IMG/VR virus record: IMGVR_UViG_3300001768_000027
Coordinates: 1-37,693 of that record
Direction: 5' to 3' (one strand)
DNA length: 37,693 nt
DNA from: a virus
The notes beneath the pieces are model-generated. The model ran no database searches, was not told where the DNA came from, and was given only the letters and a program-made list of their open reading frames with translations. This document shows positions 1 through 37,693 of this stretch, one piece after another (positions within the stretch are counted from its first letter, which is position 1; every line of letters starts with the position of its first letter). Made by a program: the position numbers and the translations under genes.

Positions 1-135
1 ATGAGTGAATACGGCTCATACAAAGCCGCGCTATTCAAACCCGAAATGATCGAGGTAATGAACGAACTGGCACGCTGGTCGGCCCCGCGCCGCCAACTGT
101 TTATTGAGTTTTTCCGGGAGTTTGTGGGGCGCTAA
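1..135 (+). CDS. Small hypothetical protein at the tail end of the prophage
   Basis: A 44-residue open frame that starts on the first base of the window and ends in TAA. Its stop overlaps the TAG stop of the convergent tail gene, the compact arrangement expected of real genes. The product is amphipathic, with a hydrophobic/basic C-terminal half (residues about 24-44), and shows no motif I recognise. Its ribosome binding site would lie outside the window. It is the only plus-strand gene beside the tail module, so it may be the last phage gene or the first gene beyond the late operon. Function unknown; coding status moderately likely. Confidence 0.5.
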   Translation: MSEYGSYKAALFKPEMIEVMNELARWSAPRRQLFIEFFREFVGR

Positions 136-359
136 ACCGTCACACTCACCGCAGGCAAACTGGCTGCCCGGCCGATGATGCGGCCCTGCTGGATCAGAAC
201 CTTATCCCCAACCGTCACATCATCCCCCTGCACCCGCAAACTGCCGCCACCGCGCAGCGTTACCACGCTGGAACCGTCTGCGTTTACGCTGGCGACGGTG
301 GCCACCATTTTTGTACCGGGCGCCGTCAGCGCCCCAAACCTTACCCACGGATTACTCAT
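132..359 (-). CDS. Small beta-rich protein ending the tail operon
   Basis: A 75-residue protein and the last gene of the late operon. Its start codon overlaps the stop of the preceding tail gene as ATGA, so it is probably translated by coupling. The sequence is mostly short beta-strand stretches separated by Gly and Asp turns (for example TLRGGGSLRVQG and VGDKVLIQQGRI), which reads like a small OB-fold or SH3-like barrel. Small barrel proteins at the end of tail operons are often part of the baseplate or tail tip, but I do not recognise this family. The virion role is inferred from position only. Confidence 0.75.
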   Translation of the reverse strand: MSNPWVRFGALTAPGTKMVATVASVNADGSSVVTLRGGGSLRVQGDDVTVGDKVLIQQGRIIGRAASLPAVSVTV

Positions 360-2131
360 GCCATGTCCTCCCAGGCTATTGGCTGTTCAAGCGTTACGGT
401 TTGCCGCACCTTGGCAGATCCGCGCCCCGGTGCGCTGATGCTAACGCTCTGCACATAGGCGCGGTACGTCAGCGCGTTGTCGCTGTACACCACGGCCACG
501 GCATGTCCAGGCAGGAGCAGCCCCGGCTGCGCGCTGGTTTCGGGTATGGCCAGTTCCAGCGTATGGATAATCCGGTCGCCACTGGCGGCAATTTCCTGCG
601 CCGCGCGGGCGGCGTTGGCCGGTTGTTCTGTCAGCCAGGCATCCACCACATCCGCGCCGGGCTGATCGCCAGCAGTACCCAGCCGGGTAGCACTGAGCGC
701 AACGCCCTCCCGTTCGCCGGTAACGTACACCGCATTGATGAGCGGTCGGGTTTCCAGCGTTCCGCCTTCACTGAGTATCTGGGCTTCATGGATGGTGCGA
801 TCCATATCAGCCGCCCATAAATCCCAGGGCAGCACGGCATAGCGCGGGCGCACGATCACGGTATCCGCCGCCATGGCAGGCTGCACCACCGCGCCCACAG
901 CAGCAGCCAGCCGCTTAATGGCCTGCAGTGGTGTCAACTCCTGATAGCTATAGCTGGCGTTAGGCATGATCCAATCCGGCAGCAATGCGGCATCCCAATC
1001 CAGAGCGAATCCGGTACCGGCAAGCTCTGCCGTAGCGGCCTGCACTGCCGTGGTGGTGCCAATGCTGCGGGTACGTTTGGGCGCGAACGGCTGCCCCAGA
1101 TACTGAGTGCGGCTGTAGCCCGATACTGAAAAGCGCTTATCCAGGCTGTTGCCGGATATCTTGCGCGACTTGTCCCATTGGGTAATGAACACCACCCACT
1201 GATGGCCGTTGATTTCAATAAGCGCCTGTTTGTAGCCGCTGGCGTCCGGCCTCAGCAGCGCCACGCTGGCGGCGTTCAGAACCTCGGCACTAAACTTCCA
1301 GCTGTAGGTGTCGGCATCCAGCTGCAGGGAAATATCGGCAATGGCCAGCGGCTGCATGCCGGGTAACGCATAGGCGTTCACGCTGTTCACGATGATGTAA
1401 ACCTCTGAATAATTGGGCGCAGGCCACTCGCCGGGTTCCTGCGGTGGCTGTTCTGTTTTGTAGGGCAGTTCGGGCTGATAGCTGAGCGATACACCAACGC
1501 CCCAGGGCAGCAATGTATTGTCTTCACGGGCAGGCGGCTGATGCACCCCCAATGCAGCACCGCTGGCCATGGGCGTTGCGGGGCGCTTGGTTAGTTCATA
1601 GTCGCCCCAGGTAATGCGCCCCGCCGGAATGTACGGGCCATCATCCAGCGCCAGCAGCGCCGACAGGTCGGTAAACAGTTCAGCCTGCCGCAGCGCATAG
1701 GCCGATGGGCGCACCGCCAGCAGATCCACGCACAACTGCGGCAGCTCAGCTCCAGTGGCATGCTCCAAAACACGGGTATGCGCCCATATCTGCCAGCCGC
1801 CAGCCAGCGGCACACCGGCCTGCTGCTGGTGTTGCAGGTTCGGCAGATCGATGGGGCGCAGCGTATTCCATGCCAGCGCATTGGCACCGGCCAGCGGGAC
1901 AGAGGCCAGCGACTGCAACCACAGCGCCGCCACCGACTGCACACCCGCCATACCGAAGCCGGACGAAAAGCCCGAAGCCATGGCGTTGCCCATACTCAGA
2001 CGCGCCCACAGCGGCTGGTGCTGCGCTGGTAACATGCCCCAGCCCACCGATGCAGCACCGGCCTGAGCATCGCCCACGGCTACGCCAGCCCGTGCCATCA
2101 CGCGGATGGCAGGCAGCTCTAAAGCGTCCAT
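356..2131 (-). CDS. Tail tip / baseplate hub-like protein
   Basis: A 591-residue protein with a good ribosome binding site (AAGGA, 5 nt before ATG). The N-terminal 200 residues are rich in Ala, Gly and Leu. The middle part, from about residue 240 (YSEVYIIVNSVNAYAL), includes YSWKFSAEV and INGHQWVVFITQW, then a segment with RFSVSGYSRTQYLGQPF. This strand pattern resembles the gp27/gpD-like hub domains of tail-tip proteins, where a phage-specific ring closes the tube. The C-terminal third (LINAVYVTGER to the end) also resembles hub proteins that list conversion and binding strands. It follows the large tail proteins and overlaps the next gene by ATGA. The hub assignment is by overall character and position, not by a decisive motif. 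Confidence 0.7.
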   Translation of the reverse strand: MDALELPAIRVMARAGVAVGDAQAGAASVGWGMLPAQHQPLWARLSMGNAMASGFSSGFGMAGVQSVAALWLQSLASVPLAGANALAWNTLRPIDLPNLQHQQQAGVPLAGGWQIWAHTRVLEHATGAELPQLCVDLLAVRPSAYALRQAELFTDLSALLALDDGPYIPAGRITWGDYELTKRPATPMASGAALGVHQPPAREDNTLLPWGVGVSLSYQPELPYKTEQPPQEPGEWPAPNYSEVYIIVNSVNAYALPGMQPLAIADISLQLDADTYSWKFSAEVLNAASVALLRPDASGYKQALIEINGHQWVVFITQWDKSRKISGNSLDKRFSVSGYSRTQYLGQPFAPKRTRSIGTTTAVQAATAELAGTGFALDWDAALLPDWIMPNASYSYQELTPLQAIKRLAAAVGAVVQPAMAADTVIVRPRYAVLPWDLWAADMDRTIHEAQILSEGGTLETRPLINAVYVTGEREGVALSATRLGTAGDQPGADVVDAWLTEQPANAARAAQEIAASGDRIIHTLELAIPETSAQPGLLLPGHAVAVVYSDNALTYRAYVQSVSISAPGRGSAKVRQTVTLEQPIAWEDMA

Positions 2132-2139
2132 AGGATTCC

Positions 2140-2877
2140 TTACGAAATAGTGAAAGGCCCAGCCGATCTAGGCCGGTAAAACGGTACGGCCGTCATCTGC
2201 ACCGTACCGCTGATAACGGGCTCACCATCGGCCATGGGCCATATCGGTTCCACCCCCAGCACGCCGGGCGCACTGACCTGGTACACATAGCCGGTAGGGC
2301 TGCTGGGGTGAATACGTTCACCCACACCCCGCGCCTCACCTTCAACGTGCGGCACGCCGTAATCATCCAGAGCGGTAACCAGAATCTGGCCAGTGTAGCC
2401 TTCCCAGTTCAGGGTGTACTGGCCGGTAACGGGGTCGGACTGAGTTTCGGCCAGCAGCTGCGGGGCGTCTCCATCAAGGCCGACCGCTACCACACGCCGC
2501 GCCGCAGGCAAGCCCGCCACCTCCGTGCGACCACTGAACGATTTAGGATCTCCGCCGCCGGAGGACTGCCCCTGACTTGTGAATTCGATATTCACCTGGC
2601 CGGGGTTGTAGACGTAGTTGTCTACCCACCACACACCTGCCGCGATGCCGTTCTGGATTTTCAGGGCCAGCAGTTTATAGCTTATTGAGGCCTTGATAGC
2701 TGACAACGGAAAACTCAATCTATCGCGTGTAACAACAACTGCATCCGGCGCACGCACACCCCGGATAAACTGAGTGATAAAAAACACGCCGGGTTCGACC
2801 GGCAAATTGTGATACAAGCTAATCCTTACCGGATTAACAACGCCCAGCGCGACAGTATCAAAATCCGTAAACAGCAT
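2140..2877 (-). CDS. Tail protein with carboxypeptidase-regulatory-like domain
   Basis: About 245 residues. The open frame extends four codons upstream to a TTG, but the ATG used here is preceded by GGAG at six nt and overlaps the upstream stop as TGATG, so I take it as the start. Residues about 125-185 look like a small Ig-like beta sandwich of the carboxypeptidase regulatory type: VAVGLDGDAPQLLAETQSDP followed by GQYTLNWEGYTGQILV. Such domains are common add-ons of tail-tip and fibre-associated proteins and may help attachment. The N-terminal 100 residues are unrecognised. It sits between two tail genes with almost no spacing. Virion role is inferred from position. Confidence 0.7.
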   Translation of the reverse strand: MLFTDFDTVALGVVNPVRISLYHNLPVEPGVFFITQFIRGVRAPDAVVVTRDRLSFPLSAIKASISYKLLALKIQNGIAAGVWWVDNYVYNPGQVNIEFTSQGQSSGGGDPKSFSGRTEVAGLPAARRVVAVGLDGDAPQLLAETQSDPVTGQYTLNWEGYTGQILVTALDDYGVPHVEGEARGVGERIHPSSPTGYVYQVSAPGVLGVEPIWPMADGEPVISGTVQMTAVPFYRPRSAGPFTIS

Positions 2878-3893
2878 CAGTAACTCCAATCGCCGGCATC
2901 AAGACTAAGCAAAAAAAACGCATTCCAGTTCATTCGCCACAACAGATGCCGCTTACCTGATAAATAAACATCCCCCCCAACCACGGCTGTCATTTTCAAC
3001 AAGTCGGGCAGCGCATCTGCAACATACGCGGGACGCGTAAATAGTAAATTTGTTTTCAGCTGAGGCACAACAGATCGCTGCCACGCCGCAGATCGCACAA
3101 GAGACGCGCCGCCAGACGAAACAAAAATAGATACCGGCGTAATATCAAACTCGACAATAGCATCAGTCGTTGCCGGATAACTCAGTAATGAGCCGACATT
3201 GACGTTTGACAACATGACGTAATGATTGCCGGTTGCCGGAGCACCGGACTTGTCACGAGATACAGTACCGATATCAGATCGTGCACCATTAACCCCTAGC
3301 GAGTTAAGATCACCCCAGATGCCAATCGCCCCACCAAAAATACTAAAGTCTCCAACCTCCCCCCCCAGTCCGCGCACATCACGGAAACGACCGAATGCAA
3401 GCGATGCTCCGACATCAAATCCGTATGATAAATTAATTGTGCGTAATGCATCCGCAGATGCTGTCATCATCATAAATACCGCATCGTCATTAGCGACAAC
3501 GCACCAGCCTGCAACTTGCGTCAACAATGATGACGCCGGGCGCTGCAGCGCAGCTGACGCCGGATCCCATGCCGTGCCATTTGATATATCAACGTAACCC
3601 GAGCGACCGTTAATCGGAGTTGTTGCATCAATCATGCCGTCTGCCAAAAACAAGAATGGATGATCATTGCCTGATGACCGCACAACGCCGACAACACCCG
3701 ACCCACTGCTATTAATCAATGTAAGCCATCCGGAGTTAACCCAGTCATCATAAACAACTGACCATCCCGCGGAGGGCTTGCCGCTGTATCCGTCCACAAG
3801 ACAAGCCATCACTATTTGATAAAACGCATCTTGCCGACTACTCAACACCGGCGCGCCGGGATCATCGTAGTAATAAACCGTTGGTGCTCCCAT
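2877..3893 (-). CDS. Tail-tip associated structural protein
   Basis: A 338-residue protein. The N-terminus (DDPGAPVLSSRQDAFYQIVMACLVDGY, then KPSAGWSVVYDD) is a pattern I associate with a family of phage virion proteins encoded next to baseplate genes, in which a short N-terminal segment precedes a mostly beta body. The body is rich in aromatic residues and Ser/Gly, and has no transmembrane segment or catalytic motif that I can see. Start and stop both share a base with the neighbouring genes (TGATG), so it is tightly coupled. Codon use looks more AT-rich than in the flanking tail genes, which could mean a separately exchanged, host-range-related module. Exact role unknown. Confidence 0.7.
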   Translation of the reverse strand: MGAPTVYYYDDPGAPVLSSRQDAFYQIVMACLVDGYSGKPSAGWSVVYDDWVNSGWLTLINSSGSGVVGVVRSSGNDHPFLFLADGMIDATTPINGRSGYVDISNGTAWDPASAALQRPASSLLTQVAGWCVVANDDAVFMMMTASADALRTINLSYGFDVGASLAFGRFRDVRGLGGEVGDFSIFGGAIGIWGDLNSLGVNGARSDIGTVSRDKSGAPATGNHYVMLSNVNVGSLLSYPATTDAIVEFDITPVSIFVSSGGASLVRSAAWQRSVVPQLKTNLLFTRPAYVADALPDLLKMTAVVGGDVYLSGKRHLLWRMNWNAFFLLSLDAGDWSY

Positions 3894-6800
3894 CAGTCTG
3901 CATCCCCTCTGAATTCCACAGAAATAACGTCATCGGCCAGCGGTTCGCTGTCGGGCAATACGGTACGAATGGCCCACAGCGGCGCGGCGGCGGCGTCGGT
4001 GTTAAAGCGTAAAATGTTGCTGGTTACCCAGCCACTGCCCCAGCCTGCGGCGCGGATGGTGAAGTACGGCTCGCTGGTCATGGGGTTGATGGGGCTGTAA
4101 TCGGCATTGATGCTGCCGGTACCGATAATGCCCAGCTTTTCCCCAATCACCTGATAGCCGGTGCTACTGGTGAACTTCAGCTTCCAGCGTTCCTGCACCG
4201 CGCTGCGGTTGTCGATCAGTACCGGATAGTTCAGCGCGTTATAGGTAGCCGTGGCCTCTGAGCCCTGACGCTCGTCATGCCAGCCAGTGTCAGTCTGTTC
4301 ATCGAACAGGTTGCGCACCCGAGCCTGCAGCGTGCCGAAATTCACTGCCGCACTCACGAAGGTATCGCCTGCGTTGTAACTGTTGCGCAGGCCTGTTAGG
4401 AGGCTTAACTCCCCGCCCACGGTAACACCCCCCAGTGCCGCCATGTCCTCCTGCCGATGGGTTACCGTCAGCGGCATGGTTAAGCTGTTGGTGCTGGCAT
4501 CTTGCGCGGTGAACGGGTCGGCCAGCGTGATGATGCCGGTGACTTTATTCACGCTGTACATGGCTGGGTCTAAATCCACGCCAGCCGCATCGCGGATATG
4601 CACCTGAGCCAGATTCACGCGGCCGCAATCAATGGCCTGACCCGCCGCAGGCGTTGCCAGAGCAATGCTTTGGGTGTTGTGAATCACCACCAGATAGCCG
4701 GGCTGGAACACCGGCACGCGGCCATTGGTGGGCAGTCGAACCGGGTTTAACCCCAGCACTTCAGGCGACAAAGGCACAGTGGTATACGTCACGGCGTTAT
4801 ACGTCAGCGTGCTGAGAATCACCGGCTGGCTGAAGCTGATGCTCACCACGCCGGTGGTGTAATCCACCGTGCCGGTTGCACTGCCACCCGTTGTTGGCGT
4901 TGGCACAAAGGGCAGGCTGTAGCCGTTTACGCTGCCAGGCTGCGGCAAGCTGTCTACCGTATCGGCAGTGTCAAAGCTGCCGGTAATGCTGCCGTCGTTA
5001 TCCGACACCGCCCGCATCAGCGCGCCATCGGTGGCCCGGCGGGCCAGAAACTGCAGGCCGCTGGGGCGTAACGGGCTGGCCACACTGCGGAACACCACCG
5101 ACACCACGGCCGCCGCAGCACCCACGCCATCGGCACCGGCCAGCAGGCTGCTGTTCAGGTTGTTGATGTGCGGCTGCAGCGCGCTGTAGTTAATTTCGAC
5201 CGCTGCGCCCGAGTAGTTGACCGTGCCGCACTGAATGCCAGCACCCGTACCAGCGTTCCAGCCTCGGTACAGGTAGCCATCACCACGATCCACCAGATCA
5301 TCGCCGCCCACGCGCAGCTGCAATGCGCCAGGAACCAGAGGCCGGTCGCCCAACTGAGATACAAGCCGCAGATCGGCAAACGGCACCACAACGGATGCCG
5401 CCTCGGTGGCGCTGCTGGTGAAGTAGCGCACCTGCACAGTCTGCGATTCCACCCGCATGGCCTTGGTATTGGTCACCAGTTGCCAGTTGCCCAGCACGGC
5501 CGACCCCTTAACCCACTCCTGCACCGTTACCTGCAGCGCATCGGCGTTCAGCGTGACCACGCCAGTGGCAGCGTTAATGCTGCCCAGAACCGCAGCGAAG
5601 CCACTGCGCACCAGCTGACCATTGGGTTTGCCTCGCAGCAACAGCGTTCCGCTGAAGCGGGTTTCGCTTACTACTCCGGCATTGTTAGTGGTAACGGTCC
5701 AGGTTACATCCACACTGAACAGCACACTGGCGGGAATAACATCTGCCACGCCAGTGTCCAGCGTAATAGTGCCGCCGGTTTGCTGCGCCACTGCCACATC
5801 GGTGGTGAGCTGCTGCCCTGCCAGCTGGCGCTGGTAGGTTACGGTTACATCACCGGTCGGCAAATTGGCGCTGCGGAACAGCAGGCGACTACCCAGAATA
5901 AAGCCGTCGCCGCCGCCCGTCAGAGAGTTGTCAGCCCCCGCCGTGGCGGTGTAATTGCTGCTATTGCGCTGCCAACTGACCACAGCAGCACCCGCTGACG
6001 GCACGCCGTCCAGATCAATGCCGATGTACACATCACGCGCACCGGATGCCAGCGTTGTGAACGGCGACTGCGCCCAGGTGTAAATCATGCGGCTGGCCAG
6101 ATCCGGCTCACCGGGCAACGTCAGCGCCACGCTGCCGGTGCTGTAGTTGATGCTGCCGGATGCTCCATTGCCCGACAGCACGCCGGTACCGTTATCGGAC
6201 ACCACATACCAGCGCCCAAGGTAAGCAAATTCCACGCGCAAGCTGCCCGGCATTGGCGCTGGCTGCAGCTGTTCGGTATAGGTTACCTGACGGTTGCCCG
6301 CGGTAATTTCTACGCTGTCGGTGTACGGCACCAACTCCACCGCCACGCCCGGCTGATATTCCACCGATACCGCGCGACTGCCCGATACCGAAAACACCAG
6401 CACACCATCGGCGGCGTTCAGCTGCACATCAGACAAAAACGCAGAGCCAGACAACAGCCGCACACCGCTACCATCTTCCGCATACACACTGCCGCCCACG
6501 GTTAAGCGCAACGTACCCGGCAGCCATGCCGATGGCAGGGTGAAGGTTTGCGGGCCGGTAACAGTGCCCAGGCTGCGCGACAGCAGCGGCCCCGACGCCT
6601 GCACAGTTCGCTGCGCAATGCCCGGGGTTTGATCCAGAATCGCCTGCTCTGTAGTTGCAGCAGGAACAATGGGCGAAAAGATGCCATCCACAACCACCGC
6701 CCGATCACCAGCCGCAGCAGGCTGCGCAAGTGGCTTAATGCCGTAATACTTCGCGCTGTTGTTGCTTTGGGTGTTGTAGATTTCAGTGGGGTGCTGCGCC

Positions 6801-7426
6801 GCCGGTGCCGGATCGGTCCCCACAAAATCGTATTGCAGCGGCTGGCTGATTTTCAGCACCACTTCAAACGCTTTGTAGGTTTGAAAGTCGCCGTTTTTAT
6901 CCAGATAGGTGTAGCTGGCTGCCGCTACATCCACGCGCGTAACTTTAACCGGCTGGCTGTTGCCGCCGCCGATCAGATACAGAACCGCCCCCACCTCCGG
7001 CGCATCGGCTTCGCGGGCAGCGTACAGCACCAACGAGGTTTGCCCTTCGCGCTGAGTACCCACAGGGCGCAATGCACTGCGGGTGCTGAGCACCACAAAC
7101 TGCTCAATTTTATCCTGGGCGCTGCTGCGCTCGTCGTAATGGTCGCCGGTGCTGAACAGCAACGTGCTGACGTTGGGCGCGGCCGCATCGCTGGCCAGCA
7201 TGGCGTGGGCACCCAGGAATTTATCCACGTTGGCGCTGCGGATGGCGCAGAACAGCTTGCGCAGGCTCACACCGCCGTAGGCCAGCATGGTGCGCGGAAT
7301 GTCATCCCACAGGTTGTTGATGTCGCCACTGGCAATGGCCACGCCTGTCATCATGCCGCCGCCATCGGTTTCATCGGTTACGCGCTCGGGGCGCATGATT
7401 TGTACATCGGTCGGGTTAATCGCCAT
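3893..7426 (-). CDS. Very large beta-repeat tail / baseplate protein
   Basis: An 1177-residue protein, the largest of the tail module. The first 250 residues look globular. After that the chain is built from repeated beta units, each with a motif close to G-S-I-N-Y-S-T-G-S-V-x-L: GSINYSTGSVALTL, GSINAATGVVTLNA, CGTVNYSGAAVEIN, GTVDYTTGVVSISF and VNKVTGIITLADPF. Tandem beta sandwiches of this kind are typical of tail-tip, baseplate or fibre-like structural proteins. It follows the tape-measure gene and a 124-residue gene, sharing one base with the latter (TAATG). It may replace the central fibre or hub of other siphophages. No enzymatic motif was seen. Confidence 0.75.
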   Translation of the reverse strand: MAINPTDVQIMRPERVTDETDGGGMMTGVAIASGDINNLWDDIPRTMLAYGGVSLRKLFCAIRSANVDKFLGAHAMLASDAAAPNVSTLLFSTGDHYDERSSAQDKIEQFVVLSTRSALRPVGTQREGQTSLVLYAAREADAPEVGAVLYLIGGGNSQPVKVTRVDVAAASYTYLDKNGDFQTYKAFEVVLKISQPLQYDFVGTDPAPAAQHPTEIYNTQSNNSAKYYGIKPLAQPAAAGDRAVVVDGIFSPIVPAATTEQAILDQTPGIAQRTVQASGPLLSRSLGTVTGPQTFTLPSAWLPGTLRLTVGGSVYAEDGSGVRLLSGSAFLSDVQLNAADGVLVFSVSGSRAVSVEYQPGVAVELVPYTDSVEITAGNRQVTYTEQLQPAPMPGSLRVEFAYLGRWYVVSDNGTGVLSGNGASGSINYSTGSVALTLPGEPDLASRMIYTWAQSPFTTLASGARDVYIGIDLDGVPSAGAAVVSWQRNSSNYTATAGADNSLTGGGDGFILGSRLLFRSANLPTGDVTVTYQRQLAGQQLTTDVAVAQQTGGTITLDTGVADVIPASVLFSVDVTWTVTTNNAGVVSETRFSGTLLLRGKPNGQLVRSGFAAVLGSINAATGVVTLNADALQVTVQEWVKGSAVLGNWQLVTNTKAMRVESQTVQVRYFTSSATEAASVVVPFADLRLVSQLGDRPLVPGALQLRVGGDDLVDRGDGYLYRGWNAGTGAGIQCGTVNYSGAAVEINYSALQPHINNLNSSLLAGADGVGAAAAVVSVVFRSVASPLRPSGLQFLARRATDGALMRAVSDNDGSITGSFDTADTVDSLPQPGSVNGYSLPFVPTPTTGGSATGTVDYTTGVVSISFSQPVILSTLTYNAVTYTTVPLSPEVLGLNPVRLPTNGRVPVFQPGYLVVIHNTQSIALATPAAGQAIDCGRVNLAQVHIRDAAGVDLDPAMYSVNKVTGIITLADPFTAQDASTNSLTMPLTVTHRQEDMAALGGVTVGGELSLLTGLRNSYNAGDTFVSAAVNFGTLQARVRNLFDEQTDTGWHDERQGSEATATYNALNYPVLIDNRSAVQERWKLKFTSSTGYQVIGEKLGIIGTGSINADYSPINPMTSEPYFTIRAAGWGSGWVTSNILRFNTDAAAAPLWAIRTVLPDSEPLADDVISVEFRGDAD

Positions 7427-7800
7427 TACACAGGCTCCACGGTAATCAGGTGCAGGGTGAGTTCGTACAGGGTTTCAGCGGTGGGGTTTAATTCCGGGCT
7501 TAACAGCTCGGCATCCACCCCGCCGGCTTCAATGTCAAACAGCACCGCATGGGTGCTGGAATCGTTAAGGGTTAAGGTGCGCACGGTGGCAGGCTGGGCC
7601 TGCAGGCTGCGCAGGGCCAGCACGGTGGCACGGTCGGCCCAGTCACCGGTTAGGGTGATTTTCTGGCCGTACTGCAGCGGGGCCATTTCCACCACCATGC
7701 CGCCGGCCACGCTACGCTCTTTGCTTTGGGCCGTTGGGATAAAGTCGAATTCATCCGACCAGTACAAATTGCCGGGCAGATTCAGGGTATCGAGTTGCAT
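7426..7800 (-). CDS. Tail protein downstream of tape measure
   Basis: A 124-residue protein with a good ribosome binding site (AAGGAAAA before ATG). It is mostly beta with a central helix (ADRATVLALRSLQAQ) and ends LYELTLHLITVEPV. The position directly after the tape-measure gene and before the big baseplate protein is where siphophages place distal-tail or tip-assembly proteins (lambda M/L-like position). I do not recognise a specific family. The start codon of the next gene overlaps its stop, indicating coupled translation with the large tail protein. Virion or assembly role by context. Confidence 0.7.
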   Translation of the reverse strand: MQLDTLNLPGNLYWSDEFDFIPTAQSKERSVAGGMVVEMAPLQYGQKITLTGDWADRATVLALRSLQAQPATVRTLTLNDSSTHAVLFDIEAGGVDAELLSPELNPTAETLYELTLHLITVEPV

Positions 7801-7818
7801 GGATTTTCCTTCTGATGA

Positions 7819-10800
7819 TTAACCCGCCGACCGCAGGCCGGCGTCTTCCAGCACGGCCAACAGCTGCTCCACCGCTTTGGCATCGCCGTTCAGCTGTACC
7901 GACTTGTTGCCGGTAGCGCTTTGCAGGTTGATGGTGGTACCGCGGTTGGCCGTAGTGCTGCCGGTGCTTTGGCTGGCGCTGGTGCTGCTGCGCTGCTGCG
8001 CCTGTTGCTGGCGCTGTTCGTTGGCCTGCTTTTGCCGTTCGCGCCGCACGTCTTCCAGCACTTTCAGGGCTTCGGTGTATTGGCGCACCGCCTCCTGGTT
8101 GCCGTAGCGCTTGGCTTCATCGATGGCGTTTTGCAGCTCCTGCCGTTTGTTTTCGTAGTCGCGCTGGTTAATGGCATCCTGATTGCCCTGCAGCCGATCA
8201 AGCTCCGTCTGCAACTGATCCAGCGTATTGCTCGCTGCATCCTGCATCTGCACCAGCTTTGCGTTGGCATCATCCAGTGCCCCGCGCAGCTGGGCCAGAT
8301 CCTGCTCACCCAGCAGCCCCATCCACTGGGTTGCGTTCTGCGCCTGGTTAATCAGGCCCTGCGTGACACCCTCGCCACTTTTCAGAGCGCCAAGGTATTG
8401 CTCGAACTGCTGTTTCTGCTCGCTGTAGGCCAGCAATGTTGCGGCCTTCGCTTTATTAATATCCGCCGCCGTCTGCGCGAAACTGTCACCCACCGTATTA
8501 TTGGCCGTCACAATTTCTGCACTGTACTTCTGGATAGCCCCGGTCAGATCGTCAACATCCGCCGCCACATCAACCACGCCAGCCATTTGCAGGAACATAG
8601 CCTCCGCTGCCGAGCCAAGCTCCGCAACCTCAGCCCGCGCCGCTGAAAAGGTATCCAGCAACTGAGCACCGGCACTGCTCACAGCAATAACAGAAACCGA
8701 GGCAGAATCCGCAGAGTCAGACACATCATCCAGCGCATCAGCCACTGGCTCCAGACCACTGGCAGCCTGAGCACCAACCTCTTCAGCAACATCCGCAACA
8801 CCCCGCAGGGATTTTTTCAGCTCCTCAACCTGCACATAAGTGACCAGCCCCTGCTGCTGAAACTTGGTAAACACCTGCTCAAGAGCCAGCTTATCCGCCT
8901 CTGTTTTTACATTGCGCAGCGCATTGGTCAGGGCAAGCTGAATGGTGTCGCCTGTATCCTTGCCCTTGAGGCCCATTTTAAGAATTTCCTCACCCATGAC
9001 GGTCAGATCCTTAACGGACTGATCAACCGCATCAGTCACCTTTCCGGCGAGCTGATCATAAGAGACACCCAGCCGCTCTAACGCTGCCTCAGCACGAGCG
9101 GCATTAAGGTTATCCAGCAGCCGCTGAAGATACTCAACCTTAAGGCCTGCCGACTTTGTGCCGTCGCCAATTTTTTCCATCGACTCGCGGATTAGATCGC
9201 CAAAGCGCAGCTGCTCTGGTTCGCTCAGGCCGTTGATTGCCTGGCGCAGCGTGGTATCAATCTGCTCTGCTGTTAGCTTGCCCTGCTGCTCTGCACTGCG
9301 CAGCGCCAAAACAAAACCACCAACCGCTTCAACACCACCATTCAGCGCTGCCGTAACCTGATCATCCATGACCGATGCCAGCTTGCCATTATCGTCAACC
9401 GCTTCTTTCAGAGACTCACTGACACGCTCATAGGCCGCACTCAGCGCACTGGCTTTTATTGCGTGCTCGTCGGAAGCTTCCGCCGCTTCTTTCTGTTTTT
9501 TGGCATATTCCTCAGCCGCCTGAGCCGCTGATAAATACCGCCCCGCCTGCTCATCAATGACAATGGCACCGCTTTTAATGGCAGCATCCAGCTCAGCCAT
9601 ACTTTTAACCGCTACACCGGTGGCATTACTGATTGCTGCGTAGCGGTCAGCTAACTCCTGAGCCTTGCTGGCCCGTTCACGCTCTACCGCATCCAGCTCA
9701 GCCACGGCCAGCTTCAGATCGCGGTACGCAGTCACCACGTTATAAATCTGACTGATAACAAAGGCACCCATCGCCAGCCGCGCCGCAGCGGCCAGACCAC
9801 CGAGCGCTGCCGTTGCTCCGATAACGCCACCACGCAACACCGTAAAACCAGCCGCCGCGTTGCGCAGCTGTCCATACCAGGTGCTGATTTTCAGCGCCAG
9901 CCATGCCTGAGCCAGCAACGCAAATTCGTCACTCAGGCCGACAAGGGTTTTAACAAAGGACTTAGCCGATTCTGCGCCGGCTATAAAGGCATCGCTGATC
10001 CGCTTGGCCAGCACCTGCAGCTGGCCATTGCTGGCCGCTTCGTCAAACCAGACCGACAGATCGCGCAGCTGGCCTTTCAGATAATCCCATACACCAGCGT
10101 CGGCAATTTCACGGTAAAACTGGGTAAAGCGGTCTTGCAGGTTGGATACCAGCCCGGCCAGCGTGCTCATTTGCTGTTGGGCTTGCCCGGCGTTGCGCTC
10201 TGCCATGGCATCCAGCAGCAGCTGGATTTCACGCCGGCCCAGTTCGCCGGCAGTAGCCATGGCCTGCAGCTCGGGTACGGTTTTGCCGATTTTCTCGGCC
10301 AGCAGATCCCACACCGGCACGCCGCGCTCGATCAGCTGCAGGGCTTCTTCCTGCTGCAGCTTCTGCTTACTCCAGGCCTGCCCAACGGCCAGAATGATGC
10401 CTTCCAGTTCTTGCTGGCCACCTCCCATGGCGGCGGCGGTATCGGTAAGCGCCATCAGGCTGCCATTGGTGGGGTCTAACCCAAAGGTGCGCAGCTTTAA
10501 GAACGCATCGGCCACGCCATCCAGCGCCAGCGGCGTGGTGCGGGCGAACTCTTCAATGTAACCCAGCTCTTCCGGGCTTAACCGTTTGCCCAGCAGTTCA
10601 AACTGGGTGCCGGTTTTGTACACTTTGTCGGCCAGCGAGTTCAGGTTATCGCGCACCTCATCGACAACAGTAACGATACCCAGCAGCGCCGCTGCTTTGG
10701 CAGCCAACTCGCCGAAACCGAAGCTGGTTTCTTCTGCAGCGTCAGCGGTTTCGTTCAGCCCATCGCGGGCTTCGTCCAACTGCTCTTTATTGGCACGCAG

Positions 10801-11247
10801 CGCGCCGTTGGTGCGGTCAATTTGCTGGCCAAGTTGCAGCTGGGTGGTGGCCAGATCATCCAGATCACCGCCCACGCCTTTAACGGATTTTTCAAGCTGG
10901 CCAACGGCTTTGGCGCTGTCTTGCCACTCTTTTTTGGCGGCCCGCGCGGCGGTGTTGGCTTTTTCTAATGCCAGCGCCAGTTCCGGGGTTTTCTCAGATT
11001 TCAGCGCGGCTTTTAATTCGATAACCTCACGCTGCGCCTGATCGAATGCGGCCTCGGCTTCTTTGGCAGCATCACGCGCGGCATCCAGCCCCTGGGCGGC
11101 TGCCTTGGCGTTATCCAGCCGGGTGAGTTCTTTTTCTAAACTGCGGCTGCGGGCTTCCAGTTCCTGCAGATCCTTGCCCGCTTCTTTTACGCCCGGTGAA
11201 ATGGCGTTTTTTACCTGCAGCAGCAGACTGACAATTTTATTGGCCAT
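7819..11247 (-). CDS. Tape-measure protein
   Basis: About 1142 residues, by far the longest helical protein here. Residues 10-190 are a long charged coiled coil (many Lys/Glu/Ala heptads), followed by a compact conserved block around residues 205-400 (FELLGKRLSPEELGYIEEF, then ALDGVADAFLKLRTFGLDP and LLAEKIGKTVPELQAM). This block is the TMP_3-type tape-measure domain. A hydrophobic stretch (GAFVISQIYNVV, about residue 490) may insert into the host membrane during DNA ejection. The C-terminus is another coiled coil ending in a Gln/Ser-rich tail. It sets tail length and is ejected ahead of the DNA. The frame opens three codons upstream at a GTG; I prefer the ATG of MANKIVSLLLQV. A terminator-like hairpin lies just upstream. 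Confidence 0.9.
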   Translation of the reverse strand: MANKIVSLLLQVKNAISPGVKEAGKDLQELEARSRSLEKELTRLDNAKAAAQGLDAARDAAKEAEAAFDQAQREVIELKAALKSEKTPELALALEKANTAARAAKKEWQDSAKAVGQLEKSVKGVGGDLDDLATTQLQLGQQIDRTNGALRANKEQLDEARDGLNETADAAEETSFGFGELAAKAAALLGIVTVVDEVRDNLNSLADKVYKTGTQFELLGKRLSPEELGYIEEFARTTPLALDGVADAFLKLRTFGLDPTNGSLMALTDTAAAMGGGQQELEGIILAVGQAWSKQKLQQEEALQLIERGVPVWDLLAEKIGKTVPELQAMATAGELGRREIQLLLDAMAERNAGQAQQQMSTLAGLVSNLQDRFTQFYREIADAGVWDYLKGQLRDLSVWFDEAASNGQLQVLAKRISDAFIAGAESAKSFVKTLVGLSDEFALLAQAWLALKISTWYGQLRNAAAGFTVLRGGVIGATAALGGLAAAARLAMGAFVISQIYNVVTAYRDLKLAVAELDAVERERASKAQELADRYAAISNATGVAVKSMAELDAAIKSGAIVIDEQAGRYLSAAQAAEEYAKKQKEAAEASDEHAIKASALSAAYERVSESLKEAVDDNGKLASVMDDQVTAALNGGVEAVGGFVLALRSAEQQGKLTAEQIDTTLRQAINGLSEPEQLRFGDLIRESMEKIGDGTKSAGLKVEYLQRLLDNLNAARAEAALERLGVSYDQLAGKVTDAVDQSVKDLTVMGEEILKMGLKGKDTGDTIQLALTNALRNVKTEADKLALEQVFTKFQQQGLVTYVQVEELKKSLRGVADVAEEVGAQAASGLEPVADALDDVSDSADSASVSVIAVSSAGAQLLDTFSAARAEVAELGSAAEAMFLQMAGVVDVAADVDDLTGAIQKYSAEIVTANNTVGDSFAQTAADINKAKAATLLAYSEQKQQFEQYLGALKSGEGVTQGLINQAQNATQWMGLLGEQDLAQLRGALDDANAKLVQMQDAASNTLDQLQTELDRLQGNQDAINQRDYENKRQELQNAIDEAKRYGNQEAVRQYTEALKVLEDVRRERQKQANEQRQQQAQQRSSTSASQSTGSTTANRGTTINLQSATGNKSVQLNGDAKAVEQLLAVLEDAGLRSAG

Positions 11248-11260
11248 AACCCACACACAG

Positions 11261-11305
11261 AAAAAAGCCCGACCATTTTGCCAACGCTGGGAAAATGGCC
11301 GGGCT
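11261..11305 (-). terminator. Terminator-like hairpin between tail tube and tape-measure genes
   Basis: On the minus strand an AGCCCGGCCATTTT arm pairs with AAAATGGTCGGGCT around a 12-nt loop (one mismatch) and is followed directly by six T. This is an intrinsic terminator in the direction of late transcription, 14 nt before the tape-measure ATG. It would lower tape-measure expression relative to the abundant tail tube protein. Confidence 0.85.
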
Positions 11306-11389
11306 GAAATTAGGAATTAAGCGGTAATTAAAAAGCCGCAGAGCCTGCGCATCCGGCACAGGTTGCGGCACACGCACCCAACAGGGTTT

Positions 11390-12133
11390 TTACACGCGGG
11401 TAATTTTCGCGTACTTCGACACGCCAGCGCCGGTCTTGCTGGCGTCTACCAGAGCGGAACCAGACAGTGCGTTTTCGGCAAAGTCATCCTGAATAAAGCC
11501 AAGGCCGGCGGTCGGGCTGAACTTGCTGCGGTAGATCTGCACGTTGAACGGCAGGCCGTTGTCGGCATCGTTGAAGCCTTCCATAAACAGCTCGTACTCG
11601 TAGCCGCTGTTGGTGAGCATCTCGATGGCGCTGTGGGCTTTGCTGGTGTAGCTGACCAGAATGTCGGTGGCGTTGGCGATGCCACCACTTTCCAGAATGC
11701 GGATACCAGCGGCTGTTACTGTGTAGTCAACATCGGCCACAAAAGCTGTACCGGTTACCGCAGGCTCTACGGTAATGGATTCTGTCAGATCCGGGATTTT
11801 CTTAAACGGCACCAGCGCGCCTTTGTAGGCGGTGTGAGCTTCGTCGGTTACTGCACCGCCAGCCACGGCAGAGGCATCGCCGTACAGGGCCATGGCCACC
11901 ATGTCATCGGTGAAGCTGTGGCCGGTAATGCTGAGGCCCATGCTGGACACGCTGTAAGCGGTAGCGGCCACACCACCACCGCTTTGGGTGTTGGATGGCA
12001 GGGTTTTTTCGTCGGTTTCAATCTGCAGTTCAAACGCGCTGGCTTCGCCAATGGGCATTAAGCCCTGGGCTAAGTCACGGCGGCGCAGATAGATTTGGCC
12101 TTTACCAATAAAGGCGCGCACTTCATTGCTCAT
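11390..12133 (-). CDS. Major tail tube protein
   Basis: A 247-residue protein starting MSNEVRAFIGKGQIYLRRRD, with a strong ribosome binding site (GAGGAAAACCCC before ATG). It is rich in beta strands and small residues, and has the composition of siphophage tube-forming proteins. The C-terminal half (GIRILESGGIANATDILVSYT and EYELFMEGFND) fits the tube-fold strands and loops. It lies between the tail terminator gene and the tape measure, the invariant place of the tube gene. It should polymerise around the tape measure to form the non-contractile tail. The usual frameshifted assembly-chaperone gene is not found downstream. Confidence 0.85.
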   Translation of the reverse strand: MSNEVRAFIGKGQIYLRRRDLAQGLMPIGEASAFELQIETDEKTLPSNTQSGGGVAATAYSVSSMGLSITGHSFTDDMVAMALYGDASAVAGGAVTDEAHTAYKGALVPFKKIPDLTESITVEPAVTGTAFVADVDYTVTAAGIRILESGGIANATDILVSYTSKAHSAIEMLTNSGYEYELFMEGFNDADNGLPFNVQIYRSKFSPTAGLGFIQDDFAENALSGSALVDASKTGAGVSKYAKITRV

Positions 12134-12163
12134 GGGGTTTTCCTCATGTTGGGTTTAACGGGT

Positions 12164-12598
12164 TCAGGGGGTTAGGGTTTCAACGTACTCCAGCGTTACC
12201 GTGGCGCTGACCAGCGCGTAACCGCTGCCCTCTGCCGGGTAGCCGGTTTCTACTTCTGACAGTTCCTGCTTTTGCACGGGCAGCCCCGGCATAGGTTCGG
12301 TAAGGGCGGACGCCAGTGCCAGCCGGATGGCATCGCAACGGGCCTCAGCACCTGCAGCCCAGGGCACGGCGATGTCTACCGTAAAGGGCTGCTGCCATTT
12401 GATGCGGTTGCCTTGCTTGCCCAGCATCTGCCCCGGCATGGTCCACAGCACCGCCGTAAGCTGGGGGGCTGGGGCGCGCTTTTCGGGGTTGCGGATTTCG
12501 TCAGGATTGCACACGGCACCAATGCCGGCCTGCGGATGTGACGCAAGCGCCAGCAGGCGCTGCACGATGGCTTCGCGCACGCTTGTTGTGGTTGTCAT
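12164..12598 (-). CDS. Tail terminator / tail completion protein
   Basis: A 144-residue alpha/beta protein beginning with a helix (SVREAIVQRLLALAS), followed by strands (LTAVLWTMPGQ and PFTVDIAVPW) and a C-terminal strand (YALVSATVTLEYVETL). This order resembles the lambda gpU / tail-terminator fold, a hexameric ring that caps the growing tube and joins it to the head. Position immediately before the tube gene supports this. The ribosome binding site is GGAAAACCCC before ATG, a leader very similar to that of the tube gene. Assigned from fold character and synteny; no catalytic motif expected. Confidence 0.7.
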   Translation of the reverse strand: MTTTTSVREAIVQRLLALASHPQAGIGAVCNPDEIRNPEKRAPAPQLTAVLWTMPGQMLGKQGNRIKWQQPFTVDIAVPWAAGAEARCDAIRLALASALTEPMPGLPVQKQELSEVETGYPAEGSGYALVSATVTLEYVETLTP

Positions 12599-12621
12599 GG
12601 GGTTTTCCGTTGGTTTAACTG

Positions 12622-13206
12622 TTAGTCGGGAAAGGCCTGATCCAGCAGCTGTACCAGCTCGCGGTTCAGCGCATCAGCGGCACGGGTGGCCACTTCGTTT
12701 TCGGGCAAGGCCAGGTAAGCCGTTGCCAGTGACGGCCCCAGCGCCTCGGTCATCTTGCCTTTGCGGTAGGTGTACGTTTTGCCGTTACGCCCTGCCCGCT
12801 GGTTGCGGGTAGACAGCGGCACACCCGTGCCCAACGGGTTGATAAAGCCAGCCGCGACTTTTTCGCCGCCGCCGATCCAGTCCACCAGAATCTGTGCCCG
12901 GGTTGGGTGGCGGGTACGCCGTGCGCGGTAGTTGTATTCGCGCACCGGTATGCCGCTGCCGCTGAAGTTAATGCGGGCCGCTTCGTACTTGGGCGTGGCT
13001 TTTTTTACCGCGGCGGCTTTCCGCACAATGGCAGTGCTGATGCCAGTGGCGCCAGCCAAAGCCTGCACGATGTAGTTATCGCGCAGCTGCCGTGCGGCGG
13101 CACTGGCGGCGCTGCGGGCAATGGTGTCGCCCTGCCGGCCCAGCTCATCCAGCTGGCGGATAATTTCCGTTAAGCCGGTGGTGGTAACCGTAGTGTTTTT
13201 ACTCAT
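12622..13206 (-). CDS. Minor tail protein Z-like head-tail joining protein
   Basis: A 194-residue, strongly basic protein. A helical N-terminus (LTEIIRQLDELGRQGDTIARSAASAAARQL) precedes a central basic beta segment (VREYNYRARRTRHPTRAQ), and a C-terminal helix ends in LDQAFPD. The layout fits the prophage minor tail protein Z / HK97 gp10 class, which completes the tail-side of the connector. It overlaps the upstream head-closure gene by eight bases and precedes the tail terminator gene, as expected for this family. Confidence 0.75.
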   Translation of the reverse strand: MSKNTTVTTTGLTEIIRQLDELGRQGDTIARSAASAAARQLRDNYIVQALAGATGISTAIVRKAAAVKKATPKYEAARINFSGSGIPVREYNYRARRTRHPTRAQILVDWIGGGEKVAAGFINPLGTGVPLSTRNQRAGRNGKTYTYRKGKMTEALGPSLATAYLALPENEVATRAADALNRELVQLLDQAFPD

Positions 13207-13741
13207 GGTTCAGAAACTGCACCCATACCCGCGTTACCACGGGCGTGGTGCCGTCGGTGTCGATTTCGGTTACGCGCCAGCGGCTGCCGTTGGCGGTAAA
13301 TTCGTGGCCCGGTTGCGGGCGGTATTCCATGTTGCAGAATTCGGCGCGGCGGCGTTGCTCTGCTGGTAACAGGGCATCGCGGGCGGGCTTTGTAACGTAT
13401 TCCAGCAGCGCTACGCGCACAGCCAGCGGGCCGCTGTTGCGCTGGATTTCTGCCGGTATGCCCAGCAGTTCGCGGGCGCTGATCAGCAGATCCTGTTTTC
13501 GGTTGTCGGGGTCTGCTGCGCCGTTGATAACAAACAGCCGGCCGGCATCGGTGCGCAAGTAGCGGCCGGTCGCAATGCCAGAGTGCCAGCGCGCCCGCAG
13601 GGTGATGCGGGCCTCTGACAGCAGGCCCACGCTGAACGGGATGTTGTCGTCGGCATCGGTTATGCCGATCAGCAATTCGGCAATGCTGGCACCGTTTTCG
13701 CCTTGCAGGGTTGCCGGGGTTTTTAATCGACCTGTGCGCAT
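13199..13741 (-). CDS. Head closure protein (phage head-tail joining family)
   Basis: About 180 residues from the ATG of MRTGRLKTPATLQ. The open frame reaches back 15 codons to a TTG inside the previous gene; the ATG is preferred because AAGG lies about nine nt before it and it falls just after the upstream stop. The N-terminal RLKTPATLQ, the ARWHSG strand-turn and the C-terminal GSRWRVTEIDTDG are typical of the small beta-barrel head-tail joining family (HK97 gp7/SPP1 gp16 type), usually about 110 residues. Here the protein is longer, with a middle insertion holding a helical segment (LLISARELLGIPAE). It should plug the portal exit after DNA packaging. Confidence 0.75.
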   Translation of the reverse strand: MRTGRLKTPATLQGENGASIAELLIGITDADDNIPFSVGLLSEARITLRARWHSGIATGRYLRTDAGRLFVINGAADPDNRKQDLLISARELLGIPAEIQRNSGPLAVRVALLEYVTKPARDALLPAEQRRRAEFCNMEYRPQPGHEFTANGSRWRVTEIDTDGTTPVVTRVWVQFLNHE

Positions 13742-13751
13742 GATGCCTGCC

Positions 13752-14294
13752 TTAGCGGATGCGGTAGCGGTTAATAAGCCCACCAACGTATTTCAGTCTG
13801 GTGGTTGCTGTTACTGCAATTTCAGATTCGCGGTGTTCGTACATGCTGCCGATTTGCAGCAGCATCCACGTTTTAATACTGGCCGGCACATCGTCGGCAC
13901 TGGCGTACCCCGCGCGGTATTGCAGGGCCACGCGGGCACCGCAAAACCGACGGGATACGATCAGCGGGTTGTCGCCGGGGTAAAACTCCAGCTCCCCGGC
14001 GGCAATGAGTGCCGCATGGTCTACCACTGCGCCGTTAATGCTGAGCGATACGATGTCGAGCGCCGGCCATTTCTCCAGCGGGATTTCGTATTGCCCTACC
14101 GGTACCAGCTGCTGCCACACTTGCGGCATCAGCGCCCGGCCGGTGGCTTGCTCGGCGCTTTCACGGGCGCTTTTGATGTAGCGCCGGAAAAGATCGTCGT
14201 GCTGGTCGTGGGTTACCACGCGGTCGAGTTTTACTTCTGCCAGCGTCAGCGGTTCAGCTTCCGGCCCGGTGATTAAGGTGCTGCGGATGTCCAT
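13752..14294 (-). CDS. Head-tail connector (HK97 gp6-like adaptor)
   Basis: A 180-residue protein beginning MDIRSTLITGPEAEPLTLAEVKLDRVV, then a long helix (DDLFRRYIKSARESAEQATGRAL), which is the signature of the gp6-like adaptor family: a short loop PLTLAEVK followed by the ring-forming helix. The middle strands (IVSLSINGAVVD and PLIVSRRFCGARVALQYRAGY) and C-terminal helix (VPASIKTWMLLQIGSMYEHRE) also match that family's order. It forms the ring below the portal. It sits between a small head gene and the head closure gene. Confidence 0.85.
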   Translation of the reverse strand: MDIRSTLITGPEAEPLTLAEVKLDRVVTHDQHDDLFRRYIKSARESAEQATGRALMPQVWQQLVPVGQYEIPLEKWPALDIVSLSINGAVVDHAALIAAGELEFYPGDNPLIVSRRFCGARVALQYRAGYASADDVPASIKTWMLLQIGSMYEHRESEIAVTATTRLKYVGGLINRYRIR

Positions 14295-14304
14295 GGGTTA
14301 GCCC

Positions 14305-14730
14305 TTAGCCAGCGACGATGGCGCCGGTCAGCGGTGCGGCGGGTTGGTAACGGGCATTCAGGCCCAGGCCAACGATGCCGGCGGTAACGGTTTGAGTGGT
14401 GTTGGACAGCACGGCGCGCACAAAACGGAACCCGCCGTTTACGTCCAACTCATCGGAGCGCAGGCTGATTTGCACCGGAGTGGATGCAACCAGATCAACC
14501 GGATCGCGCAGCGCTTTGGCATCGGTAAAGGCAGCCGTGGTGGCCTGTTCCAGCTGAATTTCTGCCGTTGCGCCGGCGCCAAACGCGCCCACGGTGGCGC
14601 AGTACAGCGCGGTTTCAAACTGGCCCATGTCGATGCCAGCGGTTTCATGGTCGCCAGTGGCGTGAACAGCTGGGGCCAGCTCATCGACCAGCACGGCGCG
14701 GATGGCCGGGTTTACATTTGCATTGCTCAT
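14305..14730 (-). CDS. Small head-associated protein, possible capsid decoration
   Basis: About 141 residues from MSNANVNPAIRAVLV. An upstream in-frame ATG would add five residues, but the bases of those codons form the ribosome binding site (GAGGGAA nine nt before the chosen ATG). The protein is Ala/Thr/Val-rich and predicted beta, with long apolar strands and no charged clusters or motifs. Lying directly after the capsid gene and before the gp6-like connector, it holds the place where many HK97-type phages encode a decoration or stabilising protein. That role is inferred only from position and composition. Confidence 0.7.
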   Translation of the reverse strand: MSNANVNPAIRAVLVDELAPAVHATGDHETAGIDMGQFETALYCATVGAFGAGATAEIQLEQATTAAFTDAKALRDPVDLVASTPVQISLRSDELDVNGGFRFVRAVLSNTTQTVTAGIVGLGLNARYQPAAPLTGAIVAG

Positions 14731-14814
14731 TGGGGTTTCCCTCATTCAGTTCAGTGTTTTGCAATGGGTGGGGCTGAATCAGTGCAGCGGGCCAGGCCCG
14801 CCGCACTGACAGGC

Positions 14815-16098
14815 TTAGCCGCGCGCCGCCAGGGTGACGAAGTGCGATTTGGTGGCGGTGCCGTTTTGCGGTGACACCGGCTTGCTCAGCTTGGGCTGAC
14901 CGCCCGCCTTGAACGTCCAGCGCAGCGCCTGTTCTGCGGTGTCGAAGTACAGGTGCATGGAGGTGTCGAACTTAATGCCGCTGGCCTTGCGGGCCATGTA
15001 GTAGCCCATCGGGTCGATCAGCTGAATGTCGCCCACCGCACCAATGGCTTTGGCGTGCTCGGTAAACTTGATCGGACGGCCCAACAGGAAACCGCCCGGC
15101 GCATTGGCAAAGCCAGTGGCCGGTGGTGTCCAGATGGTTTGGTCGCCAATTTTCATGGTCATCAGCGCCGGCAGCAGTTCCGGGTTGATTTCCCAGTGGG
15201 CGCGGGCCACTGAGCTTGGGATCATGCGGGCCAGCATTTTGGCAATGTTTTCCGGCAGCAGCGTGCCGGCCGCTTGGCTGGTTTCTTTGGCAACGGTTAC
15301 CAGCGCCTTGCTGTTCATGTAGCCCAGCAGCTGACCTGCACCGGTGCCGAAACGGATGGCTTCGTTCAGCTTCCAGCGGATGGCTTCCGGGGCTTTGACC
15401 GCCAGACGGTTAGCCAGACGCGGTGCGTCTTCCATAAGCTCATCAGATACGCGGGTGAAGGCGTACAGCTGGTGCAGTTTTACATCGCGGTTTTCGGTGG
15501 ACACCTCAGAGGATTCCATGGTGGTTTTTTCACCGCGCCACTTGGCCACAATGCCCTGCTGTGACCACGGGGTGGATTCATCCGCGATCATTTCCACCTG
15601 GTTGGCGCTGGTCGGTTCAGAATCGACCAAGCCCAGCAGGTCGGCATCGTCTTGCAGGGCCAGTTCGATAATGCGACCACTGAACGCTGGCGGCACCATA
15701 AAGCCTTCACCGTTGCTGCCGTTGGTGCCCATGCCATCGCCACCGGCGGCGTACAGGCGGTTGTCGATACCCTGGCCGGTCATGGCGTTGTGGACGCTGG
15801 CGGCGAAGTCGGCCAGGTCGTTAAAACCACGGGTGTCTTGCGCGGCCGGCGCTTTAGGCTGCGCACCACCACCAATGGCCATGGGTGCAGTCTGGCGGCC
15901 TGCCAGTTGGGTTTGCTGGGCTTCGAGTTTTTCAAACTCTTCCGCCTGGGCGATTTGTTTTTGCAGGTCGGTGCATTTGGTGGCCAGCTGCTCCAGTTCC
16001 TGCGCTTCGGCTTCGGTGTATTCACGGCCGGCCGCTTCCGCTGCAGCGCGGATTTCTTTGGCGCGGGCCAGTGCTTTTTTCAACAGTTCTTTCAGCAT
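14815..16098 (-). CDS. Major capsid protein, HK97 fold, with N-terminal scaffold domain
   Basis: A 427-residue protein. Residues 1-70 are a charged coiled coil (LKELLKKALARAKEIRAAAEAAG, EAQELEQLATK), the delta-domain scaffold that is removed during maturation. A linker of about 55 residues (Gln/Ala/Pro-rich, then Gly-rich) leads to the shell domain, starting near GEGFMVPPAFSGRIIELALQ. Typical HK97-fold features follow: the E-loop/spine region (TTMESSEVSTENRDVKLHQLYAF), FTRVSDELMEDAP, and the A-domain ending (GDIQLIDPMGYYMARKASGIKF). The gene lies right after the S49-type protease that should cleave the scaffold. Ribosome binding site GGAGAAAACC. Confidence 0.93.
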   Translation of the reverse strand: MLKELLKKALARAKEIRAAAEAAGREYTEAEAQELEQLATKCTDLQKQIAQAEEFEKLEAQQTQLAGRQTAPMAIGGGAQPKAPAAQDTRGFNDLADFAASVHNAMTGQGIDNRLYAAGGDGMGTNGSNGEGFMVPPAFSGRIIELALQDDADLLGLVDSEPTSANQVEMIADESTPWSQQGIVAKWRGEKTTMESSEVSTENRDVKLHQLYAFTRVSDELMEDAPRLANRLAVKAPEAIRWKLNEAIRFGTGAGQLLGYMNSKALVTVAKETSQAAGTLLPENIAKMLARMIPSSVARAHWEINPELLPALMTMKIGDQTIWTPPATGFANAPGGFLLGRPIKFTEHAKAIGAVGDIQLIDPMGYYMARKASGIKFDTSMHLYFDTAEQALRWTFKAGGQPKLSKPVSPQNGTATKSHFVTLAARG

Positions 16099-16177
16099 GG
16101 TTTTCTCCTGCTATGGGTATGGGTAGCTCCACCGGCCCGAATGGCAGTGTCGCTGGGGTTGAAACGGGGTTAAGGGG

Positions 16178-17071
16178 TTACTGGTCGAATGCGGCGAACA
16201 GCTGGTCGGCCTGCGCTCGGGTTAATCGGCCCGCCGGTGGCTGGCGGGTTTTGAGGTTGGCCAGTGTGGTTTCCAGCGGCTGGATGGCGTCGATCAGGCC
16301 AAAGCCTTCAGCTTCGTGGGCAAACCAGGTGCGGCCATCGGCCAGCGGTTTCAGGTCGGCTTCAGAGATGCCGCGGCCTTTGATAATCACGGCCAGGAAC
16401 TCCGCGTACAGCTGATCGACCACGCGCTGCACTTCAGCCTTCTGTTCTTCCGTTACCGGCACGCCTTCGAGGCCGGTTGATTTGTGTTCGCCGGTGTCGA
16501 TTTTGTGTACGTCGATACCGGCGTTCTGGTACATGCGGGAGGTATCCCACAGCACCGTGCGCACGCCAATGCTGCCGATGGTGTTCATGCGGTGGCTGGC
16601 GTAGATGGCGCTGGCCGGTGCGGCGATGTGGTAGCCGGCGCTGGCCAGCGTGCCTTCGATTTGCACCACCACGTTTTTGTCTTGCGCGGCATTGGCGATT
16701 TCATCGGTTAATTCGTGCATGCCGCGCACATCGCCGCCGGGCGTATCGGACAGAACGACGATATAGTCGATGGTTTCATCCATGCGCGCCGCCCGCACCG
16801 CTGCCCGCACATGCTGGGTGCTGGTGACGTAGTTGCTGGGCCACGGGTAGCTTTTGAGCATGATGCCGCGCACCGGAATAATGGCGATATTGTCGCGGAT
16901 GGTAATGGGCAGGCCGTTGCGTTCGGCATCGATGGCTGGGCCTGCGGTGATGGCACCGTATGCCTGCAGCTGCGGGTTGGCAGCGCGCTCAGATTGCAGC
17001 AGCCCTTCCAGTGCGTTCAGTTGGGTTTGGCCCAGGGCGCTGATGCCCCACAGCAGTGTTCGTTCAAACAT
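16178..17071 (-). CDS. S49 (SppA/lambda C-like) prohead protease
   Basis: About 297 residues from MFERTLLWGISAL. The frame could start 17 codons earlier inside the portal gene, but the chosen ATG has AAGGGGA seven nt before it. The ClpP/crotonase-like fold is visible: SDTPGGDVRGM (oxyanion strand, residues about 108-118), LASAGYHIAAP with the probable nucleophile Ser144, and TGEHKSTGLEG with Lys197, matching the SppA Ser-Lys dyad spacing. This family processes capsid proteins (lambda gpC type) by cutting the scaffold. Its location between portal and capsid supports that. It overlaps the end of the portal gene by eight bases. Confidence 0.9.
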   Translation of the reverse strand: MFERTLLWGISALGQTQLNALEGLLQSERAANPQLQAYGAITAGPAIDAERNGLPITIRDNIAIIPVRGIMLKSYPWPSNYVTSTQHVRAAVRAARMDETIDYIVVLSDTPGGDVRGMHELTDEIANAAQDKNVVVQIEGTLASAGYHIAAPASAIYASHRMNTIGSIGVRTVLWDTSRMYQNAGIDVHKIDTGEHKSTGLEGVPVTEEQKAEVQRVVDQLYAEFLAVIIKGRGISEADLKPLADGRTWFAHEAEGFGLIDAIQPLETTLANLKTRQPPAGRLTRAQADQLFAAFDQ

Positions 17072-18326
17072 CAGCGTTCCCCTTTTGCTGGATGGTGTTG
17101 CGGTTTTGGTTGGCGAAGTCAAGGCTGACCATGTTCATTTGCACCAGCCGCAGGTCGCCGCCTTCCACTGGGTTGCGGTCTTCCAGTGCCAGTACGTCGT
17201 TAATGCTGTAGACGCCCCGGTCCATCATGGTTTTGTAGTATTCCTGACGGGTTTGCAGGTCGCCGCGCAGCAAGCTGCTGAAATTTATTTTGTTGTAGTA
17301 ATTGCCGCGCAGCAGTTTTGCGTTGACTTCTTGCTCAAGTCGCACCGCCCAGCGCATCAGGCAGTCGGTGACGTATTCGATATTCTGAGCTTCGATATTG
17401 TTGTTGGTGCTGCGCTCCAACTCCCCGATTTTATGAGGCGGAACCCCATACCAACGCGCCTGCTCAACCACAGAAAATTTGCGCGACTCAAGGAACTGTG
17501 CGTCTTCCGGGGGGATGCTGACAGTTTTAAAACGCTGCCCAGGTTCCAAAACCGCAATACCGCCATTATTGCCGGCTCCGCGATGCTCTTTTTTCCATGT
17601 GTTTTTCAGATTCTTTGCCGCTGACGGACTCCACTCATCAGGGGTTACCGCGCCATCGGCCCATTCGATAACGCCGCCCGGCACGGCGCCATTGCCAAAG
17701 AAGGCGGCGCCAAAATGCTCCATGGCAAGGCCAAGGCTGATGGCCTGCCGCGCAAAGGCGATAACCGACAACCCCACCACGCCGTCGAGGCTGAAGCCTT
17801 TTAGGTGCAGCACCTGCGATGGCTTTAACCAGGTATTGGCCGCGCCGCCGTTGCTAATCTCATGAACAAGCTCACCGTTATTCATACGGGTGGGATTGAC
17901 TCGTTCCCAGTCAATCATCCATAGCGCGCCCGGATCACCATTGCGCAGGGTTTCGATTTCGGCCAGCCCATTCCCCTGTAGCAGCGCCGATGCAACCAAA
18001 GCCTGTTTGAAGTCAAACGCATTAGTCTCAGGATTTGCCTGACGATACAAAAGACGGTCTGCGCCGTGGTCGCCAGCCACTGCGCGCTTTTCACCATCTG
18101 TCACAAAAACCCGGTGCGGCATCATGGCGATGTGTTCGCTAATAAGACGCACGCACGCCCACACGGGGCTGTGGGTTAAGGCGCTGTCGATGGTGACCGG
18201 AACCCCCGCAATAGGCCGACGCAGCATGCCGCCGAACCAGCCACCGCCAGATTGCTGCGGGGCCTCCGGTGATGTGCTGCGGGCGTCGATACTGAGGCCA
18301 GCACCAATACCTGAGAACAGGCTCAT
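17064..18326 (-). CDS. Portal protein, HK97 gp3 family
   Basis: A 420-residue protein. It shows family landmarks in order: AGVPVTIDSALTHSPVWACVRLISEHIAMMPHRV near the N-terminus, the LYRQANPETNAFDFKQALV segment, LLQGNGLAEIETLRNG, the WKKEHRGAGNNGGIAVLEPG block, FLESRKFSVVEQARWYGVPPHKIGEL and the stem/crown end GVYSINDVLALEDRNPVEGGD. These are characteristic of the portal that forms the dodecameric DNA channel. The start codon overlaps the upstream small membrane gene as ATGA, and the C-terminus overlaps the protease gene. Standard length for the family. Confidence 0.95.
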   Translation of the reverse strand: MSLFSGIGAGLSIDARSTSPEAPQQSGGGWFGGMLRRPIAGVPVTIDSALTHSPVWACVRLISEHIAMMPHRVFVTDGEKRAVAGDHGADRLLYRQANPETNAFDFKQALVASALLQGNGLAEIETLRNGDPGALWMIDWERVNPTRMNNGELVHEISNGGAANTWLKPSQVLHLKGFSLDGVVGLSVIAFARQAISLGLAMEHFGAAFFGNGAVPGGVIEWADGAVTPDEWSPSAAKNLKNTWKKEHRGAGNNGGIAVLEPGQRFKTVSIPPEDAQFLESRKFSVVEQARWYGVPPHKIGELERSTNNNIEAQNIEYVTDCLMRWAVRLEQEVNAKLLRGNYYNKINFSSLLRGDLQTRQEYYKTMMDRGVYSINDVLALEDRNPVEGGDLRLVQMNMVSLDFANQNRNTIQQKGNADV

Positions 18327-18493
18327 TCAGCACCCCCGCGCGCCATCAGTAATCCCAGCAACAGCAGCAGGACGCCCACGGCCAGCATGGCCGGACCGGT
18401 GCCCAGCAACTGGTACACGCCGCCGCCAATCAGGCCCAGCGACAGCAGCAGGATGGTGTCCAGCTTGCTGAGGTTTGGAGCTTTGAGTTTCAT
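18323..18493 (-). CDS. Small two-TM membrane protein between terminase and portal
   Basis: A 56-residue protein with ATGA overlaps at both ends: its ATG overlaps the terminase stop and its stop overlaps the portal start, which makes it very likely real. After a short basic N-terminus (MKLKAPNLSKL) come two hydrophobic helices, about residues 12-27 (DTILLLSLGLIGGGVY) and 33-50 (GPAMLAVGVLLLLLGLLM), joined by a Gly/Pro turn. Small membrane proteins occur at this place in other HK97-type genomes. The function is unknown; a holin-like or membrane-attachment role is only a possibility. Confidence 0.8.
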   Translation of the reverse strand: MKLKAPNLSKLDTILLLSLGLIGGGVYQLLGTGPAMLAVGVLLLLLGLLMARGGAE

Positions 18494-20208
18494 AGTTCAC
18501 CGTCTGCATAAATTGAGCGTGCCCGCTTTTTCACCGGGAACAGAATCATCATTGCCAGTGCCATAATTGTGGCGACGGCAGCGTCGATTTTTTCTTTCAC
18601 TTTGGATTTGTCGGGCTTGATATTCCCGGCAGGATCAATATCGGCAACCAGATTCGCCATACACCAAAACAGCACCGGATTGGAGTATTCCATCTGCTCA
18701 TTCAGAACACGCAGCATCAGCTCTTTCATAGGGGCGGACATCGAGTTAAAGCCCTGCCCGAATTCGACCATGGGCGCGCCTTCGGCCAGCATGTCGTTTA
18801 CCAGCTGGTTGGAGTTCCAGCGGTCGAACGCCACCGCCTGCACCTGGAAGTAGCCCAGCGCGGTGCGCAGGTCCCGCTTGATGTATTCATAATCGACCGT
18901 TTCGCCCGGGGTGAGCTGCAGGTGGCCAGACACAACGAACCGCTCCAACGACTTGTCGCCCTTAGCCAGCCGCCGATCCAGCGCGCCCTGCGGCAAGTAT
19001 GCACGCACGAAGGTGCGGGTTTTTCCCTTGCGGCTGATGGTAAACGTGAGCGCGGTCATGTCTTCCACGCTGGATAAATCCAGCCCGCCCCACGCCGGTT
19101 CGCCTTTGAATTCGTCGTTGCCGTTCCACGGTGCCTGGTCGTCGTAGCCGGTTTCGCAGAGCTTGAGCCGTTCAAGGTTCATCCACTTGGCTTCACCACG
19201 CACCGCAATGTTCAGGCGCTTGGTCATAAACTCGATTCGTTCAGACGGGATTTCTTTGGCCATGCGGTACTGTTCGCGCATGTCGTCGGGGTTTACCGAC
19301 ACGCCCCAGTTGGGGTTGGCCTTGATCCACTCGCTTTCCTGATCCCATTTTTCGGGGTCGTCTACTGTGTAGATCAGGGCGAAATAACTGTCGTCTTCCA
19401 CCGCGCCTTCGAGTACGCGGGTGGCATAGTCGAGCTGATCGGCGTCCACGCTATCGGGAATAAAACCCGCCGTAGTGATAGCGATTATCAGCGGCTGCTT
19501 TCGCGCTCCACGGGCGGATTTGATAACGTCCCACACCGCACTGGTCGGGTGGGCGTGCAGTTCGTCAATCAGGCCGTAATGAACGTTCAGGCCGTCCATG
19601 CTTTTGCTGTCTTTGCTCAGCGCTTGCAGCCGGCCACGGTTGCGCGGACACACTACGCGGTCGGCGTATGGGCGCGCCAAGCTGCTGAGCTTGGGCGACT
19701 GTTCCAGCATGGCCAGCGCCGCGTCGTACAGTTCTTTGGCCTGGTCGCGCTTGGTGGCCGCAGAGTAAACACGCGGGCCACCTTCGCCATCAGCCAGCAA
19801 GCCGTAGCAGCCGACGTAGGCGATCTTGGTGGTCTTGCCGTTTTTGCGCGGCACCCGGATGTAGGCAATGCGGAACCGGCGGGTTCCGTCTTCGCGCAGC
19901 CAGCCGTAAATGTTAGCGATTTCAAAGCACTGCCAGCCCTGCAGCTCCAGCGGCAGACCAGCAAATTCGCCTTCGTACTGGCGGCAGTAGCCACTGAACC
20001 GAAACACGCGAGCGGCGGCGTTCTCATCGAAATACAGGCCACGGCTGCCAGCGGTTTCCAGATCACGAAACCAGCGATCCACCGCCAGACGAGTGAGCCG
20101 GCACACCGGAATAACGCCCGCGCGAACGTCCTCTGCGTACTGGTACGCCATGTCGAGGTACTTGCGGCCCAGATCGACCGCAGGCACCTGCTTCATCACA
20201 GCGTTCAC
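18490..20208 (-). CDS. Terminase large subunit
   Basis: A 572-residue packaging motor. The ATPase half has an adapted Walker A (VPRKNGKTTK, residues about 119-128), Walker B and catalytic Glu (YGLIDE, 211-216), and the coupling motif III (AITTAG, about 243-248). The nuclease half contains WGGLDLSSVEDMTALTF, with the first metal-binding Asp, and AFDRWNSNQLV. This is the HK97 gp2-like (Terminase_1) class, which usually packages from cos with help of an HNH protein; such a protein is encoded upstream. It starts within the last codons of the small-subunit gene (overlap of four bases). Confidence 0.95.
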   Translation of the reverse strand: MNAVMKQVPAVDLGRKYLDMAYQYAEDVRAGVIPVCRLTRLAVDRWFRDLETAGSRGLYFDENAAARVFRFSGYCRQYEGEFAGLPLELQGWQCFEIANIYGWLREDGTRRFRIAYIRVPRKNGKTTKIAYVGCYGLLADGEGGPRVYSAATKRDQAKELYDAALAMLEQSPKLSSLARPYADRVVCPRNRGRLQALSKDSKSMDGLNVHYGLIDELHAHPTSAVWDVIKSARGARKQPLIIAITTAGFIPDSVDADQLDYATRVLEGAVEDDSYFALIYTVDDPEKWDQESEWIKANPNWGVSVNPDDMREQYRMAKEIPSERIEFMTKRLNIAVRGEAKWMNLERLKLCETGYDDQAPWNGNDEFKGEPAWGGLDLSSVEDMTALTFTISRKGKTRTFVRAYLPQGALDRRLAKGDKSLERFVVSGHLQLTPGETVDYEYIKRDLRTALGYFQVQAVAFDRWNSNQLVNDMLAEGAPMVEFGQGFNSMSAPMKELMLRVLNEQMEYSNPVLFWCMANLVADIDPAGNIKPDKSKVKEKIDAAVATIMALAMMILFPVKKRARSIYADGEL

Positions 20209-20672
20209 AGGTCCAGCATCCCCTGATTGGGGTTCTCCAGTTTGATAACCTGACGGGCGCGGGGCGTCATGCCCAGCTGATTTTCCAACTTCGCCAGTTG
20301 CTCTGCCGCCTGCTTACGCAGCACGGCTTCAACCGACATTTGCCGCGCACCGGTGGCGAACACCTGAATGCTGCCCCGGCCGTTTTCTTTCTGGCATTCG
20401 CGGTTCCACTTGCGCCATTCAGCGTAAGCAACGCACCAGCGGTGAAACACGGACAGATCAATTTCAGAAATGATGCCCAGCTCCAACAGCTTGGCACCCA
20501 TATCGTCCCACAGCTCCGCCTCTTCTTTCTTCAACCCTTTGGGCTTGGCAGGCAAGCCAGCGACCACGCCCTGGTACAGATCCGCAGTGTCAGACTGCTG
20601 GGAGCCTGAAGCCGCAACGGGTGATTTTTTAGGCTCCAGCGGAATGACAGCGGCACGCTTTGCGTCAGCCAT
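20205..20672 (-). CDS. Terminase small subunit, P27 type
   Basis: About 155 residues from MADAKRAAVIPLEPKKSP. The open frame extends 19 codons upstream, but the ATG chosen follows GAGGTGA at a normal distance. The AGLPAKPKGLKKEEAELWDDMGAKLLELGIISEIDLSVFHRWCVAYAEWRK core and the C-terminal ARQVIKLENPNQ are typical of the P27-family small terminase that recognises the packaging site and recruits the large subunit. A terminator hairpin ends 18 nt upstream, and the probable cos region is just beyond it. Confidence 0.88.
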   Translation of the reverse strand: MADAKRAAVIPLEPKKSPVAASGSQQSDTADLYQGVVAGLPAKPKGLKKEEAELWDDMGAKLLELGIISEIDLSVFHRWCVAYAEWRKWNRECQKENGRGSIQVFATGARQMSVEAVLRKQAAEQLAKLENQLGMTPRARQVIKLENPNQGMLDL

Positions 20673-20690
20673 GGTCACCTCGCAGAAATA

Positions 20691-20714
20691 AAAAAAAGCC
20701 CGGAAAAACCGGGC
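20691..20714 (-). terminator. Intrinsic terminator in front of the small terminase gene
   Basis: On the minus strand GCCCGG-TTTTT-CCGGGC is followed directly by seven T. It ends transcripts coming from the lysis/HNH genes 18 nt before the small terminase start. The packaging and head genes would then need either antitermination or an unseen promoter. Confidence 0.85.
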
Positions 20715-20848
20715 ATAAAAAGGGATCAAACAATATGCTGTTTAACCCCCCCCCTAAAAATTAGATATCTCACACGGAGGGTTACCCCTTCGTTCGCGGC
20801 ATTTCAGGGTCGGAAGGATTTACACCCCCCCCCTCCCCATCACCAGAA
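20715..20848. other. Intergenic region, candidate cos / packaging site
   Basis: A 134-base gene-free stretch between the HNH gene and the small terminase gene. It holds two runs of about nine C, near 20736-20744 and 20824-20833 (G runs on the late strand), some 90 bases apart. In HK97-type phages that encode an HNH protein next to the terminase, cos lies in this interval. I cannot identify the nicking sites. The assignment is positional and the G runs are the only notable signal. Confidence 0.4.
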
Positions 20849-21226
20849 TCAGGCCCGGACCTTTTCACCAACGCGGTTGTGGCAGTCATGACACAGCGGC
20901 CGAAGGTTGCTCCACTCCCAAAACAATTCAGGGTGAGACTTAGCAGGCTTGATGTGATCGACAATCTCAGTGGCACGCACCAAACCATTGCGCTCACACT
21001 CGCAGCACAAAGGATGGCGCTTCTTATAAACAATACTCAGCTTGCGCCAGCGCTGCGTTGAGTACAGACGATCAGACTCAGCACGCCGCCGGTTATAGTC
21101 CTGCTGCCCCTGCTTACGATTAACAGCAGCGGCAGCCTTGTGTTGATCGCAGTAACCACCACGAACCAGCGCCCCGCATCCAGGATGCTTGCACAGCGTT
21201 GGAGCCTTAGCGGGCATGATCATCAT
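20849..21226 (-). CDS. HNH endonuclease associated with terminase
   Basis: A 125-residue protein. An N-terminal Cys/His cluster (LCKHPGCGALVRGGYCDQH) is followed by a basic helix (QDYNRRRAESDRLYSTQRWRKL) and the HNH core: HPLCCECERNG, ATEIVDHIKPAKSHPELFWEWSNLRPLCHDCHNRV. The His of VDHI and the Asn of WSNLRPLCHDCHN are the catalytic-site residues, and the paired Cys residues bind the structural zinc. HNH proteins beside HK97-type terminases stimulate cutting at cos. Start is uncertain: three in-frame ATGs fall within ten bases, and I keep the longest. It overlaps the end of the holin-like gene. Confidence 0.88.
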   Translation of the reverse strand: MMIMPAKAPTLCKHPGCGALVRGGYCDQHKAAAAVNRKQGQQDYNRRRAESDRLYSTQRWRKLSIVYKKRHPLCCECERNGLVRATEIVDHIKPAKSHPELFWEWSNLRPLCHDCHNRVGEKVRA

Positions 21227-21461
21227 CGCGGCGAATCATGGCAGCAGCCTGCCAATCCTTGCGCGCCTGTTCACGCTCAGCAAGATCAAGATGGCGTTGC
21301 TTGTAGTACCAGTTCACAACGAACGTAGCCGCAGCCAGGGCAACACCAATTAACCCGAATAATTCATTCATGCTGAATCCAGTCACAGCAACTGCCCCGC
21401 TCGTTCCATAAGCCGCCACGCTTGCCGCTCGCTCCATCACCACATCGTGAACACTGCTCAC
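21207..21461 (-). CDS. Holin-like protein with one transmembrane helix
   Basis: An 84-residue protein. After a polar N-terminus with AAYGTSGAVAVTGFSMNE comes a single strong membrane helix (about residues 34-52, FGLIGVALAAATFVVNWYY) and then a very charged cytoplasmic tail (KQRHLDLAEREQARKDW). This matches small phage holins that follow or precede the endolysin. It lies between the 3-TM protein and the HNH gene, overlapping both by a few bases. It probably works with the adjacent 3-TM protein to release the endolysin; which of the two is the true holin and which a regulator cannot be told from sequence. Confidence 0.75.
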   Translation of the reverse strand: MSSVHDVVMERAASVAAYGTSGAVAVTGFSMNELFGLIGVALAAATFVVNWYYKQRHLDLAEREQARKDWQAAAMIRRDDDHAR

Positions 21462-21880
21462 TTAATCCGATCCGTTTGCTTGCCATTGGCTTTATCGAAT
21501 GACCGCATGCCACCAATACCCAACATGCCAGATGTAACAACCCACAGCGCATCAGTCGGTAGCACCGGCGGAACAGCCAGGTCAGCAGGAATAACACCAA
21601 ACCCCTGAAGCAACACCCACAGCCACAGCAATAGCGGGTACAGCAGGAACTGATACACCATTGCCACAACACCAACCCAGCCAATAGTAGGCCGCCAACC
21701 GGCAACAAACAGGCTTTTATGCTGAGCTTCAGCCGCATTAACGGCCAACTGAGCCTTGGCAATATCCGCATCAATCTGCTTTTCTTGCAGCTTTAACTTC
21801 AGCCGCTCTTCATCGCTGGTGAATAAATCATCCGCAAGACTGGCCACGCCAGCCACAACCTGAGCAATACCGGCAGACAT
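21458..21880 (-). CDS. Holin of the three-TM (gene-transfer-agent type) family
   Basis: A 140-residue protein. Residues 20-52 are a charged helix (DEERLKLKLQEKQIDADIAKAQLAVNAAEAQHKS); then FVAGWRPTIGWVGVVAMVYQFLLYPLLLWLW provides tightly spaced membrane helices, and a third hydrophobic segment lies near WVVTSGMLGIGGMRSFDK. The AGWRP...G..GMRSFDK pattern is diagnostic of the 3-TM holin family found in phages and gene transfer agents. It lies directly after the endolysin gene, overlapping it by one base, and before the second holin-like gene. Confidence 0.88.
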   Translation of the reverse strand: MSAGIAQVVAGVASLADDLFTSDEERLKLKLQEKQIDADIAKAQLAVNAAEAQHKSLFVAGWRPTIGWVGVVAMVYQFLLYPLLLWLWVLLQGFGVIPADLAVPPVLPTDALWVVTSGMLGIGGMRSFDKANGKQTDRIK

Positions 21881-22395
21881 TAAGCCACTCCCTGCAACGT
21901 GCGATTAATCCAGCCCAGCAGGAACTTACTCTGCGACCGGTCGTTATTAACAATGGCCACATAACGCGCCACCTTGGCCAACGCATATTTAACGGCGAAC
22001 AACTCCGCCGGCATCGCATTAATAGCGCGAGCAGTTACAGGCCCGGCCACACCGTCAGCTGAAACACCAGCGACCACCTGAGCCAGACGAACAGCAACAC
22101 GCACACCGGCGTTTACTGCAAAATCGAAAATATCCGCCGCAACATCGTCGACCGCCAAATCATCACAGCCCGCAGGTATCCAGAAATTATCGGCATAGAA
22201 CTGCTCAACCATTTGCCGCAACTCAGGCGAATTAACCTGCCCGGCATCAATCAAACGCCAACCCGGCCAGCCGCCCCAGAAATTACGGGCAATACCGGCG
22301 AACGTCATCCCGCCACGATCACCCGCAACGGTATGCAGCACATAGCCGCCCTCATTGCGGATCATCTGATCAAACGCAGGAGAAAAGGCAGCCAT
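21880..22395 (-). CDS. Endolysin, glycoside hydrolase family 108
   Basis: About 171 residues from MAAFSPAFDQMIRNEGGYV. The open frame runs 30 codons further upstream, through the terminator hairpin, and those codons look non-genuine. The catalytic motif NEGGY with Glu15 and the AGDRGGMTFAGIARNFWGGWPG block are the signature of GH108 muramidases; the C-terminal half (ADGVAGPVTARAINAMPAE) matches the partner peptidoglycan-binding domain. No signal peptide is seen, so release must depend on the holin genes downstream. No good ribosome binding site is visible (only CGAG at a distance), which could limit early translation. Confidence 0.88.
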   Translation of the reverse strand: MAAFSPAFDQMIRNEGGYVLHTVAGDRGGMTFAGIARNFWGGWPGWRLIDAGQVNSPELRQMVEQFYADNFWIPAGCDDLAVDDVAADIFDFAVNAGVRVAVRLAQVVAGVSADGVAGPVTARAINAMPAELFAVKYALAKVARYVAIVNNDRSQSKFLLGWINRTLQGVA

Positions 22396-22407
22396 AAATA
22401 AAACTCG

Positions 22408-22431
22408 AAAAAAAGCCCGGACGAACCGGGC
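22408..22431 (-). terminator. Intrinsic terminator in front of the endolysin gene
   Basis: On the minus strand GCCCGG-TTCGT-CCGGGC is followed by seven T, ending 13 nt before the endolysin ATG. It has the same stem as the hairpin in front of the small terminase gene. A second terminator lies about 40 bases upstream, so lysis genes are doubly blocked unless antiterminated. Confidence 0.85.
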
Positions 22432-22468
22432 AAAGAGTGAGGAAGCAAGACCATCAACGTGCAGAAAC

Positions 22469-22501
22469 AAAAAAGGCCCAATCATTTCTGACCGAGCCTT
22501 T
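22469..22501 (-). terminator. Second terminator upstream of lysis genes (tR'-like)
   Basis: On the minus strand AAAGGC pairs with GCCTTT, with an inner partly wobble-paired stem (GGTCA/TGATT) and a GAAA loop, followed by further T residues. It lies just after the antiterminator gene, where lambda has the tR' terminator that Q overrides. Confidence 0.7.
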
Positions 22502-22583
22502 ACTTGTGCGCACTATCTGAAGCTAGGTTGCATTTTCCTGATTATTCCCACGTTTGCAATACTTTTTTTCAAACGTAATAAAT
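22502..22583 (-). promoter_or_regulatory. Probable late promoter / antitermination loading region
   Basis: The gap between the Q-like gene and the first late terminator. It contains a perfect 7-bp inverted repeat, ACGTTTG (22550-22556) and CAAACGT (22570-22576), separated by 13 bases with a run of seven T (A on the minus strand). Several AT-rich hexamers (TTGAAT, TTGCAA, AATAAT on the minus strand) could form a promoter, but none gives a convincing -35/-10 pair. By analogy with lambda pR' this is where the late promoter and the Q-binding site should be. Confidence 0.45.
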
Positions 22584-22946
22584 TCAAACGCAGCAGCGAA
22601 ACTCAGCAAGGGTAATATTTAATTTAGAGAATGCTGAATCACGGAGCCTGTACGCCTTACTGCTGCTCATACCCAAAGCACGACAATGCTGTATAACCGA
22701 TGAATCCAGAACGGTATAAAATTCTTTAATTACCGCCCGCTCATCCTCTGGCAGCCTGCACACAGCCCGCTCAATTTCCTCAACCTCAGCCGACCATAAA
22801 ACCCGCGAACCACGATCACCGTCACCGGAAACCAAAGCACCCAACAAATTACCGGACGACGCCAAACCAACACCACCGGCCGCAGCCTCACCCCACACAA
22901 CAAGCCGCGCATGAATATCAGCCTTACGCTCCCTACTGATACTCAT
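22584..22946 (-). CDS. Antitermination protein Q-like late regulator
   Basis: A 120-residue protein. The N-terminal half (MSISRERKADIHARLVVWGEAAAGG) and the block VEEIERAVCRLPEDERAVIKEFYTVLDSSVIQHCRALGMSSSKAYRLRDSAF are typical of the phage antitermination Q family, in which a sigma-region-4-like helix-turn-helix (ALGMSSSKAYRLRDSA) loads on RNA polymerase at the late promoter. It is the last gene of the replication operon (ATGA overlap with the helicase gene) and is followed by a promoter-like region and two terminators before the lysis genes: the lambda Q arrangement. It should switch on lysis, packaging, head and tail genes. Confidence 0.85.
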   Translation of the reverse strand: MSISRERKADIHARLVVWGEAAAGGVGLASSGNLLGALVSGDGDRGSRVLWSAEVEEIERAVCRLPEDERAVIKEFYTVLDSSVIQHCRALGMSSSKAYRLRDSAFSKLNITLAEFRCCV

Positions 22947-24319
22947 ACAAAATCCTCCCCCTCTTCTCTTTCCTGCCGCATCCCCGGCTTGTCCATTCCC
23001 TCCATCCGGTTATAGCTACCCATCCACACCAGGTAATCAGTCCCCGGCTCGCCATCACGAAGCTTTGCCGAAATAACCTCAACCTGCCCCGGATACTGCG
23101 TGTTCTCGTTGTAATATTCATCGCGGTACAAAAACTGAATAACGTCAGCATCCTGCTCAAGGCTTCCACTCATGCGCAGATCGCTCATCATTGGTCGCTT
23201 ATTCGCACGCTTCTCACAGTCGCGGTTAACCTGACTCAACCCGATAACCACGCACCCCAAATCCTTAGCAAGCTTTTTGAGAGCACGAGAAACCTGCCCA
23301 ACCCGTAACGTCTCGTTATCCGTCTTTAACGTCGATTCAACCAAGCCAATATGATCGACAATCACAAAATCCAGAGGCGTTTTACGATGCTGCCGCTTTG
23401 CCCGCGCCACCAATTCAGTAATCGGAAGACTCGCCTGGTCATCAAAAAATAACTGCCCAGCGCTTTTTGCCAACGTCGTAACAGCCGCGCCAAAACGCGA
23501 GGTCTGCTCATCAATGGCCAACACCTTGCCACTCTTCAAAAGGCCCAGCTTCACCTTGCCCTCAGCCGCCGTCATACGCTGCACCAGCTGCCGGGTGGGC
23601 ATTTCAAGACTGAACACCATGCCGTTTTTCTTCTGCACGCCCGCCATATGCCTCGCAGCGTTCAGCGCATATGCCGTTTTACCCATAGCCGGACGCCCTG
23701 CCCAAATATGAAACTCACCCGGCTGACCACCACCCAACCGATAATCAACATGCTGAAAACCCGTCAATAAGCCATGAATACCCGGATTATTTGCCACCTG
23801 ATCAATGTGATCGACCATCGCCTTTAACGCCTGTGGCAACGACAACACAGAGTTCTGCCGCTCGTGCCGCTCCGTAACGGTCAGAATCTGCTGTAACTGC
23901 GCAAGCCTGCTCTGGTGATCCGCATAACCATCATCAAGCAGGCATCGCATCATCTGCTGCGCAGCATGCAAATATGCCCGCTCAACAGAAAATTCCATCA
24001 CCAGCCGAGCATAAGCCACAGCGTTATCAACCGACGGGATATACTCAAGAAGTTGGTTCAAATACACAGCCCCGCCAACAGCATCAAGCAGCCGCATACC
24101 TCCCAAATACTCAGCAACCGTAACCACATCAATCGGAGTTCTGGCCTCAGCTAACGCCGCGCAAGCCGAATAGATTTCACGGTTACGCGCGTCGTAAAAA
24201 TGCTCGCCCAACAAACCAACAGCCTGCACATCATCAAACGCCTGCTCATCCAACAACAAAGCGCCAACAACACTCTGCTCCGCCTCCGAACTCCATAACT
24301 GCCGCTGAAAACCACTCAT
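22943..24319 (-). CDS. Replicative DNA helicase, DnaB type
   Basis: A 458-residue protein with full-length DnaB architecture. The N-terminal helical domain (SEAEQSVVGALLLDEQAFDDV) is followed by a linker and the RecA-like motor: Walker A GRPAMGKT (residues about 208-215), FSLEMPTRQLVQRM (motif H1a), Walker B FVIVDHIGL (Asp321), VVIGLSQVNRD (motif H3), and a C-terminal end with DLRMSGSLEQDADVIQFLYRDEYY (motif H4). It overlaps the initiator gene as ATGA and is the functional counterpart of the lambda P helicase-loading step: here the phage brings its own helicase rather than hijacking the host's. Confidence 0.95.
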   Translation of the reverse strand: MSGFQRQLWSSEAEQSVVGALLLDEQAFDDVQAVGLLGEHFYDARNREIYSACAALAEARTPIDVVTVAEYLGGMRLLDAVGGAVYLNQLLEYIPSVDNAVAYARLVMEFSVERAYLHAAQQMMRCLLDDGYADHQSRLAQLQQILTVTERHERQNSVLSLPQALKAMVDHIDQVANNPGIHGLLTGFQHVDYRLGGGQPGEFHIWAGRPAMGKTAYALNAARHMAGVQKKNGMVFSLEMPTRQLVQRMTAAEGKVKLGLLKSGKVLAIDEQTSRFGAAVTTLAKSAGQLFFDDQASLPITELVARAKRQHRKTPLDFVIVDHIGLVESTLKTDNETLRVGQVSRALKKLAKDLGCVVIGLSQVNRDCEKRANKRPMMSDLRMSGSLEQDADVIQFLYRDEYYNENTQYPGQVEVISAKLRDGEPGTDYLVWMGSYNRMEGMDKPGMRQEREEGEDFV

Positions 24320-25221
24320 TGCCCATTCTCGTATTTCTTATCCAGAGCCTTTAAAAAATTCTGCTTCTTCACCAACCAATGTAGATCAAACCAGTGCGTA
24401 TCATCCGCCGTTAAAATCGGGCAGCGCGTAGCCAGATACGAAAAAAACTTACGCCACCACAACAAACCAGAGGCCCGGTCGTGATACAGCGTCCGCTCAC
24501 CGCTACTGTGCTCAATACCCGCCGCCTGCTTCCAGCGATTCGCCAGGTTCCGCGCCGACTGACTCTCAGCCCACACACCACGCTTAGGCTGGCGACACTG
24601 CGGCAGTAACTCAGCCCACAACGCCAGAATCTCAGCATGAGGACAATCACCAACACCACGCCCGGCAGGTGCAGCAACCGCAGGTTCTGCACACTCTCCT
24701 TTAGGAGAGTTATTATTGTTATATTGAGGTGTGGGGTTCATGCCGTGGGGTTCCTGTGTGGCTCCTGATTCATAAGCCTTTGAATTATCAGAGGTTTCCT
24801 GTGTGGTTCCCTCCGTGGGGTTCCTGTGTGGTTCCTCATTCGAACGGACTAATACAAGGTGTGCCAATGGCAGTCGAAAAACCATGGCATCACCGATACC
24901 GCCACCCTGATTAACCCTAACAACCAAGCCCGCCGCCTCCAGACGCCGCAAAGCCGCCCTTATCTGCTCCCGCCCAAACCGCTGCGCCGCCGCCGTACTT
25001 CCACGAGCCCTATGCTCTTCCAACAACTCCGAAAACTGCTGGTAACTCACACGCCGCCGCACACCAACCAGCCCGGTACTAAAATCCATATGCCGCCGAA
25101 GCCCGCGCAAATACAAAACCTGATCCGAGTGCGGCATGTACTGCAACGCCGCGTCCTCTTCCTCATTCCACTGCCAATAAAGCCCGGAATAGCCGCCCCG
25201 GATGCTCACAACATCACCCAC
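24316..25221 (-). CDS. Replication initiator, lambda O-like, containing the origin
   Basis: About 301 residues. The open frame continues upstream to a TTG, but the GTG at 25221 follows GGGAGGG closely, so I start there; this is moderately certain. Residues about 30-125 form a winged helix (FSTGLVGVRRRVSYQQFSELLEEH, then EQIRAALRRLEAAGLVVRVNQ). A polar low-complexity linker (EEPHRNPTEGTTQETSDN to TPQYNNNNSPKGE) is encoded by the iteron DNA, exactly as in lambda O, where the origin lies within the gene. The C-terminal domain (residues about 190-300, with Trp-rich LLWWRKFFSYLATRC) probably contacts the helicase encoded next. Overlaps the helicase gene by ATGA. Confidence 0.82.
   Translation of the reverse strand: MGDVVSIRGGYSGLYWQWNEEEDAALQYMPHSDQVLYLRGLRRHMDFSTGLVGVRRRVSYQQFSELLEEHRARGSTAAAQRFGREQIRAALRRLEAAGLVVRVNQGGGIGDAMVFRLPLAHLVLVRSNEEPHRNPTEGTTQETSDNSKAYESGATQEPHGMNPTPQYNNNNSPKGECAEPAVAAPAGRGVGDCPHAEILALWAELLPQCRQPKRGVWAESQSARNLANRWKQAAGIEHSSGERTLYHDRASGLLWWRKFFSYLATRCPILTADDTHWFDLHWLVKKQNFLKALDKKYENGQ
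24693..24837. other. Predicted replication origin: iterons plus AT-rich segment
   Basis: Inside the initiator gene are at least six near-copies of a 12-mer, GTGKGGYTCCTG, at 24731, 24745, 24756, 24801, 24815 and 24826, plus a degenerate one at 24790. They are paired in two blocks of similar sequence 70 bases apart (24743-24771 and 24813-24841). Next to them is an AT-rich stretch (24711-24727) and a perfect palindrome ACTCTCC-TTTA-GGAGAGT (24693-24710). Initiator-binding repeats beside an AT-rich unwinding element within the O gene is the lambda origin design. The repeats translate into the polar linker of the protein. Confidence 0.75.
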
Positions 25222-25240
25222 AGCACCCTCCCAAAAAAAT

Positions 25241-25276
25241 CGAAAATTCCGCCGAAATTCGGCGCGAAAATTCCGC
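25241..25276. repeat. Direct repeats around a palindrome before the initiator gene
   Basis: The 12-mer CGAAAATTCCGC occurs twice (25241-25252 and 25265-25276), 24 bases apart, with the palindrome GCCGAAATTCGGC (25251-25263) in between. The cluster lies just upstream of the initiator start and after the CII-like gene. Paired direct repeats are typical of CII binding sites, and palindromes of operators; either may regulate the replication genes. Function not shown. Confidence 0.6.
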
Positions 25277-25295
25277 AAACCCCAAAACCAACACC

Positions 25296-25766
25296 CTACC
25301 CACGCATCGCAGAAACGAGCGACACCATACGGTGCTGCGCCTCAACCAGCTGGCGCTTAGCCTTGCTGATCTCCAGCCACTCCTGAGAACTGACCTTGTT
25401 ATCCGCCGTAGCGGCCTGAATGGTCGAAACAAGATTACTAAAGCGCTGCAACGTCGCCGCAAGCTCTGTCATCAGGTCGGAATCTTCCAGCTCTAACGGC
25501 TCAGTCGGCACAAAGACGCCGCCGGCAGCCTCAGCAACGGCCTGCGCCGTATGCCGCCCGCCGGTCCACTCAATCAGCATCTCGAACTGATCCAGATTCA
25601 TCGTGTGAGAACCGCGCTTGGTATCGCAGGTATAGTTTTTAACGGTCTGCGGATGGCGCACACCAATTACCTCGTGCGCCAGCGCCATGCCCTTGTGCAT
25701 CTGCTGAATATCAAAACGGATTGCAGCCCGGATAGAAGTACCCGGTTTCATAAAGTTAACGGCCAT
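25296..25766 (-). CDS. CII-like regulatory protein (CP76 family)
   Basis: A 156-residue protein. The first 65 residues (SIRAAIRFDIQQMHKGMALAHEVIGVRHPQTVKNYTCDTKRGSHTMNLDQFEMLIEWTGG) are a compact helical, helix-turn-helix-like domain. The rest is helical, with TELAATLQRFSNLVSTIQAATADNKVSSQEWLEISKAKRQLVEAQHRMVSL. This layout fits the phage regulatory CII (CP76) family. It follows cro on the same transcript and precedes the initiator, exactly the position of lambda cII. Expected role: activating lysogenic genes such as repressor or integrase. Ribosome binding site GGGGGT before the ATG. Confidence 0.75.
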   Translation of the reverse strand: MAVNFMKPGTSIRAAIRFDIQQMHKGMALAHEVIGVRHPQTVKNYTCDTKRGSHTMNLDQFEMLIEWTGGRHTAQAVAEAAGGVFVPTEPLELEDSDLMTELAATLQRFSNLVSTIQAATADNKVSSQEWLEISKAKRQLVEAQHRMVSLVSAMRG

Positions 25767-25796
25767 GCGCTACCCCCAGAAAAACATAAAACGTGG

Positions 25797-26015
25797 TTAA
25801 GCGCTGGCGCGCTGGTCAGAATGAATACAGGAAGAAGCGTCGATGGCAGCCATATACAGCGCCTCGATCTTTTTACCTTTGTCATAACTGGTACCAGAGC
25901 CAGTCTTAATCCTATGAACAGTCGGTTGTGTAATACCCACACGCAGGGCGATCTCAGACTCAGACATCCCCCCTTTGATGAGGCCAATAACCATGTCAGT
26001 TGCTGAAAGTTGCAT
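25797..26015 (-). CDS. Cro-like repressor
   Basis: A 72-residue helix-turn-helix protein starting MQLSATDMVIGLIKGGMSESEIALRVGITQPTVHRIKTGSGTSY. The HTH (SESEIALRVGITQPTVHRI, residues about 17-35) is very similar to the HTH of the divergent CI (ARRAKMNQPTVHRI), so both should read the same operators. The frame starts three codons earlier at GTG; I prefer the ATG with GGTGGAG directly in front. It is the first gene of the rightward-type early/late transcript and overlaps nothing. Together with the CI gene and the shared intergenic operators it forms the lysis-lysogeny switch. Confidence 0.88.
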   Translation of the reverse strand: MQLSATDMVIGLIKGGMSESEIALRVGITQPTVHRIKTGSGTSYDKGKKIEALYMAAIDASSCIHSDQRASA

Positions 26016-26026
26016 TTTCTCCACCT

Positions 26027-26065
26027 ATACGCAAACGGATAGGCCGAAAATATACCAATACGGAT
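26027..26065. promoter_or_regulatory. cI/cro operators (OR-like) in the divergent promoter
   Basis: Two 14-bp sites, ATACGCAAACGGAT (26027-26040) and ATACCAATACGGAT (26052-26065), are related direct copies with partial dyad symmetry, 25 bases apart. The second lies in the spacer and -10 of the predicted cro promoter. A weaker half-site (ATACGGAA) lies near the cI start. Near-identical sites recur before the plus-strand operon at 28 kb. Confidence 0.75.
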
Positions 26066-26076
26066 ATTCGTTGCAA
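26049..26076 (-). promoter_or_regulatory. cro promoter
   Basis: On the minus strand, -35 TTGCAA (26076-26071) and -10 TATATT (26054-26049) are separated by 16 bases. One operator covers the spacer and the -10. The -35 hexamer TTGCAA is its own reverse complement, so the same six bases could also serve a divergent, leaderless cI promoter, whose -10 would fall near CAAAAT just before the cI ATG. Confidence 0.65.
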
Positions 26077-26106
26077 CCACTTTCTGTAATTGCTCAAAAT
26101 ACGGAA

Positions 26107-26754
26107 ATGAATAGTGAAAAAATAAAGACCCGCCTAAATCGCATGCTTAGACTTGCTGGTATCAGCGAGGCTGAACTTGCTCGTCGCGCAAAAATGAACC
26201 AACCGACAGTTCACCGCATAATGGCGGGAGACAGCTCAGACCCACGCCTGAGCAACCTAATCACACTCGCGAACGCAATGGGCTATAAACTTGATGACCT
26301 GATAGCGGAGCACTCACCACTGGATGGCGCGACCATAAGAGAAGCCGGAAAGCCATACACCCAAAAGAACCCCAATGAAGTTCAGCTATACACAATCAAA
26401 CAGCTGGACAAGGGAGATGAAAGCAGCAATTCCATCATTTGCCCCTTCCCGCACGGCCCCAACACCTACGCATTTACCGTAGAGGGAATGCAGGGCAGCC
26501 CTACGCCCATGCACTCACAATATGGCCGCGCCTATCCAATTGGTTCCATAGTGTTTGTAGACCCCGATCTGGCCGACCAGGTAAAGAACGGCGACCCGGT
26601 AGCCGCCATGCTGACAGACGAAAACGTGTTTTGTTTCCGCACGCTGTACCGCGAAGGCGGCACCGAGATACTGATGCCGCTGAACCCGCAATTCCCCTCA
26701 GTAAGCCGACCGTACAAAATCATCGGCAAGGTTATTGGGGCGATCCTTCCTTAG
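26107..26754 (+). CDS. CI-like phage repressor, apparently without the cleavage dyad
   Basis: A 215-residue protein from MNSEKIKTRLNRMLRL; the upstream extension of the frame runs into the operators and is not credible. Residues 5-66 are an HTH_XRE domain (AELARRAKMNQPTVHRIMAG). Residues 120-215 have the S24/LexA-like fold (YAFTVEG, GSIVFVDPDLADQVKNGDPVAAML, LYREGGTEILMPLNPQFP). The usual nucleophile motif VEGDSM is replaced by VEGMQGSPTPM, and the usual catalytic Lys in the FKRL strand is Arg (CFRTL, residues 176-180). It may therefore not self-cleave. No ribosome binding site is seen; it may be a leaderless transcript, as for lambda cI from PRM. It overlaps the convergent exonuclease gene by 23 bases. 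Confidence 0.88.
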   Translation: MNSEKIKTRLNRMLRLAGISEAELARRAKMNQPTVHRIMAGDSSDPRLSNLITLANAMGYKLDDLIAEHSPLDGATIREAGKPYTQKNPNEVQLYTIKQLDKGDESSNSIICPFPHGPNTYAFTVEGMQGSPTPMHSQYGRAYPIGSIVFVDPDLADQVKNGDPVAAMLTDENVFCFRTLYREGGTEILMPLNPQFPSVSRPYKIIGKVIGAILP

Positions 26755-27913
26755 TGGAGGTACGATCCGGCAACATCGCCACCCGCAAGCACAGAAGAAA
26801 ATGCCGTTCACTAACAATTGACAACGCCAGCCCACGCTCATCCCGATAAGCAACCGCTTTATCAATCTGCTTAACATAAGGACCATAACGCCAAGCACCT
26901 TCCGCGCCCGCACCCAAAACCAAATAACTGGTTTTAAGTGTTACGTTCTTTGAAGACAACGCTCCCAATCCAGCAATAGCCGATAATGATGCTAATGACT
27001 CACAACCAATAAAGGTAAAAACCGCCCCGTTAAATTCAATAACAGGCATAGGCTCATCAAACGGTAATGGGCCAGACAGAACAGCAAGCTCAGCCTCTCG
27101 CTCAAGCTCCTTATCCCTTTCAGCCTGATACAAAGCATGGGCTGATTTGAGAACTTCAAACGTCAAAAAACAGTCCGATAACGCCTCATGATCCTGTTTA
27201 TCTGAAATACCAAGACAACGTACAACATCAATCAGCTTATAAGATGGAAAATCCCACATTTCTCGCGACAGCCTGAGCGCGCAGTAAAAATCATTGGACA
27301 GCGGCAACCCCAGAGCACGACAAGAAGTGGCAATGAACGAATAATCAAAATCAGCGTTATAAGCCACCACCGGAAGCGCACCCGCAAACTCTGTGAAACC
27401 AGCAATTGCCTCACGCTCACCCACCCCCTGACGGGACAATAGCAAATCTGTAATACCATTAACGCGCCTTGCCGCAACAGGCATGCTTATTGGTATTCTT
27501 ATATATCGGGAATACTGATCAACAACCACGCCATTACGCACCCGAATAGCACCGATTTGGGCAATGTAATCACAACCAGGATCAAAACCGGTCGTCTCAA
27601 CATCAGCAATAACAAACTCTGGAATCAGCTCATCACGGACAGCCGAACAATACTCCCGGACTACAGGTCGACCAACGGCACTCCTGGCAACCCTCACACC
27701 CGACTTAACACGCCGCGAAACAGAACGCTCAACCTTTGCGGCCCGATCAATACCCTGCTTTCCAGACGGCTGCGCATTAGACAAAACGGAAACCGCAAAA
27801 AACGCAGTGACCAACACCGTCAGCCACTCAGAAAAGCCACCATCCCCCCTAACCAGCAAACCAAGTAAATAAACCACTACTACAAAAACCACTACCTGAC
27901 GCATCCATTTCAC
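26732..27913 (-). CDS. Membrane-anchored DEDDh exonuclease with BRCT-like domain
   Basis: A 393-residue three-part protein. Residues 6-21 and 28-45 are membrane helices; a basic linker (about 48-90) follows. Residues 98-265 are an exonuclease of the DnaQ/Pol III epsilon fold: FVIADVETTG (Asp104, Glu106), AYNADFDYSF (Asp188) and DHEALSDC (His242, Asp247). Residues 295-378 resemble a BRCT domain (AVFTFIGCESLASLSAI, LKTSYLVLGAG, DKAVAY, SIVSERHF). The GTG start has GGGAGG at eight nt. It stands in the place of lambda rexAB, between cI and the left operators, and convergent with cI. A role in superinfection exclusion or DNA defence is a guess; a membrane-tethered exonuclease-BRCT fusion is unusual. 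Confidence 0.8.
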   Translation of the reverse strand: MKWMRQVVVFVVVVYLLGLLVRGDGGFSEWLTVLVTAFFAVSVLSNAQPSGKQGIDRAAKVERSVSRRVKSGVRVARSAVGRPVVREYCSAVRDELIPEFVIADVETTGFDPGCDYIAQIGAIRVRNGVVVDQYSRYIRIPISMPVAARRVNGITDLLLSRQGVGEREAIAGFTEFAGALPVVAYNADFDYSFIATSCRALGLPLSNDFYCALRLSREMWDFPSYKLIDVVRCLGISDKQDHEALSDCFLTFEVLKSAHALYQAERDKELEREAELAVLSGPLPFDEPMPVIEFNGAVFTFIGCESLASLSAIAGLGALSSKNVTLKTSYLVLGAGAEGAWRYGPYVKQIDKAVAYRDERGLALSIVSERHFLLCLRVAMLPDRTSTKEGSPQ

Positions 27914-27977
27914 AGAAGCAACCTCCCTATTAAGTAGCCCTCAATACTACCAACCCAACGAACTCTTTAAAAAAATA

Positions 27978-28019
27978 ATCCATTTGCGTATTGACGAGAA
28001 TACGCAATCGTATTTTACT
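27978..28019 (+). promoter_or_regulatory. Left early promoter with two CI/Cro operators (PL/OL-like)
   Basis: -35 TTGACG (27991-27996) and -10 TTTACT (28014-28019) with 17-base spacing. The spacer is filled exactly by ATACGCAATCGTAT (28000-28013), a perfect dyad with a 4-base centre. A second site, ATCCATTTGCGTAT (27978-27991), differs from the inverse of the cro-proximal operator at one of 14 positions and abuts the -35. This should place the plus-strand operon under repressor control. Confidence 0.72.
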
Positions 28020-28045
28020 ATCCGCAAATGCATAGAGGACACCAC

Positions 28046-28237
28046 ATGATCACCATCCACCCAGCACTGTTCGAGCAAGCCGACTGGCAGCAAGCCATCG
28101 ACACACTGGAAGCCGAAACCGGGCGCGTGGCGACCATCGGCAACCCATACGCAACGTTGCAGCCAATGCGTGCAACAGCCGCAACGCTGCCACGCAACGC
28201 CAGCGAAACAGCACAGCAACAGGAGCAACGGGCATGA
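28046..28237 (+). CDS. First small gene of the left early operon
   Basis: A 63-residue protein starting MITIHPALFEQADWQQAIDTLEAETGRVATIG, with AGAGGA six nt before the ATG. The frame upstream of this ATG overlaps the promoter and is ignored. The protein is acidic and helical at first and ends in AQQQEQRA, a tail encoded by a 30-bp repeat shared with the next gene. No known family is recognised. Being first behind the repressible promoter, it should be expressed early after induction or infection. Confidence 0.75.
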   Translation: MITIHPALFEQADWQQAIDTLEAETGRVATIGNPYATLQPMRATAATLPRNASETAQQQEQRA

Positions 28238-28240
28238 AAG
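28211..28240 (+). repeat. 30-bp direct repeat at gene junction, copy 1
   Basis: A perfect 30-base repeat, also at 28474-28503. Both copies hold the last codons of a gene (AQQQEQR), a ribosome binding site (AGGAG), and an ATGA stop/start overlap. The next base after each copy differs, so the identity ends exactly there. Confidence 0.9.
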
Positions 28241-28500
28241 TGACCATCAAAACCCTGAAAAAACGCGCCGAAAAATTCCGCAACGGTCTGTCGCATAAGC
28301 CCGCCGGCGGCGTGGTGGTGTTTTGCAACGGCAAACTCGTGGGCTGGGTAAATCAACTGCGTAACCCAGAGCACTGGGAACCGGGCGTAATCGCCATGAA
28401 CGCCGACGGACAATTCTGGAGGGCCACCGGCGGCGATGCCTACAACGGTGCCAAAGAATGGCAGCCACTCCAGGCACAGCAACAGGAGCAACGGGCATGA
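28234..28500 (+). CDS. Small early protein, unknown
   Basis: An 88-residue protein, start overlapping the previous stop (ATGA), preceded by AGGAG. N-terminal basic segment (MKVTIKTLKKRAEKFRNGL), then a beta-rich domain (GVVVFCNGKLVGWVNQL, NADGQFWRAT) and an identical C-terminal tail to the previous protein. I recognise no family. The shared tail comes from a DNA repeat and may have no functional meaning for the protein. Confidence 0.75.
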   Translation: MKVTIKTLKKRAEKFRNGLSHKPAGGVVVFCNGKLVGWVNQLRNPEHWEPGVIAMNADGQFWRATGGDAYNGAKEWQPLQAQQQEQRA

Positions 28501-28503
28501 AAG
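28474..28503 (+). repeat. 30-bp direct repeat at gene junction, copy 2
   Basis: Second copy of the repeat at 28211-28240, 263 bases downstream, at the junction between the second and third genes of the operon. Recombination between the copies would cleanly delete the second gene and keep both flanking junctions in frame. Confidence 0.9.
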
Positions 28504-28790
28504 AGCGCACTTTCCGCATTGCCGGCCAAAGCTGGATTGCCAGCCGCAGCACAGGCCAGGCAACCATCCGTTTAGCCGGCGGCGGCATCGTCATTACCGA
28601 GCAACTGGCCAACATCCAGCTGCCAAAACCCGAATGTCTTTTCTTTGGCAACGCCCTGCTGCGCGACACCCAAAACCCCGGCGAGCTGCAGGAGCTGTTC
28701 AGTTTCTGCCACTCGCCCCGCTGGCCAGCCAGCAGCCCAATGGCCGCGATACGCCGCCAGATGGAAACCCCGAATCACATAGCACCCTGA
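28497..28790 (+). CDS. Small early protein, unknown
   Basis: A 97-residue protein starting MKERTFRIAGQSWIASRSTGQATIRLAGGG, with ATGA overlap to the previous gene and the same ribosome binding site as its neighbour. The N-terminal half looks like a small beta domain; the C-terminal half has CLFFGNALLRDTQNPGELQEL and ends in a Pro-rich stretch. No family recognised. Translational coupling and its place in the operon support a real gene. Confidence 0.72.
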   Translation: MKERTFRIAGQSWIASRSTGQATIRLAGGGIVITEQLANIQLPKPECLFFGNALLRDTQNPGELQELFSFCHSPRWPASSPMAAIRRQMETPNHIAP

Positions 28791-28908
28791 CTGAAAGGCC
28801 AGCAGGACGCTGGCCGAAACCAGCAACAAAACACGTAACACGGGACGGCTGCCCGGCAGTAACAGCCGCAACGCAATCACTAACAAGGTAACACCAGAGG
28901 AAACACCC

Positions 28909-29286
28909 ATGAGCAACACAACTGCAGTACGTGAAGACCTGTTCAACGCCACCGTGGCACAGCTGCGCAATGGCCAAACCCAGATCGAAGCCAGCGAAAT
29001 GTTGAACGAGCTGGTACGCGCCTGCCGCGACACCAACAAAGTGGGCGAGCTTACGTTGAAAATTAAAGTGCGCCCTGACGGCAGCACCGGCCAGTATTTT
29101 CTGGAAGACCAACTGACCAGCACCACGCCAAAACCTGAACGCGGCAAGACCCTGTTTTTCGGCACCCCGGAAGGCAACCTGCAGCGCACCGACCCGAACC
29201 AGAAAAATCTGGACCTGCGCAGCGTAGATGACAGCCGCTCAGTACAAACTCTGGACGACGACCGCCCAACCGCAAAAGCCATTTAA
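28909..29286 (+). CDS. Early phage protein encoded before the DUF2303 gene
   Basis: A 125-residue protein with AGAGGAAACACCC before the ATG. N-terminus is helical (AVREDLFNATVAQLRNGQTQIEASEMLNELVRACRD), then GELTLKIKVRPDG and QYFLEDQL strands, and KPERGKTLFFGTPEGNLQRTDPNQ. This arrangement, a small protein with the TLFFGTPEGNLQR segment just before a DUF2303 gene, recurs in proteobacterial prophages. It may work with that product. Function unknown. The 118 bases before it hold no ORF, only the hairpin GGCCAGC-AGGAC-GCTGGCC (about 28798-28816). Confidence 0.8.
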   Translation: MSNTTAVREDLFNATVAQLRNGQTQIEASEMLNELVRACRDTNKVGELTLKIKVRPDGSTGQYFLEDQLTSTTPKPERGKTLFFGTPEGNLQRTDPNQKNLDLRSVDDSRSVQTLDDDRPTAKAI

Positions 29287-29317
29287 AAAACCCGAACAAC
29301 CCTTTTACCAACCCATC

Positions 29318-29335
29318 GCCCGGATAAATCCGGGC
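29318..29335 (+). other. Hairpin upstream of the DUF2303 gene
   Basis: GCCCGG pairs with CCGGGC around an ATAAAT loop, about 22 bases before the next ATG. No T run follows, so it is not a good terminator; it may slow degradation or affect translation. The stem is the same as that of two late-operon terminators. Confidence 0.5.
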
Positions 29336-29356
29336 CATTAAATCCGAGGAAACACC

Positions 29357-30214
29357 ATGCAAACCGAAAAACTCCAAGCGACCGAAAGTATGCAAAGCGC
29401 TATCAATGCCGCCTTTGATATTGGCCGCAACCAAACTCAGGTTATTAGTGTGGATGGCCTGCCTGTACTGGTAACACCAGAAGGCCACGAAGTGGACTTT
29501 GATCTGGATAAAAAGCTGGATCAGTACCGCGAAGCGCCGAAGCAAATCAGCGCACACATTCAGCTGCACACCGCGCAATCATTCATCGATTACGTTAACG
29601 ACTTCTGCGATGCCAACAGCGCGATTTTTGTGGACGAAGAAAACGCCAAATTCGTGGCCGTACTCGACTACCACAAAAACACCACCGACCCGCGCCACGG
29701 CAACCACACCGCCACCTTCACCTGCAAAAAAACCGATGAATGGTCGGTATGGATGAAGCACGACGGCCAAAAAATGAGCCAGGAAGAATTCGCCCTGTTC
29801 ATTGAAGACAACGCCGACGAAATCACAGTGCCAACCTCTGCAGAAATGCTGGAAATTGCACTGACCATTAAAGCCAACACCACCTGTGAATTCCGCCAGA
29901 GCCAGCGCCTCGATAACGGCCAGATCCAACTGACCTACAACGAAGTAATCGACGGCCGCGCAGGGGCATCCGGTCAGCTGGAAATCCCGCAGGAAATTCA
30001 AATTGCCATGCAGCCCTTCCAGGGCAGCCCTACCTACACCCGTAAAGCGCGTTTCCGCTACCGCATCAACTCCGGAAAATTGGCGATGTGGTACGACCTG
30101 ATCCGCCCGAAAAAATGCATTGAAGAAGCCATTAAAGACACCCTGAAAGCCATCAAAGACCCGAACGGCGGCGTAAAAGTGACCCAGTTCTATTTTGGCT
30201 CCGCTCCACGCTAA
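29357..30214 (+). CDS. DUF2303 / YfdQ family protein
   Basis: A 285-residue protein matching this prophage family over its length: VISVDGLPVLVTPEGHEVDFDLDKKLDQYREAPKQISAHIQLHTAQSFIDYVNDFCDANSAIFVD, then AVLDYHKN, HGNHTATFTCKKTDEWSVWMKHDGQKMSQEEFALFIEDN, and the C-terminal half QPFQGSPTYTRKARFRYRINSGKLAMWYDLIRPKK. The family is widespread in phage early regions, often near recombination or exonuclease genes; its biochemical role is not known to me. It has GAGGAAACACC before the ATG and is followed by a GC hairpin. Confidence 0.85.
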   Translation: MQTEKLQATESMQSAINAAFDIGRNQTQVISVDGLPVLVTPEGHEVDFDLDKKLDQYREAPKQISAHIQLHTAQSFIDYVNDFCDANSAIFVDEENAKFVAVLDYHKNTTDPRHGNHTATFTCKKTDEWSVWMKHDGQKMSQEEFALFIEDNADEITVPTSAEMLEIALTIKANTTCEFRQSQRLDNGQIQLTYNEVIDGRAGASGQLEIPQEIQIAMQPFQGSPTYTRKARFRYRINSGKLAMWYDLIRPKKCIEEAIKDTLKAIKDPNGGVKVTQFYFGSAPR

Positions 30215-30237
30215 TCCCCACCGCTACCGATAAAAAC

Positions 30238-30259
30238 AAAGCCCCTTAACTGGGGCTTT
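30238..30259. terminator. Hairpin after the DUF2303 gene, weak terminator
   Basis: AAAGCCCC pairs with GGGGCTTT around a 6-base loop. On the plus strand only three T follow; on the minus strand TTTGTTTTT follows. It may reduce transcription into the next genes, or act on antisense transcripts. Since the next gene is 33 bases away in the same direction, some read-through is required. Confidence 0.55.
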
Positions 30260-30292
30260 GCCAGTAGAAGAACCCAACAACAGGACACCTTA

Positions 30293-30898
30293 ATGAACAG
30301 ACAACGACTGATCGAAATAGCTCAGTGGATACGCGATAACTGCATCGTTATCGACACTGAAACCACCGGGCTGGGCGAAAACGACACCATCGTCGAACTG
30401 GCCGCCATCTGCCCGAAAACTCGGGAAGCGCTACTGGAAACCCTGGTGCAACCCATTTCACCAATGAGCAAAAGCGCAGAAAAAGTACACGGAATTACCA
30501 TGCACGAAGCAATGCACGATGGGCATCATTACGTTCGCGTAATCACCACGCTTCGCAGCATAGCGGGCAATTTATTTATTGCCGCATTCAATCGCGCTTA
30601 TGACATTCGCATGATTCAGCAGAGCGCCTTTTTTTATGCAAGCCGCGAAGCTATTGCGGACGCAATCCACACAACCCGCGAAGCCGACGGCACCACCTGC
30701 ATCATGGAGCTCGCCAACCGCTACCTGCACGAGCATCTGGAATGGGATGCCGAGCAATCGAAATTCCGCCGCCTGTCACTCGAAAAATGCCTAGAAATCA
30801 CTGGCATCCAACGCGAAGGCCAAGCCCACCGCGCACTGAGTGACGCACTGGCAGCAACCGACCTTCTGAACTACATCGCAGAAGGAAAACAGCCATGA
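30293..30898 (+). CDS. DEDDh 3'-5' exonuclease (DnaQ-like)
   Basis: A 201-residue single-domain exonuclease. Motif I IVIDTETTGLG (Asp21, Glu23), motif II AAFNRAYDIRM (Asp104) and motif III AHRALSDALAATDLL (His179, Asp184) are all present, and VELAAICPKT and VHGITMHEA are typical of the DnaQ group. It has no membrane helices, unlike the exonuclease in the rex position, so the phage carries two different DEDDh enzymes. Role could be recombination, repair or degradation of DNA in the early phase. The next gene starts at its stop (ATGA). Confidence 0.9.
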   Translation: MNRQRLIEIAQWIRDNCIVIDTETTGLGENDTIVELAAICPKTREALLETLVQPISPMSKSAEKVHGITMHEAMHDGHHYVRVITTLRSIAGNLFIAAFNRAYDIRMIQQSAFFYASREAIADAIHTTREADGTTCIMELANRYLHEHLEWDAEQSKFRRLSLEKCLEITGIQREGQAHRALSDALAATDLLNYIAEGKQP

Positions 30899-31080
30899 TC
30901 TACAACGCCCCGGAATTAATTCAATTAAAACTGTTAAAACCCGACGACATCACCGCACCCGGCGACGTGATTTTATTCGAGGGTTTTTATCACCCGTGCA
31001 GCATTGTCAATGTAGCCGCTGGTGAATATGACGCCCCGGTTTATCGCCCCTCTGTTGTCGAGCAGGAAACCGCCGCATGA
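30895..31080 (+). CDS. Small early protein, unknown
   Basis: A 61-residue protein with ATGA overlaps on both sides, which makes it likely real. The sequence (IYNAPELIQLKLLKPDDITAPGDVILFEGFYHPCSIVNVAAGEY) suggests a small beta fold with a Pro/Gly turn. No motif recognised. It may serve as a coupling gene between the exonuclease and the membrane protein. Confidence 0.7.
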   Translation: MIYNAPELIQLKLLKPDDITAPGDVILFEGFYHPCSIVNVAAGEYDAPVYRPSVVEQETAA

Positions 31081-32024
31081 TCTGGCTGACTGGCATCACC
31101 GGCACCGTACTGGCACTGGTCAGCATCGCCTGCTCTGCAATTTTGTGGAGCAGCTATGCCGTCAGCACGCTGGATACCGTCATCGCATCATTCACCGCTG
31201 CTGCGCTGGTGCTCTGCCAGTACCTGTTTTTTGTCAACGCCAAACACCACAGAGACAGCATTAAACACGCACACACCGCAGCTGTGGCTGTTCTGTTCAT
31301 TACCAGCTGCGCCGCCACCGTGGGCTGGCTGGAAAGCCGCTATCAGGCCAACACCCGCGCCGAACTGCAGGAAGACAGCAGCTACACAACCCAACAGACC
31401 ACACAACAACAGCGCCTTGCCGACCTTGCCGCCAGCATCCAGCAACTGCGCACACTGGCCGCCACTGACACCGAAAACGGATACCGCGCACGCGCCGCCC
31501 GCCTGTTGCGCCAGGCACAACAACAAGACGACACCCGCGCCCAAATCCTGCGCGAACTGAACAGCCTGAAGCGCCAGACCAGCACATCATCCAGCAACGC
31601 CGGTACCGCCCTTGCCAACGGCCTCAGCGGCTGGCGCTGGCTGCTATGGGTATTACTGGCCCTACTGGTAGACCTCTGCCCCATGCTCTGTTTCGCCCAC
31701 GTTGCACACTCATTTTCACCAGTGCAACGCACTGCAGACACCACCGAAACAACCACTGCAACACCGGAAACAACACAGCCAAAACCCGCGCCAGCACTGC
31801 CTGCAACAGCCGAAACACACCCGGCAACGGAACACATTCAGGCGCGCATCATCAACGGCGAAGCCCCGGCAATGCGCAGCTTTATCGGCAACGAATTTAA
31901 CGGCAAAAAACTCCGCCATGCCGACCTGACCCAGATTTTTACCACCCTTGAGCAGCGCGGAATCATCCGCCGCCAGGGCAACCGATTTGAACCAACCAAC
32001 CAGACAAAACAGGAGGCCGCATGA
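31077..32024 (+). CDS. Four-TM protein with coiled coil and C-terminal winged-helix-like region
   Basis: A 315-residue protein. Membrane helices at about residues 4-24, 33-53, 66-84 and 188-208. Between the third and fourth is a long helical Gln/Arg/Ala coiled coil (about residues 85-170). After the last helix comes a Thr/Pro/Ala-rich linker (about 216-255), then a small domain (MRSFIGNEFNGKKLRHADLTQIFTTLEQRGIIRRQGNRFEP) that looks like a winged helix. Membrane-spanning proteins with such a tail could link the membrane with DNA or RNA polymerase. Family not recognised. Both ends couple with neighbours by ATGA. Confidence 0.75.
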   Translation: MIWLTGITGTVLALVSIACSAILWSSYAVSTLDTVIASFTAAALVLCQYLFFVNAKHHRDSIKHAHTAAVAVLFITSCAATVGWLESRYQANTRAELQEDSSYTTQQTTQQQRLADLAASIQQLRTLAATDTENGYRARAARLLRQAQQQDDTRAQILRELNSLKRQTSTSSSNAGTALANGLSGWRWLLWVLLALLVDLCPMLCFAHVAHSFSPVQRTADTTETTTATPETTQPKPAPALPATAETHPATEHIQARIINGEAPAMRSFIGNEFNGKKLRHADLTQIFTTLEQRGIIRRQGNRFEPTNQTKQEAA

Positions 32025-32284
32025 AGCGCCACGCCAATGACATGACCCAAGAACAACTGGCTGAGCATGTGGCCGCATACCTGAAAAAAGGCGGAAAAAT
32101 CGAACAATTGCCCTACGGCCCCGACGCCCTGCCGGACGACGGATTTATCAGCGCCGCAGAAAAAAAACACCGCGACATAGCCCGCAAGCGCGGCAGCAAA
32201 ACCAGCGGCTGGAAAACATCGAACCGGACAATCGCAAAAGTTAAAACGCGGAAAGTGGCGAAGAAAGAGGAAGTAGCAGCATGA
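32021..32284 (+). CDS. Small basic protein, unknown
   Basis: An 87-residue protein. An N-terminal helical segment (MTQEQLAEHVAAYLKKGGKIEQLPYGP) is followed by a very basic tail (HRDIARKRGSKTSGWKTSNRTIAKVKTRKVAKKEE), as expected of a nucleic-acid binding protein. The first part resembles the small phage proteins that start with a helix and a KGGxIxxLP motif. Overlaps the previous and next genes by ATGA. Function unknown. Confidence 0.75.
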   Translation: MKRHANDMTQEQLAEHVAAYLKKGGKIEQLPYGPDALPDDGFISAAEKKHRDIARKRGSKTSGWKTSNRTIAKVKTRKVAKKEEVAA

Positions 32285-32997
32285 ATTCAAACAATGAACG
32301 GATCATGGCAAAAATCAGAAAGTGCCTTGCGCTCAGCAAATCAGACAACGAGCACGAAGCCGCCGCAGCTCTTCGCCAGGCAAAAGCTCTGATGGAAAAG
32401 CACAAACTGGAAATGTCAGATATCGAGCAATCCAAAACTCAGGTTTACATTGACGAAAATGGAAAACCAAGCTCTCGCCCACCCCTCTGGCTAAACAGTC
32501 TTCATTCAGTTGTTGCCGCAGCCTTTGGATGCTCCGCATTCTCCCTTGGCGGTCAACCACTATTTGTCGGAGAAGCACCCGCACCAGAAATCGCGGCCTA
32601 CGCATCAAAAGTACTCGAAGCTCAGCTGCGAAAAAATAAAGACCAGTATCTTGCCGATATTCGCAAATCAGCAAATGAGCACAGCAAAAAAATTAAAAGA
32701 GCACACATGACCGCCCTCGGAAAAGGATTTGCAGAAGGCTGGGTTTACGGATGCCAAAAAGTTGTAGAGCGTTTTGCAGGCGAACTGCCGGACGAGATAA
32801 CACAGCAACACAAAGAGCGGGTAAGCAGTTATTTCTCTGCTCCGGTTGTCGAGCGCCAGCAGAAAAGCGCAGCAGAATCAACCATTGGAAAAATGGCACT
32901 GGCCGATGGTTATCGGCGCGGAAAAGAGGCCCAGATTCACGCCGGCATGAGTGCCGATGAAGGCCCAGCCAGACTGAGCAACAGAGGTTCATTATGA
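32281..32997 (+). CDS. DUF2786-containing protein
   Basis: A 238-residue protein. The N-terminal part (ERIMAKIRKCLALSKSDNEHEAAAALRQAKALMEKHKLEMSDIE) is the DUF2786 signature: a helical pair with NEHEA. After this comes a segment with WLNSLHSVVAAAFGCSAF and a helical region (AAYASKVLEAQLRKNKDQYLADIRKSANEHSKKIKRAHMTALGKGFAEGW) of the kind found with DUF2786 in phages. The end is polar. Nothing catalytic is obvious. The gene is coupled (ATGA) to both neighbours. The biological role of the family is unknown to me. Confidence 0.85.
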   Translation: MNSNNERIMAKIRKCLALSKSDNEHEAAAALRQAKALMEKHKLEMSDIEQSKTQVYIDENGKPSSRPPLWLNSLHSVVAAAFGCSAFSLGGQPLFVGEAPAPEIAAYASKVLEAQLRKNKDQYLADIRKSANEHSKKIKRAHMTALGKGFAEGWVYGCQKVVERFAGELPDEITQQHKERVSSYFSAPVVERQQKSAAESTIGKMALADGYRRGKEAQIHAGMSADEGPARLSNRGSL

Positions 32998-33311
32998 ACA
33001 GCTGGCCAGAGCACCGACAGTTCAAAAATCACGAAGGTGCATGGCTGCTCGATCAGCTTCATGAGTTTTTCGAGCGCGCCGGCAGTGGCGATCTGACACC
33101 GCCTGAAAAGGAACTGCTGCACCGTCTGTACTGGGCTGGCGGGCTCCTGCCGAAAACCAATACCGGCCCAGGGCAATCCGGACTGGTAAAGCGCGGGATG
33201 CTCACAGTCACAATCGGAGAGAACTGGTGGGATGACACCATCAATTTAACAATGAAAGGCCGCCGAGCAGCACAGCAGCTGCTGCAACTGGACACGGAAT
33301 TACCACTATGA
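32994..33311 (+). CDS. Small protein, unknown, possible winged helix
   Basis: A 105-residue protein, ATGA-coupled to the DUF2786 gene. A helical start (GAWLLDQLHEFFERAGSG, LTPPEKELLHRLYWAGGLLPKT) is followed by LVKRGMLTVTIGENWWDDTINLTMKGRRAAQQLL, a strand-turn-strand and helix order that could be a small winged helix. No family recognised. Position and coupling support a real early gene. Confidence 0.72.
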   Translation: MNSWPEHRQFKNHEGAWLLDQLHEFFERAGSGDLTPPEKELLHRLYWAGGLLPKTNTGPGQSGLVKRGMLTVTIGENWWDDTINLTMKGRRAAQQLLQLDTELPL

Positions 33312-33913
33312 AACTTATGATCATCGGCCACGCGCGCCACGGCAAAGACACGGTTTGCGAGATTTTGCGCGACCAGTACGGGCTTACTTTTCAAAGCAGC
33401 TCAGACGCGGCCTGCCAGCTGTTCATTTACAACCTGCTGCGTGACACCCACGGCTACAGCACCATCGAGGAGTGCTTTAACGACAGGGTGAACCACCGCG
33501 ACACCTGGTACCGGTTAATCAGCGAATACTGCACCGACGACAAAACCGCGCTGGCCCGCGCCATTTTCGCCAACCACAGCGTTTACTGCGGCAGCCGTAA
33601 CGCCGACGAATTTGCCGCGGTAGAGGCCGCCGGCCTGTTCGACTACTGCGTCTGGGTAGACGCCAGCCAGCGCCACCCGGCAGAGCCAGCCAGCAGCTGC
33701 AGCCTTACCCGCAGCCATGCCGACTTCGTGCTGGACAACAACGGAACGCTGGACGAACTGCAGGCCAACATCGCCCACATGATGCGCTGGATGCACGCCC
33801 TGAACGGCAACGTCTGCAAGTGCGGCGCGGCGCAAGAAACACAGGACGAAATCGAGTTTTTAGGCTGGCACGGCCACTGCGTTGCCTGCGCTATGCAGGA
33901 GGCAAACCAATGA
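33308..33913 (+). CDS. P-loop kinase-like protein (dNMP kinase type) with zinc-binding tail
   Basis: A 201-residue protein starting MKLMIIGHARHGKDTVCEIL, in which GHARHGKDT (residues 7-15) is a P-loop of the deoxynucleoside monophosphate kinase kind (T4 gp1-like). SSSDAACQLFIYNLLRD, VYCGSRNADEFAAVEAAGLFDYCVWVDAS and the HADFVLDNNGTLDELQANI ending also match this class, where the last segment holds the substrate/lid region. The C-terminus has a Cys pair KCGAA and a second CVACAM, a probable small zinc knuckle not usual for the family. Likely role in nucleotide supply for phage replication. Confidence 0.82.
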   Translation: MKLMIIGHARHGKDTVCEILRDQYGLTFQSSSDAACQLFIYNLLRDTHGYSTIEECFNDRVNHRDTWYRLISEYCTDDKTALARAIFANHSVYCGSRNADEFAAVEAAGLFDYCVWVDASQRHPAEPASSCSLTRSHADFVLDNNGTLDELQANIAHMMRWMHALNGNVCKCGAAQETQDEIEFLGWHGHCVACAMQEANQ

Positions 33914-34098
33914 AAAACGTGAGTACGGTTTATAAGTTCTTAGGCACATTTTTCCTGACGCTGATTGTCTTTGGTGTACTGGACGCCCTGACAAGCAACA
34001 CATCAGAGCCTCAAAGCATGCTGATCATAGCGTTTGCAATAACGTGGGCGATGGATCGCGACCAACAGAAAAAGGATACCCACAATGGCAAAAATTAA
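33910..34098 (+). CDS. Small membrane protein
   Basis: A 62-residue protein with ATGA overlap to the kinase gene. Two hydrophobic segments, about residues 9-27 (FLGTFFLTLIVFGVLDAL) and 35-48 (SMLIIAFAITWAMD), are followed by a charged tail (RDQQKKDTHNGKN). The start is fixed by the ATGA overlap; the reading frame upstream is part of the kinase gene. It overlaps the next gene by 14 bases. No family recognised. Confidence 0.72.
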   Translation: MKNVSTVYKFLGTFFLTLIVFGVLDALTSNTSEPQSMLIIAFAITWAMDRDQQKKDTHNGKN

Positions 34099-34603
34099 AC
34101 GCCGCAAGTACGACCCAAGCCGCAAGCGCCAGCAGCTGCAGGCCGACGTTCTGACCAACACCTTTTTCTACCACGGCAGCATGATTGAATCCGTTGGCGC
34201 CCTGTGTGGCAACTTTAAATACCGGCTGACCGACGACTCCGCCGCCGCGATCCTGCGCCGCAAAAACACGTGGTCAGGCGTTGTACTGGTTTTCTGCATC
34301 GACGCAAACGGCAACCCGTACACAAAGCCACGGTACTTTACTTATGACCAGCCGATCACCCGCGCCGAACTCGACAAACGAATCGAGCAGGAACAGCTCG
34401 CACTGCTCAGCGAAAGAAACATAAACCAGGTATGCAGCACCGGCTACTTCATCATGCCCGACCACACGCTTGATATGACCGTAAACCGCGAAACCATCAC
34501 CCGGCTTTTTGAGCGCGAAAATCCATACGACTACACAGTAACCGTACTCGCAGCAATGAGCCGAGAAGCCCAGTTAAACAAAGAAAATCAGGAGGCCGCA
34601 TGA
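34085..34603 (+). CDS. Early phage protein, unknown
   Basis: A 172-residue protein with a basic N-terminus (MAKIKRRKYDPSRKRQQLQ), a middle beta domain (WSGVVLVFCIDANGNPYTKPRYFTYDQ) and a helical C-terminus. No catalytic or binding motif recognised. The start lies inside the previous gene; the ATG follows GATACCCACA with only weak SD match, so coupling is likely. It ends at an ATGA overlap with the prtN-like gene. Confidence 0.72.
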   Translation: MAKIKRRKYDPSRKRQQLQADVLTNTFFYHGSMIESVGALCGNFKYRLTDDSAAAILRRKNTWSGVVLVFCIDANGNPYTKPRYFTYDQPITRAELDKRIEQEQLALLSERNINQVCSTGYFIMPDHTLDMTVNRETITRLFERENPYDYTVTVLAAMSREAQLNKENQEAA

Positions 34604-34857
34604 AAACCCTGTTCCTGGTAATGGCCCAATACGAAGCCGCAGAAATCCCTTTAGAGAAACTCTGCGAAGAACACTTCGGCATGAAGCTGCCGCAGGCGGT
34701 GCGCAAAGCCGCCCTGCATCAGCTGCCGGTGCCGTTTTACAAAAAGGCTGGTAAATCCGGCTACTTCTGCAGCGTGCAGGACTGGGCGGATTATCTGGAC
34801 AAGCAAGCACAGGAAGCGCGGCTGGAATGGGGCAGGATGAATAAAGCGGCGGTGTAA
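34600..34857 (+). CDS. PrtN-like pyocin/phage activator
   Basis: An 85-residue protein beginning MKTLFLVMAQYEAAEIPLEKLCEEHFGMKLPQAVRKAALHQLPVPFYKKAG, with a C-terminal DWADYLDKQAQEARLEW. The start T-L-F-L-x-M-A-Q-Y-E and the LxxWADYLD end are the pattern of the pyocin activator PrtN family. In Pseudomonas, PrtN activates pyocin genes after SOS; in phages such proteins sit near the integrase and may act on late or excision genes. It is the last gene before the cassette array, and its stop overlaps the array's first TAAC. Confidence 0.82.
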   Translation: MKTLFLVMAQYEAAEIPLEKLCEEHFGMKLPQAVRKAALHQLPVPFYKKAGKSGYFCSVQDWADYLDKQAQEARLEWGRMNKAAV

Positions 34858-34873
34858 CCCAAAGCCTTGTTAT
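34853..34873 (+). repeat. Left junction of the cassette array (stem-less att-like site)
   Basis: Directly over the prtN-like stop is TGTAACCCAAAG, then CCTTGTTAT (GTTAT at 34869-34873). It has the outer ends of the attC sites of this array (TAACCC...TTGTTAT) without the central stem-loop. It could be a deleted attC, or the original insertion target. Confidence 0.55.
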
Positions 34874-34891
34874 TTTTTTGAGAGATAAAAG

Positions 34892-35104
34892 ATGGATATT
34901 GATTCAGCATTTGAACGATTTATAGAGTTCCCAAGCAACTCAAAACAGTATGTAACGAGCGTAAGCGCAAAACTGTTTGCTAAACATTGCATCGAAAAGC
35001 TGGAAGCGGCAATACGCGAAACGATAGAAGACAATTTGCACTTGGCAGACGGTGACAACTGCACGCTGGCAAAGCTCAAGAAAGCGATAAATTACGATGA
35101 CTAA
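34892..35104 (+). CDS. Cassette 1 gene a, small acidic protein
   Basis: A 70-residue, mostly helical and acidic protein (MDIDSAFERFIEFPSNSKQYVTSVSAKLFAKHCIEKLEAAIRETIEDN, ending KLKKAINYDD). A TGAGAG ribosome binding site lies about eight nt upstream, inside the cassette. No known family recognised. It shares eight bases with the next gene of the same cassette, so the two are probably co-translated; a two-gene cassette may be a toxin-antitoxin or a modified-target pair, but no such family is recognised. Confidence 0.72.
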   Translation: MDIDSAFERFIEFPSNSKQYVTSVSAKLFAKHCIEKLEAAIRETIEDNLHLADGDNCTLAKLKKAINYDD

Positions 35105-35216
35105 GGAGGTAATAGCAAAAGTAATTTGTGCTAGCTGCGGCTGGACTGGCAAGCGAAAAACAGGGCAATTAGTGCTGTGCCCAGAATGCGGCAAGTACTG
35201 TGTTTTTGACACATAA
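35097..35216 (+). CDS. Cassette 1 gene b, tiny zinc-ribbon protein
   Basis: A 39-residue frame, MTKEVIAKVICASCGWTG with a second Cys pair LCPECGKYC; two CxxC pairs about 17 residues apart make a zinc ribbon. The start overlaps the end of the previous gene by eight bases, and TAA forms part of the attC end (ATAAC). It is too short for a usual ORF cut-off, yet start, overlap and attC-fused stop make it credible. Possibly a nucleic acid or protein binding adaptor. Confidence 0.65.
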   Translation: MTKEVIAKVICASCGWTGKRKTGQLVLCPECGKYCVFDT

Positions 35217-35263
35217 CCCGAATTTAACCGGCGGCGAAGCCGTCCTTTTGAAATTATTGTTAT
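35213..35263 (+). repeat. attC-like site 1
   Basis: ATAAC (35213-35217, over the stop of the zinc-ribbon gene) pairs with GTTAT (35259-35263). Inner arms AATTT (35221-35225) and AAATT (35251-35255) pair, and the central stem GGCGGC-GAA-GCCGTC (35230-35244, one G-T pair) closes it. About 51 bases, with unpaired bases mainly in the spacers, as in integron attC sites. Confidence 0.82.
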
Positions 35264-35282
35264 TGGGATGAGGATTTGAACA

Positions 35283-35525
35283 GTGAGTGAATGTAAAAAT
35301 TGTGAATTCGAATACGCTTACCGGAGTCTGTTCAACAAGCGGGCTGCAAGGGTGCAAGATTTGCAGAAAAAGGTGTGGGAAGAAATGAGTCGCAGAGCTA
35401 TGCCCGGAGCATATATGCAGCTTGTTGCCGACAAGATACTAGAGTACGGATGCGCTGAGATTGCCGACTTAAAGAAACAGGTTGAGCAACTACGTGCAGA
35501 AATAGCAGAGCTGGAAGCCCAATAA
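35283..35525 (+). CDS. Cassette 2 gene, Cys-rich N-terminus and coiled coil
   Basis: An 80-residue protein with a GTG start (GAGG ten nt upstream). MSECKNCEFEY carries a CxxC; the rest is helical, ending in a coiled coil (AEIADLKKQVEQLRAEIAELEAQ). No second Cys pair except an isolated GCAE. Probably an oligomeric small regulator or adaptor; family not recognised. The stop lies in the attC end (AATAAC). Confidence 0.72.
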   Translation: MSECKNCEFEYAYRSLFNKRAARVQDLQKKVWEEMSRRAMPGAYMQLVADKILEYGCAEIADLKKQVEQLRAEIAELEAQ

Positions 35526-35576
35526 CCCAGAGATAACGGGCGAGCGTAGCGAGTCCGAGTTGATTGAATTGTTATT
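35521..35576 (+). repeat. attC-like site 2
   Basis: AATAAC (35521-35526) pairs with GTTATT (35571-35576). The central stem CGGGC (35537-35541) and GTCCG (35553-35557) is followed outward by a TAAC / GTTG-type inner arm with unpaired bases on one side only. About 56 bases. Confidence 0.78.
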
Positions 35577-35594
35577 GCTCGCGGAGGGCGATTT

Positions 35595-35864
35595 ATGATC
35601 ACAAACCAACAGATAGAGGATCAGGATTACAGTATCAATGATATTGCAGACCTGAAAATGCGGCTTGAAATTGCTGAAAGTTCGCTCTTAGCAATTCAGG
35701 GGGCTTTGCAGCACGATCAGCCGCACAAAGCATACGAGATTGCGGTAAATGATCATGTCCGCATCACGTCTGGACATAACCATAATTGCGATGGTGATTT
35801 GGCTATCAATAGCACCGGTAACTACACCTGTGCATGCTATCTGATTGCCAGTGCAGAGCAATAA
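35595..35864 (+). CDS. Cassette 3 gene, small unknown protein
   Basis: An 89-residue protein with a clear ribosome binding site (GGAGG, seven nt before ATG). Acidic helical first half (QQIEDQDYSINDIADLKMRLEIAESSLLAIQGALQ), then HKAYEIAVNDHVRITSGHNHNCDGDLAINSTGNYTCACYLI with three Cys and two or three His that could bind a metal. The stop lies in the attC end. Family not recognised. Confidence 0.75.
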   Translation: MITNQQIEDQDYSINDIADLKMRLEIAESSLLAIQGALQHDQPHKAYEIAVNDHVRITSGHNHNCDGDLAINSTGNYTCACYLIASAEQ

Positions 35865-35932
35865 CCGCTTTGCTAAGGGGCTGGCGCTTTTTGCCAGTCC
35901 CGTGCGAAGCACGAACTTGAGCAAATTGTTAT
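35859..35932 (+). repeat. attC-like site 3
   Basis: CAATAAC (35859-35865) pairs with GTTAT (35928-35932). Inner arms TTTGCT (35869-35874) and AGCAAA (35920-35925) are perfectly complementary. A long central stem GGGGCTGGC / GCCAGTCCC (35877-35885 / 35893-35901) and a small second hairpin GTGC-GAA-GCAC (about 35902-35912) complete it. The clearest attC of the array. Confidence 0.85.
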
Positions 35933-35953
35933 ACACATTTTTGAGGACCTGCC

Positions 35954-36217
35954 ATGAAAGACCTGTTTGGAAAAAATGTTGAGATTAGCGGATGGACACA
36001 ATACGGAAACGGGAAAGCGGAAATCAGCGTGTTAGAAATACGCGTCGGAAGCTCCGAGACCCGGATCAGAGTGGAGATGTCATCTGATGAGATGGTGGCC
36101 TGGTGCAACAGTCACGGTCACCCAGTCACCGATATGCGTGATAAATATGCAGCAGACGATGGCGTTAGGCGCTGCGGTGACTGTGACGCACCGAAGCCCG
36201 AATGCGAGTGTGTATAA
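35954..36217 (+). CDS. Cassette 4 gene, small beta protein with Cys-rich end
   Basis: An 87-residue protein with GAGGA six nt before the ATG. First half beta (GKNVEISGWTQYGNGKAEISVLEIRVGSSETRIRVEM), then SSDEMVAWCNSHGHP and a Cys-rich end (RRCGDCDAPKPECECV, four Cys). A metal-binding tail is possible. Family not recognised. The stop TAA lies in the attC end (TATAAC). Confidence 0.75.
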   Translation: MKDLFGKNVEISGWTQYGNGKAEISVLEIRVGSSETRIRVEMSSDEMVAWCNSHGHPVTDMRDKYAADDGVRRCGDCDAPKPECECV

Positions 36218-36264
36218 CCCAAAACTAACCGGCGCGTAAGCGTCCGAATTGAGTGGCTTGTTAT
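36213..36264 (+). repeat. attC-like site 4
   Basis: TATAAC (36213-36218) faces GTTAT (36260-36264). Central stem CGGCGC-GTAA-GCGTCCG and inner arms ACTAA / TTGAGT with an unpaired G. The GTTATG end supplies the ATG of the next gene, so the attC junction doubles as a start codon. Confidence 0.8.
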
Positions 36265-36484
36265 GCCGTGCGTGAATTTTGGAAATGCGATTATCTGCTT
36301 AACTGCTGGCTGGTATCGACTGCGAACACCAGATGGGGGATATGTTTTTATGGATTGGCATAACTACCTTGGCCCGACATTCTTTCGCGACCGAGCCGCC
36401 AACAGGATGATCGAAGATTGGTATGAGGATGAAGGTATCTGTGCCGCCCTGGAGTGGTTTCAGCGCAGAGGCAAAAGGGCATAA
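36263..36484 (+). CDS. Cassette 5 gene, small aromatic-rich protein
   Basis: A 73-residue protein whose ATG is formed by the attC end (GTTATG). The sequence (LTAGWYRLRTPDGGYVFMDWHNYLGPTFFRDRAANRMIEDWYEDEGICAALEWFQRRGKRA) has a beta hairpin, then an acidic/aromatic helix. It resembles small phage- or cassette-type proteins with a YLGPTFF segment, function unknown to me. The only ribosome-binding-like bases are GAGTGG inside the attC stem arm, so the upstream cassette influences its translation. Confidence 0.72.
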   Translation: MPCVNFGNAIICLTAGWYRLRTPDGGYVFMDWHNYLGPTFFRDRAANRMIEDWYEDEGICAALEWFQRRGKRA

Positions 36485-36526
36485 CAAAAATATTCCCCGG
36501 CTCCGTCCGGGGCAATGAAGTGTTAT
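36481..36526 (+). repeat. attC-like site 5, also a likely terminator for integrase
   Basis: ATAAC (36481-36485) and GTTAT (36522-36526) are the ends; the centre is the perfect stem CCCCGG-CTCCGT-CCGGGG (36495-36512), with ATT/AAT inner arms. On the minus strand the stem is followed by AATATTTTTG, so it may also end integrase transcription. The integrase stop lies only seven bases beyond. Confidence 0.75.
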
Positions 36527-36532
36527 CAGCCC

Positions 36533-37693
36533 CTACTCACACACCCCTTCCAACCACTCCCAGCCCGCCCACTTATTGTTTGGCACTGAGTTTTCAATCT
36601 GAGTGTAACGCTTCAGAGAATTCCAGTTTTGGTGCCCGGTAACGCTGGCCACCCTGGGCACATCCCAGCGCTCACCATTCCAGCCATCCCGCTCAAACAG
36701 CCAGCTGGCGCACTCATGCCGCAGGTCGTGAAAGCGCAGATTATCAGCATCATCATCACTGGACCACATCCCCAAATCTTTCTGCACTGCACGGAACCTA
36801 TCGCCCAGAGTGCGGGAAAAATAAGGAAACCAACGATCATCACCTTCACGCTGAGGCATACTCAGCATAACGCGCCAGGCTTCATCCGGCACATAACACC
36901 ACACATCATTCGTCTGCTTTTTACTGGGGTGCTTCATCTGCCGCACCAGCACCCGCTGCTTTTCATAGTCCGTATCAGCGCGGGTTATCCGGCATATTTC
37001 CTCCTGTCGCCGGCCAGAGAGCATGGCGAACACAATCACCTTATCCATCGGGATCAGATCATCACGATGCATAAAGCGCCCGGTTCCCCACTTCAGCCGC
37101 TGCCCATAACAGTGAGATACCAACCTGGTGATTTCATCAACCGTAGGCCGCCGGTTACGCTCCCCACCCTTGCTGATGATACCCAGCTTGACCATGGTAC
37201 GCTGCGCAATATCCACTTCCTCATAACGGACATCACAACCCAACAACTCCCGCGCCACGGAGAACACACCACGAATAAAAATATAATGCTGATTCATCGT
37301 CGAAGGCCCAGCGCCCCAGGTTCGGCAGTGGCGGATAATATCTTTCGCCACAACATCACCCGCAATCAGCGAGCCAAACTCAGAGCCGGACAACTGCCGC
37401 AGCGTATCTGATTTCGTCTTACCCCACGGCTTAAGCGGATACACCTCCGCGATATAACGCTCAATCAGCTGCGCCACTGTTATGGGCTTTTCATCACGCC
37501 CTGAGATAGCGGCCGCAAGAACAGCCGGGTTAGACAACTCACCTTCACGCTGAGCCGCCCACTGCTCCGCAAGCTTGCGCTTTGCCCAGGTCTCCGCCTC
37601 ACGGTAAACCACCTTGCCGCCCCGCTTAATGCGGATCTCAGCACGGTATGAGATACTGCCATCCTTCTTTTTACGCTCTGATATCGTCGCCAT
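36533..37693 (-). CDS. int: Phage integrase, tyrosine recombinase
   Basis: A 386-residue protein. N-terminal SAM-like/arm-binding part (MATISERKKKDGSISYRAEIRIKRGGKVVYREAETWAKRKLAEQW, residues 1-100), then a core-binding domain, then the catalytic domain from about residue 180. Catalytic residues: R229 (LSGRRQEEICRI), K254 (MKHPSKK), H322 and R325 (FHDLRHECASW), H354 (VTGHQNW) and Tyr363 (LKRYTQIE). This R-K-H-R-H-Y set is complete. It resembles prophage integrases; the extra motif typical of integron integrases is not seen. The start is the last base of the window, so promoter and attachment site lie beyond it. Confidence 0.92.
   Translation of the reverse strand: MATISERKKKDGSISYRAEIRIKRGGKVVYREAETWAKRKLAEQWAAQREGELSNPAVLAAAISGRDEKPITVAQLIERYIAEVYPLKPWGKTKSDTLRQLSGSEFGSLIAGDVVAKDIIRHCRTWGAGPSTMNQHYIFIRGVFSVARELLGCDVRYEEVDIAQRTMVKLGIISKGGERNRRPTVDEITRLVSHCYGQRLKWGTGRFMHRDDLIPMDKVIVFAMLSGRRQEEICRITRADTDYEKQRVLVRQMKHPSKKQTNDVWCYVPDEAWRVMLSMPQREGDDRWFPYFSRTLGDRFRAVQKDLGMWSSDDDADNLRFHDLRHECASWLFERDGWNGERWDVPRVASVTGHQNWNSLKRYTQIENSVPNNKWAGWEWLEGVCE

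Follow-up and report, generated by a model that had tools for sequence, protein, structure and literature searches.

Near the right end of a temperate siphovirus genome, small plus-strand genes are separated by ATAAC...GTTAT hairpin sites, and the attC sites among these face against the genes. The array is probably an inverted-polarity CALIN, which cassettes would enter and leave at ATAA/C (the slash marks the junction), recombined in trans by an integron integrase. Four sites are attC sites by covariance model and anatomy, the ends of all cassettes but the first pair with their own partners beyond the core, and related phages differ by whole cassettes at the same loci.

The DNA analysed (the window) is a siphovirus record of 37,693 bases from IMG/VR, with genes for terminase, portal, tape measure and DnaB helicase, and the context of the array is a temperate phage. 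The array lies between a PrtN/excisionase-like gene, whose stop codon forms its left edge, and the phage integrase (Table 1). An Rfam scan of the window gave no match.

Table 1. Features of the cassette array and its flanks (window coordinates; R1, covariance model built here)
Feature	Position	Strand	Evidence
PrtN/excisionase-like phage gene	34600..34857	+	PF11112 5.5e-14; phrog_1300 excisionase
Leftmost site, 18-bp remnant (TAACCC..TTGTTAT), without L boxes	34855..34872	-	sequence; R1 just 6.9 bits
Cassette 1 gene a, 70 aa	34892..35104	+	no Pfam/PHROG match
Cassette 1 gene b, 39 aa, zinc-ribbon-like	35097..35216	+	Zn-ribbon matches weak, below cut-off
attC1, opens cassette 2	35213..35263	-	R1 21.3 bits on -; fold
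Cassette 2 gene, 80 aa	35283..35525	+	open reading frame
attC2, opens cassette 3	35522..35575	-	R1 30.9 bits on -, 5.5 on +
Cassette 3 gene, 89 aa	35595..35864	+	open reading frame
attC3, longer variable stem, opens cassette 4	35861..35932	-	R1 16.7 bits on -; fold
Cassette 4 gene, 87 aa	35954..36217	+	open reading frame
attC4, opens cassette 5	36214..36264	-	R1 32.4 bits on -, 6.9 on +
Cassette 5 gene, 73 aa, phrog_7990 (ordinary phage protein family, unknown function)	36263..36484	+	3.2e-31
Terminal site T, ATAAC..GTTAT flanking GC hairpin, closes array	36481..36526	.	like sites at right array ends in relatives; R1 7.6 on +, 4.3 on -
Phage tyrosine integrase, right edge of array	36533..37693	-	PF00589 1.3e-12; no TIGR02249 match

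To identify the sites, we used a covariance model, R1, built from 18 bacterial attCs only (class 1 plasmids, a Vibrio anguillarum array and a Shewanella array). The training sites were located by our own scan and not taken from a curated list; the strict attC pattern RYYYAAC/GTTRRRY failed to find bacterial controls, and a loosened pattern was used instead. Run over the whole window with filters off, R1 placed its top four matches on four array sites spanning 35211-36266, namely 36212-36266 (32.4 bits, E 9e-6), 35520-35577 (30.9 bits), 35211-35265 (21.3 bits) and 35866-35928 (16.7 bits, E 0.09), and the fifth-best match in the window scored 8.9 bits. The minus-strand fold of attC1 has textbook attC anatomy, with an R arm, 3+3 unpaired spacer bases, a 5-bp L arm and one extrahelical C; by R1, attC1-attC4 all fit the scheme of R''/R' core pairing with an imperfect L arm, an extrahelical base and a variable stem. 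R-box ATAAC stands at 35213, 35522, 35861, 36214 and 36481, and R-box GTTAT at 34869, 35259, 35571, 35928, 36260 and 36522, where the preliminary description had placed these pairs. The pattern ATAACC-N(34-70)-TTGTTAT occurs four times on the plus strand, always inside the array, and nowhere on the minus strand of the window, versus a mean of 0.005 expected from dinucleotide shuffles. attC1-attC4 are thus confirmed as integron-type attC sites by model and anatomy. The preliminary description had taken the whole row of sites for attC-type; the covariance search it proposed, run with our own model, bears this out for attC1-attC4, while the leftmost remnant and the right-end hairpin (7.6/4.3 bits) lack attC character under R1.

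In a closed cassette circle, both cassette ends form one R arm, so that the sequence after GTTAT should match that before the next ATAAC. Complementarity between the two ends of a block extends beyond the 5-nt core by 4, 5, 5 and 3 nt in blocks 2-5 of the window and by 0 nt in block 1, and the window total is reached by the true pairing alone among 120 possible pairings. Block ends in the window, block 1 excepted, therefore pair with their own block only, as closed cassette circles require. Across 42 blocks from 12 virus records and one prophage, the mean is 3.86 nt beyond the core versus 0.56 for mismatched ends, a value reached in 0/20,000 permutations.

Relatives were found by a terminase search, which returned phages at 100, 84, 81 and 81% identity, and by DNA patterns of the sites; the window integrase, used as a probe in viral contigs, found none. 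G003 carries an array with different genes behind the same PrtN gene, and the array of G004 lies beside a serine recombinase (named from its sequence) in place of the tyrosine integrase. Three further phages, G011, G012 and G022, have common flanks at two loci: locus (i), before the next conserved gene, holds 0, 1 and 5 attC sites, respectively, and the second locus, from the integrase stop to the tRNA-His attachment site, holds two cassettes in each phage, all different. Likewise, the junction between a cytosine methylase gene and phrog_5434 contains an array in G002 and is empty in G003 and G004, and the same methylase precedes the array in an Endozoicomonas prophage. Arrays are also located by SSB and replication genes. 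The relatives thus show the cassette-precise variation at the same loci that marks a CALIN, and not five genes in fixed order. Together with the R1 matches, this removes both outcomes that the preliminary description had named as counting against it, the lack of any attC model match and a fixed order of the five genes in related prophages.

Several other features of these loci were recorded. A Dcm-type cytosine methylase lies near the array in G002, G003, G004 and G010 (L081 11700-10837), 75-79% identical to that of G002; the predicted structure of the conserved neighbour gene (phrog_5434) reached pLDDT 61 and was set aside. No exact empty site emerged when the second G003 locus was aligned to the window. 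At locus (i), the leftmost small gene differs in three phages (L082 16880-17100, L083 11360-11110, L088 5280-5062): the sequence is common through the ribosome-binding site CGGAGAGCRGC, and the genes are swapped from the start codon on, with no attC involved. Another G003 locus (L015 10344-10446) repeats the zinc-ribbon ORF of cassette 1 with 78% nucleotide identity, next to a different upstream ORF. In G002, G003, G009, G011 and G014, unrelated genes stand behind an identical attC and leader (TTGGCGCGGGAG or GCGCAAGGCGG), a possible clue to how genes acquire attCs and cassettes form. Terminal sites of the form ATAAC..GTGTTAT around GC palindromes close the arrays of the window, G002, G004, G009, G011, G012, G014 and G022. 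The last of these (L088 25-307; L089 about 14000-20000) is a prophage that is integrated between tRNA-Pro/Arg/His and tig-clpP-clpX-lon and carries arrays.

The differences among phages could instead stem from homologous recombination in mixed infections, with real attC cassettes forming a fossil array and the attCs serving as passive joints. This accords with the lack of an integron integrase in the phages, with the attC-free difference in the leftmost gene at locus (i), with the recurrence of the zinc-ribbon ORF beside a different partner gene, and with the 91% identity of attC1 to a G003 site that precedes a different gene. We nevertheless consider it unlikely, because own-block complementarity is intact in most of the 42 blocks, whereas drift or homologous swaps between unlike sites would destroy it; moreover, the left-side neighbours of shared sites are unrelated, and the anatomy of the sites is conserved while their sequence is not.

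As the preliminary description had stated, there is no integron integrase: neither the window nor any of 11 array-bearing relatives passed the cut-off of a TIGR02249 search, and two weak sub-threshold matches are the phage integrases themselves. Its four attCs fall within 1.1 kb and an integron integrase is absent from the vicinity, so the array corresponds to a CALIN (at least two attCs close together without such an integrase), and the proposal of a CALIN-type cassette array inside a temperate phage holds. It is not a complete integron, which comprises an integron integrase, attI and Pc; neither attI nor Pc was found. Each record has at most one tyrosine recombinase, and seven of the 12 array-bearing records, some of them fragments, have no tyrosine-recombinase match. 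Given no integron integrase and at most one tyrosine recombinase per record, an integrase acting in trans is the best explanation, and a host integron integrase most likely moves the cassettes. The recombination of attCs from the likewise inverted array of phage PH101 by IntI1 (PMC9892861) lends this support by analogy. That a phage-encoded recombinase, for example the adjacent phage integrase, works the sites is improbable: the array does abut the integrase in the window, G011, G012 and G022, but G004 has a serine recombinase there instead, more than half of the array-bearing records lack a match (with the same proviso about fragments), and arrays elsewhere sit by SSB and replication genes. 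The Endozoicomonas genome, the only named bacterial genome with such an array, contains a C-terminal integron-integrase fragment alone, at a contig edge (L073 9513-10259), with no array seen beside it, which weighs against the favoured reading.

The array attC matches are antisense to the genes in 40/40 cases (window, relatives and Endozoicomonas prophage), a tally that leaves out terminal and unclassified sites, whereas those of the bacterial class 1 controls and of phage TJE1 are on the gene strand. The usual cassette form, with gene and attC in the same orientation and the attC after the gene, is thus absent. In a gene block that is 100% identical in G003 and G004, the upstream site is kept (91%) and the downstream site is not (68%, against an average of 65% for unrelated sites); a search for further copies of this cassette found only the two already known. 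Near-identical sites in different phages share 5.39/15 bases in their right flanks versus 3.98/15 in their left flanks (background 4.28 and 4.10), a modest mean difference (43 pairs vs 29), and in several right flanks 12-15 of the 15 bases after GTTAT are common while the sequence before ATAAC is not. Only two pairs of gene blocks, G003/G004 and G002/G014, are directly informative on polarity by co-inheritance. The antisense matches and the retained upstream site of G003/G004 indicate that the mobile unit is an attC plus its downstream gene, joined at ATAA/C on the stop codon, and not a gene plus its downstream attC. The preliminary description, in which each cassette ended in its own attC, has to be reversed on this point: the cassette begins with its attC, as polarity, the shared block and the flank test agree. 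A canonical array of genes each followed by its own attC would explain why attC and stop codon are found together, just as they are in ordinary cassettes, and why G004.4 and G011.2 have the last gene in common without the upstream site, which runs counter to a unit of attC plus downstream gene; set against the uniform antisense orientation, the G003/G004 cassette and the flank test, it is very improbable.

That the sites are hairpins or terminators of the usual kind in phage intergenic regions, attC-like by chance, is ruled out for attC1-attC4 and negligible for the array, given the R1 ranking, the pattern count, own-block complementarity and the cassette-level differences among relatives, even though terminal site T reads on the minus strand as a GC hairpin followed by AATATTTTTG and may terminate the integrase transcript. 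T may be an attI-like or attC site, its weak R1 matches falling on either strand.

In the inverted CALIN that we favour, each cassette would consist of an attC and a small downstream gene with its own ribosome-binding site, and its stop codon TAA would be created by the next junction, ATAA/C. Units would enter and leave at ATAA/C beside the phage stop codon or terminal site T, so that their genes would be added to the tail of a phage operon whose transcription already runs towards the array. An integron integrase supplied by the host or a co-resident element would recombine the folded attC strand in trans, and the cassette genes would probably be expressed by read-through. The cargo may be useful to the phage or the lysogen. 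The cassette proteins, of 39-89 aa, have no informative family match except gene 5 (phrog_7990), and no result supports the earlier suggestion of defence or anti-defence cargo.

Searched with the pattern of one phage attC type, on which this contrast between viral and bacterial genomes rests, viral contigs gave 7 stretches and 84,980 bacterial and archaeal genomes gave two matches, one of them true (the Endozoicomonas prophage). The other, in Oscillospiraceae, is a chance match. The terminases of Endozoicomonadaceae are no more than distant relatives and so do not fix the host of the window phage. Tentatively, gammaproteobacterial phages might share a cassette pool of their own, with a distinct, inverted attC type that loads accessory genes onto operon tails at fixed terminal sites, driven by borrowed integron integrases. 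If so, this phage pool would be separate from bacterial integrons in attC type and polarity.

Phages swap small accessory genes fast, by a mechanism that is often unclear, and a fixed-site cassette system would be a site-specific answer; in temperate phages it would also provide a route between phages and bacterial integrons. Bacterial arrays (class 1, Vibrio, Shewanella) share with the window the R''/R' arms, spacers, L arm, extrahelical base and own-end complementarity. In those arrays, however, gene and attC run in the same direction with the attC after the gene, and integrase, attI and Pc are present, whereas in the window the gene follows the attC and would be transcribed from the phage operon upstream. 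Inverted polarity shows that attC and gene need not point the same way where transcription comes from a phage operon. Two temperate phages, Vibrio anguillarum phage p16 and Shewanella phage M16-3, also contain arrays (PMC9892861), but theirs were captured from host integrons as pieces that include an integron integrase, while the site type of the window came up in viral contigs and a prophage and in no bacterial integron. A 2023 study described CALINs in phages, 17 of them among 10,705 phage genomes (Qi et al. 2023, PMC9892861). Tetrasphaera phage TJE1 and the other phage CALINs of that report resemble the window in having attC arrays without an integrase; TJE1 differs in being canonical, with attCs on the gene strand by R1, and for none of these phages did that report demonstrate locus-level gain and loss. 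The closest likeness is Pseudoalteromonas phage PH101/H101 (KR534323), in which small phage genes are interspersed with several attCs of the style ATAAC..TTGTTAT, an integron integrase is lacking and R1 places the attCs on the strand opposite to the genes (L116 25919-27987), although it is a virulent, 132-kb phage whose array is not near its integrase. IntI1 recombines two PH101 attCs with attI1 as well as it does attC-aadA7; the layout was called typical, its inversion was not remarked on and related phages were not compared (PMC9892861). In the open-licence literature, mainly at the level of titles and abstracts, we saw neither inverted phage arrays nor locus-level turnover described; on that footing, phage CALINs were already known, and inverted polarity and locus-level turnover are the new part.
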